Of a stretch of 52,266 bases of DNA, positions 1 to 52,266 are shown piece after piece (the first letter of the stretch is position 1; the number at the start of each line of letters is the position of its first letter). Both the position numbers and the translations under genes were made by a program. This DNA is from Gammaproteobacteria bacterium (GTDB lineage: Bacteria > Pseudomonadota > Gammaproteobacteria > Steroidobacterales > GCA-2729495): NCBI GenBank assembly GCA_021773815.1, contig JAJFJS010000056.1:1-52266 (forward strand), given 5' to 3'. The notes under the pieces were generated by a model, which searched no databases, had not been told where the DNA came from, and worked only from the letters and a program-made list of their open reading frames with translations.

Positions 1-2
1 CA

Positions 3-683
3 TTCATAAAGCCTTACAGGGTCTGGCAGCGGAATATTCCACTGGTCGATTCGTCTACTCCGCCCTATACGGGAGGGTTGAGTAAGCTGATTTTGGCTCG
101 TGCGGGCGTGTTTCGATCCAGGCATCCCACCCATCCTTTCGCCGCAATCGGTCGGCACGCCAGAGCGATACTTGCCGGGCATGATCATGAATCTTCCTGC
201 TTTGCGCCAATGGGTAAGATTATCGATTTTCGGGGCAGGATGATGCTGATGGGCTGCGTGACGGACAGCCCCGGATTTTCGACGATTCACCATGTTCAAT
301 ATGAATTGGGCCTTTCGCAGCGGCACTACAACAGGTTATTCAACCATGTGAAAATCCTGGTTGATAATGAGGCGGTGCTTTTCCGTTCAGGTGAAACTCC
401 AGGGTGCAGTGATGGATTCTCCAGGTTTTATCGGGATTACATTAATTCGGAAAATTTGATAACCGGGAGAGTCGGAGACGCATGGACTATCTGCGTGCAG
501 GCAAAAGAAGCCTATGAGGTAGAAAGGAGAATTCTGAGTGAGGATCCAAGGTATACCATTTGCAGTGACCCGATTTGCATTAGCTGCAGGGTTTTACGCG
601 GTTACAATAAGCGTGCAATACCTGTGGCCTTGATCAGGCTGATGATTAATAGGATTTCTTTACTGTTTCGCGGGAATACATGA
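3..683 (+). CDS. AAC(3)-family N-acetyltransferase, 5'-truncated by window edge
   Basis: The reading frame is open from the first full codon at base 3, so the gene begins outside the window; the TTG at 78 is an internal codon. The visible 226 residues include SRHPTHPFAAIG and a later HHVQYEL, which follow the pattern of the aminoglycoside 3-N-acetyltransferase (FrbF/YokD) family. Members acetylate amino groups using acetyl-CoA. Placed beside amino-sugar genes, this one more probably acetylates an amino sugar of the surface glycan than a drug; that is inference. The catalytic region upstream cannot be judged because the N-terminal half is missing. The next gene follows after an 81-base gap on the same strand. 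Confidence 0.75.
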   Translation, partial: FIKPYRVWQRNIPLVDSSTPPYTGGLSKLILARAGVFRSRHPTHPFAAIGRHARAILAGHDHESSCFAPMGKIIDFRGRMMLMGCVTDSPGFSTIHHVQYELGLSQRHYNRLFNHVKILVDNEAVLFRSGETPGCSDGFSRFYRDYINSENLITGRVGDAWTICVQAKEAYEVERRILSEDPRYTICSDPICISCRVLRGYNKRAIPVALIRLMINRISLLFRGNT

Positions 684-764
684 ATAGTCCTTCGATCGCG
701 AGGTTCATTGTGAAGTGGAAGCTCGGGTCGGATTGATAGAAAACATTTCTAAAGAGAGTATTTG

Positions 765-1841
765 GTGAAGATATGTACAGTGGTTGGTGCTCGCCCGCAA
801 TTTATAAAGGCGGCGCCTGTTTCCAGGGCGTTGGCCGGGGTGGAGGAGATACTGATTCATACCGGACAGCATTACGACAGCAATATGTCAGATGTATTTT
901 TTTCTGAATTGGGAATACCGCGCCCAAATTACTGTCTCGATGTCGGATCCGGATCGGGGCGGCACGGCGAGCAAACCGCATTGATGCTGCAGGGTATTGA
1001 AAAGATCCTGCTGGAGGAGTGTCCTGATTGGACGCTGGTTTACGGAGATACGAATTCCACGCTTGCGGGCGCCCTCGCTGCTGCCAAGTTGAATTTACCG
1101 TTGGCGCATATCGAAGCCGGTTTGCGATCGCATAACAGAAAAATGCCCGAGGAGATTAATAGAATACTGACTGATCATGCGTCCGATATTCTTTTTGTTC
1201 CATCTGAGGCCGGTAGAGAAAATCTTTTAAAAGAGGGCATATCTGAAGAGAAAATTTTGTCCGTCGGCGACGTGATGTTTGATGCGGCGCTTTATTTCGG
1301 AGAAAGGGCCGAGAGCCAAAGCCGGATTCTCAACGATCTGGCGCTTGAACGGGGCGGCTATGTGTTGTGTTCCATTCATCGAGCGGAAAATACGGATGAC
1401 GTCGCACGTCTGCGGGCGGTTTTTTCCGGTTTGAACAGGGTTGCTGAGAGTCTGCCGGTAATACTGCCGCTTCATCCGCGGACGAAGGTCGCTATAGCGC
1501 GGGAGAATTTCGACGTAGATGTGTCTCGAATTCGGTTTATTGCTCCCGTGGGTTATCTTGACATGGTTGTGCTGGAGCGTAATGCAAGATTGATTGCAAC
1601 GGATTCTGGTGGCGTCCAGAAGGAGGCGTTTTTCTACGGGAAACCCTGCGTCACCCTGAGGGATGAGACGGAGTGGACGGAGTTGGTGGATCTGGGGTGG
1701 AATTTGATCGTTTCTCCCGAATCATCGGAAATCGTGGCGGAGACGATTTTGAGTAATCTGGACTCTGTGGGCAGGCAAGGGGCTCCCTATGGCGCCGGAA
1801 ATGCGGCCACCGCGATCGCTGACCGACTTATCCGGAACTAG
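765..1841 (+). CDS. wbpI: Non-hydrolysing UDP-sugar 2-epimerase, WbpI-like
   Basis: Predicted 358-residue cytoplasmic UDP-GlcNAc 2-epimerase family enzyme. The GTG at 765 is preferred over the in-frame TTG at 762 because it gives MKICTVVGARPQFIK, the usual family N-terminus, with AAAGAGAG 6 bases upstream. Visible motifs are GARPQFIK (8-15), HTGQHYD (32-38), GDTNSTLAGALAA (94-106), HIEAGLRS (115-122), PEEINR (128-133), SIHRAEN (203-209) and DSGGVQKEA (280-288). With the WbpB/D/E genes downstream, the expected reaction is 2-epimerisation of UDP-GlcNAc3NAcA to UDP-ManNAc3NAcA, as for Pseudomonas WbpI. A plain WecB-type UDP-GlcNAc epimerase is the alternative; the overall resemblance and the neighbours favour WbpI. 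Confidence 0.9.
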   Translation: MKICTVVGARPQFIKAAPVSRALAGVEEILIHTGQHYDSNMSDVFFSELGIPRPNYCLDVGSGSGRHGEQTALMLQGIEKILLEECPDWTLVYGDTNSTLAGALAAAKLNLPLAHIEAGLRSHNRKMPEEINRILTDHASDILFVPSEAGRENLLKEGISEEKILSVGDVMFDAALYFGERAESQSRILNDLALERGGYVLCSIHRAENTDDVARLRAVFSGLNRVAESLPVILPLHPRTKVAIARENFDVDVSRIRFIAPVGYLDMVVLERNARLIATDSGGVQKEAFFYGKPCVTLRDETEWTELVDLGWNLIVSPESSEIVAETILSNLDSVGRQGAPYGAGNAATAIADRLIRN

Positions 1842-2231
1842 AAGGCAATGGACGCTGCGGAGAATACCATTACCCGTTCCGGGGCTAGTGGAATTGGGAG
1901 AAAAGCCTCGAGTCCAATATGATGTGGAGGCGCTTTTGCGTTTTTCGCCATCGGCCGGTTTTGTTCCAGATCGTAAATTTTGCTGGTTAACACGGCCATG
2001 CTTCGTTGTTTCGGAACCCGATTGGGGCGTTACCGGTGGTCTGCTTGCGAATGCTCGCGCCGTCTGCAGCTTCGCATCCAGGGCGGTCCGGGGGGTATTT
2101 CCCCGCCCGGTGTGGCGTCGTAGATTTCCGAGGATCATTCGATTCGGCTGGACTATTGCGCATTATGCGGCGTCCGCTGATGAATATTCGCTAGAATGCG
2201 GGTCGCAGGAATTGGTTTGGCTGGAGTATTA
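1842..2231. other. 390-base gap between wbpI-like and wbpB-like genes
   Basis: No recognisable gene lies here. One forward frame stays open from inside the epimerase gene to 2232 and a reverse frame is open over 1722-2138, but neither conceptual product resembles a known family and both are rich in Arg, Pro and Trp, as shadow frames often are. No terminator-like hairpin with a T-tract was found. The GGAG at 2223-2226 serves the downstream gene. Confidence 0.5.
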
Positions 2232-3191
2232 ATGAAGACATTCGCTTTGATCGGTGCGGCAGGCTATATAGCGCCGCGTCATATGGGGGCAATCGCGGAT
2301 ACCGGAAATATTCTGGTCGCGGCGTTGGATAAAAGTGATTCCGTGGGAGTCATGGATAGCTTTTTTCCGGAAGCGGATTTTTTTACGGAATTTGAGCGAT
2401 TTGATCGACATGTCGACTTGCGTCGTCGCCAGGGGGAAACCATCGACTATGTATCGATATGTTCGCCGAACTATCTTCATGATGCGCATGTTCGTTATGC
2501 CCTGAGGGCAGGCGCCGACGCAATCTGCGAGAAGCCACTGGTGTTGAATCCATGGAATCTTGATGGCCTTAGTGAAATGGAAAAGGCTACCGGGAAACGC
2601 GTTTACTCAATACTTCAGCTCAGGCTCCATCCGTCTATTATTGCATTGAGAAAACGAGTAAAAGAGGCTTCGCCAGATACGAAATTCGATGTGGATTTGA
2701 CGTACATCACGTCACGTGGGCGTTGGTATGGTGTGTCATGGAAAGGTGACGTCAATCAATCCGGTGGGATCGCCACAAATATCGGCGTGCATTTTTTTGA
2801 TATGTTGAATTTCGTTTTTGGCGCCATCGAGGAATACCGGCTGCATATCAGCTCCGGTCAAATTGCTTCGGGCTATCTCGAGCTGAAGCGCGCACGGGTC
2901 CGTTGGTTACTGTCGATCGATTCGAATCATCTTCCTGAATCAGTGAAGGCGCAGGCAGCGAACAGGACATATCGCAGCATTACCGTTAATGGAGACGAAA
3001 TTGAGTTTTCAGGCGGTTTTACCGATCTTCATACGCAGAGTTATGAGCAGATATTGGCGGGTCAGGGATTCGGAATTGATGAAAACCGCGCCGCGGTCAC
3101 CGCCGTTTCGGAGCTCCGATCAATGAGTCCGGTTGGCATGCAGGGCGAATTCCATCCGTTATTGCGGACATTGGATCTGGGTAGAATGTAA
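2232..3191 (+). CDS. wbpB: UDP-GlcNAcA 3-dehydrogenase, WbpB/WlbA-like (Gfo/Idh/MocA)
   Basis: A 319-residue NAD-dependent oxidoreductase. The ATG at 2232 is chosen because GGAG lies 5 bases upstream and the product then starts MKTFALIGAAGYIAPRH, the characteristic WlbA/WbpB N-terminus. The Rossmann glycine motif is GAAGYIA (8-14), the family Glu-Lys-Pro is at 100-102 (CEKPLVLNPWN), and the substrate-pocket segment NIGVHFFD spans 183-190. In the WbpA-B-E-D-I pathway this enzyme oxidises the C3 hydroxyl of UDP-GlcNAcA to the 3-keto sugar, with alpha-ketoglutarate recycling NADH. Its neighbours provide the aminotransferase and acetyltransferase of the same pathway. The identification is strong; substrate is inferred from the family. 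Confidence 0.92.
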   Translation: MKTFALIGAAGYIAPRHMGAIADTGNILVAALDKSDSVGVMDSFFPEADFFTEFERFDRHVDLRRRQGETIDYVSICSPNYLHDAHVRYALRAGADAICEKPLVLNPWNLDGLSEMEKATGKRVYSILQLRLHPSIIALRKRVKEASPDTKFDVDLTYITSRGRWYGVSWKGDVNQSGGIATNIGVHFFDMLNFVFGAIEEYRLHISSGQIASGYLELKRARVRWLLSIDSNHLPESVKAQAANRTYRSITVNGDEIEFSGGFTDLHTQSYEQILAGQGFGIDENRAAVTAVSELRSMSPVGMQGEFHPLLRTLDLGRM

Positions 3192-3225
3192 GCATTGATA
3201 AATTTTTTCAGTCGAGGCGGCAGCG

Positions 3226-3813
3226 ATGAATGAAGATTATTGGGTTCATCACACGGCTATTGTTGATGAAGGGGCGCAACTTGGGAATGGTACCCGAGTG
3301 TGGCACTGGACCCATGTATGCGGTGGCGCAAGAATCGGATCGCAGTGTTCGTTGGGCCAGAATGTCTTTGTCGCCAACAATGTGCTGATCGGGGATAACG
3401 CAAAAATACAAAATAACGTTTCCATTTACGACAATGTGACTTTGGAATCGGATGTATTTTGTGGGCCGAGCATGGTGTTCACGAATGTGTACAATCCTCG
3501 CGCCGAGATCGTTAGAAAGCATGAATACAGGGATACGCTGGTCAGAAAAGGAGCAACGCTGGGGGCCAACTGCACAATCGTATGTGGCGTGACGATTGGC
3601 CGTTATGCGTTTGTCGCCGCGGGGGCGGTAGTGACCCGGGATGTTCCGGATTATGCCCTGGTAGTGGGGGTTCCGGCGAAACATGTCGGTTGGATGAGCG
3701 CCGTGGGTGAGAGGCTGAAGTTGCCGCTCGGAGGCCAGGACGTGGAGGCGGTGTGCCCGGTCAGTACTACCGTCTATGTATTGAAGAACGGTGTCGTGTC
3801 GCCCAGGGAGTAG
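3226..3813 (+). CDS. wbpD: UDP-3-amino-sugar N-acetyltransferase, WbpD/WlbB-like
   Basis: A 195-residue left-handed beta-helix acyltransferase. Hexapeptide repeats run through about residues 8-155, for example [16 protein letters not shown] and [13 protein letters not shown], ending in [20 protein letters not shown] and the GVPAKHVGW cap typical of this family. The ATG at 3226 follows GAGGCGG. WbpD-type enzymes acetylate the 3-amino group of UDP-GlcNAc3NA, giving UDP-GlcNAc3NAcA in the cytoplasm. It lies between the dehydrogenase and aminotransferase genes of the same pathway and 10 bases before the latter. The last 40 residues form a tail beyond the helix. Confidence 0.9.
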
Positions 3814-3823
3814 ACTCGATCAA

Positions 3824-4933
3824 ATGGAATTTATTGATCTTAAAGCGCAGTACGTCGCACTGAAGGGCGAAATCGACCGAAGAATTGCCGCGGTCCTGGA
3901 TCACGGGCAGTATATTCTCGGTCCGGAGGTGCAGGAGCTCGAGGCATTGCTGGCGAATTTCGCGGGCGTCGAGCACGCGATCGGTGTCGGGAATGGAACT
4001 GATGCGCTGCAACTTGCCCTGATGGCGCTTGAGATCGGTCCGGGCGATGCGGTTTTTACTTCGGCATTTTCTTTTGTGGCTTCGGCAGAAGTCATCAGTT
4101 TGGTTGGAGCAACCCCTGTATTCGTTGATATTGACGCGTCAAGCTACAATATTTCTCCGGAAGCGCTCGCTGATTCGATTACAGCGGTATTGTCGGCAGG
4201 TCGTCTCAAGCCAAAGGCGGTTATTGGCGTGGATATGTTTGGGTTGCCGGCAGATTATCCTGCGCTAACGGCGGTCTCGGAAGGATATGGTATCGCCGTG
4301 ATTGAAGATGGCGCTCAGTCTTTTGGGGCGTCCATCGATGGGCGTCGAAGTGGCAGTTTCGGCGTCTTGGCCGCAACCAGTTTCTTTCCGGCGAAACCCC
4401 TCGGTTGTTATGGCGATGGTGGTGCAGTATTCACTAATGACGATCGACTCGCTGATGTAGTGAAATCCTTGCGCGTGCACGGGAAGGGGCGAGATAAATA
4501 CGACAACGTCCGGATTGGGATGAACAGCAGGCTGGATACTATCCAGGCGGCTATTTTGCTCGCAAAGATGCAGGTATTTGATCAGGAATTGGATCGACGT
4601 CGGGAGATCGCGAAGATCTATGGTGAAAGTCTGCGGGAAAAATATGTTGTTCCCGAATCGGCAGCCGGATATGTAAGCGCCTGGGCGCAGTATACCGTCA
4701 GGCCGCGTTATGAGAATCGCGATCGGGTGATATCGAATTTGCGGGATCGTGGGGTGCCGACCGCCATATATTATGGCAAGCCACTGCACTTGCAGACTGC
4801 ATTTGCAAAATTGATGCCTAAGTCCGATGGCTGCCCGGTCGCAGAGAAGATTTCGACTGAGGTTCTCAGTCTGCCGATGCACCCCTATATGAGCGAGGAG
4901 GACCTGGAAGAAATTATCGCTGCATTAATATAG
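3824..4933 (+). CDS. wbpE: UDP-3-keto-sugar aminotransferase, WbpE-like (DegT/DnrJ/EryC1)
   Basis: A 369-residue PLP-dependent sugar aminotransferase. The ATG at 3824 gives MEFIDLKAQY, the standard family start; an in-frame GTG at 3791 would overlap the upstream gene and add an atypical leader. The nucleotide-sugar and PLP motifs are GVGNGTDALQLAL (54-66), VIEDGAQ (159-165) and FFPAKPLGCYGDGGA, with the Schiff-base lysine at 191. WbpE converts UDP-3-keto-GlcNAcA to the 3-amino sugar using glutamate, between the WbpB and WbpD steps. This completes a wbpI-wbpB-wbpD-wbpE run. The 6-dehydrogenase WbpA needed to start the pathway is not in the window. Confidence 0.92.
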   Translation: MEFIDLKAQYVALKGEIDRRIAAVLDHGQYILGPEVQELEALLANFAGVEHAIGVGNGTDALQLALMALEIGPGDAVFTSAFSFVASAEVISLVGATPVFVDIDASSYNISPEALADSITAVLSAGRLKPKAVIGVDMFGLPADYPALTAVSEGYGIAVIEDGAQSFGASIDGRRSGSFGVLAATSFFPAKPLGCYGDGGAVFTNDDRLADVVKSLRVHGKGRDKYDNVRIGMNSRLDTIQAAILLAKMQVFDQELDRRREIAKIYGESLREKYVVPESAAGYVSAWAQYTVRPRYENRDRVISNLRDRGVPTAIYYGKPLHLQTAFAKLMPKSDGCPVAEKISTEVLSLPMHPYMSEEDLEEIIAALI

Positions 4934-4972
4934 ATGCAGATAGCCGATCGCCACGGGATTCATGCGATCCGA

Positions 4973-5824
4973 CTACTTTTTTTCCTTTATCAGTTCAAAC
5001 GTAAAAATCCACGCCAGATATTTTACCAGAGGAGTTCCGGTCAATATTTTGTCGATGGCATTCAGGATGGGCAGTAATTTTGGTGCGTATGGAGCGATGA
5101 TACTGGTGATGTGCCAGAATTTAACTTCGCCGATATCGAAAAATCTTTTGGCAAATCTAACGTCACTCATGTCGAGGATATGGGCTTTTTCCCATTCTGT
5201 GCGCATTGCAGGTGTAATTGTCCTGTAGAGCTTGATCAGTGGATTATAGTCGAGAGCTTCTATGGCCAAGAGCTTTCCGCCCGGCGCAAGAATACGTCGT
5301 AGTTCCGGAAATGCATAAGAAAGATCAAGGTGATGAAGCATTCCGCAGCAAATTACGATGTCGATGGAATCAGCGGGAAGTTTTGTATTTTCAGCGTCTG
5401 ATTGCAGAAAATATGTGTTGTCCGCGAGGCCCGCTTCTTTTGCATCGTTGGCAGCGTTTTGGACGGATGTTCTACTGATATCGATGCCAATCGCGAGCTT
5501 GGCCCCTGCTTTCGCGGCCCGTATTGCATTTAGTCCGTTTCCACACGCATAGTCCAGAACGACCTTATCTTTGACGTTGTTCTTTATCCATTCGTCCATG
5601 TAAGAATTTGATAAGGCGGTAGTCGAATAGAATTTCTTGTTTCCATACAGTTTTTCGTATGTATCTGCATCAGCCTGTCGCATTTCCTCCGCCTTTGAGC
5701 GGTCTCTATGCATGTCATGAAATTCGAGCTCTTTTTTCTTTCTTTCGCTCAGGCTATTCAGCCAATATTCATCGGAAATTTTCTCCATTTCCTGGAGGTG
5801 CGAGCGTAATTCTTCAAGTTCCAT
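4973..5824 (-). CDS. Class I SAM-dependent methyltransferase
   Basis: A 283-residue methyltransferase on the opposite strand to the genes on both sides. The SAM-binding motif I is VVLDYACGNGLNAIRAA (about 88-104), followed by acidic IGIDIS, then ENTKLPADSIDIVICCGMLHH and the LRRILAPGGKLLAIE strand. A charged, probably helical N-terminal 70 residues precede the domain, and a hydrophobic C-terminus ends in KYLAWIFTFELIKEKK, which may contact the membrane. It could O- or N-methylate a sugar of the repeat unit, or cap the chain; the substrate is unknown. Reverse orientation inside an otherwise rightward gene run suggests separate acquisition or separate expression. Confidence 0.8.
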   Translation of the reverse strand: MELEELRSHLQEMEKISDEYWLNSLSERKKKELEFHDMHRDRSKAEEMRQADADTYEKLYGNKKFYSTTALSNSYMDEWIKNNVKDKVVLDYACGNGLNAIRAAKAGAKLAIGIDISRTSVQNAANDAKEAGLADNTYFLQSDAENTKLPADSIDIVICCGMLHHLDLSYAFPELRRILAPGGKLLAIEALDYNPLIKLYRTITPAMRTEWEKAHILDMSDVRFAKRFFDIGEVKFWHITSIIAPYAPKLLPILNAIDKILTGTPLVKYLAWIFTFELIKEKK

Positions 5825-6093
5825 CGATTCTTAGAGCCTTAGCGATTAATTAGAGGGGCAGCTGATGCCGGGTCGGTGACCATTTTGCCGGGAATCAGGG
5901 CTCAAACTCAAACATTATTTCCTTCGGCCGGCCGACAATACGAAATGTCGGTGCCCATCGGCGTTTCCGGAAATTCAGATTGGTGTGCTCCACGGGAGAA
6001 TCTATTGGTATTGGGCTGTTGGGTTACTTGGGGTAGACTTCGTCTGTTTTTGGGGGCGGAAATACTCGTGACTGGATCTTGCTGGAGTGGTGG

Positions 6094-7158
6094 ATGCTGA
6101 CTTTTGCCTTGGTGGGTTGTGGACGGATCGCTGTGCGCCATTCGGAGTTGCTGGGCAGCGGTTCCATTGGCGGCGCTCGACTCGGGGCCGTCTGCGATAT
6201 CGATGCAGATGCGGCCGCTAGCCTGGGAGAAAAGTACTCAGTCCCGTATTTCACGGATTTGCATGAAATGATGCGCTCTGTCGACGTGGACTGCGTCGTC
6301 GTGCTGACTGAAAGTGGCAAGCATGCTGCCAATACAATAGAGCTCGCCCCTTATCGCAAGCACATCATGGTAGAGAAGCCAATGGCGCTCACCCTGGATG
6401 ACGCGGATGCAATGATCAAGGCATGCGACCGATACGGGTGCAAACTATTTGTCGTCAAGCAGAATCGATTCAATACTCCGGTCGTCAAGCTGCGTGAGGC
6501 ATTGGAGGCGGAACGGTTCGGCAAGCTCGTTATGGGCACTGTCCGGGTCAGGTGGTGCCGTGATCAGGCTTATTACGATCAGGCTGCATGGCGCGGGAAG
6601 TGGAGTTCGGACGGCGGCGTGCTGGCAAACCAGGCAAGCCATCATATTGATTTACTCGAATGGATGATGGGCGATGTGGAAAGTGTCTTTGCCAAGAGTG
6701 CGACAGCATTGGTCGACATCGAGGCGGAAGATACGGCTATCGTTGTGCTGAAATTTCGCAGCGGAGCACTGGGGATTGTGGAAGCAACGACAGCAACGCG
6801 TCCGAAAGATCTCGAGGGTTCGATTTCGATCCTGGGCGAGAAGGGTAGTGTCGTCATCGGCGGGTTCGCGGTTAACGAGATGCAGACATGGAACTTTTCT
6901 GAAGAATCGCCTGAAGATCTGGATATACGGGAGCGCTACTCGGTGAACCCTCCGGATGTTTATGGTTTTGGACACAAGGCGTATTACGAACATGTCGTGG
7001 ATTGCATCAGCAACAAAACACGTCAGCTTGTCGACGGGCTGGAGGGTAGACGGAGCCTCGAACTGATCATGGCAATTTACGAGTCGGTAGAAACCGGCCG
7101 CGAGGTACAACTGCGTTTTTCCCCGAAGCAATGCAGGCTCGGGGTTCCCGTGACATGA
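6094..7158 (+). CDS. Gfo/Idh/MocA oxidoreductase, nucleotide-sugar 3-dehydrogenase candidate
   Basis: A 354-residue NAD(P)-dependent oxidoreductase. The ATG at 6094 has GGAG 6 bases upstream and gives MLTFALVGCGRIAVRH, with the Rossmann GCGRIA at 8-13. The family EKP is at 94-96 and the catalytic-site segment ASHHIDLLEW covers 181-190. It differs from the WbpB-like protein at 2232 and is closer in style to GnnA-type UDP-GlcNAc dehydrogenases. It overlaps the next gene by ATGA and leads a trio with an acetyltransferase and an aminotransferase. The trio would plausibly make a 3-acetamido sugar nucleotide. Substrate identity is inferred from context only. Confidence 0.85.
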   Translation: MLTFALVGCGRIAVRHSELLGSGSIGGARLGAVCDIDADAAASLGEKYSVPYFTDLHEMMRSVDVDCVVVLTESGKHAANTIELAPYRKHIMVEKPMALTLDDADAMIKACDRYGCKLFVVKQNRFNTPVVKLREALEAERFGKLVMGTVRVRWCRDQAYYDQAAWRGKWSSDGGVLANQASHHIDLLEWMMGDVESVFAKSATALVDIEAEDTAIVVLKFRSGALGIVEATTATRPKDLEGSISILGEKGSVVIGGFAVNEMQTWNFSEESPEDLDIRERYSVNPPDVYGFGHKAYYEHVVDCISNKTRQLVDGLEGRRSLELIMAIYESVETGREVQLRFSPKQCRLGVPVT

Positions 7159-7616
7159 TCTCGCCGGAGAAATCCATCCCGGCGGGAATAAGAGACGTCG
7201 ATTTCGGTGCCGGAGTGACGGTTATCGAGCCGGTAAATCTCTACGGGTGTAAAATTTCGGCCGGGTGTTTTGTCGGCCCGTTTGTCGAAATTCAAAATGA
7301 CGTAACGATTGGATGTCGAACTCGTATCCAGTCTCACAGCTTTGTCTGTTCTTTGGTGACCATTGGCGCAGATTGTTTCGTCGGGCATGGCGTCATGTTT
7401 ATCAATGACTCCTTTTCCAATGGTGGGCCTGCCCGGGGCGATAGGTCTTTATGGAAGCCGACAAAAATAGGCGATCACGTCTCGATCGGCTCGAATGCGA
7501 CCATCATGCCCGTGACAATTTGTGATGATGTTGTCATTGGCGCAGGGTCCGTCGTTACAAAATCCATCATCGAACCGGGAATCTATGCGGGAAATCCCGC
7601 CAGGAAGCTTAACTAG
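7155..7616 (+). CDS. Left-handed beta-helix N-acyltransferase
   Basis: A 153-residue hexapeptide-repeat acyltransferase. The ATG at 7155 is taken because it forms an ATGA overlap with the upstream stop; an in-frame ATG at 7131 is possible. Repeats such as CKISAGCFVGPFVEI, VTIGADCFVGHGVMFI and VTICDDVVIGAGSVVTKSI fill most of the chain, ending in GIYAGNPARKLN, the family cap. A probable catalytic His lies in FVGHGVMF, and an insert with a Pro/Arg-rich loop (NGGPARGDRSLWKP) follows. It is shorter than the WbpD-like enzyme at 3226. It probably N-acetylates the amino sugar made by its two neighbours. Confidence 0.85.
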   Translation: MISPEKSIPAGIRDVDFGAGVTVIEPVNLYGCKISAGCFVGPFVEIQNDVTIGCRTRIQSHSFVCSLVTIGADCFVGHGVMFINDSFSNGGPARGDRSLWKPTKIGDHVSIGSNATIMPVTICDDVVIGAGSVVTKSIIEPGIYAGNPARKLN

Positions 7617-7620
7617 AATC

Positions 7621-8724
7621 ATGAGGGTGCCATTTCTCGATTTGCCGGCTCAGTATCAATCGATAAAGGAAGACATCGATGCGGCCATGGCAGAGGTCGT
7701 TGACGCATGCGCGTTTATCGGTGGTCAGGCGCTACGGGAATTTGAAAGCGCTTTCTCGGCATTCCAGTCCGTCGAACAGTGTGTGGGTGTCGGCAACGGG
7801 ACCGATGCGCTTGAGATTGTTTTCGAGGCGCTGGATATCCCGTCGGGCAGCGAAATTATCGTTCCCGCGAATACCTTTATAGCGACTGCCGAGGCGGTTA
7901 CGCGGACCGGCCACAAGGTCGTGTTTTGCGACTGCGACGAAGCCAACATGACGATCGACGTGGGAGATGCGGAAAATTGTATTTCCGAGAAAACGGCTGC
8001 GATTGTTGCGGTTCACTTGTACGGACATCCCTGTGATATGGACCCGTTATTGTCTCTGGCCAGGCAGCATGATCTGGCGATCATCGAAGATTGTGCGCAG
8101 GCGCATGGTGCGGAGTACAAGGGTCGGCGGGTCGGCGGTATCGGGCAGGCCGGAACGTTTAGTTTCTTTCCGGGGAAGAATCTCGGCGCATTTGGAGACG
8201 CCGGCGCAATTACCACCAATAGCGGGCAATTTGCGGAACGTTGCCGAAGGATTGCCAATCACGGGAGGCTGGAAAAATTTGACCATGAAATCGTTGGGCG
8301 AAATTCCAGGCTCGATAATCTTCAGGCAGCCGTACTGGCGGTAAAACTGAGGCATTTGGAGAAGTGGACGGAACATCGCATCAGGATTGCGGATCGCTAT
8401 CTTTCCGGGTTGACCGATTGTTCCGGCGTGCAACTTCCGGGGCGGGCGGACTGGGCGCGGCAGGTCTACCACTTGTTTGTGATTCGCTGTGATGCCCGAA
8501 ATGAATTGCAGGCGTTCCTTGCCGACCATGGTGTTTCCAGCGGCATTCATTATCCAATGGCCATTCCAAAAATGGCGGCCTATGCATCCCTGGAGCAGGC
8601 GACGGAGTCGTTGCGCGCAAATCGCGAGGATAGCCGTTTATTGAGCCTTCCAATAGGGGAACATGTTGATGCCGAAGCATGTGATTACGTCTGTATGAAA
8701 ATAAGGGAGTTTTTTCACTCGTGA
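7621..8724 (+). CDS. DegT/DnrJ/EryC1 sugar aminotransferase (second copy)
   Basis: A 367-residue PLP-dependent aminotransferase. The ATG at 7621, 4 bases after the preceding stop, gives MRVPFLDLPAQYQSIKEDID, the normal family N-terminus; longer in-frame starts lie inside the acyltransferase gene. Motifs include GVGNGTDALEIVF (56-68), IIEDCAQAHGAEYKGRRVG, and SFFPGKNLGAFGDAGA with the PLP lysine at 186. NSRLDNLQAAVL is also intact. With the dehydrogenase and acyltransferase just upstream it makes a complete oxidise-transaminate-acylate set, parallel to the WbpB/E/D set. The sugar acted on cannot be read from the sequence. Confidence 0.88.
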   Translation: MRVPFLDLPAQYQSIKEDIDAAMAEVVDACAFIGGQALREFESAFSAFQSVEQCVGVGNGTDALEIVFEALDIPSGSEIIVPANTFIATAEAVTRTGHKVVFCDCDEANMTIDVGDAENCISEKTAAIVAVHLYGHPCDMDPLLSLARQHDLAIIEDCAQAHGAEYKGRRVGGIGQAGTFSFFPGKNLGAFGDAGAITTNSGQFAERCRRIANHGRLEKFDHEIVGRNSRLDNLQAAVLAVKLRHLEKWTEHRIRIADRYLSGLTDCSGVQLPGRADWARQVYHLFVIRCDARNELQAFLADHGVSSGIHYPMAIPKMAAYASLEQATESLRANREDSRLLSLPIGEHVDAEACDYVCMKIREFFHS

Positions 8725-8749
8725 TACGCCGGACGGATTTATTCGGCTA

Positions 8750-9994
8750 ATGAAGATTTGGCTGATTCAAACCGGAGAAGATATTCCTTTCAGTCGTAAC
8801 CTGCGAAAATTGCGCACCGCGGTGTTGGCGGAAGAGTTAGTGTCTCGCGGTCATGAGGTAATTTGGTGGGCCGCTGCATTTTCCCATTTGCGCAAGGAAT
8901 GGGCCACGCGTGAGCGAAGCGGAACGCTTGAAAGTGGAGTGCGCCTCGAGCTGTTGCATGGAAGCGGTTACCGGTCGAATCTTTCAATTGCCAGAATCAT
9001 CGATCACAGAATTGTCGCGCGAGAATTCAAAAAGCGCAGCAGGAATCTTCCCGCACCGGATATCATCGTTTGTTCACTGCCGCCATATGATTTGGCGTAT
9101 CAGGCGTCGAAGTATGCGAAGCAGCGGGATATTCCCCTGATCATCGATGCCAGGGATTACTGGCCGGATATATTTTTAACGGCTATTCCGCGTTTGTTGC
9201 GGCCTTTGGCAAGAGTATTGCTGATGAACGAGTTTCGCATGACGCGTTTTTCCTTCCGGTCGGCCGACAGGATTACGGCAATGTCGGAGGACGTTCTGGA
9301 ATGGGCAATGAGTTACTGCACACGGAAGCGAAATGACGGCGATCGGGTTTTTCATCTTGGGTTCCGGCCCGCACCGGTTTCGGAAATCGAATCGCCGGAC
9401 TGGCTGCGTCGGCTGGACGGTCGGTTTATCGTGGTATTCGTGGGGACGTTTTCACCGTTTCACAGCCCGGCAATTCTTATCAAGCTCGCCGAGAGGCTGA
9501 TTTCGGAAGGGCGTGAGGATATCGCCATTGTTATCGGGGGGGCAGGCGGCGATCTATACGACGAAATCGTCGCAGGTGCCCGCAATCTGCCGAATATCAC
9601 ATTGACCGGTTGGCTGGAGCAGGATGCTATCAGCGCGTTGCTTGAAAAGGCCGCCGTGGGAATTTGTCCAACGAGCATGAAAGCGCTTTTTTTCCCCAAC
9701 AAGGCTTTTCTGTATTTTTCCAGGGGCCTGCCGGTTCTTTCGGCGTTCGAGGGAGAAATGCGCAGGGTGCTGGATGAACAGGGCTTGGGGGGGTACTTTC
9801 CGTATGATGACGACGAGGCTCTGGCGAGGCAGGTAATCAGGCTGTGCGATGACGAGCGTCAGTATAGAGAAACCCGTGAGCGGGTCCGGAAGATTTTTGA
9901 TGAGCGATATGACGAGCGTATTATCTATTCGGATTTTGCCGACTATATCGAGCAGCAAATGGGTCGGGAGCCTGCCGATAAGTTGGTAGCCTGA
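8750..9994 (+). CDS. GT4-family glycosyltransferase, WbuB-like
   Basis: A 414-residue cytoplasmic, probably membrane-associated, GT-B glycosyltransferase. The ATG at 8750 gives MKIWLIQTGEDIPF, followed by the first Rossmann region with LAEELVSRGHEVIWW. The donor-binding half shows FIVVFVGTFSPFHS (about 226-239), IVIGGAGG and TLTGWLEQDAISALLEKA, then CPTSMKALFFPNKAFLYFSRGLPVL, where the acidic family residue would sit. This fits WbuB-like transferases of O-antigen clusters. It would add one residue of the lipid-linked repeat unit. Donor and acceptor are unknown. It follows the second amino-sugar trio by 25 bases. Confidence 0.85.
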   Translation: MKIWLIQTGEDIPFSRNLRKLRTAVLAEELVSRGHEVIWWAAAFSHLRKEWATRERSGTLESGVRLELLHGSGYRSNLSIARIIDHRIVAREFKKRSRNLPAPDIIVCSLPPYDLAYQASKYAKQRDIPLIIDARDYWPDIFLTAIPRLLRPLARVLLMNEFRMTRFSFRSADRITAMSEDVLEWAMSYCTRKRNDGDRVFHLGFRPAPVSEIESPDWLRRLDGRFIVVFVGTFSPFHSPAILIKLAERLISEGREDIAIVIGGAGGDLYDEIVAGARNLPNITLTGWLEQDAISALLEKAAVGICPTSMKALFFPNKAFLYFSRGLPVLSAFEGEMRRVLDEQGLGGYFPYDDDEALARQVIRLCDDERQYRETRERVRKIFDERYDERIIYSDFADYIEQQMGREPADKLVA

Positions 9995-10096
9995 GCGGTT
10001 TATCCATCCCTTTCGGGGATTCATTTTTTTCGGTGTTAGTGCGATATTCTCCCCCTCCGAAATAAGCAGTACATTTGGTCGATAAGGAAGGCACCT

Positions 10097-10894
10097 TTGA
10101 GCGCGGTCGCACAGGATTTTCTTGATGTTACGGAGTTGGCTGGTGAGCCGATTTCAGCGGAACAGTTGGAACGGCTTGCCAACCGGTATGTCTGGGCCGG
10201 CGAATACTGCCGGGACAAGGACGTGGCTGAAATTGCCTGCGGTACCGGCCCGGGACTCGGGTTGCTGGACAGGGTTTCCCATACATTTGATGCGGGCGAT
10301 TTCAGTGCTGCGATGCTGGAGATCGTTCGAGCGCATTACGGTGCCAGGATCTCGACGAAACAATTCGATGCGCAGAAAATGCCCTATCCGGACGCGTCGA
10401 AAGATGTATTGATCCTGTTCGAGGCGATCTACTATATCGAGAGAATTGACAGACTGGCTGACGAATGCCGACGGGTTCTTCGACCCGGTGGCAAGCTTCT
10501 GATTGCAACCGCGAACAAGGATTTGGCAGATTTCAATCCCAGCCCGCACAGTCACCGATATCTTGGTGGCGCCGAATTGCAACGCGAGTTTTCGGGTTTG
10601 GGTTCTGTCGAGTTGTTCGGATACTTGGATATCGGTCAGGTATCGTGGCGCCAGCAAATACTTCGGCCTATCAAGATGATGGTGGTAGGGTTGGGGCTGA
10701 TGCCAAAGTCCATGCTGGGGAAGAGGCTGCTCAAGCGACTGGTTTTCGGTCAGCCCGTAATAATGCCTGCGGAAATATCCGGCACTGAGGTTCAATATCA
10801 GCCGCCGGATGTTTTGACGCCGGGGATGCCGGATCGTCGCCACAAGGTTCTGTATTGCGTGGTGACGAAAAACGGACCTGCAGTCGATAAATGA
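10097..10894 (+). CDS. Class I SAM-dependent methyltransferase
   Basis: A 265-residue methyltransferase. The TTG at 10097 is preferred because AAGGAAGG stands 5 bases upstream and no ATG in this frame is well placed. Motif I is VAEIACGTGPGLGLL (about 44-58), with DAGDFS as the acidic strand, MPYPDASKDVLILFEAIYY as motif II and ECRRVLRPGGKLLIATANK as motif III. The C-terminal part has a hydrophobic stretch near MMVVGLGLMPKSMLG. It is likely a sugar or chain methyltransferase of the glycan module, unrelated in detail to the reverse-strand one at 4973. The substrate is unknown. Confidence 0.8.
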   Translation: MSAVAQDFLDVTELAGEPISAEQLERLANRYVWAGEYCRDKDVAEIACGTGPGLGLLDRVSHTFDAGDFSAAMLEIVRAHYGARISTKQFDAQKMPYPDASKDVLILFEAIYYIERIDRLADECRRVLRPGGKLLIATANKDLADFNPSPHSHRYLGGAELQREFSGLGSVELFGYLDIGQVSWRQQILRPIKMMVVGLGLMPKSMLGKRLLKRLVFGQPVIMPAEISGTEVQYQPPDVLTPGMPDRRHKVLYCVVTKNGPAVDK

Positions 10895-10915
10895 ATTCAG
10901 AATAATCGAGAGTCC

Positions 10916-12043
10916 ATGATGACGTCATATAGAGATATCCCATTCTTCAACTACGCAGATCATTTCTTGCGACAGGAAGAAGAGTTAACCGCGGTTATGC
11001 GCGATGTGCTGAGCCGTGGAGCATATATCCTGCAAAGTGATTTGGTAAATTTCGAAAAATCGTTGCAGGAATTTCTGAACGTAAAACACGTGCTTGGGGT
11101 TGCCGACGGCACCAACGCACTAATGTTGGTTCTACGTGCGGCCGGGATCGGTCCGGGTGACGAGGTAATCGTTCCTTCACATACCTATGTTGCAAGCGTG
11201 GCATCGATTCATTTCTTGGGCGCCACGCCAGTGCTTGTCGAATGCGGCTCGGATCATATGATGGATCCCGAATTCGCTCGTCAGGCAGTGACTTCAAAGA
11301 CGAAGGCGATAATGCCGGTCCAGCTGAATGGCAGGACCTGCGATATGGCCGCGATAAAGGCCATTGCCGATGATTTCGGTCTCGGTATCGTAGAGGATGC
11401 GGCGCAGGCACTGGGTTCCCGGTATGACGGCCAATTCGCGGGGACTTTTGGCCTGGGTGGGACTTTTTCCTTCTATCCGGCGAAGTTGCTCGGCTGTTTC
11501 GGTGACGGCGGCGCGGTGGTAACCAATGACGATGAAATTGCGCGGCAGGTATATTTGTTGCGCGACCATGGGCGCGATGCCAGTGGGGAGGTGGTCTCCT
11601 GGGGTACGAATTGTCGGTTAGACAATCTTCAGGCAGCCGTTTTGGACTTCAAATTGAAGTCATTTGATCAGGACATTGTCCGCCGGCGTCGGATTGCGAT
11701 GATGTACCAGGAGGGATTGGGGGGCATTGAGCAGCTGCATCTGCCACCGTCTCCGGATTCGGAGTCGAAAAATTTTGATGTCTTTCAGAATTATGAAATG
11801 GAAGCCGTTCGGCGAGATGAATACGCGCAGTACCTGAAGGATCGTGGTATTCGAACCATCGTTCAGTTTGGCGGGAAGGCCGTTCATCAGATGCCCGGCC
11901 TGGGGCTGACAAATTATTCGCTGCCAAAAACCGAAGATATCTACCGGAAGGCGATTCTGCTGCCGATGAACACGTCTTTATCTGACGATGGCGTCGAATA
12001 TATTATTGAGACGACAAAACTGTTTTACGGAGTTGGGCATTGA
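10916..12043 (+). CDS. DegT/DnrJ/EryC1 aminotransferase (third copy)
   Basis: A 375-residue PLP-dependent sugar aminotransferase. Tandem ATGs at 10916 and 10919 follow a CGAGAG. It has GVADGTNALMLVL (61-73), IVEDAAQALGSRYDG, and FSFYPAKLLGCFGDGGA with the PLP lysine at 190. It overlaps the next gene (TTGA), so it is translationally coupled to an E1 alpha/beta pair. No dedicated dehydrogenase lies next to it, so its keto-sugar substrate may come from the WbpM-like 4,6-dehydratase at 15354 or from the E1 pair. Amino acid divergence from the other two copies suggests a different substrate. Confidence 0.87.
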   Translation: MMTSYRDIPFFNYADHFLRQEEELTAVMRDVLSRGAYILQSDLVNFEKSLQEFLNVKHVLGVADGTNALMLVLRAAGIGPGDEVIVPSHTYVASVASIHFLGATPVLVECGSDHMMDPEFARQAVTSKTKAIMPVQLNGRTCDMAAIKAIADDFGLGIVEDAAQALGSRYDGQFAGTFGLGGTFSFYPAKLLGCFGDGGAVVTNDDEIARQVYLLRDHGRDASGEVVSWGTNCRLDNLQAAVLDFKLKSFDQDIVRRRRIAMMYQEGLGGIEQLHLPPSPDSESKNFDVFQNYEMEAVRRDEYAQYLKDRGIRTIVQFGGKAVHQMPGLGLTNYSLPKTEDIYRKAILLPMNTSLSDDGVEYIIETTKLFYGVGH

Positions 12044-13104
12044 GTGATCGGATGAGGCGTGATTCGGACCTTGGTGGGCTGGCCGATCCGGGTCGGTTTT
12101 CCGAGCCTCTCGAAATAGCGGGAAACGACGCCGGAACACTGTTGGAATACCTCCGTTCCATGCAGTTGATCAGATGTGCGGAGGAGCTGATCGGTGAGAT
12201 GGTAACGGAAGGCGTCGCGAAGACGCCGTGTCATCTGGGCATTGGCCAGGAGGCAGTCGCCGTTGGGGTGGCGTCCGGTTTGAATGCCACGGACAGGGTA
12301 TTTGGCAACCATCGATCTCATTCTCAGTTCCTTGCCCTGGGCGGAGACGTCTACTCGTTGATTGCCGAGGTTCTGGGGAAAGCGGATGGCGCATCAAATG
12401 GCATGGGTGGGTCGATGCATTTATACGGTGCCTCGGTGGGATTCCAGGGTTCGGTCCCATTGGTTGGGGCTACGATTCCCATAGCGGTCGGCGCTGCGCT
12501 CGCGGCCAAGATGGGCGGCGGACAGGAAGTCGCGGTGGCTTTTTTCGGCGACGGGGCTTGCGAGGAGGGCGTTTTTCATGAATCGCTCAATCTCGCCTCT
12601 GTTTACGAGTTACCGATTCTGTTTGTCGTCGAGAATAATCTGTTTTCGAGTCATCTCGATATTCAATTGCGCCAGCCCAGCGACTCGGTTGCCCGGTTCG
12701 CAGAGGCGCATCGTATTCAAAGCAGGATTGTCGACGGCAACGATGTGGTCAGGGTTTCGGCAGCCGCGGGTGAGCTTATTTCCAGGGCCCGGGCAGGCGG
12801 CGGTCCCGGATTTCTCGAGGCGGTTACGTATCGGTTGCGGGGACATGTCGGGCCGAATGAGGATATTGACGTCGGGGTGCATCGGAAGATGCAGGACGTC
12901 AACGCATGGAAGCAGCGCTGTCCGATAAAGCGGCTGCATGCGGCGATGGCGGGCGCAGGTCTTATCACTCCGGATGAGTTTGACGAGCAATCCAGAGGTG
13001 TGATGAGTGAGGTGCGCAGTGCGGTCGACCGGGCGCGGGCAGCGCCTTATCCGGACAAGAGTACTTTGTTGGATCTTGTTTACTCGACGAGGGCCCGGGC
13101 ATGA
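12040..13104 (+). CDS. ThDP-dependent dehydrogenase E1 alpha subunit-like protein
   Basis: A 354-residue homologue of the alpha subunit of 2-oxoacid or acetoin dehydrogenase E1. The thiamine-diphosphate and Mg motif is intact: GDGACEEG (170-177) ending in ENN (198-200), and the active-site loop region reads GNHRSHSQFLALGGD. The TTG at 12040 overlaps the upstream stop as TTGA; the ATG at 12052 is an alternative. It overlaps the beta subunit by ATGA. No E2 lipoyl acyltransferase or E3 gene is nearby, so a complete oxidative dehydrogenase is unlikely. A non-oxidative two-carbon transfer to a sugar, as proposed for E1-like pairs in branched-sugar pathways, is the inference. Confidence 0.85.
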   Translation: MSDRMRRDSDLGGLADPGRFSEPLEIAGNDAGTLLEYLRSMQLIRCAEELIGEMVTEGVAKTPCHLGIGQEAVAVGVASGLNATDRVFGNHRSHSQFLALGGDVYSLIAEVLGKADGASNGMGGSMHLYGASVGFQGSVPLVGATIPIAVGAALAAKMGGGQEVAVAFFGDGACEEGVFHESLNLASVYELPILFVVENNLFSSHLDIQLRQPSDSVARFAEAHRIQSRIVDGNDVVRVSAAAGELISRARAGGGPGFLEAVTYRLRGHVGPNEDIDVGVHRKMQDVNAWKQRCPIKRLHAAMAGAGLITPDEFDEQSRGVMSEVRSAVDRARAAPYPDKSTLLDLVYSTRARA

Positions 13105-14096
13105 GCGCGGGTGATCCGGTCAATTACGGTGAGGCCATCCGGGAGGGATTCGTCTACCTGCTTGAGACGTATCCGGAGGTATTCTGTATCGGTCAGGGAC
13201 TTTGGAGTCCATGGTACGTCGGTAATACGATGACGGATCTGGACCAGTTGTTTGGTCGCGACAGGATTATCGATACACCGGTTTCGGAGCTTGCCTGTAC
13301 GGGAGCGGCCATAGGCGCTTCCTTATTCGGTTATCGGCCCATCGTTGTGCATCCGCGCATGGATTTCATGGTGTTGGCCGCGGATCAGATTATCAACCAG
13401 GCGGCGAAGTGGTCTCATATGCTCGGCGGTCAGGCATCTCCCGCCGTGACTATTCGATCCATCATTAACCGCGGTGGAGAGCAGGGTGCGCAGCATTCCC
13501 AGGCCTTGCATTCCTGGTTTGCGCATATCCCCGGTTTGCGGGTCGTTATGCCCACAACGGTGCAGGATGCGCGCGACTTATTGATTTCCAGCGTGCTTTG
13601 TGATGACCCGGTCATGTACATCGATGATCGTTGGCTGTACGAACGAACGGCGGTATTGCCGGCGGTGACTGAACGTCCCCTTGAAGACGAGGGGCCGAAG
13701 ATTCTCCGGCATGGTCAGGACATCACGGTCGTCGGGGTCGGGCATTCCACCTGGCTGTCTGAACAAGCTGCGCAACACTTGGAGGAAGAGCAGATATCCG
13801 TCGAAGTTATAGATGTCAGAGTCCTGAATCCTTTTCGCTCCGATATTATCTGCGAATCCGTCAAACGAACCGGGAAGCTGTGTGTTATCGACGGTGGTTG
13901 GCGAACCGCGGGGATGGGCGGGGAGATCATTGCTGCGGTCGTGGAAAATATCGAATCGGGCGTGCTGAAGGCTTCGCCCGTGCGCGTGACTTTGCCCGAT
14001 GCGCCGGTGCCAACGAGCAAGGCGCTTGAGGATGGTTACTATCCCAGTGTCAACGATGTTATTGACGCGGCGAAAAAATTGGTTCGACACGGATAA
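13101..14096 (+). CDS. ThDP-dependent dehydrogenase E1 beta subunit-like (transketolase-like) protein
   Basis: A 331-residue partner of the upstream alpha subunit, joined by an ATGA overlap. The pyrimidine-binding domain shows IIDTPVSELACTGAAIG, with the glutamate at 63 expected to activate ThDP, then DQIINQAAKWSHM and GAQHSQ with a conserved histidine at 132. The C-terminal transketolase domain is complete (GQDITVVGVGHSTWLSEQA, EVIDVRVLNPF, VIDGGWRTAGMGGEI). Length matches E1 beta. It probably forms an alpha2beta2 enzyme with the upstream protein. Its place between a sugar aminotransferase and a priming glycosyltransferase argues for a role in making an unusual sugar and not in central metabolism. 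Confidence 0.85.
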   Translation: MSAGDPVNYGEAIREGFVYLLETYPEVFCIGQGLWSPWYVGNTMTDLDQLFGRDRIIDTPVSELACTGAAIGASLFGYRPIVVHPRMDFMVLAADQIINQAAKWSHMLGGQASPAVTIRSIINRGGEQGAQHSQALHSWFAHIPGLRVVMPTTVQDARDLLISSVLCDDPVMYIDDRWLYERTAVLPAVTERPLEDEGPKILRHGQDITVVGVGHSTWLSEQAAQHLEEEQISVEVIDVRVLNPFRSDIICESVKRTGKLCVIDGGWRTAGMGGEIIAAVVENIESGVLKASPVRVTLPDAPVPTSKALEDGYYPSVNDVIDAAKKLVRHG

Positions 14097-14873
14097 TTGT
14101 TTCGCCGTATGTTTTATCGCCTGTTAGATTTTCTGGCCGCTTTCTTTGGTCTGGTTCTGTTGTCACCACTTCTCATCCCGGTTTGTCTGGCCGTATGGAT
14201 TCAGGACTGGCATTCGCCCTTTTACATCGCACCGAGAGTAGGGAAAGGCGGCAGAATTTTCCGTATGGTAAAGCTGCGTTCGATGCTGATTCATGCGGAC
14301 ACCACCGGAGTCGATTCCACGGCGCTCAATGATTCCCGCATCACGCCGGTCGGCCATTTCATTCGAAAATATAAGCTGGATGAAGTGACGCAATTATGGA
14401 ACGTCCTGATCGGCCAGATGAGTCTCGTCGGTCCACGGCCAAACGTCGAAGCGGAAACCCGGCTGTATACGAAGGAGGAGCGACGATTACTGTCGGTTCG
14501 GCCCGGAATTACGGATTTCTCATCGATCGTTTTCGCCGATGAGGGTGAAATCCTGGACGGTCGTGAGAATCCGGATCTTGCTTACAACCAGTTAATCAGG
14601 CCGTGGAAGAGCAGGCTGAGTCTGTTTTATATCGATCAACGAAGCCTGGCTCTGAACCTGAGGCTGATCTATCTGACTCTGGTCGGCATCATTTCGCGCG
14701 GGCGGGTTCTGGAGGAAGTCGCAAAGGAACTCCGTCACAGGGGCGCATCGGCTGAATTGGTTCAGATTGCGTTGCGCACGGCCCCCTTGGTGCCTCATCC
14801 GCCGCCCGGCGCCGACGAAGTGGTGACAACCCGTGGCACAGGCTCCGCTCCACATGGAGGGGTTATAGAGTAG
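14097..14873 (+). CDS. Bacterial sugar transferase (priming sugar-phosphate transferase)
   Basis: A 258-residue monotopic phosphosugar transferase of the PglC/WcaJ C-terminal type. An N-terminal hydrophobic segment (about 6-35, LLDFLAAFFGLVLLSPLL) precedes FRMVKLRSM, KLDEVTQLWNVLIGQMS and LVGPRPNVEAE, which contain the catalytic and substrate motifs. It transfers a sugar 1-phosphate to undecaprenyl phosphate, starting the repeat unit at the inner membrane. Starts are uncertain: TTG at 14097, directly after the upstream stop, or ATG at 14109. The C-terminal 60 residues after VLEEVAKEL are an unusual Pro-rich extension. It closes the low-GC module. Confidence 0.88.
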   Translation: MFRRMFYRLLDFLAAFFGLVLLSPLLIPVCLAVWIQDWHSPFYIAPRVGKGGRIFRMVKLRSMLIHADTTGVDSTALNDSRITPVGHFIRKYKLDEVTQLWNVLIGQMSLVGPRPNVEAETRLYTKEERRLLSVRPGITDFSSIVFADEGEILDGRENPDLAYNQLIRPWKSRLSLFYIDQRSLALNLRLIYLTLVGIISRGRVLEEVAKELRHRGASAELVQIALRTAPLVPHPPPGADEVVTTRGTGSAPHGGVIE

Positions 14874-15353
14874 ACTTGGCGCTCCCGGTTTGCGTGGGGC
14901 GAGTCTCAGGCGTATTGGCTCGTCACTCGCAAGGCGAAGAATTCCGCTGCGACAGATTGCTTTTTATCCCAATCTCCTTGTGGGGCCTGCAAGTGAAAGA
15001 CAACGCTGTTTTTTCTGCGCGTCAGCGGGTGGCGGAGCCATCACGCCAGATTTTCTCCTGTCGATTTCGTTGTGCCAGCTGTCCCGCAATCGGCACCGGC
15101 GCGATTGGTTTGTAAACGGCTTGATTCACATCGGATCCATTCCGGATGGATGCGTACCTCCAGATTGATCGAGTTGATATGAATCCATTGTCATCGCACA
15201 TTCAATCGATCATCGAATGACGACGTCGATGCTGCGGTGGACTGGAACAGATCCTGAGATTGGAAAAGATGCTTTACGGGTAACGCCACACGCGTATAAT
15301 CACGCTCTGGATTGGCGCATCAACTATCGAGTGAAATTTTTTGATGAGTTGTA
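14874..15353. other. 480-base intergenic region with downstream promoter
   Basis: No gene is supported here. Two short forward frames at 14876-15168 have no recognisable product. The far end holds the promoter at 15273-15300. The region marks the point where sequence composition changes from the lower-GC glycan module to the higher-GC precursor and export genes. Confidence 0.5.
15273..15300 (+). promoter_or_regulatory. Sigma-70-type promoter for the WbpM-like gene
   Basis: TTTACG at 15273-15278 and a perfect TATAAT at 15295-15300 are separated by 16 bases. Transcription would start near 15306, leaving a leader of about 48 bases before the ATG at 15354. The -35 box matches TTGACA at four of six positions. 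It would drive the dehydratase and possibly the precursor genes after it. Confidence 0.6.
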
Positions 15354-17360
15354 ATGTCTAGTTCCCCAGGCGAATTCCAGAGGATCGCGACGGCTCTGCA
15401 GCTTCATCTGGTTCAGTTCTCGCAACGCACCAAGCGCCTGATCGCAATCCTTTCCGATGTCACCGTCTTGATGACGGCGCTCGCGGTAACCATCTTTCTA
15501 ACCAATAATCAGTCGGTTAGCGCAATTACCGAGCGTGCACCCCTGTTTCTGGCAACGCTATTGATCGCGCTTCCCGTGTTCGTTCAGCAGGGGCTTTATC
15601 GAGCTATCATCCGTTTCGTCGGCGCCCAGATGGTGTTCGGCGTGCTTCGTGGCGTATCGCTCGTTGCGGTATTACTGGCGGGGATCAGCTACCTGATCCG
15701 CCAGGATCCGGCACCCGTCATATACACGACCGCGCTGATCTTCTGGGCTTTTGCGCTGCTCGGTATCGTCGGCAGCCGGTTCGCGATGCGGGCCTACCTG
15801 ATGCGCCAATATCTCGTCGGCGAGCGAGTTGCGATCTACGGGGCCGGTGAGGCGGGTGTCAGCCTTGTCGGCACCCTGGCCGGTGGTCAGGATTTTGTCC
15901 CGGTCGTTTATCTGGATGACAGCCCGGCCCTGCAGGGCCGCTCGATTAACGGGGTCCAGGTCTATAGCCCCGAGGAATTGCCGCGCCTCGTCGATGAACT
16001 GGTAATCAAGCGGGTACTCCTCGCGCTGCCGTCCGTGTCTCGCTGGAAGCGCCGGAAGATCATCGCCAGACTCGAAGCCCTTCCCGTCCACGTCCAGACG
16101 ATCCCCGACATCGCCGATATCGTGTCGGGCCACGCCCGGGTCGACGAGATTCGCGATGTGGATGTCGTGGATTTGCTGGGCCGGGACTCGATTCAACCCA
16201 CCGAGCACCTGCTCGATGCCTGCATCCGCGGCAAGTCCGTTGCGGTCACGGGCGCCGGCGGTTCGATCGGTTCGGAGCTGTGCCGGCAGATCCTCGTGCT
16301 GCGGCCCCGGCGCCTCGTGTTGCTGGAAGTGTCGGAGGTCGCGCTGTACCAGATCGACCGTGACCTGCGGCAGATCATCGGCCGCGACCGGCTGGACGTC
16401 GAACTCGTGGCGCTGCTGGGTTCGGTCAATCATCGTGAGCGAGTGCGGTCGATCTTCGCGACCTATGAGACGCAGACGGTATACCACGCTGCCGCCTATA
16501 AGCACGTGCCGATCGTCGAGCACAACATGATCGAGGGCATCTTTAACAACGTCTTCGGTACCTGGTACACGGCTCAGGCGGCCGAGGATGCCGGGGTCGA
16601 GACCTTCGTGCTCGTGTCGACGGACAAGGCCGTGTCGCCGGTCAACGTCATGGGCGCCACCAAGCGCATGGCCGAACTGGCGCTGCAGGGTCTGCATCAG
16701 CGCGGCGGCAAGACGCGCTTCTGCATGGTGCGGTTCGGTAACGTACTCGCGTCGTCGGGCTCGGTGGTGCCGTTGTTCCGGGATCAGATCCGCCGCGGCG
16801 GACCGGTCACGGTCACGCACCCGGAGATCATCCGCTATTTCATGACGATCCCCGAAGCGGCGCAGCTCGTGATTCAGGCCGGCTCGATGGCCAAGGGCGG
16901 CGATGTGTTCGTGCTCGATATGGGCCGCCCGGTGCGCATCGAGGACCTGGCGCGTCGCATGATTCACCTGATGGGCCTGACGGTGCGCGACGAGGACGAT
17001 CCCGACGGCGATGTCGCGATCGAGTACACGGGCCTGCGGCCCGCCGAAAAACTTTATGAGGAACTGCTGATCGGCAATAACGTTGCCGGTACCGAGCATC
17101 CTATGATCATGCGGGCCATGGAGGAGTCGCTGCCGTGGGATGAACTCCAGGTATTTCTCGACGAACTCGTCGAGGCCGCGCGAAGTTTCGACTGTGAGCG
17201 GGCCCGCGATATCCTGCTGGCCGGCGTCGCCGGCTATCAGCCGACGAACGGTATCGACGACCTGGTCTGGCAGGCCGGGCACGGCGCCGCGCATCCTGTG
17301 GAGGCCGCGAGCACCGTTGTCACACAACTGGAATCGAGACGCCCGAACCGCAGCGCCTGA
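15354..17360 (+). CDS. Membrane nucleotide-sugar 4,6-dehydratase, WbpM/CapD-like
   Basis: A 668-residue FlaA1/CapD/WbpM family protein. Four hydrophobic segments lie between about 28 and 145. A first nucleotide-binding fold with YGAGEAG at 162-168 follows, then the catalytic SDR domain with VTGAGGSIGSE at 298-308. STDKAV (422-427) and NVMGATKRM (431-439) carry the active-site Asp-Lys and Met-Lys that replace the usual Tyr in this family. These inner-membrane enzymes dehydrate UDP-GlcNAc to UDP-4-keto-6-deoxy sugars used for QuiNAc, FucNAc or bacillosamine-type residues. Length is typical. It may supply keto sugar to the third aminotransferase at 10916. Its own promoter lies upstream. Confidence 0.92.
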   Translation: MSSSPGEFQRIATALQLHLVQFSQRTKRLIAILSDVTVLMTALAVTIFLTNNQSVSAITERAPLFLATLLIALPVFVQQGLYRAIIRFVGAQMVFGVLRGVSLVAVLLAGISYLIRQDPAPVIYTTALIFWAFALLGIVGSRFAMRAYLMRQYLVGERVAIYGAGEAGVSLVGTLAGGQDFVPVVYLDDSPALQGRSINGVQVYSPEELPRLVDELVIKRVLLALPSVSRWKRRKIIARLEALPVHVQTIPDIADIVSGHARVDEIRDVDVVDLLGRDSIQPTEHLLDACIRGKSVAVTGAGGSIGSELCRQILVLRPRRLVLLEVSEVALYQIDRDLRQIIGRDRLDVELVALLGSVNHRERVRSIFATYETQTVYHAAAYKHVPIVEHNMIEGIFNNVFGTWYTAQAAEDAGVETFVLVSTDKAVSPVNVMGATKRMAELALQGLHQRGGKTRFCMVRFGNVLASSGSVVPLFRDQIRRGGPVTVTHPEIIRYFMTIPEAAQLVIQAGSMAKGGDVFVLDMGRPVRIEDLARRMIHLMGLTVRDEDDPDGDVAIEYTGLRPAEKLYEELLIGNNVAGTEHPMIMRAMEESLPWDELQVFLDELVEAARSFDCERARDILLAGVAGYQPTNGIDDLVWQAGHGAAHPVEAASTVVTQLESRRPNRSA

Positions 17361-17532
17361 TGCCGCGATCGACGGCGGAAATCGTCATCTTGGCCCGTTT
17401 CCGGGCTGTTTTCCGACCAAAAACCCGCCACCGGACCGGTCACGGGCCGATTGCGTGACGGCTCCCGTTTCAATCCGTCGCCGGACCCATTAATCTTGCG
17501 TTGGTTTTTTCCTCAGACCTGTTGCATATACG

Positions 17533-18873
17533 ATGAACTTGACAATACACGGATCCGGGTACGTCGGCCTGGTCACGGGCGCCTGTATGGCCGACGCCGG
17601 CAATCACGTCATCTGCGTCGATATCGACGCGGACAAGATCGCCCGGCTGCAGGCCGGAGATATACCGATTCACGAGCCCGGGCTCGAGGACCTGGTGCGC
17701 CGTAACGCGGCCGCCGGCCGGCTGACGTTTACGACCGATATCGACCGGGGTGTCCGCGAGGGACTGTTCCAGTTCATCGCGGTCGGCACGCCGCCCGACG
17801 AAGACGGTTCGGCGGACTTGCAATATGTACTCGCAGTCGCGCGCTCGATCGGCGAGCACATGGACGATTACAAGGTCGTCGTCGACAAGTCGACGGTACC
17901 GGTCGGTACTGCGCTGCGGGTGCGGGACGTCGTTGCCGAGACGCTGGCGGCGCGTGAGGCCGTGATCGAGTTCGACGTCGTTTCCAACCCGGAGTTTCTG
18001 AAAGAGGGCGCCGCGATCGGCGATTTCCTGAAGCCGGATCGCATCATCGTCGGCACCGACAGCGAGCGCGCCGCGCAGCACATCAAGGCGCTGTACAAGC
18101 CCTTCAGTCGCAACCACGACAAGCTGATCCTGATGGATATCCCGTCGGCGGAGCTGACCAAGTATGCGGCCAATGCGATGCTGGCCACGAAGATCAGTTT
18201 CATGAACGAGCTGTCGAATATCGCCGATCTTTATGGCGCCGACATCGAGCAGGTCCGGGTCGGAATCGGTTCGGATCCGCGCATCGGTTACGAGTTCATC
18301 TACCCCGGGATCGGCTACGGGGGATCGTGTTTCCCGAAGGATGTGACGGCGCTCGCACATTCTGCGGGTCTGGCCGGTTACGACGCGGAGCTGGTCCGGG
18401 CCGTCGAACGCGTCAATACGCGGCAGAAAACCATTTTGGGCCGGAAGATCATTGCGCATTTCGGCGGCGATCTGGCGGGCAAGACCATCGCGCTGTGGGG
18501 ACTGGCGTTCAAGCCCCGGACCGATGACATGCGCGAGGCGCCCAGCCGCGTGCTAATGGAGCAGGTCTGGGCCGCCGGCGGCCAGGTGCGTGCTTTTGAC
18601 CCCGAGGCGATGGATGAGACACACCGCATCTTCGGCGACCGCGAAGGCCTGACGCTATGCGAGTCGGCGGTCGCAGCCCTGCAGGGCGCCAACGCGCTGG
18701 CGGTCGTGACGGAGTGGCAGGAGTTCCGCAGCCCGGATTTTGCCAGCCTGCGGCAGAATCTGGCGGAGCCGACCGTATTCGACGGTCGCAATATCTATGA
18801 TCCGGAGACAATGGCCGAGCAGGGATTCACGTACTACTCGATCGGGCGCGCGGCCCGCGGGCGGCCATCATGA
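17533..18873 (+). CDS. ugd: UDP-glucose 6-dehydrogenase
   Basis: A 446-residue NAD-dependent dehydrogenase making UDP-glucuronate. It has the N-terminal [15 protein letters not shown] (7-21), [10 protein letters not shown], the hinge region, and [10 protein letters not shown] with the catalytic cysteine at 266. The C-terminal domain shows [16 protein letters not shown]. The overall pattern is that of Ugd and not of the WbpA/WecC group that oxidises UDP-GlcNAc or UDP-ManNAc. It is followed by ManC after 45 bases. A 172-base gap precedes it, with no clear terminator or promoter. Glucuronate would be a component of the exopolysaccharide. Confidence 0.93.
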
Positions 18874-18918
18874 AGGCGCCGGACGGCCGGCGTACGGAAT
18901 GATCAGGAGGATCCGTTC

Positions 18919-20343
18919 ATGAAACTTCGACCGGTCATCATGTGCGGGGGCTCAGGCTCGCGTCTCTGGCCGCTGTCGCGTGCGCAGTATCCCAAACAGC
19001 TGCTGGCATTGACGGGCGGGCACTCCCTGCTGCAGCAGACGGTGCAGCGACTCGACGGACTGGGCGACCGGCTACTCGAACCGCTGGTGAGCTGCAATGA
19101 GGGGCATCGGTTCCTCGTGGCCCGGCAGCTTGCCGAAATCGGCGCGACGCCGACCCTGGTGCTGGAACCGGAAGGGCGCAACACAGCGCCTGCCGTTGCC
19201 GTGGCGGCGTTGCTCGAGTCGGAGCCCGAGTCGACGCTGCTGCTCGTGTTACCGGCCGATCACGTGATCCGGGATGGTACGGCGCTGGTGCGCGCGGTGC
19301 AGGTGGCCATCCCTGCCGCCGAGGCCGGCCGGCTCGTGACCTTCGGCATCGTGCCGTCGTCGCCGGAGACCGGTTATGGGTACATCCGGTCGATCGCGGG
19401 CGACGGCGACGTGCTCGCGGTCGACCGGTTTGTCGAGAAACCCGACTTTGAGACCGCCCGACGCTACGTGCAATCCGGCTCGTATTTCTGGAACAGCGGC
19501 ATGTTCTTGTTCTCCGCGGCTGCCTATCTCGCAGAACTGGCGGCGCACCACCCGGACATGGTCGAGGCCTGTCGGCTCGCCCTTGGCGATGCGGCGCACG
19601 GCACCGAGCGCCGGGAGATCAGGCTCGACGCCGGGGCTTTTCATGCCTGTCCGGCCGATTCGATCGACTATGCGGTCATGGAACGCACCGACCGCGCGAG
19701 CGTGGTGCCGCTCGACGCCGGCTGGAGCGATGTCGGGTCCTGGGCGTCACTGCATGACGTCAGTGATCAGGATGCGGCGTCCAACACGCTGACGGGCGAT
19801 GTCGTGGCCGTTGACTGCACGGACACGCTGATCCGCGCGGAAAGCCGGCTCGTCGCGGCCGTCGGCCTTGACGGGTGTGTCGTCGTCGAGACGAAGGACG
19901 CGATTCTCGTCGCGCCGAAGGCCAGGGCGCAGGACGTCAAGTCGATCGTCGCCGAGCTCGACGCCGCCGGTCGACCGGAAACGCAACTCGGTCGGGAGGT
20001 ATTCCGGCCGTGGGGCAGTTACGACAGCCTGGAGAACGCGGCCGGGTTCCAGGTCAAGCGCCTGACGGTGTTGCCGGGCGCCATCCTGTCGCTGCAGCTG
20101 CATCACCGCCGCGCGGAACACTGGGTGGTCGTCGCCGGCGTCGCGCGCATCACGCTGGATGATCAGGTGTTCGATCTGCGCGTCAACGAGCACACATTCA
20201 TTCCGGTCGGCGCCAAACATCGAATCGAAAATCCCGGTGAGTCGCTGCTGCATATCATCGAAGTTCAGGTCGGCGATTATCTGGGCGAGGATGATATCGT
20301 GCGTTTCGAGGACAAATATGGCCGCGAGGGCCGCACCGATTGA
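18919..20343 (+). CDS. manC: Mannose-1-phosphate guanylyltransferase / mannose-6-phosphate isomerase
   Basis: A 474-residue bifunctional enzyme making GDP-mannose. The ATG at 18919 follows a strong AGGAGG at 18904-18909. The N-terminal nucleotidyltransferase has CGGSGSRLWPLSRAQYPKQ (11-29) and RFVEKP. The C-terminal cupin isomerase starts near 350 with RPWGSYDSLE and contains LQLHHRRAEHWVVV, whose histidines are the expected metal ligands. This is the full-length AlgA/CpsB/XanB arrangement. It acts in the cytoplasm together with the downstream phosphomannomutase and indicates mannose, or a GDP-mannose derivative, in the polysaccharide. Confidence 0.94.
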   Translation: MKLRPVIMCGGSGSRLWPLSRAQYPKQLLALTGGHSLLQQTVQRLDGLGDRLLEPLVSCNEGHRFLVARQLAEIGATPTLVLEPEGRNTAPAVAVAALLESEPESTLLLVLPADHVIRDGTALVRAVQVAIPAAEAGRLVTFGIVPSSPETGYGYIRSIAGDGDVLAVDRFVEKPDFETARRYVQSGSYFWNSGMFLFSAAAYLAELAAHHPDMVEACRLALGDAAHGTERREIRLDAGAFHACPADSIDYAVMERTDRASVVPLDAGWSDVGSWASLHDVSDQDAASNTLTGDVVAVDCTDTLIRAESRLVAAVGLDGCVVVETKDAILVAPKARAQDVKSIVAELDAAGRPETQLGREVFRPWGSYDSLENAAGFQVKRLTVLPGAILSLQLHHRRAEHWVVVAGVARITLDDQVFDLRVNEHTFIPVGAKHRIENPGESLLHIIEVQVGDYLGEDDIVRFEDKYGREGRTD

Positions 20344-20394
20344 CGACTGCCCGGCCAACCTGCCGGTGTGCATGAAGAAAAAGGAAGAGTCACG

Positions 20395-21753
20395 ATGGGC
20401 AGAGACCTGAGTTGTTTCAAGGCGTATGACCTGCGCGGGCGGGTTCCCGACCAGCTCGACGAGGATCTGGCGCACGATATCGGCCTGGCCTGTGCGGCAT
20501 TCCTGCAGCCGAGCGAGATCGTCGTCGGCCACGATATCCGGCTGTCCAGCCCGGTGATGGCCGCGGCGCTGATCGATGGCCTGACGAGCGCGGGTGTCAC
20601 GGTTCGCGACATCGGCATCTGCGGCACCGAGGAGGTCTATTTCGCGACGGCGCACCTGGGCGCCGACGGCGGCGTCATGGTCACGGCCAGTCACAACCCC
20701 TCGGACTACAACGGCATGAAATTCGTCCGGGAGGAATCACGGCCGATCAGCGCCGACACCGGCCTGAACGATATTCGTGACCTGATCGCGGCCGGCGGCC
20801 TCGCCGGGTCCGGCACCCGGGGCGCGGTCAAGCCGACTGACTGCATCGCGCCGTATATCGATCATCTGCTCGGCTATGTCGATGTCGATGCGCTCAAGCC
20901 GCTGCGAATCGTCGTCAATGCCGGCAACGGCGGCGCCGGCGCGACCGTCGACCGGCTCGCGTCCCGCCTGCCGTTCGAATTCATTCGCGTGCACCACGAG
21001 CCGGACGGCAATTTTCCGCACGGCGTACCGAACCCGCTGCTGCCCGAGAACCGTGCCGCGACGATCGACGCGATCCGGTCCTCGGGCGCGGACCTGGGCG
21101 TGGCCTGGGACGGGGACTTCGATCGCTGCTTCCTGTTCGATGAGACCGGCGGTTTTATCGAGGGCTATTACATCGTCGGCCTGCTGGCCGAAGCCATGCT
21201 GGCGCTGCACCCGGGCGGCAAGGTGATCTACGACCCGCGCCTGACCTGGAATACGCAGGACATCGTCACGCGCCTCGGCGGCACGCCGGTGCAGTGCAAG
21301 TCCGGGCATGCTTTTATCAAGGAGCGGATGCGCGCCGAGGATGCGATCTACGGCGGGGAGATGAGCGCGCACCACTATTTCCGTGATTTTTCCTACTGCG
21401 ACAGCGGCATGATCCCGTGGCTGCTCGTGGCCCAGATCATCTCGAAGTCGGGCCAGCCGCTGTCCGCGCTCGTCAACGAGCGGATCGCGGCCTACCCGGC
21501 ATCCGGTGAGATCAACCGCAAGGTCGCCGATGCCGGCCAGGTACTGGCCGCCATACATGCGCGGTACGCGCCCGATGCGCTGGCCGTCGATGATATGGAC
21601 GGCTACGGATTTGAATACGTGGACTGGCGTTTCAACCTGCGGATGTCCAACACCGAGCCGGTCATCCGGCTCAACGTCGAGTCGCGCGGCGACATCGCAT
21701 TGATGGAGCGGCGCACCGCGGAGATTCTGGAGCTGATTAGTAATTACGAGTAA
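20395..21753 (+). CDS. manB: Phosphomannomutase / phosphoglucomutase
   Basis: A 452-residue alpha-D-phosphohexomutase of the AlgC/CpsG type. The ATG at 20395 is preferred over an upstream GTG at 20368 because AAGGAAGAG sits just before it and the product begins MGRDLSCFKAYDLRG. The phosphoserine loop is TASHNPSDYNG with Ser at 99, the metal loop is WDGDFDRCF, the sugar loop is GGEMSAHHYF, and the phosphate-binding loop is RMSNTEPVIRLNVE. It converts mannose-6-phosphate to mannose-1-phosphate for ManC. It ends at an AT-rich inverted repeat between convergent genes. Confidence 0.94.
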   Translation: MGRDLSCFKAYDLRGRVPDQLDEDLAHDIGLACAAFLQPSEIVVGHDIRLSSPVMAAALIDGLTSAGVTVRDIGICGTEEVYFATAHLGADGGVMVTASHNPSDYNGMKFVREESRPISADTGLNDIRDLIAAGGLAGSGTRGAVKPTDCIAPYIDHLLGYVDVDALKPLRIVVNAGNGGAGATVDRLASRLPFEFIRVHHEPDGNFPHGVPNPLLPENRAATIDAIRSSGADLGVAWDGDFDRCFLFDETGGFIEGYYIVGLLAEAMLALHPGGKVIYDPRLTWNTQDIVTRLGGTPVQCKSGHAFIKERMRAEDAIYGGEMSAHHYFRDFSYCDSGMIPWLLVAQIISKSGQPLSALVNERIAAYPASGEINRKVADAGQVLAAIHARYAPDALAVDDMDGYGFEYVDWRFNLRMSNTEPVIRLNVESRGDIALMERRTAEILELISNYE

Positions 21754-21790
21754 AAACAGATAATTAAGTAATATATCTAATATCTGTTTT
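21753..21790. terminator. AT-rich inverted repeat between convergent genes
   Basis: AAAACAGATA at 21753-21762 is matched by TATCTGTTTT at 21781-21790, a perfect 10-base inverted repeat with an 18-base loop. It begins at the manB stop codon, and the left arm is A-rich where the right arm is T-rich, so it could end transcription from both sides. The stem is weak in GC, which lowers confidence. Confidence 0.5.
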
Positions 21791-21888
21791 AACTATACGG
21801 AAAGGCCTGTCTGCAGCCCGCAGCGACGCTGCCGCATGCTTCCGTCACTAATGGCAGCCCGCCCGGATCGGCAGATGATCGCATCGAG

Positions 21889-23817
21889 CTAGTTTCCCGC
21901 CGTCAGCCACGCCGACAGATCCGCCGGCGTCTCGCCGTCGAGAAACATCCGGAACCACAATTCCAGGGACAGCAGAGCCATCAATTGATCGGTATGGTCG
22001 GCCCGCTGGGTGCGATGATCGTCGAGGATGCGCGCAACCTGTCGCGGATCGAGCACGCCGCGGCGTTCTACGGCGGCGCGTGACAGCAGTTTGTTGGTGA
22101 CCGGCTCGAGTTCGCGCCGCAGCCAGGCGCCCATCGGCGCGCCGAAGCCGCGTTTCTTGCGGTCGATGATCGTGTCCGGCAGCACGCCGCGCAGGGCCTT
22201 TTTGAGGATATAGCGGGTCTGGCGACCGCGCACCCGCAGGTCGTCCGGCATCGTTGTCGCGAGCCGCAGCAGGCGTTCGTCGAGCAGCGGCACGCGGCAT
22301 TCCAGCGACTGCGCCATACTCATCTTGTCGGTCAGCAGTAACAGTTCATCGGTCAGTTGCGTGCCGACGTCGGCGGCCAGGATGCGGTCCAGTTCCGGCG
22401 CGTCGGCGTAGCGGGTCAGGATACGGGCCAGCGCATCCTCGCCGACCCGCGTGTCGGCGCGAAGCAATGCATCGAGGTCGCGGCGGCCGAACACCTCCAT
22501 CATCTGGCGATAGCGGTCCGATTCGGGCGCATCGGCGAGCAGCGATACGCTGCGCACGTAGCGGAACAGGTTCAGCAGCCTTGAATGCCGGTCCTCCGGC
22601 AGCGCGCGGATCAGCGGCGCCAGCACCCCGCGGCGCAGCCAGCCGGGCACGCGCCGGATCTGTGCCACGTAATGGCTCATCAGGTAGCGGTTGTAGCCGC
22701 CGAACAATTCGTCACCGCCGACGCCCGACAGGATGACCTTGACGTCCCGGCTCGCGAACTCGGAGACGAGATAGCTCGTGATCAGTGCCGAGTCCACCGT
22801 CGGTTCGTCCATGTGCCACAGCAGGTTCGGCAGCAGCGAGATCACGTTGGGTTCCACCATGATCTCGTGGTGCTCGGTGCCGAACAGGTCCGCGACCTGG
22901 CGTGCGAACGGGAGTTCGTTATACAGGTCGGCGGCGCTCGAGCCGCTGTAGCCAATCGAGTAGGTGCGGACCGGCTGCGGCGTGGCACGTTTCATGTAGG
23001 CGATAATCGCGCTCGAATCGATGCCGCCGCTCAGGAATGCGCCGATCGGCACGTCGCTGATCATCTGGGCGGCGACGCTGTCGGCCAGCGTCGCGTCGAT
23101 CTCGTCGATCCAGTCCTGCTCGGACCGGCCGTGGCGGGTCGCAAACTCGAGGTGCCACCAGCAATGCTCGGTCAGGCGGCCATGCTCGACGATGGCCAGA
23201 TGGCCGGGGCGCAGCTTGTGTACGCCGGCGAACAGGCTGTGCGGATTCGGCACGTAACCGAGAGCCAGAAACTGTTCCAGGGCTTCGGGATCCAGCGCCG
23301 CGCCGACATCCGCGCGGCCGACCAGCGCCTTGGATTCGGAGCAGAACGCGACCCGGTCGTTCTGCGTCGTGTAATACAGCGGCTTGATGCCGATGCGATC
23401 CCGGGCGAGCAGCAGGCGGGCGCCGGCTTCGTCCCATAACGCGAAGCCGAACATGCCTTCGACGTGGGCGAGAAAATCGTCGCCGTATTCCTCGTAGAGA
23501 TGAACCAGCACCTCGGCGTCGCTGCCGGTGCGGAAGGTATGTCCGCTGGCGGTCAGCTTGGCGCGCAGTTGGCGGAAATTGTAGATTTCCCCGTTGCAGA
23601 CGACCGCGACGGTCCGGTCCTCGTTGAACAGCGGCTGGTGCCCACCGTCCACATCGATGATTGACAGTCTGCGCAGGCCGATGGCCACGCGTTCGGTCAT
23701 GTGTACACCGTCGTCGTCGGGTCCGCGGTGGATAATCGCGTCGCCCATCGAGCGCACGACGCGGGGATCGATCCGGCCCCGGTCAGACAGCAGGACTTCG
23801 CCGTAGATGCCGCACAT
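21889..23817 (-). CDS. Glutamine-dependent asparagine synthase-like amidotransferase, XrtA-associated
   Basis: A 642-residue class II amidotransferase. The start at 23817 gives MCGIYGEVLL, exposing Cys2, the N-terminal nucleophile of the glutaminase domain; a longer frame upstream would bury it. The synthetase domain carries the PP-loop FLSGGIDSSAI (about 260-270) and SGVGGDELFGGYNRY. Family members of this size occur in exosortase A exopolysaccharide loci (TIGR03108-type). They are thought to amidate uronic acids or related acids of the polysaccharide, though the substrate is unproven. It is the last gene of the leftward operon, 37 bases after the FemAB-like gene. Confidence 0.88.
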   Translation of the reverse strand: MCGIYGEVLLSDRGRIDPRVVRSMGDAIIHRGPDDDGVHMTERVAIGLRRLSIIDVDGGHQPLFNEDRTVAVVCNGEIYNFRQLRAKLTASGHTFRTGSDAEVLVHLYEEYGDDFLAHVEGMFGFALWDEAGARLLLARDRIGIKPLYYTTQNDRVAFCSESKALVGRADVGAALDPEALEQFLALGYVPNPHSLFAGVHKLRPGHLAIVEHGRLTEHCWWHLEFATRHGRSEQDWIDEIDATLADSVAAQMISDVPIGAFLSGGIDSSAIIAYMKRATPQPVRTYSIGYSGSSAADLYNELPFARQVADLFGTEHHEIMVEPNVISLLPNLLWHMDEPTVDSALITSYLVSEFASRDVKVILSGVGGDELFGGYNRYLMSHYVAQIRRVPGWLRRGVLAPLIRALPEDRHSRLLNLFRYVRSVSLLADAPESDRYRQMMEVFGRRDLDALLRADTRVGEDALARILTRYADAPELDRILAADVGTQLTDELLLLTDKMSMAQSLECRVPLLDERLLRLATTMPDDLRVRGRQTRYILKKALRGVLPDTIIDRKKRGFGAPMGAWLRRELEPVTNKLLSRAAVERRGVLDPRQVARILDDHRTQRADHTDQLMALLSLELWFRMFLDGETPADLSAWLTAGN

Positions 23818-23854
23818 TATCGTGGGGTCCGATGCCGGCGTGTCGTTACGTGGC

Positions 23855-24898
23855 TCACGGCAGCCGCCTCGACAACGGCGGACCCAGCCGATTGGCGACC
23901 CACAGTGGCAGCCGCTGCCAGGCATTGATCGCCAGCGCATATTTCGGGTTGTCCGGGTTCAGCCGCGGCGGCGCCTGGCCGTCGCGCAACCAGTAGTGCC
24001 AGTACAGGGGCACGGGTTCGGCGCCCCACTGCCGCTTGAAGCGATACGTGCCGCTGTCGATGCTGGAACGGCCAAAATCAAAATGCCGCGCGCCGCGCGC
24101 GATCGATCGTTGCAGGCATGACCAATACAGCAGCATGTTGACGCCGAGCCGGTTGCAGTGACGCAGCGATGACGCGGAGGGGATCTCGGTCGTCAGGCCA
24201 TGATGCAACAGCATCCCGGCGGCGACCGGCGCGTCATTGAGGTAGACGACGACGATCTCCGCGCGGCTGCCGAGTTCCTCGGCGATTCGTTCGAACAGCG
24301 TGCGGGGGTAGACCGGCGTGCCGAGGTCCCGCATGTTGCGCGAAAACACCCGGTAAAAATCATCGATCAGCTCGCTGCCCCCGGATCGGACGACAGCACC
24401 TTCGCGTCCCGGACGCCGCACCTGGGCGCGGACTTTCGACGTCAGCGCCGCCCATTGCGCGTCCTCGCTGTCGGCCAGGTCGAGGATCATCTCGGCCTTG
24501 TCGGTGCGCACGGGCCAATCGGTGGTGCGCGGTCGACGGTCGCGGAATTCGATGTGTGTGACGCCCAGCGAGCGACCCAGTTTGCAGGCATGGTTCATCA
24601 GCTGCGCGTCGGCCGCGTCATCGTCGGTGAGCGCGCCGCAATAATTGACGTACGGCAGCGAGACCATGAAATGCCCGAACAGCCGGCTTTGCAGGCGCAC
24701 CAGCGGCAGAATGCCGCGGATCCGGCCCCGCGCGTCGCGCGCGCATAGCGGATGCAACTCGTGTCCGAACGCGCGCGCGGCGATACGCTGCCATGCGCGC
24801 GTGTGGTACAGCGTGCCGTCGGGATGGGTGGCGACGAAGTCGTCCCAGTCATAATCGGCCCCGGAATCCGGCAGCACCTGCGTCGTGATCGCGCTCAT
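23855..24898 (-). CDS. FemAB-like protein, XrtA/PEP-CTERM system-associated
   Basis: A 347-residue GNAT-fold protein of the FemAB-related group found in exosortase A loci (TIGR03019-type). The start at 24898 overlaps the upstream deacetylase stop as ATGA. Visible segments include YDWDDFVATHPDGTLYH, the first-domain fold around LPYVNYCGALTDD, and ARHFDFGRSSIDSGTYRFKRQWG near the C-terminus, which is typical of the family. FemAB proteins use aminoacyl-tRNA to build peptide bridges; for this subgroup the function is not established and acyl transfer to the glycan is only a guess. No signal peptide is seen. Confidence 0.88.
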   Translation of the reverse strand: MSAITTQVLPDSGADYDWDDFVATHPDGTLYHTRAWQRIAARAFGHELHPLCARDARGRIRGILPLVRLQSRLFGHFMVSLPYVNYCGALTDDDAADAQLMNHACKLGRSLGVTHIEFRDRRPRTTDWPVRTDKAEMILDLADSEDAQWAALTSKVRAQVRRPGREGAVVRSGGSELIDDFYRVFSRNMRDLGTPVYPRTLFERIAEELGSRAEIVVVYLNDAPVAAGMLLHHGLTTEIPSASSLRHCNRLGVNMLLYWSCLQRSIARGARHFDFGRSSIDSGTYRFKRQWGAEPVPLYWHYWLRDGQAPPRLNPDNPKYALAINAWQRLPLWVANRLGPPLSRRLP

Positions 24899-25815
24899 GT
24901 GGCTTGTCGTGCGTCGAGCAGCCGGTCGAACCGGTCCCAGCGAAAATCGCTCAGCAGGCGATGCAGGCGCGGCTCGGTCCGGTCCAGGTTGGTGTAGTGG
25001 CGCAGTCGAGACTTGAGTCCCAGGCCCGTGACGCGCGGCTGCTGCGGATCGACCTCCCACGGGTGAAAGTAGAAGAACGTAGGCTGGCGATCGACTGCAT
25101 GCAGTCGGCGGACAGCCCAGCGGAACAGTCCATAGGGCAGTACCCGAAACCAGCCGCCGCCACCGCAGGCAAAGCGCCGTCCGGCGATGACAATCGTCGG
25201 TCCGGGCCATTCGACCAGCTGCGTCAGGTTCGGCGGCCGGAAAGCGAAGCGGGGCGCATCCGGCAGACCGTAGATATCGTGCTGTACCGGGTAGATGCTC
25301 GACGAGTAGCGAAACCCGCAGCGTTCGAGTTCTTCCAGGGCCCACAGGTTCGTGGCATTGATCGAAAAACTCGCGGCCCGGTAACCGATGACCTCGATGC
25401 CGCCGATGTCTTCGAGCGTCTGCTTGGTGCGCAGGATATCGTCGCGGAATTCGCCGCGGGTCTGTTCATCGGCCGGTTGATGGGCCCAGCCGTGGCTGGC
25501 GATCTCGTGACCGTTTGCTGCGATCTGTCGGACCAGGGTGGGATGCCGCTCGGCAATCCAGCCGAGGATGAAAAACGTGGCCTGCACCGAGTGCTCGTCG
25601 AACAGCGCCAGGATGCGCTCGACGGCGCCCTCGACCCGTCCGGGCAGCGTGTCCCACTGGTCACGCCCGATCCGGCCGGCCATGGCCTTGACCTGAAAGT
25701 ATTCTTCGACATCGACCGACATGCCGTTCACGGCCGCGGCCGGCGTGTCGAGTGCGGGGAACAGGCGCTGCGAAGATCGGAGATCCTGCAACATGTGCCG
25801 GGTTTGTTGCGACAT
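24895..25815 (-). CDS. Polysaccharide deacetylase, XrtA-associated (DUF3473 type)
   Basis: About 306 residues if the ATG at 25815 is used; ATGs at 25827 and 25794 are alternatives and none has a good ribosome-binding site. The NodB domain shows SVDVEEYFQV with the metal-binding acidic pair, then NGHEIASHGWAHQ with zinc-ligand histidines, and GYRAASFSI. The C-terminal DUF3473-like part contains GGGGWFRVLPYGLF and FYFHPWEVDPQQPRV. Proteins of this type belong to exosortase A loci (TIGR03006-type) and are expected to remove N-acetyl groups from the polymer. No signal peptide is evident. It is coupled by ATGA to the FemAB-like gene. Confidence 0.9.
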   Translation of the reverse strand: MSQQTRHMLQDLRSSQRLFPALDTPAAAVNGMSVDVEEYFQVKAMAGRIGRDQWDTLPGRVEGAVERILALFDEHSVQATFFILGWIAERHPTLVRQIAANGHEIASHGWAHQPADEQTRGEFRDDILRTKQTLEDIGGIEVIGYRAASFSINATNLWALEELERCGFRYSSSIYPVQHDIYGLPDAPRFAFRPPNLTQLVEWPGPTIVIAGRRFACGGGGWFRVLPYGLFRWAVRRLHAVDRQPTFFYFHPWEVDPQQPRVTGLGLKSRLRHYTNLDRTEPRLHRLLSDFRWDRFDRLLDARQAT

Positions 25816-25837
25816 GGGTCCGGGCATGGAGGCCCGG

Positions 25838-27313
25838 CTAGAACGAGCGCGTGAGAGAGATGCCGAACTGGTTCTCGGTATAGTCAAACGCGCGATTGAC
25901 GGCGCCGGTGCGCTCCGAGCGTCGATAATAGCCTTCGAGTGACGTGCGTCGGCCCAGCTCGCGGCGAAGTCGCACGATGCCGCCGTACGTGTCTTTGATA
26001 TCGTCGTTGCCGGTGAAACTGCGGTCAACCCAACTGAGCTCGGTGTCGAGTTGGGTCTTCGGTCCGAGTTCCATGGCCCAGCGCAGGATCGTGCCGAGCT
26101 GGCTCTGGTTGCCCGGCGTGGTCGCGTTGATGCCGCGGGCCTGGAAATCGCTTTGTTTTTCGTAATAGACGAGCAGCGTCAGCGTATTGCGGTTGAAGGC
26201 GCGGCTGAAGCCGGCCTGTGCAAATCGTTCGACATAGACGAAGCCGGTACCCGGTCGATCGATGTCAGACGGTACGGTCGGCAGGGGCGGGACCGTCGTC
26301 AACACGGAGTCCTGGTTGACGGTGCGTTCGCGGTAAGCCGATTCGGAGGTTCGCGGCGCCTGGGTGAACGTCGCGGTAAACTCGCCGTTGGGGCCCATGC
26401 GACGCACTAGCGACAGATTAAAGGTGCGGCCGAAGCTGCGTTCGCCGACGGACGCGGCCAGATCCGTGCGCGTCCCCGACGACTCGAAGCCGGCGCTCCA
26501 GATGGAATCGTCGAGCTTCGAGCTCGTGTAATTGCCGAACTCGCTCTCGCGTCCGTATGACCCGACCAGCGAGAATCCGGGGCTGAGCGCGTAGTCGAGA
26601 GTCAGCACCAGTTCCTGCGCCTTGGAGTCCGGTGGCGTGTCGTACTCGAAGCGCAGGTAGCGATGGTTCAGTCGCCAGCCCAGCCCGGTGTCCGCCTCCG
26701 GACTTGCGAGGCTCGTGTCGGCCACCTGAAATTTCGTGTCCTGCGTCAACGGATCGTCGTAATCGAACCGGCCGACGGTATAACGGACGTCCAGGATCTG
26801 CCCGAACACCGGTGAGCGCCAGTGCGGCGCCGTCTGAATCAGCGAGCGGTCCGTGCGATTGATGATGAACGGGATATTCGTGCTGCTGATCGGCTGCTCC
26901 GGGTCGATCTGGATCTGGCTGCGATCGTAAAACGATTCCAGGAAGAACCGGTCCTGGAGCAATTCGAGATCGAGTCCGACCTTGCCGAGGTGCAGCGTCT
27001 GGTCCGCGCCATCGGGTTCTTCATACCAGATCAACTGCGCCCGGTAGTCCACGTCCAGCGCAACGCGGCTCGATTCGTGATTGATCTTGATGGCTGGTTC
27101 GAGCATGCCGACCCACGATTCGGTCTCGAGTCCCGGACCGTCGAGCGAGATATTGTCCGAGTAGATCGCGTGCGCGGTAATACTCGGTTCGATGTCCATG
27201 GCTGCGACTGGAATGGCCGCCGACAGGGCGAGGCAGGCGATGGCGCCGCGCACCATTGTCAACAGCGGTGCGCCCGCGCTTGCGGGTCGGCCGGGTTGCT
27301 CGTCACACATCAT
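25838..27313 (-). CDS. Outer-membrane beta-barrel protein, XrtA-associated
   Basis: About 491 residues. The start at 27313 (or 27310) follows GGAG and overlaps the kinase gene by a few bases. A signal peptide is visible (MVRGAIACLALSAAIPVAAM, cleavage likely after VAA or AMD). The mature part has many alternating hydrophobic strands and ends in LTRSF, with the terminal aromatic residue of outer-membrane barrels. It corresponds to the TIGR03016-type barrel of exosortase A loci. It lies in the export operon between kinase and deacetylase and probably aids polymer passage across the outer membrane; the precise role is not known. Confidence 0.85.
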   Translation of the reverse strand: MMCDEQPGRPASAGAPLLTMVRGAIACLALSAAIPVAAMDIEPSITAHAIYSDNISLDGPGLETESWVGMLEPAIKINHESSRVALDVDYRAQLIWYEEPDGADQTLHLGKVGLDLELLQDRFFLESFYDRSQIQIDPEQPISSTNIPFIINRTDRSLIQTAPHWRSPVFGQILDVRYTVGRFDYDDPLTQDTKFQVADTSLASPEADTGLGWRLNHRYLRFEYDTPPDSKAQELVLTLDYALSPGFSLVGSYGRESEFGNYTSSKLDDSIWSAGFESSGTRTDLAASVGERSFGRTFNLSLVRRMGPNGEFTATFTQAPRTSESAYRERTVNQDSVLTTVPPLPTVPSDIDRPGTGFVYVERFAQAGFSRAFNRNTLTLLVYYEKQSDFQARGINATTPGNQSQLGTILRWAMELGPKTQLDTELSWVDRSFTGNDDIKDTYGGIVRLRRELGRRTSLEGYYRRSERTGAVNRAFDYTENQFGISLTRSF

Positions 27314-28124
27314 CCGCTCCATAGTGCCTGCCATAGTAGCCCAGCAGCGAACTGCTGGACTTCGTGGCCTTGTTCAGGATCAGGCCGACGGTGTTTTTCT
27401 CACCGAAAATCTCGAGCGCCTGCTCGATGTCCCGACGCGTCGTTGCGCCGGCCTCGACGACCAGCAGGAACAGCCCACCGAGATCGGCCAGCGCCGGGGC
27501 ATCGGGGGTCGCCAGCAGCGGCGGGGCATCGAAGATCACCAGCCGGTCCGGGTCGTCCTGGGCCAGCCGGGTAACGACCGCCTTGGCCCGGCGGCTGCTC
27601 AGTAACTCCGATGAATCGGCATAGCGGCCGCCGGCCGCCATGACATCGAGGTTCGGCAGTGGCGTATGCACGATCAGTTCATCGATCGACAGGCTCTCAT
27701 CGCTCAGCAGGTCAAAAAAGCCGGGTCGGTCGTTGAGCTCCAGCGCATTCGTCAGCGTTCTCTTCGCATTGTCGGTGTCGACGAGCAGAACGTTGCGATC
27801 GCGTTCATGCGACAGGGCCTGAGCCACGTTTCTGGCAATGAAGGTCTTGCCGGCATTCGGCAGCGCACTGGTAATGATCAACAGATTGGCGCCGGGCTCG
27901 GCGAGCGGGCCGAAAGATGCGCGCAGAATCGAACGCTTGAGCTGCCGAAACTGATTGACGAATACCGGATCAGTGAGCTGCGTTTCGAACTGCCCGGCAA
28001 AGACGGCCGATGATGTGTCGGACTCCCGCGGCACGGGCGCCGCCTTCGGCGGCGTTTTGTCGGGTTTCGCCGTCTCGTGGGCGCGTTTTTCCGCGGTCAG
28101 GACCGATTTTTCGATAATTGACAT
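27303..28124 (-). CDS. CpsD/CapB-type tyrosine autokinase, XrtA-associated
   Basis: A 273-residue cytoplasmic BY-kinase lacking membrane segments. The Walker A motif is SALPNAGKTF (86-95), Walker A' is LLVDTD (114-119) and the Walker B strand is RLVIFDAPPLL. A tyrosine-bearing tail reads LLGYYGRHYG near the C-terminus, the usual autophosphorylation cluster. In exosortase A loci (TIGR03018-type) it partners the Wzz-like protein and controls chain length by phosphorylation cycles. It begins 4 bases after the wzz stop, so the pair is co-translated. A basic, Pro-rich N-terminal 40 residues may contact the Wzz protein. Confidence 0.9.
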   Translation of the reverse strand: MSIIEKSVLTAEKRAHETAKPDKTPPKAAPVPRESDTSSAVFAGQFETQLTDPVFVNQFRQLKRSILRASFGPLAEPGANLLIITSALPNAGKTFIARNVAQALSHERDRNVLLVDTDNAKRTLTNALELNDRPGFFDLLSDESLSIDELIVHTPLPNLDVMAAGGRYADSSELLSSRRAKAVVTRLAQDDPDRLVIFDAPPLLATPDAPALADLGGLFLLVVEAGATTRRDIEQALEIFGEKNTVGLILNKATKSSSSLLGYYGRHYGADDV

Positions 28125-28128
28125 AGTT

Positions 28129-29727
28129 TCAAACGGCCTTGCCCACGGCGCGAACGATATCGACCGCAGAGTTTTCGACGACGATCAGTGTCACGCAGGC
28201 GGCGATCAACCCGGCCGTCGCCGCGGCGAATGCCCAGTCGGACCGGTGGTTCGACCCAGTCGAGAAGTCGCTGATGACACCAAAGACAGGCAGCCCCGAA
28301 AAATTGCCCAGTTGCTGAGCGGAAAAGAACACGGGGAACTGCAGATTCAGCAGGTAGGACACGACCCCGCCTGCGCCCAGCGCCACGAGCAATCCGGCCA
28401 GCAGCATCGGCAGCCGGTTCGGGCCGGACGGGTCGATCGGCACGAACGGCGGGTCGATGACCCGGAAGGCGATCTTTTCATTGTCTATCTGCAGGTCTTC
28501 CGCGAGCCGGGCGCTCTCGAGACGCGCGAGCATGGATTCATGGCGGGACTTGATAACGTTGTAGTCGCGATTGAGCCGCGTCAGTTCGGCTTCGACCTCA
28601 GGGATGGCATCAACCTGCTGCTGCAGGAAGCCCAGCGATCTTTTCTTGTCCGTCAGTTCGGCCTGCAGTGTGACCATCTCGACGTCGCTCTCGCTGAGCT
28701 CGATGCGCATGTGCTGGTAGACCGGATTCATGTCGAGCGCGCTGGCCTGATACTGTCCGGTGGTGCTTGGCAAGCTCGCGGGTGCCGGTGCGCCGGCCAG
28801 TTCCTCGTCACGGATCTCTTGCAGGTCGTTGAGCGTCTCGCGTGCGCGGACGACGTCGGGGTGCTTGTCTGTCAGGCGCAGCAACATCTCCTGGATGCGA
28901 GCTTCGACGTTGGCGATCGCGCCGTCGACCGAACTGCTCGCCTTGGAGCCGAACGGATCGTTGGATGACGGTGTGACGAGCCCGAATGTCGGTTCCTCGC
29001 CCTCGAGCTGCCGCAGGAGTTCGTTGCGGCGCTGTTGCAGCAACCGCATGCGTGCCTCGATATTGCGAATGTCGGCTTCATTCTGGGCCAGCTTGGAGAA
29101 ATAGTCTCCCTCTGCGCCGGGCAGCAGGCCGACGTTCGACTTCTTGAATTCGGCGAGGCGCATCTCGGCATCGAACAGGCGCTGCTCGTCGTCTTCGATT
29201 TGTTTCACGATGAAACTCTGGGCCTGCTTCGAATCTCTCCGGGTCTCGCCGAGCGACTCGACCATGAACCGGTCGAGCAGGGAACTGACGACGGCGCGGG
29301 CCATGACCGGATCGTGATCGGAATAACTGATCGAGAACAACTGTGGCGTCGATGAGCCGTCGATCGAGATCATCTGCTCCAGCCGGACCAGCAGCTTCTC
29401 GAAATCTTCGGGGGTCTCTGCGCGCATCTCGAGGCCGGTTTCGAGCGCCACCGCCTGGAGCTGAGGACGGCTCAGTAGCGCGCGGGTCATGAGCTGCACC
29501 TGGCTGATCGTATCGGTCTCGACGGTCAGTCCCTGCATCAGCGGCGCCAGTACCGATTCCGTATCGACATACACCCGCGAACGGGCCTGAAACTGATCCG
29601 GCAGGCTCAGCACCCAAATCCAGATAAAGGCGGCGACGATCCATGCGATGGCCAGTGCGGGCCAGCGGAATCGCCACATGCCGAGCGCGTCGGTGAAGGT
29701 CTGGCGTAATTTTGCGTCAAACGTCAT
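28129..29727 (-). CDS. Wzz/GumC-type polysaccharide chain-length determinant, XrtA-associated
   Basis: A 532-residue inner-membrane polysaccharide co-polymerase. A first membrane helix (about 22-42, ALAIAWIVAAFIWIWVLSL) is followed by a Wzz domain, then long coiled-coil segments of about 170-430 rich in Glu, Gln and Arg. A second membrane helix lies near 447-467 after the PXXP-like PPFVPIDPSGPNRLP. A further hydrophobic stretch near 505-520 may be a third. Length matches TIGR03007-type proteins. It works with the separate kinase just downstream. The region directly before its ATG lacks a Shine-Dalgarno sequence and carries a CA/C-tract. Confidence 0.9.
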   Translation of the reverse strand: MTFDAKLRQTFTDALGMWRFRWPALAIAWIVAAFIWIWVLSLPDQFQARSRVYVDTESVLAPLMQGLTVETDTISQVQLMTRALLSRPQLQAVALETGLEMRAETPEDFEKLLVRLEQMISIDGSSTPQLFSISYSDHDPVMARAVVSSLLDRFMVESLGETRRDSKQAQSFIVKQIEDDEQRLFDAEMRLAEFKKSNVGLLPGAEGDYFSKLAQNEADIRNIEARMRLLQQRRNELLRQLEGEEPTFGLVTPSSNDPFGSKASSSVDGAIANVEARIQEMLLRLTDKHPDVVRARETLNDLQEIRDEELAGAPAPASLPSTTGQYQASALDMNPVYQHMRIELSESDVEMVTLQAELTDKKRSLGFLQQQVDAIPEVEAELTRLNRDYNVIKSRHESMLARLESARLAEDLQIDNEKIAFRVIDPPFVPIDPSGPNRLPMLLAGLLVALGAGGVVSYLLNLQFPVFFSAQQLGNFSGLPVFGVISDFSTGSNHRSDWAFAAATAGLIAACVTLIVVENSAVDIVRAVGKAV

Positions 29728-29731
29728 GGGT

Positions 29732-29763
29732 GGGGGGTGCCGTGTGTGTGCCGTGTGTGTGTG
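29732..29763. repeat. Dinucleotide (GT/CA) and G-tract repeat before wzz-like start
   Basis: Six G residues at 29732-29737 are followed by two blocks of GT repeats separated by GCC, ending at 29763. On the coding strand this reads as CA repeats and a C-tract within 36 bases of the wzz-like ATG, where the ribosome-binding site should be. Such tracts can slip during replication. The blocks are short (three to five GT units each). Confidence 0.6.
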
Positions 29764-29778
29764 ATCGCAGAAGCCGGA

Positions 29779-30396
29779 CTACAGCCAGGACTCGGGAATG
29801 ATCAGGACGTCGCCCGGTTGCATCAGCACGTTTTCGGACATGTCTCCGCTGTTGAGCAGGCCGTTGATGCGCACCCGGATCTCTACCGTCTGGCCGTCTC
29901 TCTTGCGAATGATCTTGGCTCGATTGCCCGATGCGTTCTCGGTCAGGCCGCCGACCGCGATCATGACGTCGAGCAACGTCATGTTGCGCCGGTAGGCCAG
30001 CGCCTGCGGCACGGCCGCCTCGCCGACAACGCGAATCTGGGTTTCGAAGGTGCCGACGAAGCCGGTAACGATAATATTGACCGTCGGCGAACGGATGAAT
30101 TCGGATAATGCGGTCTCGATGTCCCGCGCGAGCTGATTGGGCGTCTTGCCGACGGCCTGCATGTCCTCGACCAGTGGTGTGGAAATCCGGCCGTCCGGTC
30201 GCACGGGAACGGTCTCCGAGACGTCGGGGTGTTCCCATACGAAGACGCGCAACTGGTCACCGGGCCCGATGATGTATTGGCTGGCAATCGCGCTGCTTTC
30301 GGCGTCGTCGCCCATCGCCGCGCCACCGCTGCTGCCGCAGCCGGACAGGGCAAAGCTCGCGATTAGACTCGTTATCAGTAAACCCCGGATATTCAT
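29779..30396 (-). CDS. Wza-type polysaccharide export outer-membrane lipoprotein, XrtA-associated
   Basis: A 205-residue periplasmic/outer-membrane export protein. The signal peptide ends in the lipobox LSGC with the lipidated cysteine at 20. A poly-export domain starts near 42 (IIGPGDQLRVFVWEHPDVS) and is followed by an SLBB-like part (RVVGEAAVPQALAYRRNMTLLDV). The size fits the short TIGR03027-type of exosortase A loci, without the long C-terminal helix of E. coli Wza. It heads the leftward export operon. A GGGAGAAAGAGG ribosome-binding site and a TATAAT box on the same strand lie upstream. Confidence 0.92.
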   Translation of the reverse strand: MNIRGLLITSLIASFALSGCGSSGGAAMGDDAESSAIASQYIIGPGDQLRVFVWEHPDVSETVPVRPDGRISTPLVEDMQAVGKTPNQLARDIETALSEFIRSPTVNIIVTGFVGTFETQIRVVGEAAVPQALAYRRNMTLLDVMIAVGGLTENASGNRAKIIRKRDGQTVEIRVRINGLLNSGDMSENVLMQPGDVLIIPESWL

Positions 30397-30446
30397 CGCC
30401 TCTTTCTCCCGGCCGTGAAATGTTGGGCCTGCACGAACCGCTCGAA

Positions 30447-30452
30447 ATTATA
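30447..30452 (-). promoter_or_regulatory. Candidate -10 box for the leftward export operon
   Basis: The minus strand reads TGCGTATAATTTCG, with a perfect TATAAT 51 bases before the wza-like ATG. Transcription would start near 30440. No good -35 hexamer sits 16-18 bases upstream, so an activator may be needed. Confidence 0.45.
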
Positions 30453-30776
30453 CGCATAAATCCGGGTGTTATCTTCACCGGAATTTGGGTATTGAGCCGT
30501 TCGGGCCACCTTGGTCGCGAAGCGCCACGCGATACTCATTGGCTGGCATTCGGGCGATTCGAAGACACTCATGCGGTTATTGCCGCTATTGTAGTCACGT
30601 TGGTTGTCATTCGCGTGTCATATGCCACATTTGCCGGCATTGGCATGCGTATGTTTTAACGCTATCGTCCTCCCGCAATCCGCCGGCGGTTCATGGCAAT
30701 GACCGATAGTTTATGTAATATGCGTCCGAAACGGCAATACGACCTTCGAGTGATTTATTCTTCGTCGATTGGACGC

Positions 30777-30828
30777 GATCTGCGTCACAACATAGAGGTT
30801 TTGCGTCCGTCTTTCTGTGACGCGGATC
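30777..30828. promoter_or_regulatory. 13-base inverted repeat upstream of GT4 gene, possible operator
   Basis: GATCTGCGTCACA (30777-30789) faces TGTGACGCGGATC (30816-30828), matching at 12 of 13 positions across a 26-base spacer. Each arm contains TGTGA, the half-site of CRP-family regulators; the right arm continues as TGTGA, six bases, TCAAG. The position 35 bases before the ATG at 30863 suits an operator or a leader stem. No T-tract follows, so it is not a standard terminator. Confidence 0.45.
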
Positions 30829-30862
30829 AAGAAATGACAGAACGGTCGATGAGAGTTTCATA

Positions 30863-32029
30863 ATGTCCACGCCGTTGATTGCGCACATCGTCTACCGGCT
30901 GGACTACGGCGGCCTCGAAAACGGTCTCGTCAACCTGATCAACGGGCTGCCGTTGGGCGGCTACCGACACGCGGTTATCTGCCTGACGACCTTTACCGAC
31001 TTCCGGGATCGCATTGTCCGCGACGACGTCGAAGTCTTCGCGCTCGACAAGCGTCCGGGGAAGGATCCGAAAACCTATCTGCGACTTTGGCGGTTGCTGC
31101 GACGTCTGCGCCCGCAAGTGGTCCATACGCGCAATACCGGCACGATCGACTGTAGCGTCATCGCATTTCTTGCCGGTGTGCCCGTCCGGTTGCACGGCTA
31201 CCATGGTTGGGATGCCGCCGATCTGCACGGCCGGAAGCCGCGCGGCGTTCGGCTAAGACGATGGTGTAACCCGTTTATCGCCACTTACGTGACGGTCTCG
31301 CAGCACCTCGCGGACTGGCTGGTGCAGACGCAGGGTGTTGCCGCCGCGCGCGTGCGTCACATCTGCAACGGCGTTGATACGGACCATTTTCACCCCGGAG
31401 TATCGGCCGCCGAGCCGTTGTTTGCGGAACCGGGCGGGGAGCCACCGTTCGTCATCGGCACGGTGGGGCGAATGGATCCGGTCAAGGATCAGTGCACGCT
31501 GGTCCGCGCTTTCGTTGACCTCGTGCATCGGCATCCCGGAGCGGCGCGTCACGTCCGCCTGGTTTTGGTCGGCGACGGTGAAATGCGATCGCAAATTGCC
31601 GGGCTACTGGCGGCCGCCGGTCTCGATGACACCGCGCGGATCTGCGGCTGGCGCGACGACATCGGCGAGTTGTTGAAGCAATTCGATGTCTTCGTGCTGC
31701 CGTCGCTGAACGAGGGCATATCCAATACGCTGCTCGAGGCGATGGCGACCGGGTTGCCGATCGTCGCGACGCGGGTCGGCGGCAACGTCGAATTGATCAT
31801 CGACGGTGAGACCGGCGTCCTCGTCGATGCCGGCAATGCCGGGCAGGTCACTGCCGCGCTGGAGCGGTATGTCGCATCGCCCGGGTTGGCGCGGTCGCAC
31901 GGTGAGGCCGGGCTGCGCCGGGCCCGGACCGCATTCAGTATCGCGAGCATGCTGGCCGCCTACGACGGGCTGTATCGCGAGGTCATCTTCGGTGAGGGGG
32001 TGGCCGGCAGCGCGGCCGTCAAGCCATGA
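30863..32029 (+). CDS. GT4 glycosyltransferase, PEP-CTERM/XrtA-associated (stp2-like)
   Basis: A 388-residue GT-B enzyme. The N-terminus HIVYRLDYGGLENGLVNLIN (8-27) is the hallmark of TIGR03088-type sugar transferases of exosortase A loci. The donor half shows IGTVGRMDPVKDQ, VLVGDGEMR, and VLPSLNEGISNTLLEAMATG with the EX7E-type glutamates. It starts at ATG 30863 and overlaps the next glycosyltransferase by ATGA. It would extend the lipid-linked repeat unit on the cytoplasmic face. The sugar donor is unknown. Confidence 0.9.
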   Translation: MSTPLIAHIVYRLDYGGLENGLVNLINGLPLGGYRHAVICLTTFTDFRDRIVRDDVEVFALDKRPGKDPKTYLRLWRLLRRLRPQVVHTRNTGTIDCSVIAFLAGVPVRLHGYHGWDAADLHGRKPRGVRLRRWCNPFIATYVTVSQHLADWLVQTQGVAAARVRHICNGVDTDHFHPGVSAAEPLFAEPGGEPPFVIGTVGRMDPVKDQCTLVRAFVDLVHRHPGAARHVRLVLVGDGEMRSQIAGLLAAAGLDDTARICGWRDDIGELLKQFDVFVLPSLNEGISNTLLEAMATGLPIVATRVGGNVELIIDGETGVLVDAGNAGQVTAALERYVASPGLARSHGEAGLRRARTAFSIASMLAAYDGLYREVIFGEGVAGSAAVKP

Positions 32030-33267
32030 CCACGGCCGGCGACGACAAATTGCGCATGCTGTTCGTGGCGACGATGTTTTTGTATCCGGTCGATACCGGC
32101 GCGAAGATACGCACGACACAGGTACTGCGCGGGCTGCATGACGGGCGTTTCGATGTGACGCTGGCCGGGCCGGCGACGGCGGCGGAGCAGGCTGAACACA
32201 GCGCCGCGGTCGCTGCATTCGCCGATCGGGTCGTGCACTGGCCCGTCGGGTCGCGCAACGCCTGGTTCCGGATCAGCCGCATGCGCCACCTGTGGTCCCG
32301 GCAACCGATCCCCGTTGTGACGGACCGGTCCGCGGCGGGACGGGCAACCGTTGCCGCATTGCTGGCCGAGCGGCCCGATGTCGTCGTCGCGGATTTTCCG
32401 CACGCGATGGTGCTGTTGCCCGAGCGACTCGACGTTCCGCTCGTGGTATTCACGCACAATGTCGAGGCGGAGATATTCGCCCGGCATCGTGACGTCAGCG
32501 CCGATCCCGTGCGCCGGGCTATCTGGAATGATCAGTACCGGAAGATGGTGCGCTACGAGAAGTCCGTGATCGAGCGCGCCGATGCGGTCGTCGCCGTGTC
32601 CGAGCGCGATGCCAAAATCCTCGAACGTGACTACGGCGGGCGATCCGTGCGCGTGATCCCGACGGGCGTGGATCTCGAATACTACGCGTGGCAGCCGCCG
32701 GGCGAAGGTCGCGATATCGTGTTTTGCGGCTCGATGGACTGGCTGGCGAATATCGATGGTGTCCGCTTCCTGCTCGACGATGTCTGGCCGCGACTGCTCG
32801 CGTTGGTGCCGGATGCGACGATGACGATCGTCGGCCGCGATCCGCCGCGCAACCTCGTCGACGAAGCGGCACGCCGGGGCTTTGACTGGCGGTTCACCGG
32901 GCGCGTACCCGATACGCGGCCGTATGTGCACGCAGGGGCGGCATTCGTGATCCCGCTGCGGGTCGGCGGCGGCACGCGTTTGAAGGTCTACGAGGCGATG
33001 GCCATGGGTTGCCCGGTCGTGTCGACATCCATTGGCGTCGAGGGGCTGCCGGTCCGACATCGCGAGCATTGCCTGATCGGCGATACCGCGGATGAACTGG
33101 CCGCGAGTCTGGCCGATGCATTACGCGATGCATCGTTGCGCCGGTCGTTATCGGAGGCTGCGCGCGATCACGTCGAGCGGCATTTCTCGTACCGTAACGC
33201 TGCGGCCGTCTTCGAGGATATCGCGCTCGAGGCCGTGCGCCGGCGGGCAGGCATCAGCGCTACCTGA
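32026..33267 (+). CDS. GT4 glycosyltransferase, stp1-like
   Basis: A 413-residue GT-B enzyme coupled to the upstream transferase by ATGA. The N-terminus MLFVATMFLYPVDTGAKIRT resembles the PxDxGxKIR start of TIGR03087-type transferases of exosortase A loci. The donor half has IVFCGSMDWLANIDGV, TIVGRDPPRN and VIPLRVGGGTRLKVYEAMA, with the expected glutamate. The final 8 bases overlap, tail to tail, the end of the opposite-strand hydrolase gene. Assignment to the stp1 group is by resemblance and position; a general GT4 role is secure. Confidence 0.85.
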   Translation: MTTAGDDKLRMLFVATMFLYPVDTGAKIRTTQVLRGLHDGRFDVTLAGPATAAEQAEHSAAVAAFADRVVHWPVGSRNAWFRISRMRHLWSRQPIPVVTDRSAAGRATVAALLAERPDVVVADFPHAMVLLPERLDVPLVVFTHNVEAEIFARHRDVSADPVRRAIWNDQYRKMVRYEKSVIERADAVVAVSERDAKILERDYGGRSVRVIPTGVDLEYYAWQPPGEGRDIVFCGSMDWLANIDGVRFLLDDVWPRLLALVPDATMTIVGRDPPRNLVDEAARRGFDWRFTGRVPDTRPYVHAGAAFVIPLRVGGGTRLKVYEAMAMGCPVVSTSIGVEGLPVRHREHCLIGDTADELAASLADALRDASLRRSLSEAARDHVERHFSYRNAAAVFEDIALEAVRRRAGISAT

Positions 33268-34132
33268 GCCAGTCGATACACCGTGTTGCCAGTTCGTCGC
33301 GCCATGTCCGGCGCGAGAACGTGTGGTCGGCCGCGTCCATGCGCGCCCACGATATGTTGTCGCGGCCGCGCAGGATACGTTGCCACGGCCGGGTCCGGGA
33401 CGCCGCATCGAATTCACCGGCCGTCAGGTCCTGGCCGCTCATGACGAACAGCACCGGTCGCGGAAAGGTGCCGACGGCGGCGGCCATCCGCTCCGGCAGC
33501 GCCGCGTTCGATGCGGGATCGTCGCCATTGCCATGCTCATCGCCGGGACCCGGAGGTGCCGATCGACCCCCGAGGCCGGCGGCGACATCCGCGCAGAACG
33601 ACGTCAGCATCGCGCCGACCCGGATACGGCCGGTCAGCAGCTGCTTCCAGAAGTCAGCGTCCAGCAGGCGCCGCCCGTAGTAATTTCGCAGGTAGGAACG
33701 CGCGATGCCCTGTTCGGTACGGACCCAAGGATTGACGAGAATCAGTCCGGCGACGCGGGCATCGGCCGCCGCGTAAAAGGCCGCGGCGGTCGCCGCGTCG
33801 CACAGGCCCCACAGGATGACCTCGGTGATGTCGGTGTGACGCCGCATCAGTTCGTCGATCGCGGCGCGTATATCCGTACCGATATCCTCGAACGTGCGCG
33901 CGGCGCCGTCGCTGTCGCCCATGCCGCGGTAGTCGAAGCGCAGCGTCGGAAAGCCGGCGGCCGCCAGGCTGCGGGCGAGGTGCACAAATTGCCGGTGGCT
34001 GCCGGCTCGGTACTGCGGACCGCCGACGACGATCAGGACGCCGCGCGTCGACGGTGCAGCCGATTCATGCAGCATGCCGACGCAATCATCGTCGGCGCAA
34101 CGAAAGACGATCGGGGCGACATCAGTCGCCAT
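33260..34132 (-). CDS. Exosortase A system-associated alpha/beta hydrolase 1
   Basis: A 290-residue alpha/beta hydrolase. The start at 34132 overlaps the upstream hydrolase 2 stop region by 11 bases; a much longer frame upstream is not supported. FRCADDDCVGMLH begins the domain, followed by VVGGPQYRAGSHRQFV, FDYRGMGDSDG, and ILWGLCDAATAAAFY, where cysteine takes the place of the usual nucleophile serine. ADHTFSRRTW at the end supplies the histidine. This matches TIGR03100-type proteins. With hydrolase 2 and the ACP it may act on an acyl thioester or glycan ester; the substrate is unknown. Confidence 0.88.
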   Translation of the reverse strand: MATDVAPIVFRCADDDCVGMLHESAAPSTRGVLIVVGGPQYRAGSHRQFVHLARSLAAAGFPTLRFDYRGMGDSDGAARTFEDIGTDIRAAIDELMRRHTDITEVILWGLCDAATAAAFYAAADARVAGLILVNPWVRTEQGIARSYLRNYYGRRLLDADFWKQLLTGRIRVGAMLTSFCADVAAGLGGRSAPPGPGDEHGNGDDPASNAALPERMAAAVGTFPRPVLFVMSGQDLTAGEFDAASRTRPWQRILRGRDNISWARMDAADHTFSRRTWRDELATRCIDWLR

Positions 34133-34985
34133 CGTTCGACTCCAGTGCGACCGCCGTGCGCTCGACGAGTTCGGGGCAGGTCGTCGTTTCGACCGAGGAC
34201 CAGAAGGTATCGCCGTGCAGTGCGGTGGTGGCAACTGACGCGCCATGCGCCGCCAGCGCCGTGGCGGCGCGTTCGTTGCCGGCGCCGAGTCGCGGTGCAT
34301 CCATCGCCGAGATCGCGAACCAGTGCACCGCAACGCCGGGCCCCGGCGGCCGGGCCGTGAGCCGGGGTTCGAGGAGCCCGCGGTACAGCGTCGGCGAGAT
34401 ATCGTAGCCGGCGACCTCGACAGTCTCGCCGGCCTGCAGGGTGCTGACGAGATCGGCGACCGATTCACGGTTGGACGCATCTGCGGTCAGGCCGGCCATC
34501 GTGCGCAGCCGCAGAAATTGTGTGATGACCTGTTCGCCGCTCAGAGCCGGTTGCCACAGGACGACCTGTCGGCAGGTCGCGATGTCGGCGGCGAGATCCA
34601 GCGCCAGCATGGCGCCGAAGCGGATGCCGACGATCCCGGTCAGTTTGCCGTCCTGCGCGGCGATCCAGTGGGCACAGGCGTCGAGATCGGCGCGCCACAG
34701 ATCCCACGATGCATCGGCGAAATCGCCCGAACTGTCGCCGGTGCCGGTCAGATCGGGAATCAGGACCGCCGTGCCGCCGCTGGCAATACGGCGCGCGGTC
34801 AACGCCATCTGGCGCCGGCACTTGTTCATTTCCTCGGCGAACGGCGGCACGATCAGTACCCAGGCGCGGGCGCGGCCCGGCCCGGCGGCCGGGTGATATG
34901 CCGTCAACAGGATGTCCCGGTCCGGCAGCGGCAGGAAGAACGGTCGGACCGTCGCCGGGGCCGTTGCCGCGGCTGTCGCGTTCAC
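34122..34985 (-). CDS. Exosortase A system-associated alpha/beta hydrolase 2 (nucleophile elbow lacks Ser)
   Basis: A 287-residue alpha/beta hydrolase-fold protein. PPFAEEMNKCRRQMALTAR and DLTGTGDSSGDFADASW are diagnostic of TIGR03101-type proteins from exosortase A loci. The usual nucleophile elbow reads GIRFGA, with Arg where Ser is normally found, so it may not be a classical esterase. It is joined to the ACP gene by ATGA and overlaps hydrolase 1, which implies tight co-translation. Possible roles are binding or handling of an acyl group carried by the ACP; this is inference. Confidence 0.88.
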   Translation of the reverse strand: MNATAAATAPATVRPFFLPLPDRDILLTAYHPAAGPGRARAWVLIVPPFAEEMNKCRRQMALTARRIASGGTAVLIPDLTGTGDSSGDFADASWDLWRADLDACAHWIAAQDGKLTGIVGIRFGAMLALDLAADIATCRQVVLWQPALSGEQVITQFLRLRTMAGLTADASNRESVADLVSTLQAGETVEVAGYDISPTLYRGLLEPRLTARPPGPGVAVHWFAISAMDAPRLGAGNERAATALAAHGASVATTALHGDTFWSSVETTTCPELVERTAVALESNDGD

Positions 34986-35233
34986 GTCGCCAGCTTGTCT
35001 GCGACGAAGCTGGCCAGGCTGCCGATCGTGGCAAACGTTTCCGCGGAAACCTCATCGTCTTCGATCGTCACGCCACATTCGTCTTCGATAGCGAGCAGGA
35101 CGGTCAGCACGGCCATTGAATCGAGTTCCGGGATATGGCCGAGCAACGGCGTGTCGGCATCGAGGCCGTCCGCCCGCGGCCCGAGCTGGAGTGTGTTTTT
35201 CAGGATGGCGCGGGTCAACTCGATTTCGTTCAT
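34982..35233 (-). CDS. Acyl carrier protein, exosortase A system-associated
   Basis: An 83-residue acidic carrier protein. The start at 35233 gives MNEIELTRAILKN and has AAGGGA upstream; the longer frame to 35407 has no support. The phosphopantetheine site is ELDSMAV with Ser at 39. IEDECGVTIEDDEVSAETF follows the ACP helix pattern. It is coupled by ATGA to hydrolase 2. Such ACPs occur in exosortase A loci alongside acyl-CoA ligase and hydrolase genes; no ligase is visible nearby. It probably carries an acyl unit for decoration of the polysaccharide. Confidence 0.87.
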   Translation of the reverse strand: MNEIELTRAILKNTLQLGPRADGLDADTPLLGHIPELDSMAVLTVLLAIEDECGVTIEDDEVSAETFATIGSLASFVADKLAT

Positions 35234-35303
35234 GGGGTCCCTTTCGCTGCCGGGCGACAGTCTACCCGATCGGTCAATGGCGATTTTGCTGAATCCGGCG
35301 CCG

Positions 35304-36503
35304 TTAATCCATGTCCGGCGATTTTTCGACGGTTGCGGGTGAGGGTGGCCTGGAACTGAGCCACATCGTATATCGCTTCCCGGCGATCGCTTCGCAGACG
35401 CCGACAAGGCTTGCCGTGTTGACGAGGCAGAAATAGAACGGAATCTGCACGAAACGCGTGGACGGGGCGCCCGTTATCCACAGCAGCCAGCCGATGGCGG
35501 CCGCGCCGTAAATGACGATCTGCCCGGCCAGCGCGACCGCATAGATGCCACTCCGGCCGGCGATGACGAGGTTGGATGCCAGCAACAGGATCAGGAACAC
35601 GGGCACGAGCCAGCGCAGCAGTTTGTGTGACCAGAACTGGATGGCGAAAAAGCCGTGCCGGAAGGGATTGAGCAGGCCGCGCATTTTTCTTGTTGCATGC
35701 CAGGCGCGGTTGACGATGCGTACCTTGCGGCGAAATTCGGCGTCGAATCCGTCGGCGCCACCCTCGTAGGAGACGGCGGTCGGCTCAAAAATATTTCGGT
35801 AGCCGCCGGCAATAATTTGCATCGGGTTGACGAAGTCGGACAGGTCGCCGGCATCCATCGTCGCATACAACTCTCGACGGATCGCATAGATCGCGCCGTC
35901 ACCGCCGACGACCGAGCCAATCGCGCTCTCCATTGCCTTGATGCGCAGCTCGTAGTGCCAGTAGGCGGATTCGTTGCGCGTCGATGCGTCGCTCAGATCT
36001 TCGGCATATCTCGATTCGCCGGTTACGGCGCCGACCGTCGGGTCGGCGAAATTGCGCACCAGGCAGCGGATGGCATCCGGTCGGTACATCGCGTTGGCAT
36101 CGGAGAAGACGATGATCTCGCCACGGGCGTCGGCGACCGCCGTATTCAGCCCGATTGTTTTGCCGCTGCGTTCCGGCAGGCGCAGCAGGCGCACCCGGGG
36201 ATCGTCGGTATGCTGCACGATCTCGTCGGTCCGGTCGCTGGAATGATCGGAAACGACGAGAATCTCGAGCCGGTCGGACGGGTAGTCGAGCGACAGGGAA
36301 TTGCCCAGCTTTTCGCCAATGACGCTTTCCTCGTTATAGGCGGAAATCACCAGCGTGACCATTGGTTCGGCCCGGTCGTCCGTGAGCGGCATACGCGAGC
36401 CGCTGCGCGCCATTAAATGGAGCGTGAACGGATAGCCGGCATAGACCCAGACCACCAGGGCCAGGTTTATCCAGAACAGAACAGGCCAGAAATCAGCAGG
36501 CAT
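35304..36503 (-). CDS. Membrane GT2 glycosyltransferase
   Basis: A 399-residue processive-looking family 2 transferase. One membrane helix near 8-28 precedes the GT-A domain, which shows VISAYNEESVIGEKL, VVSDHSSDRTDE, VFSDANAMYRPDA (DxD-like) and GGDGAIYAIRRELY. An RRKVRIVNRAWH segment takes the place of the QxxRW motif. About three helices follow between 295 and 385. The layout recalls NodC or BcsA-like synthases and PgaC. It could polymerise or add a sugar at the inner membrane. A 70-base gap separates it from the ACP gene. Confidence 0.85.
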   Translation of the reverse strand: MPADFWPVLFWINLALVVWVYAGYPFTLHLMARSGSRMPLTDDRAEPMVTLVISAYNEESVIGEKLGNSLSLDYPSDRLEILVVSDHSSDRTDEIVQHTDDPRVRLLRLPERSGKTIGLNTAVADARGEIIVFSDANAMYRPDAIRCLVRNFADPTVGAVTGESRYAEDLSDASTRNESAYWHYELRIKAMESAIGSVVGGDGAIYAIRRELYATMDAGDLSDFVNPMQIIAGGYRNIFEPTAVSYEGGADGFDAEFRRKVRIVNRAWHATRKMRGLLNPFRHGFFAIQFWSHKLLRWLVPVFLILLLASNLVIAGRSGIYAVALAGQIVIYGAAAIGWLLWITGAPSTRFVQIPFYFCLVNTASLVGVCEAIAGKRYTMWLSSRPPSPATVEKSPDMD

Positions 36504-36600
36504 ACATTATTATTTGTGAAGTTACTCGGTGGACAGTGGTCGGCATAATGATGAACAATCCCGGCAACAATCACCCAGCGCCCGCATTCCCATAAAGCCA

Positions 36601-38406
36601 ATGCCCAACGTCTTCAGTGTCTATGTCGCCGGCGGTTTTCAATGCCCCGATGGCGGATCGCAACAGGATATTGCTCGCCGTAGTGACGTGCAAGTAACCG
36701 TGTCACCTTTCGCCGGCAGCGACAGCGTGTCCGTGCCGCGTGCGTCGGCGTTCGACGACGGTATTCATGTCTTTGTCGAGGGCAATCCGTACCGATTGGG
36801 TGAGGCAGATGCCGCGGGGCGCGTGCTGGGGGAATACCGGGCCGCGGGTCGGCAGTGCATCGCATCGATGACCGGCGATTTTGCCGTCGCGATTGTCGAT
36901 ACGCATCGCCGGCGTGTATTGCTGGCCGTTGATCGTATGGGCATTCGCCAGATGTATTTCGCGCGGGGTGCCCGGGGTGAAATCGTACTGGGTTCCCGCG
37001 GTGCCGCCGTCGCCGGCCATCCCGTGATTCGGGTCGGTGTCCGCCGACAGGCGATCTTCGATTACATGTATTTTCATATGGTGCCCGCGCCCGACACCGT
37101 TTTCGACGGCGTCACGAAGCTGCGCGCCGCGCATGTTGCTGTCCTCGATGCCGGATCAACGACGGTACAACGTTACTGGGATCCCGTGTTTCACGACGAT
37201 GCGATGACGACGTCGGATGAACTGGCGGCCGAGGTTCGTGACGTCCTGCGCGACAGCGTCGCCCGTTGCCGGCCGGATGCTCACACGGGGGCATTCCTCA
37301 GCGGCGGCCTGGACAGTTCGTCGGTCGTCGGCATGCTGGCCGCCGTCAGCGGGGAGCGCCCGCGAACCTTCTCGATCGGGTTCGACGCCGAGGGCTACGA
37401 CGAAACCCGTTATGCGCGTATCGCGGCGCGTCACTTCGATGCCGATGCGCACGAGATGGCGCTGAACGCGCAGCATATCGTCGAGGCCGTGCCACTGCTC
37501 GCCGCCGCCTATGACGAACCGTTCGGCAACTCGTCGGCTGTCCCGACCTATTTCTGCGCCAAACTGGCGGCCTCGGCCGGTATGTCGCGACTGCTCGCCG
37601 GCGATGGCGGCGATGAGATATTTGCCGGAAATCCGCACTACACACGGCAACTGACGTTTGAGCGATACCGGATGATCCCGGCGGCGGTGCGCCGTCATTT
37701 TCTGGAACGGGTCGTGATGCCGGTTATACCGACCGACGCGGTGTTTCCGTTCGGCAAGATCAAGAGCTACATCGAGCAGGCGCGCCTGCCGTTACCTCTG
37801 CGACTGCGTTCCTGGGACTATATGTTCCGGCAGCAGCCCGGAACCGTGTTTGCCGGTGATTTTCTGGACGGCCTCGTGCTCGATAACCCGGCGCGGCTGA
37901 TGGCGGCCGTGTACGACGAGCCGCAGGATATCGAGACGCTGAACCGACTCTTGTATTTTGACTGGGAACACGTCTTGGCCGACAACGACCTGCAGAAAGT
38001 TAATCGCAGTTGTGAACTCGCGGGCATTGACGTCAGCTACCCGATGCTGGATCAGGAAATGCTCGATTTCGCCTTGCGTGTGCCGATGCGCTGGAAGATA
38101 CGCCGCGGTGAACTGCGGCACTATTACAAGAATGCGATGAAAGGTTTTCTGCCCGATGAGATCATCACGAAGCAGAAGCACGGTTTCGGGTTGCCGTTCG
38201 GTCCCTGGCTCAAGACGTCGCCCGAGTTACAGGCGCTCGTCTACCCGTCGCTGACGGCGCTGCGGGCGCGCCGGATATTCAACGATGCCTTCCTCGATCG
38301 TGTCGTCGATGAGCACCGGGAAGGGCATGCGTCCTATCATGGTTACGTCATCTGGGACCTGTTGATGCTCGAGGCCTGGTTATCGGCGCACGACATCTCG
38401 TTGTGA
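36601..38406 (+). CDS. Asparagine synthase-related protein without N-terminal Cys nucleophile
   Basis: A 601-residue protein if the ATG at 36601 is used (an ATG 72 bases upstream exists in frame). The synthetase domain is intact, with the PP-loop FLSGGLDSSSV (about 234-244) and LLAGDGGDEIFAGNPHY. The N-terminal glutaminase-like domain begins MPNVFSVYVAGG, so position 2 is Pro and no Cys is available to hydrolyse glutamine. VDRMGIRQMYF keeps the fold. It may use free ammonia, receive it from a partner, or catalyse adenylation chemistry such as beta-lactam-synthetase-like ring or amide formation. Its intact homologue lies at 21889. Confidence 0.85.
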   Translation: MPNVFSVYVAGGFQCPDGGSQQDIARRSDVQVTVSPFAGSDSVSVPRASAFDDGIHVFVEGNPYRLGEADAAGRVLGEYRAAGRQCIASMTGDFAVAIVDTHRRRVLLAVDRMGIRQMYFARGARGEIVLGSRGAAVAGHPVIRVGVRRQAIFDYMYFHMVPAPDTVFDGVTKLRAAHVAVLDAGSTTVQRYWDPVFHDDAMTTSDELAAEVRDVLRDSVARCRPDAHTGAFLSGGLDSSSVVGMLAAVSGERPRTFSIGFDAEGYDETRYARIAARHFDADAHEMALNAQHIVEAVPLLAAAYDEPFGNSSAVPTYFCAKLAASAGMSRLLAGDGGDEIFAGNPHYTRQLTFERYRMIPAAVRRHFLERVVMPVIPTDAVFPFGKIKSYIEQARLPLPLRLRSWDYMFRQQPGTVFAGDFLDGLVLDNPARLMAAVYDEPQDIETLNRLLYFDWEHVLADNDLQKVNRSCELAGIDVSYPMLDQEMLDFALRVPMRWKIRRGELRHYYKNAMKGFLPDEIITKQKHGFGLPFGPWLKTSPELQALVYPSLTALRARRIFNDAFLDRVVDEHREGHASYHGYVIWDLLMLEAWLSAHDISL

Positions 38407-38416
38407 TGCTGCAGCG

Positions 38417-39391
38417 TCAGCTGCTCGCATAGATGCGTGCGAGGTTGGCCGTCAATTTGGCCGACGTGGCGCTCCAGATTGTCACCCGCGGCAATTCAAA
38501 CGGATCATCGTTCCGCGCAGCACAACGGGCAGCCGTCGACACGGCACACTCGAAACCGGCATTACGCACCATCTCGACGTGCGCGGCGCTGTAATCCTGG
38601 CCGGGTTGTCCGTTCGGATACGCAAACGTCCGCGGCGATTTCCCGAGCAGGTCCGTCAGCGTGCCGTAGCTTGAGTCGATCTCGTTCTGCGCCTCGGCGG
38701 CGGGCAGTCGTGTCAGAATCGGGTGGCTGACCGTGTGCGCGCCGATATCGATGCCGGCGGCGTGTAACTGGCGCAGTTCATCGGGCGTCATCATCAATCG
38801 GCGCGCGTCGGTCAGCCCGGCCCTTTCGGCGATGAGCGCCGCGTATTCCGCACGTGCTGCCGGCGGCTCGTATTTGAACCGTTCGATGAGTTGCTTGGCC
38901 GCGGCCGCGCGCGCCACGTCATCGCGCAGATCAATATGGCCGAGGTTCAGCGCGGACAGGTCGAGCAGCGGTGCGGGGCAGGCCCGCATCGATTCGATAA
39001 TCGTATCGTTGAACATGCGACCGTCGCCGAGCAGGCCGGTGGCGACGAAGACAGTTGCCGTGAGTCCGTGACGCTGGAGAATCGGCAGCGCGACGTCCAG
39101 GTTGTTGGCATAGCCGTCGTCGAACGTGATACAGGCGGCCAGTTCGGGCAAGGAACCGTCGGCCATTTGGCGGGCCGCGTCGGCGAGTGGCAGCACGGTG
39201 AAATGTTGCGCGATGAATCGCGCCTGAATATCGAACAGGCCGGCGTCGGGTTCGCCCGGAAGCAGCGGGTCCGGTTCGGCCAGGATGCGGTGCCAGGTCA
39301 TGATCAGCAATCGCGGGCCGCGATGACGCCGAGCGGCGAGGCGCAGCCCGGTCCGTTCGATGCGTTCTCTGGTGTCCTGGATCAGCGACAT
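38417..39391 (-). CDS. Polysaccharide deacetylase family protein
   Basis: A 324-residue NodB-domain protein. The metal-binding motif 1 is CITFDDGYANN (87-97) and motif 2 is IGAHTVSHPIL, with the HxxxH pair. RTFAYPNGQPGQDY and FECAVSTAARC correspond to later motifs. No signal peptide is apparent; the basic N-terminus RIERTGLRLAARRHRG could bind membrane. It differs from the DUF3473-type deacetylase at 24895 and resembles those in exosortase A loci that lack that tail. It probably deacetylates a lipid-linked or polymeric amino sugar. It is convergent with the amidotransferase-like gene, 10 bases apart. Confidence 0.87.
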   Translation of the reverse strand: MSLIQDTRERIERTGLRLAARRHRGPRLLIMTWHRILAEPDPLLPGEPDAGLFDIQARFIAQHFTVLPLADAARQMADGSLPELAACITFDDGYANNLDVALPILQRHGLTATVFVATGLLGDGRMFNDTIIESMRACPAPLLDLSALNLGHIDLRDDVARAAAAKQLIERFKYEPPAARAEYAALIAERAGLTDARRLMMTPDELRQLHAAGIDIGAHTVSHPILTRLPAAEAQNEIDSSYGTLTDLLGKSPRTFAYPNGQPGQDYSAAHVEMVRNAGFECAVSTAARCAARNDDPFELPRVTIWSATSAKLTANLARIYASS

Positions 39392-39698
39392 GTCCTGATA
39401 ATTCCGGGTTCGTCGGTCGCCGATTATAGAGAAATCATCGCCGCGGATTGCGGTTACCTCGCGTCGGTCCGCCGCCGGCCCGGCGACTGTGACGCGGGCC
39501 GCTGCAGGCGAGGCGGTGCTGGTTTATGATCACGGCAAGCCCAAATGTGGATTCCCGTTCAATGCGTCAAGGTCGTCGAGGCGTTTGCCCAGGTAATTTT
39601 GCCGTCGCTGTTCCCTTGTCGGGGGGCGGGCGATGCGGTGCCGTGGCGGGCGGCAACCGCCATGCTGATGCATTAATTCACGGCACGAGCAAACGACG
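39392..39698. other. 307-base divergent intergenic region
   Basis: The gap separates a leftward deacetylase gene from a rightward O-ligase gene, so it should hold promoters for both. No convincing hexamer pair, operator palindrome or small gene could be picked out by eye. Confidence 0.4.
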
Positions 39699-41057
39699 AT
39701 GTCACTGACCGCCTTAGCGTTCGCCGCGAGCTACCTGTCCGGGCTGCTGCTCGCCCTGTTTCGCAATCCGTTATACGGACTATATACGTATATCGCCGTT
39801 TTCTACCTGCATCCGCCCGCCCGCTGGTGGGGGATGGACCTGCCTGACATGCGCTGGTCGCTGCTGGCGGGTATCGTGACGTTGATCGCCGCGTTGCGCG
39901 CCGAGCCGCTGGCCGGCCGCGAGTCGTGGTTCGGGAGTCGCGGCGTCAAGATCCTTGCCGTCTTCGTCGCCTGGTTCTGGATCCAGTCGCTATGGGCGCT
40001 CGACGGACCGGTGCATCGCGAGGCCGCGGCCCTGTTCACGAAATACCTGGTCCTGTTCTACCTGATCTATCGCCTGGTGCAGGATGAGGAGACCCTGCAG
40101 CGGGTCATGCTGGCGCACATGCTAGGTTGTTTGTATCTCGGCTGGCTCGCGCTGCTCGCGCCGCCCTGGGGTCGGCTCGAAGGCGTCGGCGGGCCGGCGA
40201 TCAACTCGGCGAATGCGCTGGCGATGCAGTTGAATGTCGGGCTGATCTTTTCGTCGGTGATCCTGTTCCACGGCAGTAAGGCGGCCAAGGTCATGGCTAT
40301 TATTGCGATACCGTTGATCGTCAACGGAATCGTGCAGACCGAGAGTCGCGGCGCTGTCGTCGGCCTGTTTGCCGCAGGCGGCGTGATGATGTACCTGTCG
40401 CCGCCGAAATTTCGTCGCTGGTTCGTGGTGGCGGGCGTTGCCGGACTGATCTTGCTGGTGCAGATTGCACCGCAGAATTTCCTCGAGCGCATCGGCACGA
40501 TTACGTCGGCGGTCGATAAACCCGAGGAGATGGATACGAGTTCGAGCGGCCGGCTGGTGCTGATCGAAGCGCAATGGGAGATGTTCCTGGCTCATCCGCT
40601 CGGCGTCGGTCATCGCGGCACGGCGGTGTTGAGCCCGATGTATCTCGACGAGTCGTTACTGGCGGCCGATACACGGGTCGACGGCAGCAAGGGCCGGCGT
40701 TCGTCGCACAACACGCTGATGACCGTGCTCGTGGAGCAGGGCATTCCCGGCGTGCTGCTGTTTATCCCGCTGGTCTGGTGGGCGTTCCGGTCGTTGCAGA
40801 AGATCCGGCAGGCCGATCCGAAGTTCGAGAGCGGCTTCGCGACCTATCAGGCTGCCGTCGGTGGTGCGCTCGCCTCGGTGCTGGCTTCGGGGATGTTCGC
40901 CGATTATCTGAAAATGGAGATTTTCTACTGGAACCTCACGCTGGTTGCGGTACTCGCCGATATCACCGCCCGCTACCATGCCGCTGCCAAACCGGCGGCT
41001 GACGAAAAGCCGGCGCCTGTGGTGCGGCAGGCCCCACGACCCGCGTCGCGCGGCTGA
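39699..41057 (+). CDS. Putative O-glycosylation ligase / Wzy-like polymerase, exosortase A-associated
   Basis: A 452-residue multi-pass membrane protein with about ten hydrophobic segments. The N-terminus AFAASYLSGLLLALFRNPLY and FYLHPPARWWG fit TIGR03097-type proteins. HPLGVGHRGTA and KGRRSSHNTLMTVLVEQG form the large periplasmic loop typical of the WaaL/PglL O-antigen ligase superfamily, with the key histidine in SSHNT. It may polymerise repeat units or transfer the glycan to proteins. The C-terminal 35 residues are charged and Pro/Ala-rich. No separate Wzx flippase or second polymerase was recognised in the window. Confidence 0.87.
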   Translation: MSLTALAFAASYLSGLLLALFRNPLYGLYTYIAVFYLHPPARWWGMDLPDMRWSLLAGIVTLIAALRAEPLAGRESWFGSRGVKILAVFVAWFWIQSLWALDGPVHREAAALFTKYLVLFYLIYRLVQDEETLQRVMLAHMLGCLYLGWLALLAPPWGRLEGVGGPAINSANALAMQLNVGLIFSSVILFHGSKAAKVMAIIAIPLIVNGIVQTESRGAVVGLFAAGGVMMYLSPPKFRRWFVVAGVAGLILLVQIAPQNFLERIGTITSAVDKPEEMDTSSSGRLVLIEAQWEMFLAHPLGVGHRGTAVLSPMYLDESLLAADTRVDGSKGRRSSHNTLMTVLVEQGIPGVLLFIPLVWWAFRSLQKIRQADPKFESGFATYQAAVGGALASVLASGMFADYLKMEIFYWNLTLVAVLADITARYHAAAKPAADEKPAPVVRQAPRPASRG

Positions 41058-41180
41058 TATGCCCCGGGGCACTGCGCGGGGCGAGCTACGCGGCGGCGCA
41101 ATCCATGACCTGTAACACATCCGGACCCCCCGCAATTTGGGTACTATGCAGGCTCGAGTCGGGTTTGCCACAATAAGAAT

Positions 41181-41879
41181 ATGTTAAAGCAGCTGATTCT
41201 CATCATTGCACTCTGTCTGGCGGCCGTGGCGGCCGGTGCTGCGCCGTGGGTGGGCGAGACGCTGAACGGTGAACGCTGCCTGGGTGACGCCGCATCAGTC
41301 GGCCCGTATGACTACTTCGATGCCGACGATGAGAGCGATCGACTCTGGGAAGAGGCACGGTTGTGGGAAACACGCTACGTGCACCTGCTGCCCGCGCAGC
41401 AGGCGCTGGCGGCGAAACCGTTCGGCTTCATTCCGTATGATCGTGCGACCCACGAATTCGATTACCTGCTGCGCCAGTTTCCCAATCATCCCGAGGCGCT
41501 GCAGGGCCTAATCGAGCTGGAGCTCAAGGCGCGGTTTCATGCGAGTACGGGCCAGCGGCTCGTCAGCAAGCATCCGCGACCGGAGTGCTATTTTCAGCGC
41601 GGCATTGCGTTCCGGCCGCAGCAGCCGCACATTCGTTTGCTCTTCGGCATCTATCTGCATCGCCTGAAGTTGTATGACAAGGCCGTTGAGCAATACCTCG
41701 CGGCCGAATCACTCGATGCCGACAATTCCGAGGTGCAATACAACATGGGCCTGGCCTATGCGGAGCTCAAGCAGTACGACGAGGCCGTCGCACATGCGCA
41801 GCGCGCCTACGAGCTGGGCCATCCGTTGCCCGGTTTGCGGCGTAAGCTCGAGCGCGCCGGCCGGTGGCCGGGCACCTGA
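41181..41879 (+). CDS. Secreted TPR-repeat protein
   Basis: A 232-residue exported protein. A signal peptide covers about residues 1-20 (LKQLILIIALCLAAVAAGAA). Tetratricopeptide-type repeats are visible from about 140 on, for example LYDKAVEQYLAAESLDADN and VQYNMGLAYAELKQYDEAV. The middle part, ATHEFDYLLRQFPNHPEALQ, is also helical. It probably acts as a periplasmic scaffold. Its link to the ligase upstream (124-base gap) is positional only. A 12-base palindrome, TGCCCCGGGGCA, lies between the two genes. Confidence 0.75.
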   Translation: MLKQLILIIALCLAAVAAGAAPWVGETLNGERCLGDAASVGPYDYFDADDESDRLWEEARLWETRYVHLLPAQQALAAKPFGFIPYDRATHEFDYLLRQFPNHPEALQGLIELELKARFHASTGQRLVSKHPRPECYFQRGIAFRPQQPHIRLLFGIYLHRLKLYDKAVEQYLAAESLDADNSEVQYNMGLAYAELKQYDEAVAHAQRAYELGHPLPGLRRKLERAGRWPGT

Positions 41880-41992
41880 CCCGCGCAGCGGGATCCTTTC
41901 GGGCTGGCGCCAACACGTTCCGTGATGATCTTTCCAATGTGGAGCCGCGGCCGCGCATGCGCTCGCATGCCCGGCGCGAAACCCGTTCGTTC

Positions 41993-43186
41993 ATGAAGCG
42001 GCATCCGACACTGCAATGGGCCGATGTCGGGCTACGACCCGACCCGGTGGCTGCCGAGTTGCTGCGCGACCCGGATCTGCGCCTGACCTATAACGGCCGC
42101 GGCGCGATCTGCCGCTTGCTGGCCGCGTTGCCCGAGGGTGCCGGCAGCGGGGTACTCGTTCCGGCCTTTCATTGTCCGACGGTCGTTGAGCCGATATTAC
42201 GCGCCGGCAAGCGACCGCACTTCTATGCGATCACCCCGCAGCTCGATATCGATATCGCCGACCTGCGCAGCCGGCTGAATGACGACATCGCGGCCGTCAT
42301 CGTCATCAATTACTTCGGTTTTCCGGCGCCGCTGGACGAAGTGCGCGCGCTGTGCGGGCGGGCCGGCGCCGTGCTGGTCGAGGACTGTGCCCATTCTTTC
42401 CTCGCGGCAAACCCCGTGCGACCCTGCGGTGAGCGCGGTGATGCCGCGATCTTCAGTTTCAAGAAGCTCGTGCCGACGATCGTCGGCGGCGGCGTGCGGA
42501 TTAACAATCTGAAGTGGCCGGTTCCGGCGCCGGATTGTGCTGCGCCCGTGGCCGATACCGTACGCAATATCCGTCGTGCCGCCGGGGAGGCGGTCGACAA
42601 CAGCGCGTCGGCGCCGGTGCGGATGCTGCGGGCATTGCGGACCGGGTTGCGTGGCCGGCGTCATGCGCCGCCTGCACCAGAGGGTGTTGTGACGAATGCG
42701 GCGACGACCTTCGACTACCCGTACATCGAGCGGCTGGCGCGGTCCCGCATGCCCGGCTATGCGCGGCGCATACTTGCGGGGACCTCGCTGGCGGATGTCG
42801 TTGGCCGGCGGCGGGCAAACTATGCAGCACTGGCGGAGGTATTACGCGACACCGATAACCTCCGGTCGCTCTACCGTGTGCTGCCCGAGGAAGTGTGCCC
42901 GTGGGCGTACCCGGTGTTGCTGGAGAACCGTCCGGTGCTCGACCAACAGTTGCATGAGGCCGGCGTGCCGCTGTTTACGTTCGGTGAAACCCTGCATCCG
43001 GCGTTCGAACGGACCGGCGCCGTCGAACAGGCATTGCTCGATAGCGGGCGCTGGATTTCCGCACGCATCCTGTGTTTTTCCATTCATCAGCAACTGAGCC
43101 CGGCGCAGGTTCGCGAAGTCGGCGCGACGATCAACCGGGTGCTGGCGTCGACCGGTGATGACCCGGTGGCACGGAGCCGAACTTGA
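41993..43186 (+). CDS. Divergent DegT/DnrJ-like PLP protein
   Basis: About 397 residues from the ATG at 41993; longer starts at 41954 and 41864 exist and no ribosome-binding site settles the choice. It follows the DegT fold loosely: VLVPAFHCPTVVEPIL, AVIVINYFGFPAPLDEVR, VLVEDCAHSFLAAN, and AIFSFKKLVPTIVGGGVRIN, where the lysine pair would bear PLP. The helical insert at about 185-240 (rich in Arg and Ala) is not usual for sugar aminotransferases. It may modify a sugar of the second cluster or have changed chemistry. It is coupled to the next gene by TTGA. Confidence 0.7.
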   Translation: MKRHPTLQWADVGLRPDPVAAELLRDPDLRLTYNGRGAICRLLAALPEGAGSGVLVPAFHCPTVVEPILRAGKRPHFYAITPQLDIDIADLRSRLNDDIAAVIVINYFGFPAPLDEVRALCGRAGAVLVEDCAHSFLAANPVRPCGERGDAAIFSFKKLVPTIVGGGVRINNLKWPVPAPDCAAPVADTVRNIRRAAGEAVDNSASAPVRMLRALRTGLRGRRHAPPAPEGVVTNAATTFDYPYIERLARSRMPGYARRILAGTSLADVVGRRRANYAALAEVLRDTDNLRSLYRVLPEEVCPWAYPVLLENRPVLDQQLHEAGVPLFTFGETLHPAFERTGAVEQALLDSGRWISARILCFSIHQQLSPAQVREVGATINRVLASTGDDPVARSRT

Positions 43187-44295
43187 TCGAGGTCATCGAA
43201 TCACCGCAGCAGGCAGCCGAGCTTGCCGCCGGATGGAACCGGCTGGTCGCCGCGGACCGGGGCCGTGCCGACGGGATCGGCCTGATGTCGCGCTGTGAGC
43301 TGGCGATCGAGGCCTGGCGTGTGTACGGCGCGGGCTCGACGCTGAGCATCCATATGGACGGCGCCGGCGATGGGCTGCGCGGGTTGCTGCCGGGTTATCG
43401 ACACATCGATGGCCTGTTGCGCTGGCGGCGACTGGGCATCGTCACGGATATTTATCCCGGCCGTACCGGGCTGCTGGCGGCCGACCCGCGCGCGGCAGTG
43501 GCCGGTGCGCTGCTCGAGCATGCGTTGGTCGCAGATCGTCGCTGGGACCTGTTTACGTTTGGCGTTGTCGCCGGCTCGGATTCCGAGCACATCCTGTGCG
43601 AATTTGCCGAAACGCACGGCCTGCAAACCGAGATCCTGCAGGAAGAAATCTGTCCGTATATTGCGTTTCCCGAATCGTGGGAGGCGTACCTCCAGTCGGT
43701 AACCCGGAAGTTCCGCTATAACGTGCGCAATCGTGAGAAGAAATTTCGCGCCGCAGGCGATGTCGAGTTACGGTGTATATCCAGACCCGATGAATGCGAT
43801 GATTTTCTCGACACGATGCTCGATATCGACCGGGATTCATGGAAAGAGGAGGCCGGCACGTCGATGACGCAACGGCCGGAACAGGCGATTTACCATCGGC
43901 GTATCGCACCGCTCTGTGCGCGGCAGGGTCTGTTGCGCTGCTATCTGCTGATGCTCAATGGCGAAGCGATCGCCTATTTGTTCGGCATGCTCGACGGAAC
44001 CGTCTATTACAACCTCAAGTCGAGCTATCGCGAGCAGCACCGGCAGCTCTCGCCCGGCGTCGTGCTCAAGGCCATGATCATGCGCGAACTGGTCGATCAG
44101 GGTTTGCGTACCTGGGATTTTGTCGGCACCGCCGAGCCGCACAAACTGCAATGGTCCAAAGATACCTACACGTTGCGTCAGTATGCCGTGTTCAACCGGA
44201 CGCTCCGCGGTCGCTTGCTGCATGGCCGGCAACGCGTCGGTCGTTTCGTGCGGCGGATGCGCCGCGGCGGGGACGGTGGTGATGGTGATGGCTGA
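43183..44295 (+). CDS. GNAT-fold acyltransferase (FemAB/CelD-like)
   Basis: A 370-residue protein of the Acetyltransf_6 type. It starts with a TTG at 43183 overlapping the upstream stop. SVTRKFRYNVRNREKKF at about 167-183 is the basic segment typical of the family, followed by LLRCYLLMLNGEAIAYLFGM and WDFVGTAEPHKLQWSKDTY, the acyl-transfer core. It resembles proteins seen beside polysaccharide synthesis genes, including CelD of cellulose loci. It is distinct from the FemAB-like protein at 23855. The donor and acceptor are unknown. The glycine/aspartate-rich C-terminus (GGDGGDGDG) overlaps the next gene. Confidence 0.8.
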   Translation: MIEVIESPQQAAELAAGWNRLVAADRGRADGIGLMSRCELAIEAWRVYGAGSTLSIHMDGAGDGLRGLLPGYRHIDGLLRWRRLGIVTDIYPGRTGLLAADPRAAVAGALLEHALVADRRWDLFTFGVVAGSDSEHILCEFAETHGLQTEILQEEICPYIAFPESWEAYLQSVTRKFRYNVRNREKKFRAAGDVELRCISRPDECDDFLDTMLDIDRDSWKEEAGTSMTQRPEQAIYHRRIAPLCARQGLLRCYLLMLNGEAIAYLFGMLDGTVYYNLKSSYREQHRQLSPGVVLKAMIMRELVDQGLRTWDFVGTAEPHKLQWSKDTYTLRQYAVFNRTLRGRLLHGRQRVGRFVRRMRRGGDGGDGDG

Positions 44296-45667
44296 CGATG
44301 CTTCACGCAGGGATGCTGCATCCGGTTGGCACGATGCGAGCGCCGATCATGACGTGCCTGACGATGCCGGCACGGGAACGGATGGGCGTCCGACCGTGCT
44401 GATGACGGCATTTCATTTTCCGCCAATGAAGGGCAGCAGCGGCGTGCATCGAACGCTGGGATTTGCGCGTCATCTGCGCGCGTGCGGCTGGCAGCCGGTG
44501 ATACTGACGGCCGGTCGCGGCGCTTATCCGGTCATCGATGAGCGGGAGATGCGACTGGTGCCGGAGGGCGTCACGATCGAACGGGGTGTTGCGCTGGATG
44601 CCGCACGCCACCTGTCGCTGGCCGGTCGTTATCCGGATTTCCTCGCAGTGCCGGATCGCTGGTCGAGTTGGGCGCTCGGCGGATTCATTGCCGGCTGGGC
44701 GGCGATCCGCCGTCACCGGCCGCGACTCATCTGGTCGACCTATCCGATCGCCACGGCGCATGTCGTGGCCGGTCGCCTGGCCCGTGCCATGAAGTTGCCC
44801 TGGATTGCCGATTTTCGTGACCCGATGGTCGAGCGCAATCCGAGGACGGGCGAGTTTGCCCCGGCATCGCCGGCGTTGCGCAAGAGTCGTCTGCGCATCG
44901 AGCGCATGTGCGTGGAGCATGCCGACGCGCTTGTGTTTTGCACCGAAGGTGCGCGGCGAATCTGTCTCGAGCGCTACCCGGACGCGTGTTCCGATCACTG
45001 GCATGTGATCAGCAACGGGTTCGAGGAGGCGCACTTTGCCGAACTGGCCGCACGTGCGCCGCTACGGCGCACCGGGCCGGTGACGCTGCTGCACAGCGGG
45101 ACGGTGTACCTGACGCCCGATCGCGATCCGACGCCGTTCTTTCGTGCTGTCGCTGCCTGCAAGCAGCATGGGGCGATCTCCGGCGAACGATTGCGTATCC
45201 TGTTGCGCGCACCCGGCAATGCCGAGACGCTGGGCGCATTGATCACGGCGCACGGCATCGACGATATCGTACACATCGAGTCGTCACTACCGTATCTCGA
45301 TGCGCTCGCGGAAATGCAGGCGGTCGATGGTTTGCTGCTATTCCAGGGCTATACATCGAATCCGGCAATTCCGGCCAAGCTGTACGAATACCTGCGGGCC
45401 GGGCGTCCGATCCTCGCGCTGGTCGACGGTGACGGTGAAAGCGCGGCGCTGCTGCGCAAACTTGGCGCCGGGCGACTCGCCCCGATCGAGGATGCCAACG
45501 GCATCGAACGTGAGCTGAGTGCTTTTCTCACGGATCTGGGCACGGGTGAACCGGCTGCGCTGCCCGGTGAGACGATCCGGCGCTATTCGCGAGCGGCGCT
45601 GACGGCGGAACTGGCGGACCTGTTCAACGCGATCTCCGGTCGGAATGTGGGTCCGACGATCGGTTAG
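44288..45667 (+). CDS. GT4-like glycosyltransferase
   Basis: About 459 residues from ATG 44288, overlapping the upstream gene by 8 bases; ATG 44282 is an alternative. A charged, disordered 40-residue N-terminus precedes VLMTAFHFPPMKGSSGVHRT, a glycine-loop start typical of GT4 enzymes, and IADFRDPMVERNPRTG. The donor half contains LLHSGTVYLTPDRDPTPFF and LLFQGYTSNPAIPAKLYEYLRAG, where the glutamate is expected. It is the third gene of a coupled trio (DegT-like, GNAT-like, GT). The trio likely adds a modified sugar to a glycan. Confidence 0.82.
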   Translation: MADDASRRDAASGWHDASADHDVPDDAGTGTDGRPTVLMTAFHFPPMKGSSGVHRTLGFARHLRACGWQPVILTAGRGAYPVIDEREMRLVPEGVTIERGVALDAARHLSLAGRYPDFLAVPDRWSSWALGGFIAGWAAIRRHRPRLIWSTYPIATAHVVAGRLARAMKLPWIADFRDPMVERNPRTGEFAPASPALRKSRLRIERMCVEHADALVFCTEGARRICLERYPDACSDHWHVISNGFEEAHFAELAARAPLRRTGPVTLLHSGTVYLTPDRDPTPFFRAVAACKQHGAISGERLRILLRAPGNAETLGALITAHGIDDIVHIESSLPYLDALAEMQAVDGLLLFQGYTSNPAIPAKLYEYLRAGRPILALVDGDGESAALLRKLGAGRLAPIEDANGIERELSAFLTDLGTGEPAALPGETIRRYSRAALTAELADLFNAISGRNVGPTIG

Positions 45668-45754
45668 CCGGCGGCCGGCGCGGCCCCGGGTCGCGTCGCC
45701 GCCGTCGATTGCGCGCAGTTATATCAATAGAGTGCGCAATGCAGATCGCGGCGG

Positions 45755-46561
45755 TCAGTTGCGGACGGCGATCAACAGCACATAGGGCGTGGCGACATGG
45801 CCGAGCCAGCGCAGCGGCCCGATGGCGCGCACGAGGCGCAGCATTGCGCGTTGCCAGTATGGCCTGCCGTCCGCGTTGATGATGTCGAAACGGTCATAGG
45901 CCGTGAAACCCCGTCTCTGCAGCGCGACGGCGAGCTGTTGCGGCGTGAACCAGTTGACGGCCGGATACTCGGCATGGGCGACCCACTCCCGATGGGTCGT
46001 GAGCGCGAGTTGCACGCAACGGCGTTTGACACGGGCCGGATACCAGCTGTAAAGCGGCAGATCGAATTCTTCCTGTACGGGACACAGGCGATTGCTCGTG
46101 CTCAGGTACAGCATGCCGCCCGGGCGCAGCAGCCGGCAGGCTTCGTCGAGCACCGCTTCCCATTCCGGAACGTGCTCCAGCAATTCCGGCAGCAGACAGA
46201 TATCCATCGATGCGCTCGCCCACGGCAGGTCTGTTGCCGTGCCGACGCGGAAATCAATGTCGAGACCGGTTTCGCGATTGCGCCGACGGGCGATATCGAC
46301 CAGCGGTTCGTTGATGTCGATGCCGTGCACGGCGTGCCCCTGTTGCGCCCACACCGTTGACTGGGTGCCCGCGTTACAGCCGATATCGGCCACGACCAGC
46401 CGGTCCGCATCGAGGCCGAGTCCGGCCCGGAGACGCAGCATGTCGTCCATGATGGACGCCGAGCGCCGGAAGGCGGCCTCCGACACGCTTTCGGCCTCGT
46501 AATAGGCGACGAACGGATCGTCACTTTTGTCGTCCGCAGCGGGGTGGCGAGACTCGTTCAT
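45755..46561 (-). CDS. Class I SAM-dependent methyltransferase
   Basis: A 268-residue methyltransferase. Motif I is VVADIGCNAGTQSTVWA (about 56-72), followed by HGIDINEPLVDIARRR, ATDLPWASASMDICLLPELLEHV and ACRRLLRPGGMLYLSTSNR-like later motifs (ACRLLRPGGMLYLSTS). The C-terminus IGPLRWLGHVATPYVLLIAVRN is hydrophobic. The group resembles ubiquinone/menaquinone-type and glycan methyltransferases; context favours glycan. It is convergent with the GT4 gene, 87 bases apart. The substrate cannot be read from the sequence. Confidence 0.8.
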   Translation of the reverse strand: MNESRHPAADDKSDDPFVAYYEAESVSEAAFRRSASIMDDMLRLRAGLGLDADRLVVADIGCNAGTQSTVWAQQGHAVHGIDINEPLVDIARRRNRETGLDIDFRVGTATDLPWASASMDICLLPELLEHVPEWEAVLDEACRLLRPGGMLYLSTSNRLCPVQEEFDLPLYSWYPARVKRRCVQLALTTHREWVAHAEYPAVNWFTPQQLAVALQRRGFTAYDRFDIINADGRPYWQRAMLRLVRAIGPLRWLGHVATPYVLLIAVRN

Positions 46562-46919
46562 GGTAGGTTCGTGGCCCCCTGTCGCCCGGACGCTGCCCGG
46601 CGCGGCGCGTGTGGTGTGTCGGCTGCAACGCCGGGGCCGCGGAAGCGGGGAGTGTCGTCGACGGTTCGCAACGTGAACGGATCCTTCGTTTGATGGTCGC
46701 CAACGACCGAATGCAGCGGCAATTCTAAACCCGATAGCCTGGGTTGACTAATTCCGCTCGAGGTTGCGGCTGCCGCCGGTCCGGTTAGACTGTGCGCGTT
46801 CCGTCAATACCTTAAATGGTGGCGGAAAATTTGTCGGGGAAATTGGTGTCGAAAATTGGTGTCAGACACCATTTTTGCAGAAATGGTGTCTGACACCAAT
46901 TTCTCAGGGTCCGTTACTT
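46562..46919. other. 358-base divergent intergenic region containing REP-like repeats
   Basis: The gap separates the leftward methyltransferase from the rightward SGNH gene. A forward frame starting at 46764 runs through it, but its translation over 46840-46902 is simply the palindromic repeat, so it is not counted as coding. The repeat is listed separately; no promoter was identified with confidence. Confidence 0.5.
46840..46902. repeat. REP-like palindrome pair upstream of SGNH gene
   Basis: Two 22-base arms at 46853-46874 and 46881-46902 are exact reverse complements, separated by 6 bases. Each arm contains its own palindrome (GGTGTCAGACACC or GGTGTCTGACACC). A partial third unit, AAATTGGTGTC, stands at 46840-46850 in direct orientation. 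The repeat ends 17 bases before the SGNH ATG. The form is that of extragenic palindromic elements that occur in many copies per genome; copy number cannot be judged here. Confidence 0.8.
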
Positions 46920-48005
46920 ATGGGTAATAGCAGAAACGCCGTCATCATGGTCTTTGTCATCTTGCTCTCCGGGGCGGCGGCGATGCTGGCAGCGGAAATG
47001 GTTGCGCGGTTTGCCTTTCCGTCATGGGCGCCGCGGACCGGGCGCGTCACGAAATTCTGGCAGTACGACGAGACCTACGGCTGGGCACACAAGGCCGGCG
47101 AGCAGGGGCGTTTCGATTCCTTCGGTTTCGAAACGAAGGTGCGTATCAACAGCCACGGTTTTCGCGGACCGGAGCGTACCTTTGAGCGAACGTCGGGCGT
47201 GCGGCGCGCGATCGTTCTCGGCGATTCATTTGTCTGGGGCTTCGGCGTCGAAGAGGAGCAGACCTTTCCACATCTGCTGGAACAGTCGCTGCCGTCCGGT
47301 ACCGAGATCATCAATCTCGGCGTCAGCGGATACAGTACCGATCAGGAATTGCTGGTCTATCGCAATCACGGCAGGAAATACCGGTCCGATCTCGTCGTGC
47401 TGGTCGTCGCGACCAACGATGTTGCGATGAACGTACTGCCCGTCGCCTACCTGGTCTATGGTAAACCGGTGTTTCGCCGTGACGGCGGCAAACTCGTCGT
47501 GACCAACCAGCCGGTTCCGCAAACGCCGTTGCTCGAACGAACTGTCGTCGGTCTTGCCGCGCAGTCATACCTGCTCAACCAGTTGAATCGGGTGCGCGAG
47601 CAATGGAGCGTCAGCAATGCGTTGGCGCAGGCACCGAGCAGCGACGCGGATGTCCTCAGCAATGCGCCGGCGCGCACGTTTCCGCAGACCGAGGCCGAAC
47701 GCCTGACGGTGGACCTGATCGCACAGATCGGTCGTGAGGTCGAGGCTGACGGCGCGCAGTTCCTCGTCATGCTCGTCGATCGCATCTATGCGGGCAGTAA
47801 GTTTTCGGCCAGTCTCGTCGATCGCGGGCTGCGCGTCGTCGCGCTCGATGACGTCATGACGGGGCAGGACACGCCGCTGCATCTGCCCGACGATCTGCAC
47901 TGGAACCCGGCCGGACATCAGATCGTGAGGGAAGCTCTGCAGGAGCCGGTGGCGGCGCTGCTGGGACCGGTCGCCGAGGGCCCCGCGCATTCGCCGGACC
48001 GCTGA
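46920..48005 (+). CDS. Membrane-anchored SGNH/GDSL hydrolase
   Basis: A 361-residue protein from ATG 46920. An N-terminal membrane helix (about 8-30, IMVFVILLSGAAAMLAAEMV) leaves the catalytic domain in the periplasm. Block I is VLGDSFVWG with Ser at 103, block II is NLGVSGYSTDQ, block III is VVATNDVAMN, and block V is DDLHWNPAGH carrying the Asp-His pair. This is the full SGNH set, as in acetyl-esterases and O-acetyltransferase partners acting on polysaccharides. It probably removes or transfers O-acetyl groups. A GC-rich hairpin follows its stop. The upstream repeat is close to its ribosome-binding region (CAGGGT). Confidence 0.82.
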   Translation: MGNSRNAVIMVFVILLSGAAAMLAAEMVARFAFPSWAPRTGRVTKFWQYDETYGWAHKAGEQGRFDSFGFETKVRINSHGFRGPERTFERTSGVRRAIVLGDSFVWGFGVEEEQTFPHLLEQSLPSGTEIINLGVSGYSTDQELLVYRNHGRKYRSDLVVLVVATNDVAMNVLPVAYLVYGKPVFRRDGGKLVVTNQPVPQTPLLERTVVGLAAQSYLLNQLNRVREQWSVSNALAQAPSSDADVLSNAPARTFPQTEAERLTVDLIAQIGREVEADGAQFLVMLVDRIYAGSKFSASLVDRGLRVVALDDVMTGQDTPLHLPDDLHWNPAGHQIVREALQEPVAALLGPVAEGPAHSPDR

Positions 48006-48008
48006 CCG

Positions 48009-48028
48009 GCCGGGCCGTGCGGCCCGGC
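48009..48028 (+). terminator. GC-rich hairpin after the SGNH gene
   Basis: GCCGGGCC and GGCCCGGC form an 8-base stem around GTGC, starting 4 bases after the stop codon. No T-tract follows, so efficient intrinsic termination is uncertain. Confidence 0.4.
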
Positions 48029-48369
48029 GCGGCTGCTACACGGCGTCAGTGGCGGCCTGGACATTTTTTGCGCAAATCGGGCCGGATCGACACCGTCGCC
48101 GGGGCTATACGTAAACACCGTAATGCCGCCGGATATTGTCTATTTGGCCGCAAATCCGACTTTTTCTTATGTAAGAGCGTCGTCGAACAAGGGCGTCTAT
48201 GTTGATGTATTGGTGACGTTATATCGGCGGTCAAAATTAGGCACATTGCAGCACGCAGCCAATGCTGCATTGTGCTTATACGGTTTGGGCAGTCGCATCC
48301 GGAGCCCGCGCATGACCGGCGGATTTGACATATCCCGAGCGGAATACAAACATCCGCCGATTGTGGGAG

Positions 48370-48387
48370 GCCCGGAATTATCCGGGC
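48370..48387. other. Perfect 7-base hairpin in the regulatory region
   Basis: GCCCGGA and TCCGGGC enclose ATTA. There is no T-tract on either side, so a terminator call is not justified; it may be an operator or a structured part of a short transcript. Confidence 0.35.
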
Positions 48388-48530
48388 AAATAAAGTTGGG
48401 GATCAACCATCCGGTTTGGGTTTTCCGGGGCGCGACCATGGTCTATGGCGCGCTTGACGTAACGAAGCGTGCGTCGATGGATGCTTAACATAGTGTGAAT
48501 CACGCTTCAATGGTCAGTACCGACGTGGAT

Positions 48531-48546
48531 TGTGATCGATGTCACA
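48531..48546. promoter_or_regulatory. CRP/Vfr/Clp-type binding palindrome
   Basis: TGTGATCGATGTCACA matches the CRP-family consensus TGTGA, six bases, TCACA at every consensus position. Its centre lies about 60 bases before the start expected from the extended -10 element at 48583-48591, the spacing of class I activation. A shorter palindrome, GTGAATCAC, lies 30 bases upstream. Which CRP-family protein binds (cAMP-responsive, or c-di-GMP-responsive like Clp) cannot be told. Confidence 0.7.
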
Positions 48547-48582
48547 GATTGCGGATATCGCGATTCAATTCCATGGAGGGAG

Positions 48583-48591
48583 TGATATTGT
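48583..48591 (+). promoter_or_regulatory. Extended -10 element ahead of the riboswitch
   Basis: TGATATTGT fits the extended -10 form TG, one base, TATTGT, four of six matching TATAAT. Transcription would start near 48598, at the beginning of the riboswitch aptamer, and no good -35 box is seen, consistent with activation from the CRP-type site. Confidence 0.45.
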
Positions 48592-48595
48592 GCGC

Positions 48596-48680
48596 GCCGT
48601 ACAAAGCCAAACTCATCGAAAGGTGAGGACGGAAAGCCACCGGTCTAACGGGATGTATTCCTACGACAGCGGGGTTGCCA
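48596..48680 (+). promoter_or_regulatory. GEMM-I (cyclic di-GMP class I) riboswitch aptamer
   Basis: The aptamer shows the GEMM core in order: CCAAAC, a CTCATC/GGTGAG stem capped by a GAAA tetraloop, GGACGGAAAGCC, CCGGTCTAA, and GACAGCGGGGTTGCC. These match the conserved segments of the Vibrio Vc2 aptamer, including the tetraloop and its receptor side. The family binds c-di-GMP, and a sub-group (GEMM-Ib) binds 3',3'-cGAMP. The deciding base (position 20 of Vc2) cannot be placed surely because one extra C lies before AAAC. It sits on the strand of, and about 150 bases before, the secreted-protein start. Confidence 0.88.
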
Positions 48681-48730
48681 TATGAGCTACCACCAACGCC
48701 GACGTGGTTCGTCGCCGTTAACCGCGCTTT

Positions 48731-48822
48731 CCCCCTCCCTGGGTGAATTACCCGACTTCCGTCGGGTCGTCTCCTCGACGAGTTTGCTGACTTTGGCGAT
48801 TAGCGAAACATCGAGAGAGGGA
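48731..48822 (+). promoter_or_regulatory. Candidate riboswitch expression platform
   Basis: Between aptamer and start codon are a C-rich tract (CCCCCTCCCT, 48731-48740), a 7-base hairpin ACCCGAC/GTCGGGT (48750-48767) and the Shine-Dalgarno GAGAGAGGGA (48813-48822). TCCCT could pair with AGGGA and hide the ribosome-binding site. No T-tract follows the hairpin, so translational control fits better than termination. This is inferred from complementarity, not folding calculations. Confidence 0.4.
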
Positions 48823-48828
48823 CATCAG

Positions 48829-51800
48829 ATGTTACTAGGCGAAAAGCGAGTTTTGCGGCTACAACGGATTGTGGGTCGCATGTCCGCGGGGCTGGGTATC
48901 GGTGGTGCGCATATCGCAGTTGCTGTTCTCGGTGTCTATCTGGGAATCAACCCGGCCATGGCGCAATCTTCCGGACCGTCATGGGTGTATGACATTGGCC
49001 CGGGCACGTGGGGCGCGATCAGTCGCAACACGCTGTCCGATGTGGATCCCGAAGACGATCCTTCGGCAAATCCGAATTACCCAAGCAGTGCGCCGTGGCA
49101 CGGATCGACGGGTCAGCGTTCCGTGATCATCGACTGGAACGGCGGCGCCTACGCACAGAACTTCGGCAGCTTCGGTTCGCTGTTGCTGACCGGCGGCGGC
49201 CATGCCGCCTACCAGGGTAATGAGGTCTACGCGTTCGATCTCGATACCCGACTCTGGACGCGGGTCAACGATCCCTATACCGGGTCGTACAGCAACTCGT
49301 CAAACGGTGCTTACTCGGACGGGTCTCCGCTGACCGTGCATACGATGGATGCACTCAGCTACCACCCGGCGACCAAGTCCATCGTGCGCCTGAAGGGGAC
49401 GACCGATTCCTATGCGGGTAACGGCCAGATCGTGGTCGCCTTTATGCTCGATCTTGAAACGAAGGCCTGGCGACGCAGTCGCGTCAACCCGGTCGAAATC
49501 ATCACGAGCGGCATTTCCTGTTACGACACGAATCGCGATGTGTTCTGGTTCCAGAATCAGGCGTCGGCGAACTGGAAATTCCAGAAGTACGATCCGAACG
49601 GTTCCAACGGTGACGGCACGGTCGGTACCTGGACCAACTACCCGGCCAGCTATATCAACTCCGACGGCGCCGGCGCCTGTGATCCGGTCAACGATGTCTT
49701 CGTTTATACGCAGTTCCGCAGCGATACGCCCGATTACATGCGCGGCGTGTACGTCAGAGATCTGTCCAACCCGTCGGCGCCGGCCGTGCAGATTTCGCCG
49801 CAGGGCACTTCGCCGGAATCCGGCGAGAGCGGCGCACACGGCTGGGAGTGGTCGAACAAGCGACAGGCCTTTATCTTCTGGCGACGCGGCGGCGGCGTAC
49901 ATGAATTACGACTGGTCAGCGGTTCGCCGCAAACGGGCACCTGGCGCTGGACACAGTTGACCAGCGGGTCGAACTCGGTCGTGCCGCAGAGCATGGCTCT
50001 CGATCGCGGTGTTTACAGTCGTTTCCAGATCGCGACGCTCGGCGATGAGGAAGTCGGCGTCGTCGTCAACCGCGAAGACGGTCCGGTGTATGCGTTCCGG
50101 ATACCGGATGCGGACAACGTGACGCCTTCTCTGCAGGTCTCTGTGTCGGCATCGCCCAGTTCGGTCACCTCCGGGCAGACATCGACGCTGACCTGGTCGG
50201 TCCCGGGTGCGACTTCGTGTGCGGCGTCCGGCGGCTGGAGCGGAACGAAGTCGGGGAGTGGCAGTCAGGTCGTCGGACCGCTGAGTGCATCGGCGACGTT
50301 CACGCTTGATTGTTCGAACGGTTCCGGGTCGACCGGACGTGGCTCGGCCAGCATTACGGTCGGCAGCGCTCCGCAGCCCAACCGCGCGCCGACGATTTCT
50401 GGCTCACCGGCAGCGACAGTCGTCGCCGGCGACTATTACCGGTTTGCGCCGACGTCTGGCGACGCAGATGACGATAACCTGACGTTTTCGATCGTCAACA
50501 AGCCGTCCTGGGCGAGTTTCAGCACCAGCACCGGTGAACTGGACGGTACGCCGGGAAACGGCGATGTCGGCACGACCAGCAATGTGCGCATTACGGTCTC
50601 GGACGGCGCCGTTCAGACGTCGCTGTCGGCATTTAGTGTTACGGTCGTCGCCGCGGCGACCGGCGGCGGCACAATCAGCTGGCTGCCACCGCTGCTCAAC
50701 GCCGACGGCAGTGCGTTGACCGACCTGGCGGGCTATAAGATCCATTACGGGTCGAGTTCGCGGAACTATGACACGACCATCCTTATCAATTACGGCGGCG
50801 TAACGAACTATCTGGTCGAAAACCTGGTGCCGGGCACGTACTACTTTGCCGTGACGAGCTTTGATGCCGCGGGTAACGAAAGCGTTTATTCGGCAGAGGT
50901 CGTCGGCGTGATCGGCACCGCCGTGACGGAGCCGCCGGTCACGCAGCCGCCGGTCACGCAGCCGCCGGTAACGCAGCCGCCGACGACGGAATCGCCCTCG
51001 ACGGGTGAAGCCGCGGTCGCCGGTACCGAAGAATCGTTGGGCTCGGGTGGCGCGGCCGCCGGCCTCGCGGAAATTCTCTGGCTGCTGATGATTGCCCTGG
51101 CGCGTGGTATCGTCGGACGGCGTTCGCACGGTCCCGCGCAAGGCAAGCGCGCGCAGTTTCGTTCACCCAGGGAGGGGTTTCGTATGCCAACCAGGTTCTC
51201 GATACTGCAATCGACGGGTATTCTTGTCGCGGTTTCGCTGGCGGCCACCGGCTGGGCCGGCGCCGCTGACTTCCAGACGCGCTGCGCCGGCGCGGGCGTC
51301 GTCAAGTGCGTCGGTTTCGATTCGAGCTCTGACATACCCCACAACAGCGTGCTCAGGCCGGCGAGTGACGGTGCGTTTCGCGGCACCATCGACGCCTCGA
51401 TCCGGGCATCGGGCAACGGCTCGCTGCGTTTCGAAGTGCCGTCGAATTCCGACGCCAATGCGTCCGGATCGTATTTGGACAGCCTCGGCGGTTCGTTCGG
51501 CCAGAACAGCAAGTTCTATGTGCAGTTCCGGCAGCGCTTCTCGGATGCGATGGTGAACACGAATTTCGCGCCCGGCAGCGGCTGGAAGCAGGTGATTTTC
51601 CACGCGTACAACAAGTCCTGCGGCAGCGTCGAACTGACGACGCAGAATATTTACCTGCGTGGTTTTCCGCAGATGTACACCGATTGCGGTGGTCGCTCGC
51701 TGCAGACGAATCTCGGCAACGGCGATGCCCTGCTCCAGCAGGGAGACTATGACTGCCACTATCAGAGCCAGAACGGTTCGGATTGCGGCTGGTATGTCGC

Positions 51801-52170
51801 CGACGAATGGATCACGTTCTATTACGAGATCGAGATCGGCAACTGGTATCAGCCCAACAGCAATATTCGCGCCTACATGGCCTATGAGGGTCAGCCGCTC
51901 AAGCAGTTCATCGATATCCGGAACTTCGCGCTGAGCTACAACAACAGCTCATCCGATTCGTACCAGCAGATTCAGCTGACCACGTATCACACCAACAAGG
52001 ATTCGTCGCAGAGTCACCCGACGGCCTATGTCTGGTATGACGAACTGATCGTCTCGACGCAGCCGATCGCGCCGGCGGACGGATCGATCCCGCCGCAGGC
52101 GCCGCCGCCGCCGCAGGCCGATACGACGGCGCCGGCTGCGCCGACGTCCGTCGAGTTCCTGGCCGACTAG
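48829..52170 (+). CDS. Secreted kelch/Ig/FN3 protein fused in frame to a lectin- or lyase-fold protein
   Basis: The ATG at 48829 is chosen because GAGAGAGGGA precedes it and a signal peptide (to AMA-QSS, about residue 45) follows; the frame is open further upstream into the riboswitch. The 1,113-residue product has a kelch-like beta-propeller region (about 51-430, with LLTGGGHAAYQGNEVYAFD), an Ig-like domain (431-512), a He_PIG/cadherin-like domain (518-608), an FN3 domain (613-698), a TQPPV repeat linker, and a Gly-rich hydrophobic Arg-ended tail (about 733-765). At residue 786 an internal Met with GGGAGGGG upstream begins a second signal peptide and a jelly-roll lectin/polysaccharide-lyase-like domain. 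It may be two genes joined by loss of a stop. Functions are probably carbohydrate binding or matrix structure. Confidence 0.75.
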   Translation: MLLGEKRVLRLQRIVGRMSAGLGIGGAHIAVAVLGVYLGINPAMAQSSGPSWVYDIGPGTWGAISRNTLSDVDPEDDPSANPNYPSSAPWHGSTGQRSVIIDWNGGAYAQNFGSFGSLLLTGGGHAAYQGNEVYAFDLDTRLWTRVNDPYTGSYSNSSNGAYSDGSPLTVHTMDALSYHPATKSIVRLKGTTDSYAGNGQIVVAFMLDLETKAWRRSRVNPVEIITSGISCYDTNRDVFWFQNQASANWKFQKYDPNGSNGDGTVGTWTNYPASYINSDGAGACDPVNDVFVYTQFRSDTPDYMRGVYVRDLSNPSAPAVQISPQGTSPESGESGAHGWEWSNKRQAFIFWRRGGGVHELRLVSGSPQTGTWRWTQLTSGSNSVVPQSMALDRGVYSRFQIATLGDEEVGVVVNREDGPVYAFRIPDADNVTPSLQVSVSASPSSVTSGQTSTLTWSVPGATSCAASGGWSGTKSGSGSQVVGPLSASATFTLDCSNGSGSTGRGSASITVGSAPQPNRAPTISGSPAATVVAGDYYRFAPTSGDADDDNLTFSIVNKPSWASFSTSTGELDGTPGNGDVGTTSNVRITVSDGAVQTSLSAFSVTVVAAATGGGTISWLPPLLNADGSALTDLAGYKIHYGSSSRNYDTTILINYGGVTNYLVENLVPGTYYFAVTSFDAAGNESVYSAEVVGVIGTAVTEPPVTQPPVTQPPVTQPPTTESPSTGEAAVAGTEESLGSGGAAAGLAEILWLLMIALARGIVGRRSHGPAQGKRAQFRSPREGFRMPTRFSILQSTGILVAVSLAATGWAGAADFQTRCAGAGVVKCVGFDSSSDIPHNSVLRPASDGAFRGTIDASIRASGNGSLRFEVPSNSDANASGSYLDSLGGSFGQNSKFYVQFRQRFSDAMVNTNFAPGSGWKQVIFHAYNKSCGSVELTTQNIYLRGFPQMYTDCGGRSLQTNLGNGDALLQQGDYDCHYQSQNGSDCGWYVADEWITFYYEIEIGNWYQPNSNIRAYMAYEGQPLKQFIDIRNFALSYNNSSSDSYQQIQLTTYHTNKDSSQSHPTAYVWYDELIVSTQPIAPADGSIPPQAPPPPQADTTAPAAPTSVEFLAD
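50931..50987 (+). repeat. Tandem 15-base coding repeat (TQPPV units)
   Basis: The coding strand repeats CCGCCGGTCACGCAG with small changes, giving PPVTQ units as a linker between the FN3 domain and the hydrophobic tail. Such linkers vary in copy number among strains. Confidence 0.75.
51184..52170 (+). CDS. Internal in-frame gene start: secreted concanavalin A-like/polysaccharide-lyase-fold protein
   Basis: A 328-residue protein could be made independently. The ATG at 51184 has GGGAGGGG 6 bases upstream, and the product starts MPTRFSILQSTGILVAVSLA, a good signal peptide ending near WAGAADF. The domain contains KCVGFDSSSD, SGNGSLRFEVPS, FYVQFRQRF, GWKQVIFHAYN, EWITFYYEIEIGNW and TAYVWYDELIVSTQPI, the strand pattern of jelly-roll lectins and some polysaccharide lyases. 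Catalytic residues cannot be assigned. The C-terminus is Pro-rich and stops in the middle of a TAPAAPTSVEF linker that often leads to another domain, so it may be shortened. Confidence 0.55.
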   Translation: MPTRFSILQSTGILVAVSLAATGWAGAADFQTRCAGAGVVKCVGFDSSSDIPHNSVLRPASDGAFRGTIDASIRASGNGSLRFEVPSNSDANASGSYLDSLGGSFGQNSKFYVQFRQRFSDAMVNTNFAPGSGWKQVIFHAYNKSCGSVELTTQNIYLRGFPQMYTDCGGRSLQTNLGNGDALLQQGDYDCHYQSQNGSDCGWYVADEWITFYYEIEIGNWYQPNSNIRAYMAYEGQPLKQFIDIRNFALSYNNSSSDSYQQIQLTTYHTNKDSSQSHPTAYVWYDELIVSTQPIAPADGSIPPQAPPPPQADTTAPAAPTSVEFLAD

Positions 52171-52176
52171 GCCACA

Positions 52177-52224
52177 GGTCAGGCCCGCGCCCGGACGAGA
52201 GTACTTGTTCCGGGCGCGCTGACC
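52177..52224 (+). terminator. Long GC-rich stem-loop after the secreted-protein gene
   Basis: CGCGCCCGGA (52186-52195) pairs with TCCGGGCGCG (52209-52218), and GGTCAG (52177-52182) pairs with CTGACC (52219-52224) as an outer stem. It starts 6 bases after the stop. There is no T-tract. A further copy of the left arm (GGTCAGCGCGCGCCCGG) appears at 52243-52259. Confidence 0.55.
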
Positions 52225-52266
52225 GGGGGCCGCCACGGCACTGGTCAGCGCGCGCCCGGCACCCCG

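What the first reader, a model, noticed from the sequence alone, without database searches (positions are those of the whole stretch)
48829..52170. Two exported proteins joined in one reading frame, with an internal sorting-like tail and a second signal peptide
Residues 733-765 form a Gly-rich, hydrophobic, Arg-ended segment like a C-terminal sorting signal (GlyGly-CTERM-like), yet the frame continues. About 20 residues later come a ribosome-binding site, a Met and a complete signal peptide. The CAA codon at 51139-51141 is one substitution from TAA, so a lost stop is a simple explanation. The alternative is one polypeptide crossing the membrane twice, or internal re-initiation from 51184. Either way the arrangement is unusual and places two matrix proteins under one riboswitch.
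Basis: partly seen in the sequence, partly recalled or inferred. Interest (0 to 1): 0.65.

Follow-up and report, generated by a model that had tools for sequence, protein, structure and literature searches.

The report
Two secreted-protein genes sharing one frame
Two neighbouring bacterial genes for secreted proteins, probably acting on the cell's own slime coat and switched together by the signal molecule c-di-GMP, have run into one reading frame with both export signals still in place, so the cell either makes them from two start sites or makes one long chain that would have to be cut in two.

Summary
One open frame (48829-52170, 1113 aa) reads through a Gly-rich/hydrophobic/Arg tail (residues 738-765), a basic loop, then a GGAGG ribosome-binding site, ATG 51184 and a second signal peptide. 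The first half is a kelch propeller with Ig, He_PIG and fn3 domains; the second has a polyuronate-lyase fold. A c-di-GMP-I riboswitch lies 146 nt before 48829. Relatives show both alternatives: adjacent genes (twice in one frame across stops), or one chain with one signal peptide. None of 15 fused frames scanned has an internal tail plus second signal peptide. The window's lyase half is as close to its relatives as they are to each other; its kelch half is much more diverged. Best reading: two adjacent genes whose separating stop is missing. Without it, ribosomes from 48829 must make a polyprotein whose topology would still export both domains. The genome has a rhombosortase, but the tail fails the GlyGly-CTERM model and is not C-terminal. 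CAA 51139 is one of six codons one change from a stop. Side finding: a c-di-GMP-I-type riboswitch precedes 11 of 11 fused genes in the 20 regions I chose.

The parts
48596..48682 (+). c-di-GMP-I riboswitch aptamer
   Evidence: RF01051, 82.8 bits, gathering 35; 92.3 bits with model R1, whose alignment includes it
48829..51183 (+). first gene-like half: exported kelch protein with Ig, He_PIG, fn3, Pro-rich linker and C-terminal-type tail
   Evidence: Pfam He_PIG 30.9 bits over its cut-off 24, fn3 19.5 below its cut-off 25, kelch models weak; AlphaFold2 model of residues 47-430 pLDDT 82.6, best PDB match LZTR1 kelch domain E 5.4e-9
48829..48966 (+). first signal peptide (residues 1-46, ends AMA|Q; cleavage site inferred)
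   Evidence: hydropathy windows within 18-47; cleavage site read by eye, no SignalP run
50902..51039 (+). Pro/Thr-rich linker with VTQPP repeats and the following acidic/Ser stretch
   Evidence: sequence
51040..51123 (+). sorting-signal-like tail, residues 738-765
   Evidence: only such pattern in 64,180 six-frame residues; no curated sorting model matches
51124..51183 (+). joint without a stop codon, residues 766-785; basic loop
   Evidence: 6 of 20 codons one change from a stop; residues 764-789 hold 8 K/R against 1 acidic
51171..51175 (+). Shine-Dalgarno GGAGG, 8 nt before ATG 51184
51184..52170 (+). second gene-like half: signal peptide plus polyuronate-lyase-fold domain, 328 aa
   Evidence: relatives as separate signal-peptide-bearing genes (signals by eye and hydropathy); AlphaFold2 pLDDT 95.3; glucuronan lyase 2zzj Z 18.7, 2.9 A over 211 residues
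51184..51267 (+). second signal peptide (residues 786-813, about AGA|AD; cleavage site inferred)
   Evidence: hydropathy windows within 790-815; cleavage site read by eye

Best explanation
This is a two-gene unit under one c-di-GMP-I riboswitch: gene 1 exports a kelch/Ig/fn3 protein with a membrane-anchoring sorting-like tail, and gene 2 exports a polyuronate-lyase-fold protein. The stop codon that would end gene 1 is missing, so the two share a frame. Gene 2 keeps its own ribosome-binding site, start (51184) and signal peptide, and is most likely also made by initiation there (inferred). Ribosomes that start at 48829 have no stop before 52168 and must make a 1113-residue chain (follows from the sequence if the assembly is right). 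The tail would cross the membrane from outside to inside, the basic loop (8 K/R against 1 acidic) stay inside, and the second signal peptide cross back, so both domains end up outside. Signal peptidase would cut before the lyase domain, and rhombosortase might cut at the tail (both inferred). Function: c-di-GMP-controlled remodelling of the exopolysaccharide, perhaps uronic-acid-containing, made by the neighbouring XrtA/PEP-CTERM-type cluster (inferred).
For: Open frame with both signals intact. Separate neighbouring genes in relatives: L054, L055 and L058 with gaps of 8-10 nt; L093 kelch-TGA-36 nt-ATG in the same frame; L085 He_PIG/fn3-TGA-72 nt-ATG in the same frame (a second in-frame stop in between). 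L085/L086 carry the riboswitch upstream (for the same contigs as L044/L045). Of 27 lyase-domain frames scanned for hydropathy, 15 are fused to kelch: all 15 have the N-terminal signal, 7 of the 12 whose C-terminus is held have a hydrophobic C-terminal tail, and none has an internal tail plus signal peptide; a few weak internal peaks lie in Ig repeats of L094 and L096. The two halves have different histories: window lyase domain 54% and 58% identical to L053 and L056 (55% to each other), window kelch 31% to both (46% to each other), which fits joining of separate parts. Rhombosortase in the genome, 142 bits, cut-off 84. Exopolysaccharide neighbours: TIGR03007, 03016, 03027, 03019 and 03100 over cut-off; nucleotide-sugar dehydrogenase over its subfamily cut-off, TuaD-like but below that model's cut-off, at 17533-18870.
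Against: No close relative with the same arrangement plus a stop was found: the three same-genus genomes, 73-80% complete, lack the lyase domain, so the ancestral stop cannot be placed. The window tail fails the GlyGly-CTERM model, and the tails of the two nearest relatives do too. The kelch tree joins two long branches (window and L093), so the kelch history is less sure. Fused one-chain forms are common (11 of 22 frames), so a chain is evidently tolerated or useful. A lyase fold is not proof of lyase activity. The frame ends 96 nt from the contig end and only one assembly was seen.
Confidence: 0.68

Rival explanations
1. A genuine single polypeptide, by selection: the frame is kept open because a tethered kelch-lyase chain is useful, as in the fused relatives; the second signal peptide works only as an internal membrane segment or is vestigial.
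For: 11 of 22 lyase-domain frames in 20 chosen regions are fused to kelch, and 13 of 53 tree rows; the 15 fused frames scanned have an N-terminal signal only, besides tails. The fused label needs 8 changes on the lyase tree, at least 7 forced by well-supported branches, so joining is favoured or easy.
Against: In the fused relatives no membrane segment lies between the two parts; Ig or other linkers do. The window keeps a Shine-Dalgarno and ATG exactly at the signal peptide. The two halves have different histories.
Confidence: 0.14
2. Assembly or consensus error: a stop or a frameshift is present in the real genome and was lost in this draft genome.
For: 149-contig draft genome; the joint lies about 1.1 kb from a contig end; single-base errors can hide a stop; 6 of 20 codons are one change from a stop.
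Against: The sequence codes for two intact halves. In the part scanned (51000-51260) the +1 frame has stops only at 51086 and 51089 and the +2 frame only at 51006, all before the joint, so one base lost or gained just after the tail would not by itself expose a nearby stop.
Confidence: 0.12
3. Fission in progress: an ancestral fused kelch-lyase chain gained a tail and a signal peptide in the middle.
For: The closest lyase-domain relatives include fused chains (L056, L053).
Against: Needs two gains and a changed linker; window kelch is far more diverged from L053/L056 than they are from each other; the He_PIG/fn3 part resembles separate proteins such as L085.
Confidence: 0.06

Closest known systems
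GlyGly-CTERM / rhombosortase sorting system (TIGR03501 / TIGR03902)
   Same: Tripartite tail on an exported protein; rhombosortase in the genome over cut-off; 4 of 7 tails of relatives over the GlyGly-CTERM cut-off.
   Different: Window tail matches no curated sorting model and is followed by 348 residues. Passages of PMC3237569 say known members have zero to five residues past the end of the helix, and no TM helix between signal peptide and tail.
Polyuronate lyases with the jelly-roll fold (glucuronan lyase 2zzj, PL-14 alginate lyase 5gmt, alginate lyase Aly36B 6kcw; family numbers other than PL-14 are recalled)
   Same: Fold over 208-214 residues, Z 14.7-18.7; one Lys and one Tyr among five columns invariant in 45 relatives.
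   Different: 11-14% identity; no PDB sequence match at E up to 1; Pfam Polysacc_lyase in 6 of 20 members only, best 2e-4, not the window; activity untested. Non-lyases with this fold (Cip1 Z 17.2, GH131 Z 16.6, lectins) score nearly as high.
Fused kelch-Ig-lyase genes under c-di-GMP-I riboswitches in related Gammaproteobacteria (L053, L056, L084, L092 and others)
   Same: Same riboswitch class, same two domains, same order.
   Different: One signal peptide, Ig linkers, no internal tail plus signal peptide; in L053, L056 and L092 the tail is near the true C-terminus, in L084 about 37 residues before it.
Cytochrome b/c1 precursor FbcH of Bradyrhizobium japonicum (recalled; the searches did not show it)
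   Same: Recalled as a bacterial polyprotein split at an internal signal peptide by signal peptidase.
   Different: There the two parts are respiratory-complex subunits; here two secreted proteins with an additional sorting-type tail.

Membership tests
GlyGly-CTERM protein (TIGR03501) | matches the curated 22-position model at 15.5 bits | tested here: not met
   no match for the window tail; a scan of the whole own genome gave one place only, elsewhere, 15.7 bits
GlyGly-CTERM protein (TIGR03501) | tail at the extreme C-terminus (0-5 residues after it) | tested here: not met
   frame goes on for 348 residues; criterion from passages of PMC3237569. Would be nearly met if a stop lay at 51124 or shortly after
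GlyGly-CTERM protein (TIGR03501) | N-terminal signal peptide and no other TM segment between it and the tail | tested here: met
   hydropathy scan; no dedicated predictor
GlyGly-CTERM protein (TIGR03501) | genome encodes rhombosortase | tested here: met
   G000:C13:6879-7328, 142.1 bits, cut-off 84; 14 of 14 control genomes ring below the cut-off, 0 over it
c-di-GMP-I riboswitch (RF01051) | covariance-model score over gathering threshold | tested here: met
   82.8 vs 35 bits
c-di-GMP-I riboswitch (RF01051) | binds c-di-GMP and controls the gene | not testable with these tools
   needs in-line probing or a reporter
Polysaccharide lyase of the glucuronan/alginate-lyase fold group | jelly-roll lyase fold | tested here: met
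   Z 18.7 to 2zzj, 16.9 to 5gmt; non-lyases share the fold
Polysaccharide lyase of the glucuronan/alginate-lyase fold group | sequence model of the family (Pfam Polysacc_lyase) | tested here: inconclusive
   window no match; 6 of 20 relatives weakly, best 2e-4; one of four further members at 14.7 bits, cut-off 29.9
Polysaccharide lyase of the glucuronan/alginate-lyase fold group | catalytic residues superpose and uronide is cleaved | not testable with these tools
   no residue-level structural alignment is returned; no assay
Kelch beta-propeller | propeller fold with kelch motifs | tested here: met
   model pLDDT 82.6 matches kelch domains; Pfam kelch models are weak and below cut-off for the window; over cut-off in relatives: three in L053, four in L054, one in L092, none in L056

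The most novel reading that the evidence does not exclude
A natural bacterial self-separating polyprotein: an outward-to-inward sorting tail, a positively charged cytosolic loop and an inward-to-outward signal peptide form a membrane hairpin between two secreted domains, so that rhombosortase and signal peptidase release the same two mature proteins that separate genes would give. It would allow loss of a stop codon at little cost, show that a rhombosortase-type signal can work internally, and tie two exopolysaccharide-acting proteins at a fixed 1:1 ratio under one c-di-GMP riboswitch.
Probability: 0.3. Interest if true: 0.6.

Novelty: new variant of a known kind. Interest (0 to 1): 0.42.

Why it matters
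It catches a repeatedly made gene fusion or fission (fused label at least 7 changes on the lyase tree) in a state where both export signals survive, so it can be asked whether a sorting signal thought to need the extreme C-terminus works inside a protein. The wider set links c-di-GMP-I-type riboswitches to a kelch / polyuronate-lyase-fold pair in Gammaproteobacteria. Four full-text searches of the held library found 0 papers: 'c-di-GMP riboswitch' + kelch + exopolysaccharide, 'c-di-GMP-I' + riboswitch + kelch, 'c-di-GMP riboswitch' + 'polysaccharide lyase', 'cyclic di-GMP' + riboswitch + kelch; papers outside that library were not seen. If the second protein acts on the cell's own exopolysaccharide, the same signal that usually promotes matrix production (recalled) would also control its trimming.

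Tried and rejected
The stop at 51139 as THE lost stop: not proven, six candidates. A frameshift hidden just after the tail: in 51000-51260 the +1 and +2 frames have no stop after 51089. A search of the genome collection with the second half alone: 19 stretches matched a pattern, none encoded a relative; with alignment A1 it found 49 loci. Sequence search of the PDB: none for the lyase-domain alignment or the kelch part. No special RNA structure at the joint: z -0.50. Riboswitch leader fold: z -2.62, expression platform not resolved, so ON or OFF is unknown. One promoter-like site in 48400-52266, on the minus strand, as many as chance; none before 51184. A precedent for internal signal peptides in bacteria was searched without success. 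Three papers that name the GGC riboswitch class were listed and not read. Families not listed by fold searches are not excluded.

Rows chosen or dropped: (99 genomes, the own one included) printed a capped list of matches, from which I chose 20 regions. One search left out lyase-domain hits under 200 aa and added one unnamed locus (53 rows). One search kept kelch hits of 250-520 aa and added one unnamed locus (20 rows). One search was given 45 sequences: the window and 44 of the 51 references printed. One search was given the window and 17 of the 18 references printed. One search scanned 27 frames that I picked. In one search, 5 of 34 unfused, non-neighbouring rows had under 300 nt upstream and showed no riboswitch.
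Full report
What is there. The frame 48829-52170 is open for 1113 residues. It starts 146 nt after a c-di-GMP-I riboswitch (48596-48682, 82.8 bits). In order it holds a signal peptide, a kelch propeller (about residues 47-430; model pLDDT 82.6, best PDB matches kelch domains), an Ig-like repeat (found by likeness to repeats in relatives), He_PIG (over the Pfam cut-off) and fn3 (below it), a Pro-rich linker, a Gly-rich/hydrophobic/Arg tail (738-765), a basic loop, a Shine-Dalgarno and ATG 51184 with a second signal peptide, and a domain of about 270 residues with a very confident model (pLDDT 95.3). That domain has the fold of polyuronate lyases (glucuronan lyase 2zzj Z 18.7, 2.9 A, 211 residues; alginate lyase 5gmt Z 16.9). 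Proteins that are not lyases share the fold and score nearly as high (Cip1 17.2, GH131 16.6), so fold does not prove activity. One Lys and one Tyr are among only five columns invariant in 45 relatives, which would suit a lyase (inference).

More than chance? The tail pattern occurs once in 64,180 six-frame residues of the window, and 51184 is the only in-frame ATG with a GGAGG-type site among 42 possible starts, two GTG codons also scoring. The absence of a stop in the short joint is not remarkable by itself (about 0.53 for 21 random codons). Of 20 codons in the joint, 6 are one change from a stop, so the proposed CAA is one candidate of several.

Relatives, first set. A search of 99 genomes, the own one included, gave matches from which I chose 20 regions. 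They hold 22 lyase-domain frames: 11 fused in one frame behind a kelch part and 11 not. Rfam finds a c-di-GMP-I or c-di-GMP-I-GGC aptamer just before 11 of 11 fused frames and before the operons of 2 of 11 others, the near-identical L044/L045. L038 and L039 are near-copies too.

Relatives, second set. A profile search of named genomes gave 49 loci, by their titles mostly metagenome-assembled genomes, among them Gammaproteobacteria, Nitrospira, Burkholderiales and Acidobacteria. With a model built from 13 aptamers of the first set and the window (so not independent of them), the riboswitch is found before 8 of 12 fused frames, 0 of 5 neighbouring-gene cases and 5 of 34 others; 5 of those 34 had under 300 nt upstream. 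The 4 fused frames without it are two in a Nitrospira genome and two near-copies in one Acidobacteria genome. In 40 genomes of the window's family the lyase domain occurs in 14, in 396 of the order in 24, the own genome counted.

Two genes or one? Both states exist. L054, L055 and L058 have kelch and lyase as neighbouring genes 8-10 nt apart. L093 has kelch, TGA, 36 nt, ATG in the same frame. L085 has He_PIG/fn3, TGA, 72 nt, ATG in the same frame, with a second stop in between. I scanned 27 frames for hydrophobic stretches; 15 are fused to kelch. All 15 have an N-terminal signal. Of the 12 whose C-terminus is held, 7 have a hydrophobic C-terminal tail (in L084 about 37 residues before the end) and 5 do not (L050, L059 twice, L077, L100). 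L094 and L096 have further weak peaks in Ig repeats, and L057 and L081 elsewhere. No frame has an internal tail plus signal peptide. On the lyase tree the window sits with L056 and L052 (97/87), and the fused label needs 8 changes, at least 7 forced by well-supported branches. The window's lyase domain is as close to L053 and L056 (54% and 58%) as these are to each other (55%), but its kelch part is only 31% identical to theirs, against 46% between them. The kelch tree puts it with L093, both on long branches, so that place is unsure. I read this as separate parts brought together, with the stop between them missing.

The tail. It matches no curated sorting model. Of 7 tails of relatives given by reference, 4 pass the GlyGly-CTERM cut-off (L092, L088, L090, L043) and 3 do not (L051, and L053 and L056, the nearest relatives). 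The genome has a rhombosortase over cut-off; this model also gives hits below the cut-off in all 14 control genomes. The GlyGly-CTERM model rings in one place only of the own genome. Another protein of the genome (L002) ends in a similar tail followed by 17 residues. Passages of PMC3237569 state that known members have zero to five residues past the helix and that the extreme C-terminal place may matter for recognition. So this is a sorting-like tail, but not a member of GlyGly-CTERM by test.

How it probably works. If the sequence is right, ribosomes from 48829 cannot stop before 52168, so a long chain is made whenever gene 1 is translated. The tail, the loop with 8 K/R against 1 acidic residue and the second signal peptide form a membrane hairpin that leaves both domains outside. 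Signal peptidase can release the lyase domain, and rhombosortase might release the kelch part. Independent starts at 51184 would add free lyase. These last steps are inferred. The neighbourhood is an XrtA/PEP-CTERM-type exopolysaccharide cluster with a nucleotide-sugar dehydrogenase (TIGR03026 over its cut-off; TuaD-like, below that model's cut-off), which suggests a uronic-acid-bearing polymer as substrate (inference).

Papers. Seen: search listings (several gave 0 papers), passages of PMC3237569, abstract and outline of PMC13393428. FbcH of Bradyrhizobium is recalled; searches did not show it.

Noticed in passing
window 48596-48682 and L032, L033, L038, L039, L041, L043, L046, L048-L051: c-di-GMP-I or GGC-type riboswitch just before 11 of 11 fused kelch/lyase-fold genes in the chosen regions; the searches showed no paper on such a link.
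   Followed up: partly
window 3-45664: Large XrtA/PEP-CTERM-type exopolysaccharide cluster (TIGR03007, 03016, 03027, 03019, 03100 over cut-off), with nucleotide-sugar dehydrogenase and mannose-1-phosphate guanylyltransferase genes.
   Followed up: partly
L053, L052/L056: Two genomes carry a fused and a solo lyase-domain copy about 1 and 8 kb apart; in each the two copies are sisters on the tree (100/99), so solo and fused forms arose from each other at least twice, or were homogenised.
   Followed up: partly
L034/L035, L044, L050, L058, L059, L073; window about 52117-52167: Several kelch and lyase proteins end in a peptide like the first strand of an fn3 domain (about PP-x-x-V-x-V, by eye), the window's too; meaning unknown.
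   Followed up: no
L110-L115: Six further c-di-GMP-I riboswitches in the genome, among others before a PilM-like gene, a TonB/ExbB-like cluster and proteins with VPxPA-type tails (gene names by eye).
   Followed up: no
L002 (G000:C68): A parallel-beta-helix-like exported protein (by eye) with an Ig repeat 41% identical to the window's and a Gly/Ser-hydrophobic-Arg tail followed by 17 residues.
   Followed up: no
L093 5713-5752: Kelch and lyase genes in the same frame separated by a single TGA and 36 nt in a genome deposited as Deltaproteobacteria; the nearest picture of a state before joining.
   Followed up: partly
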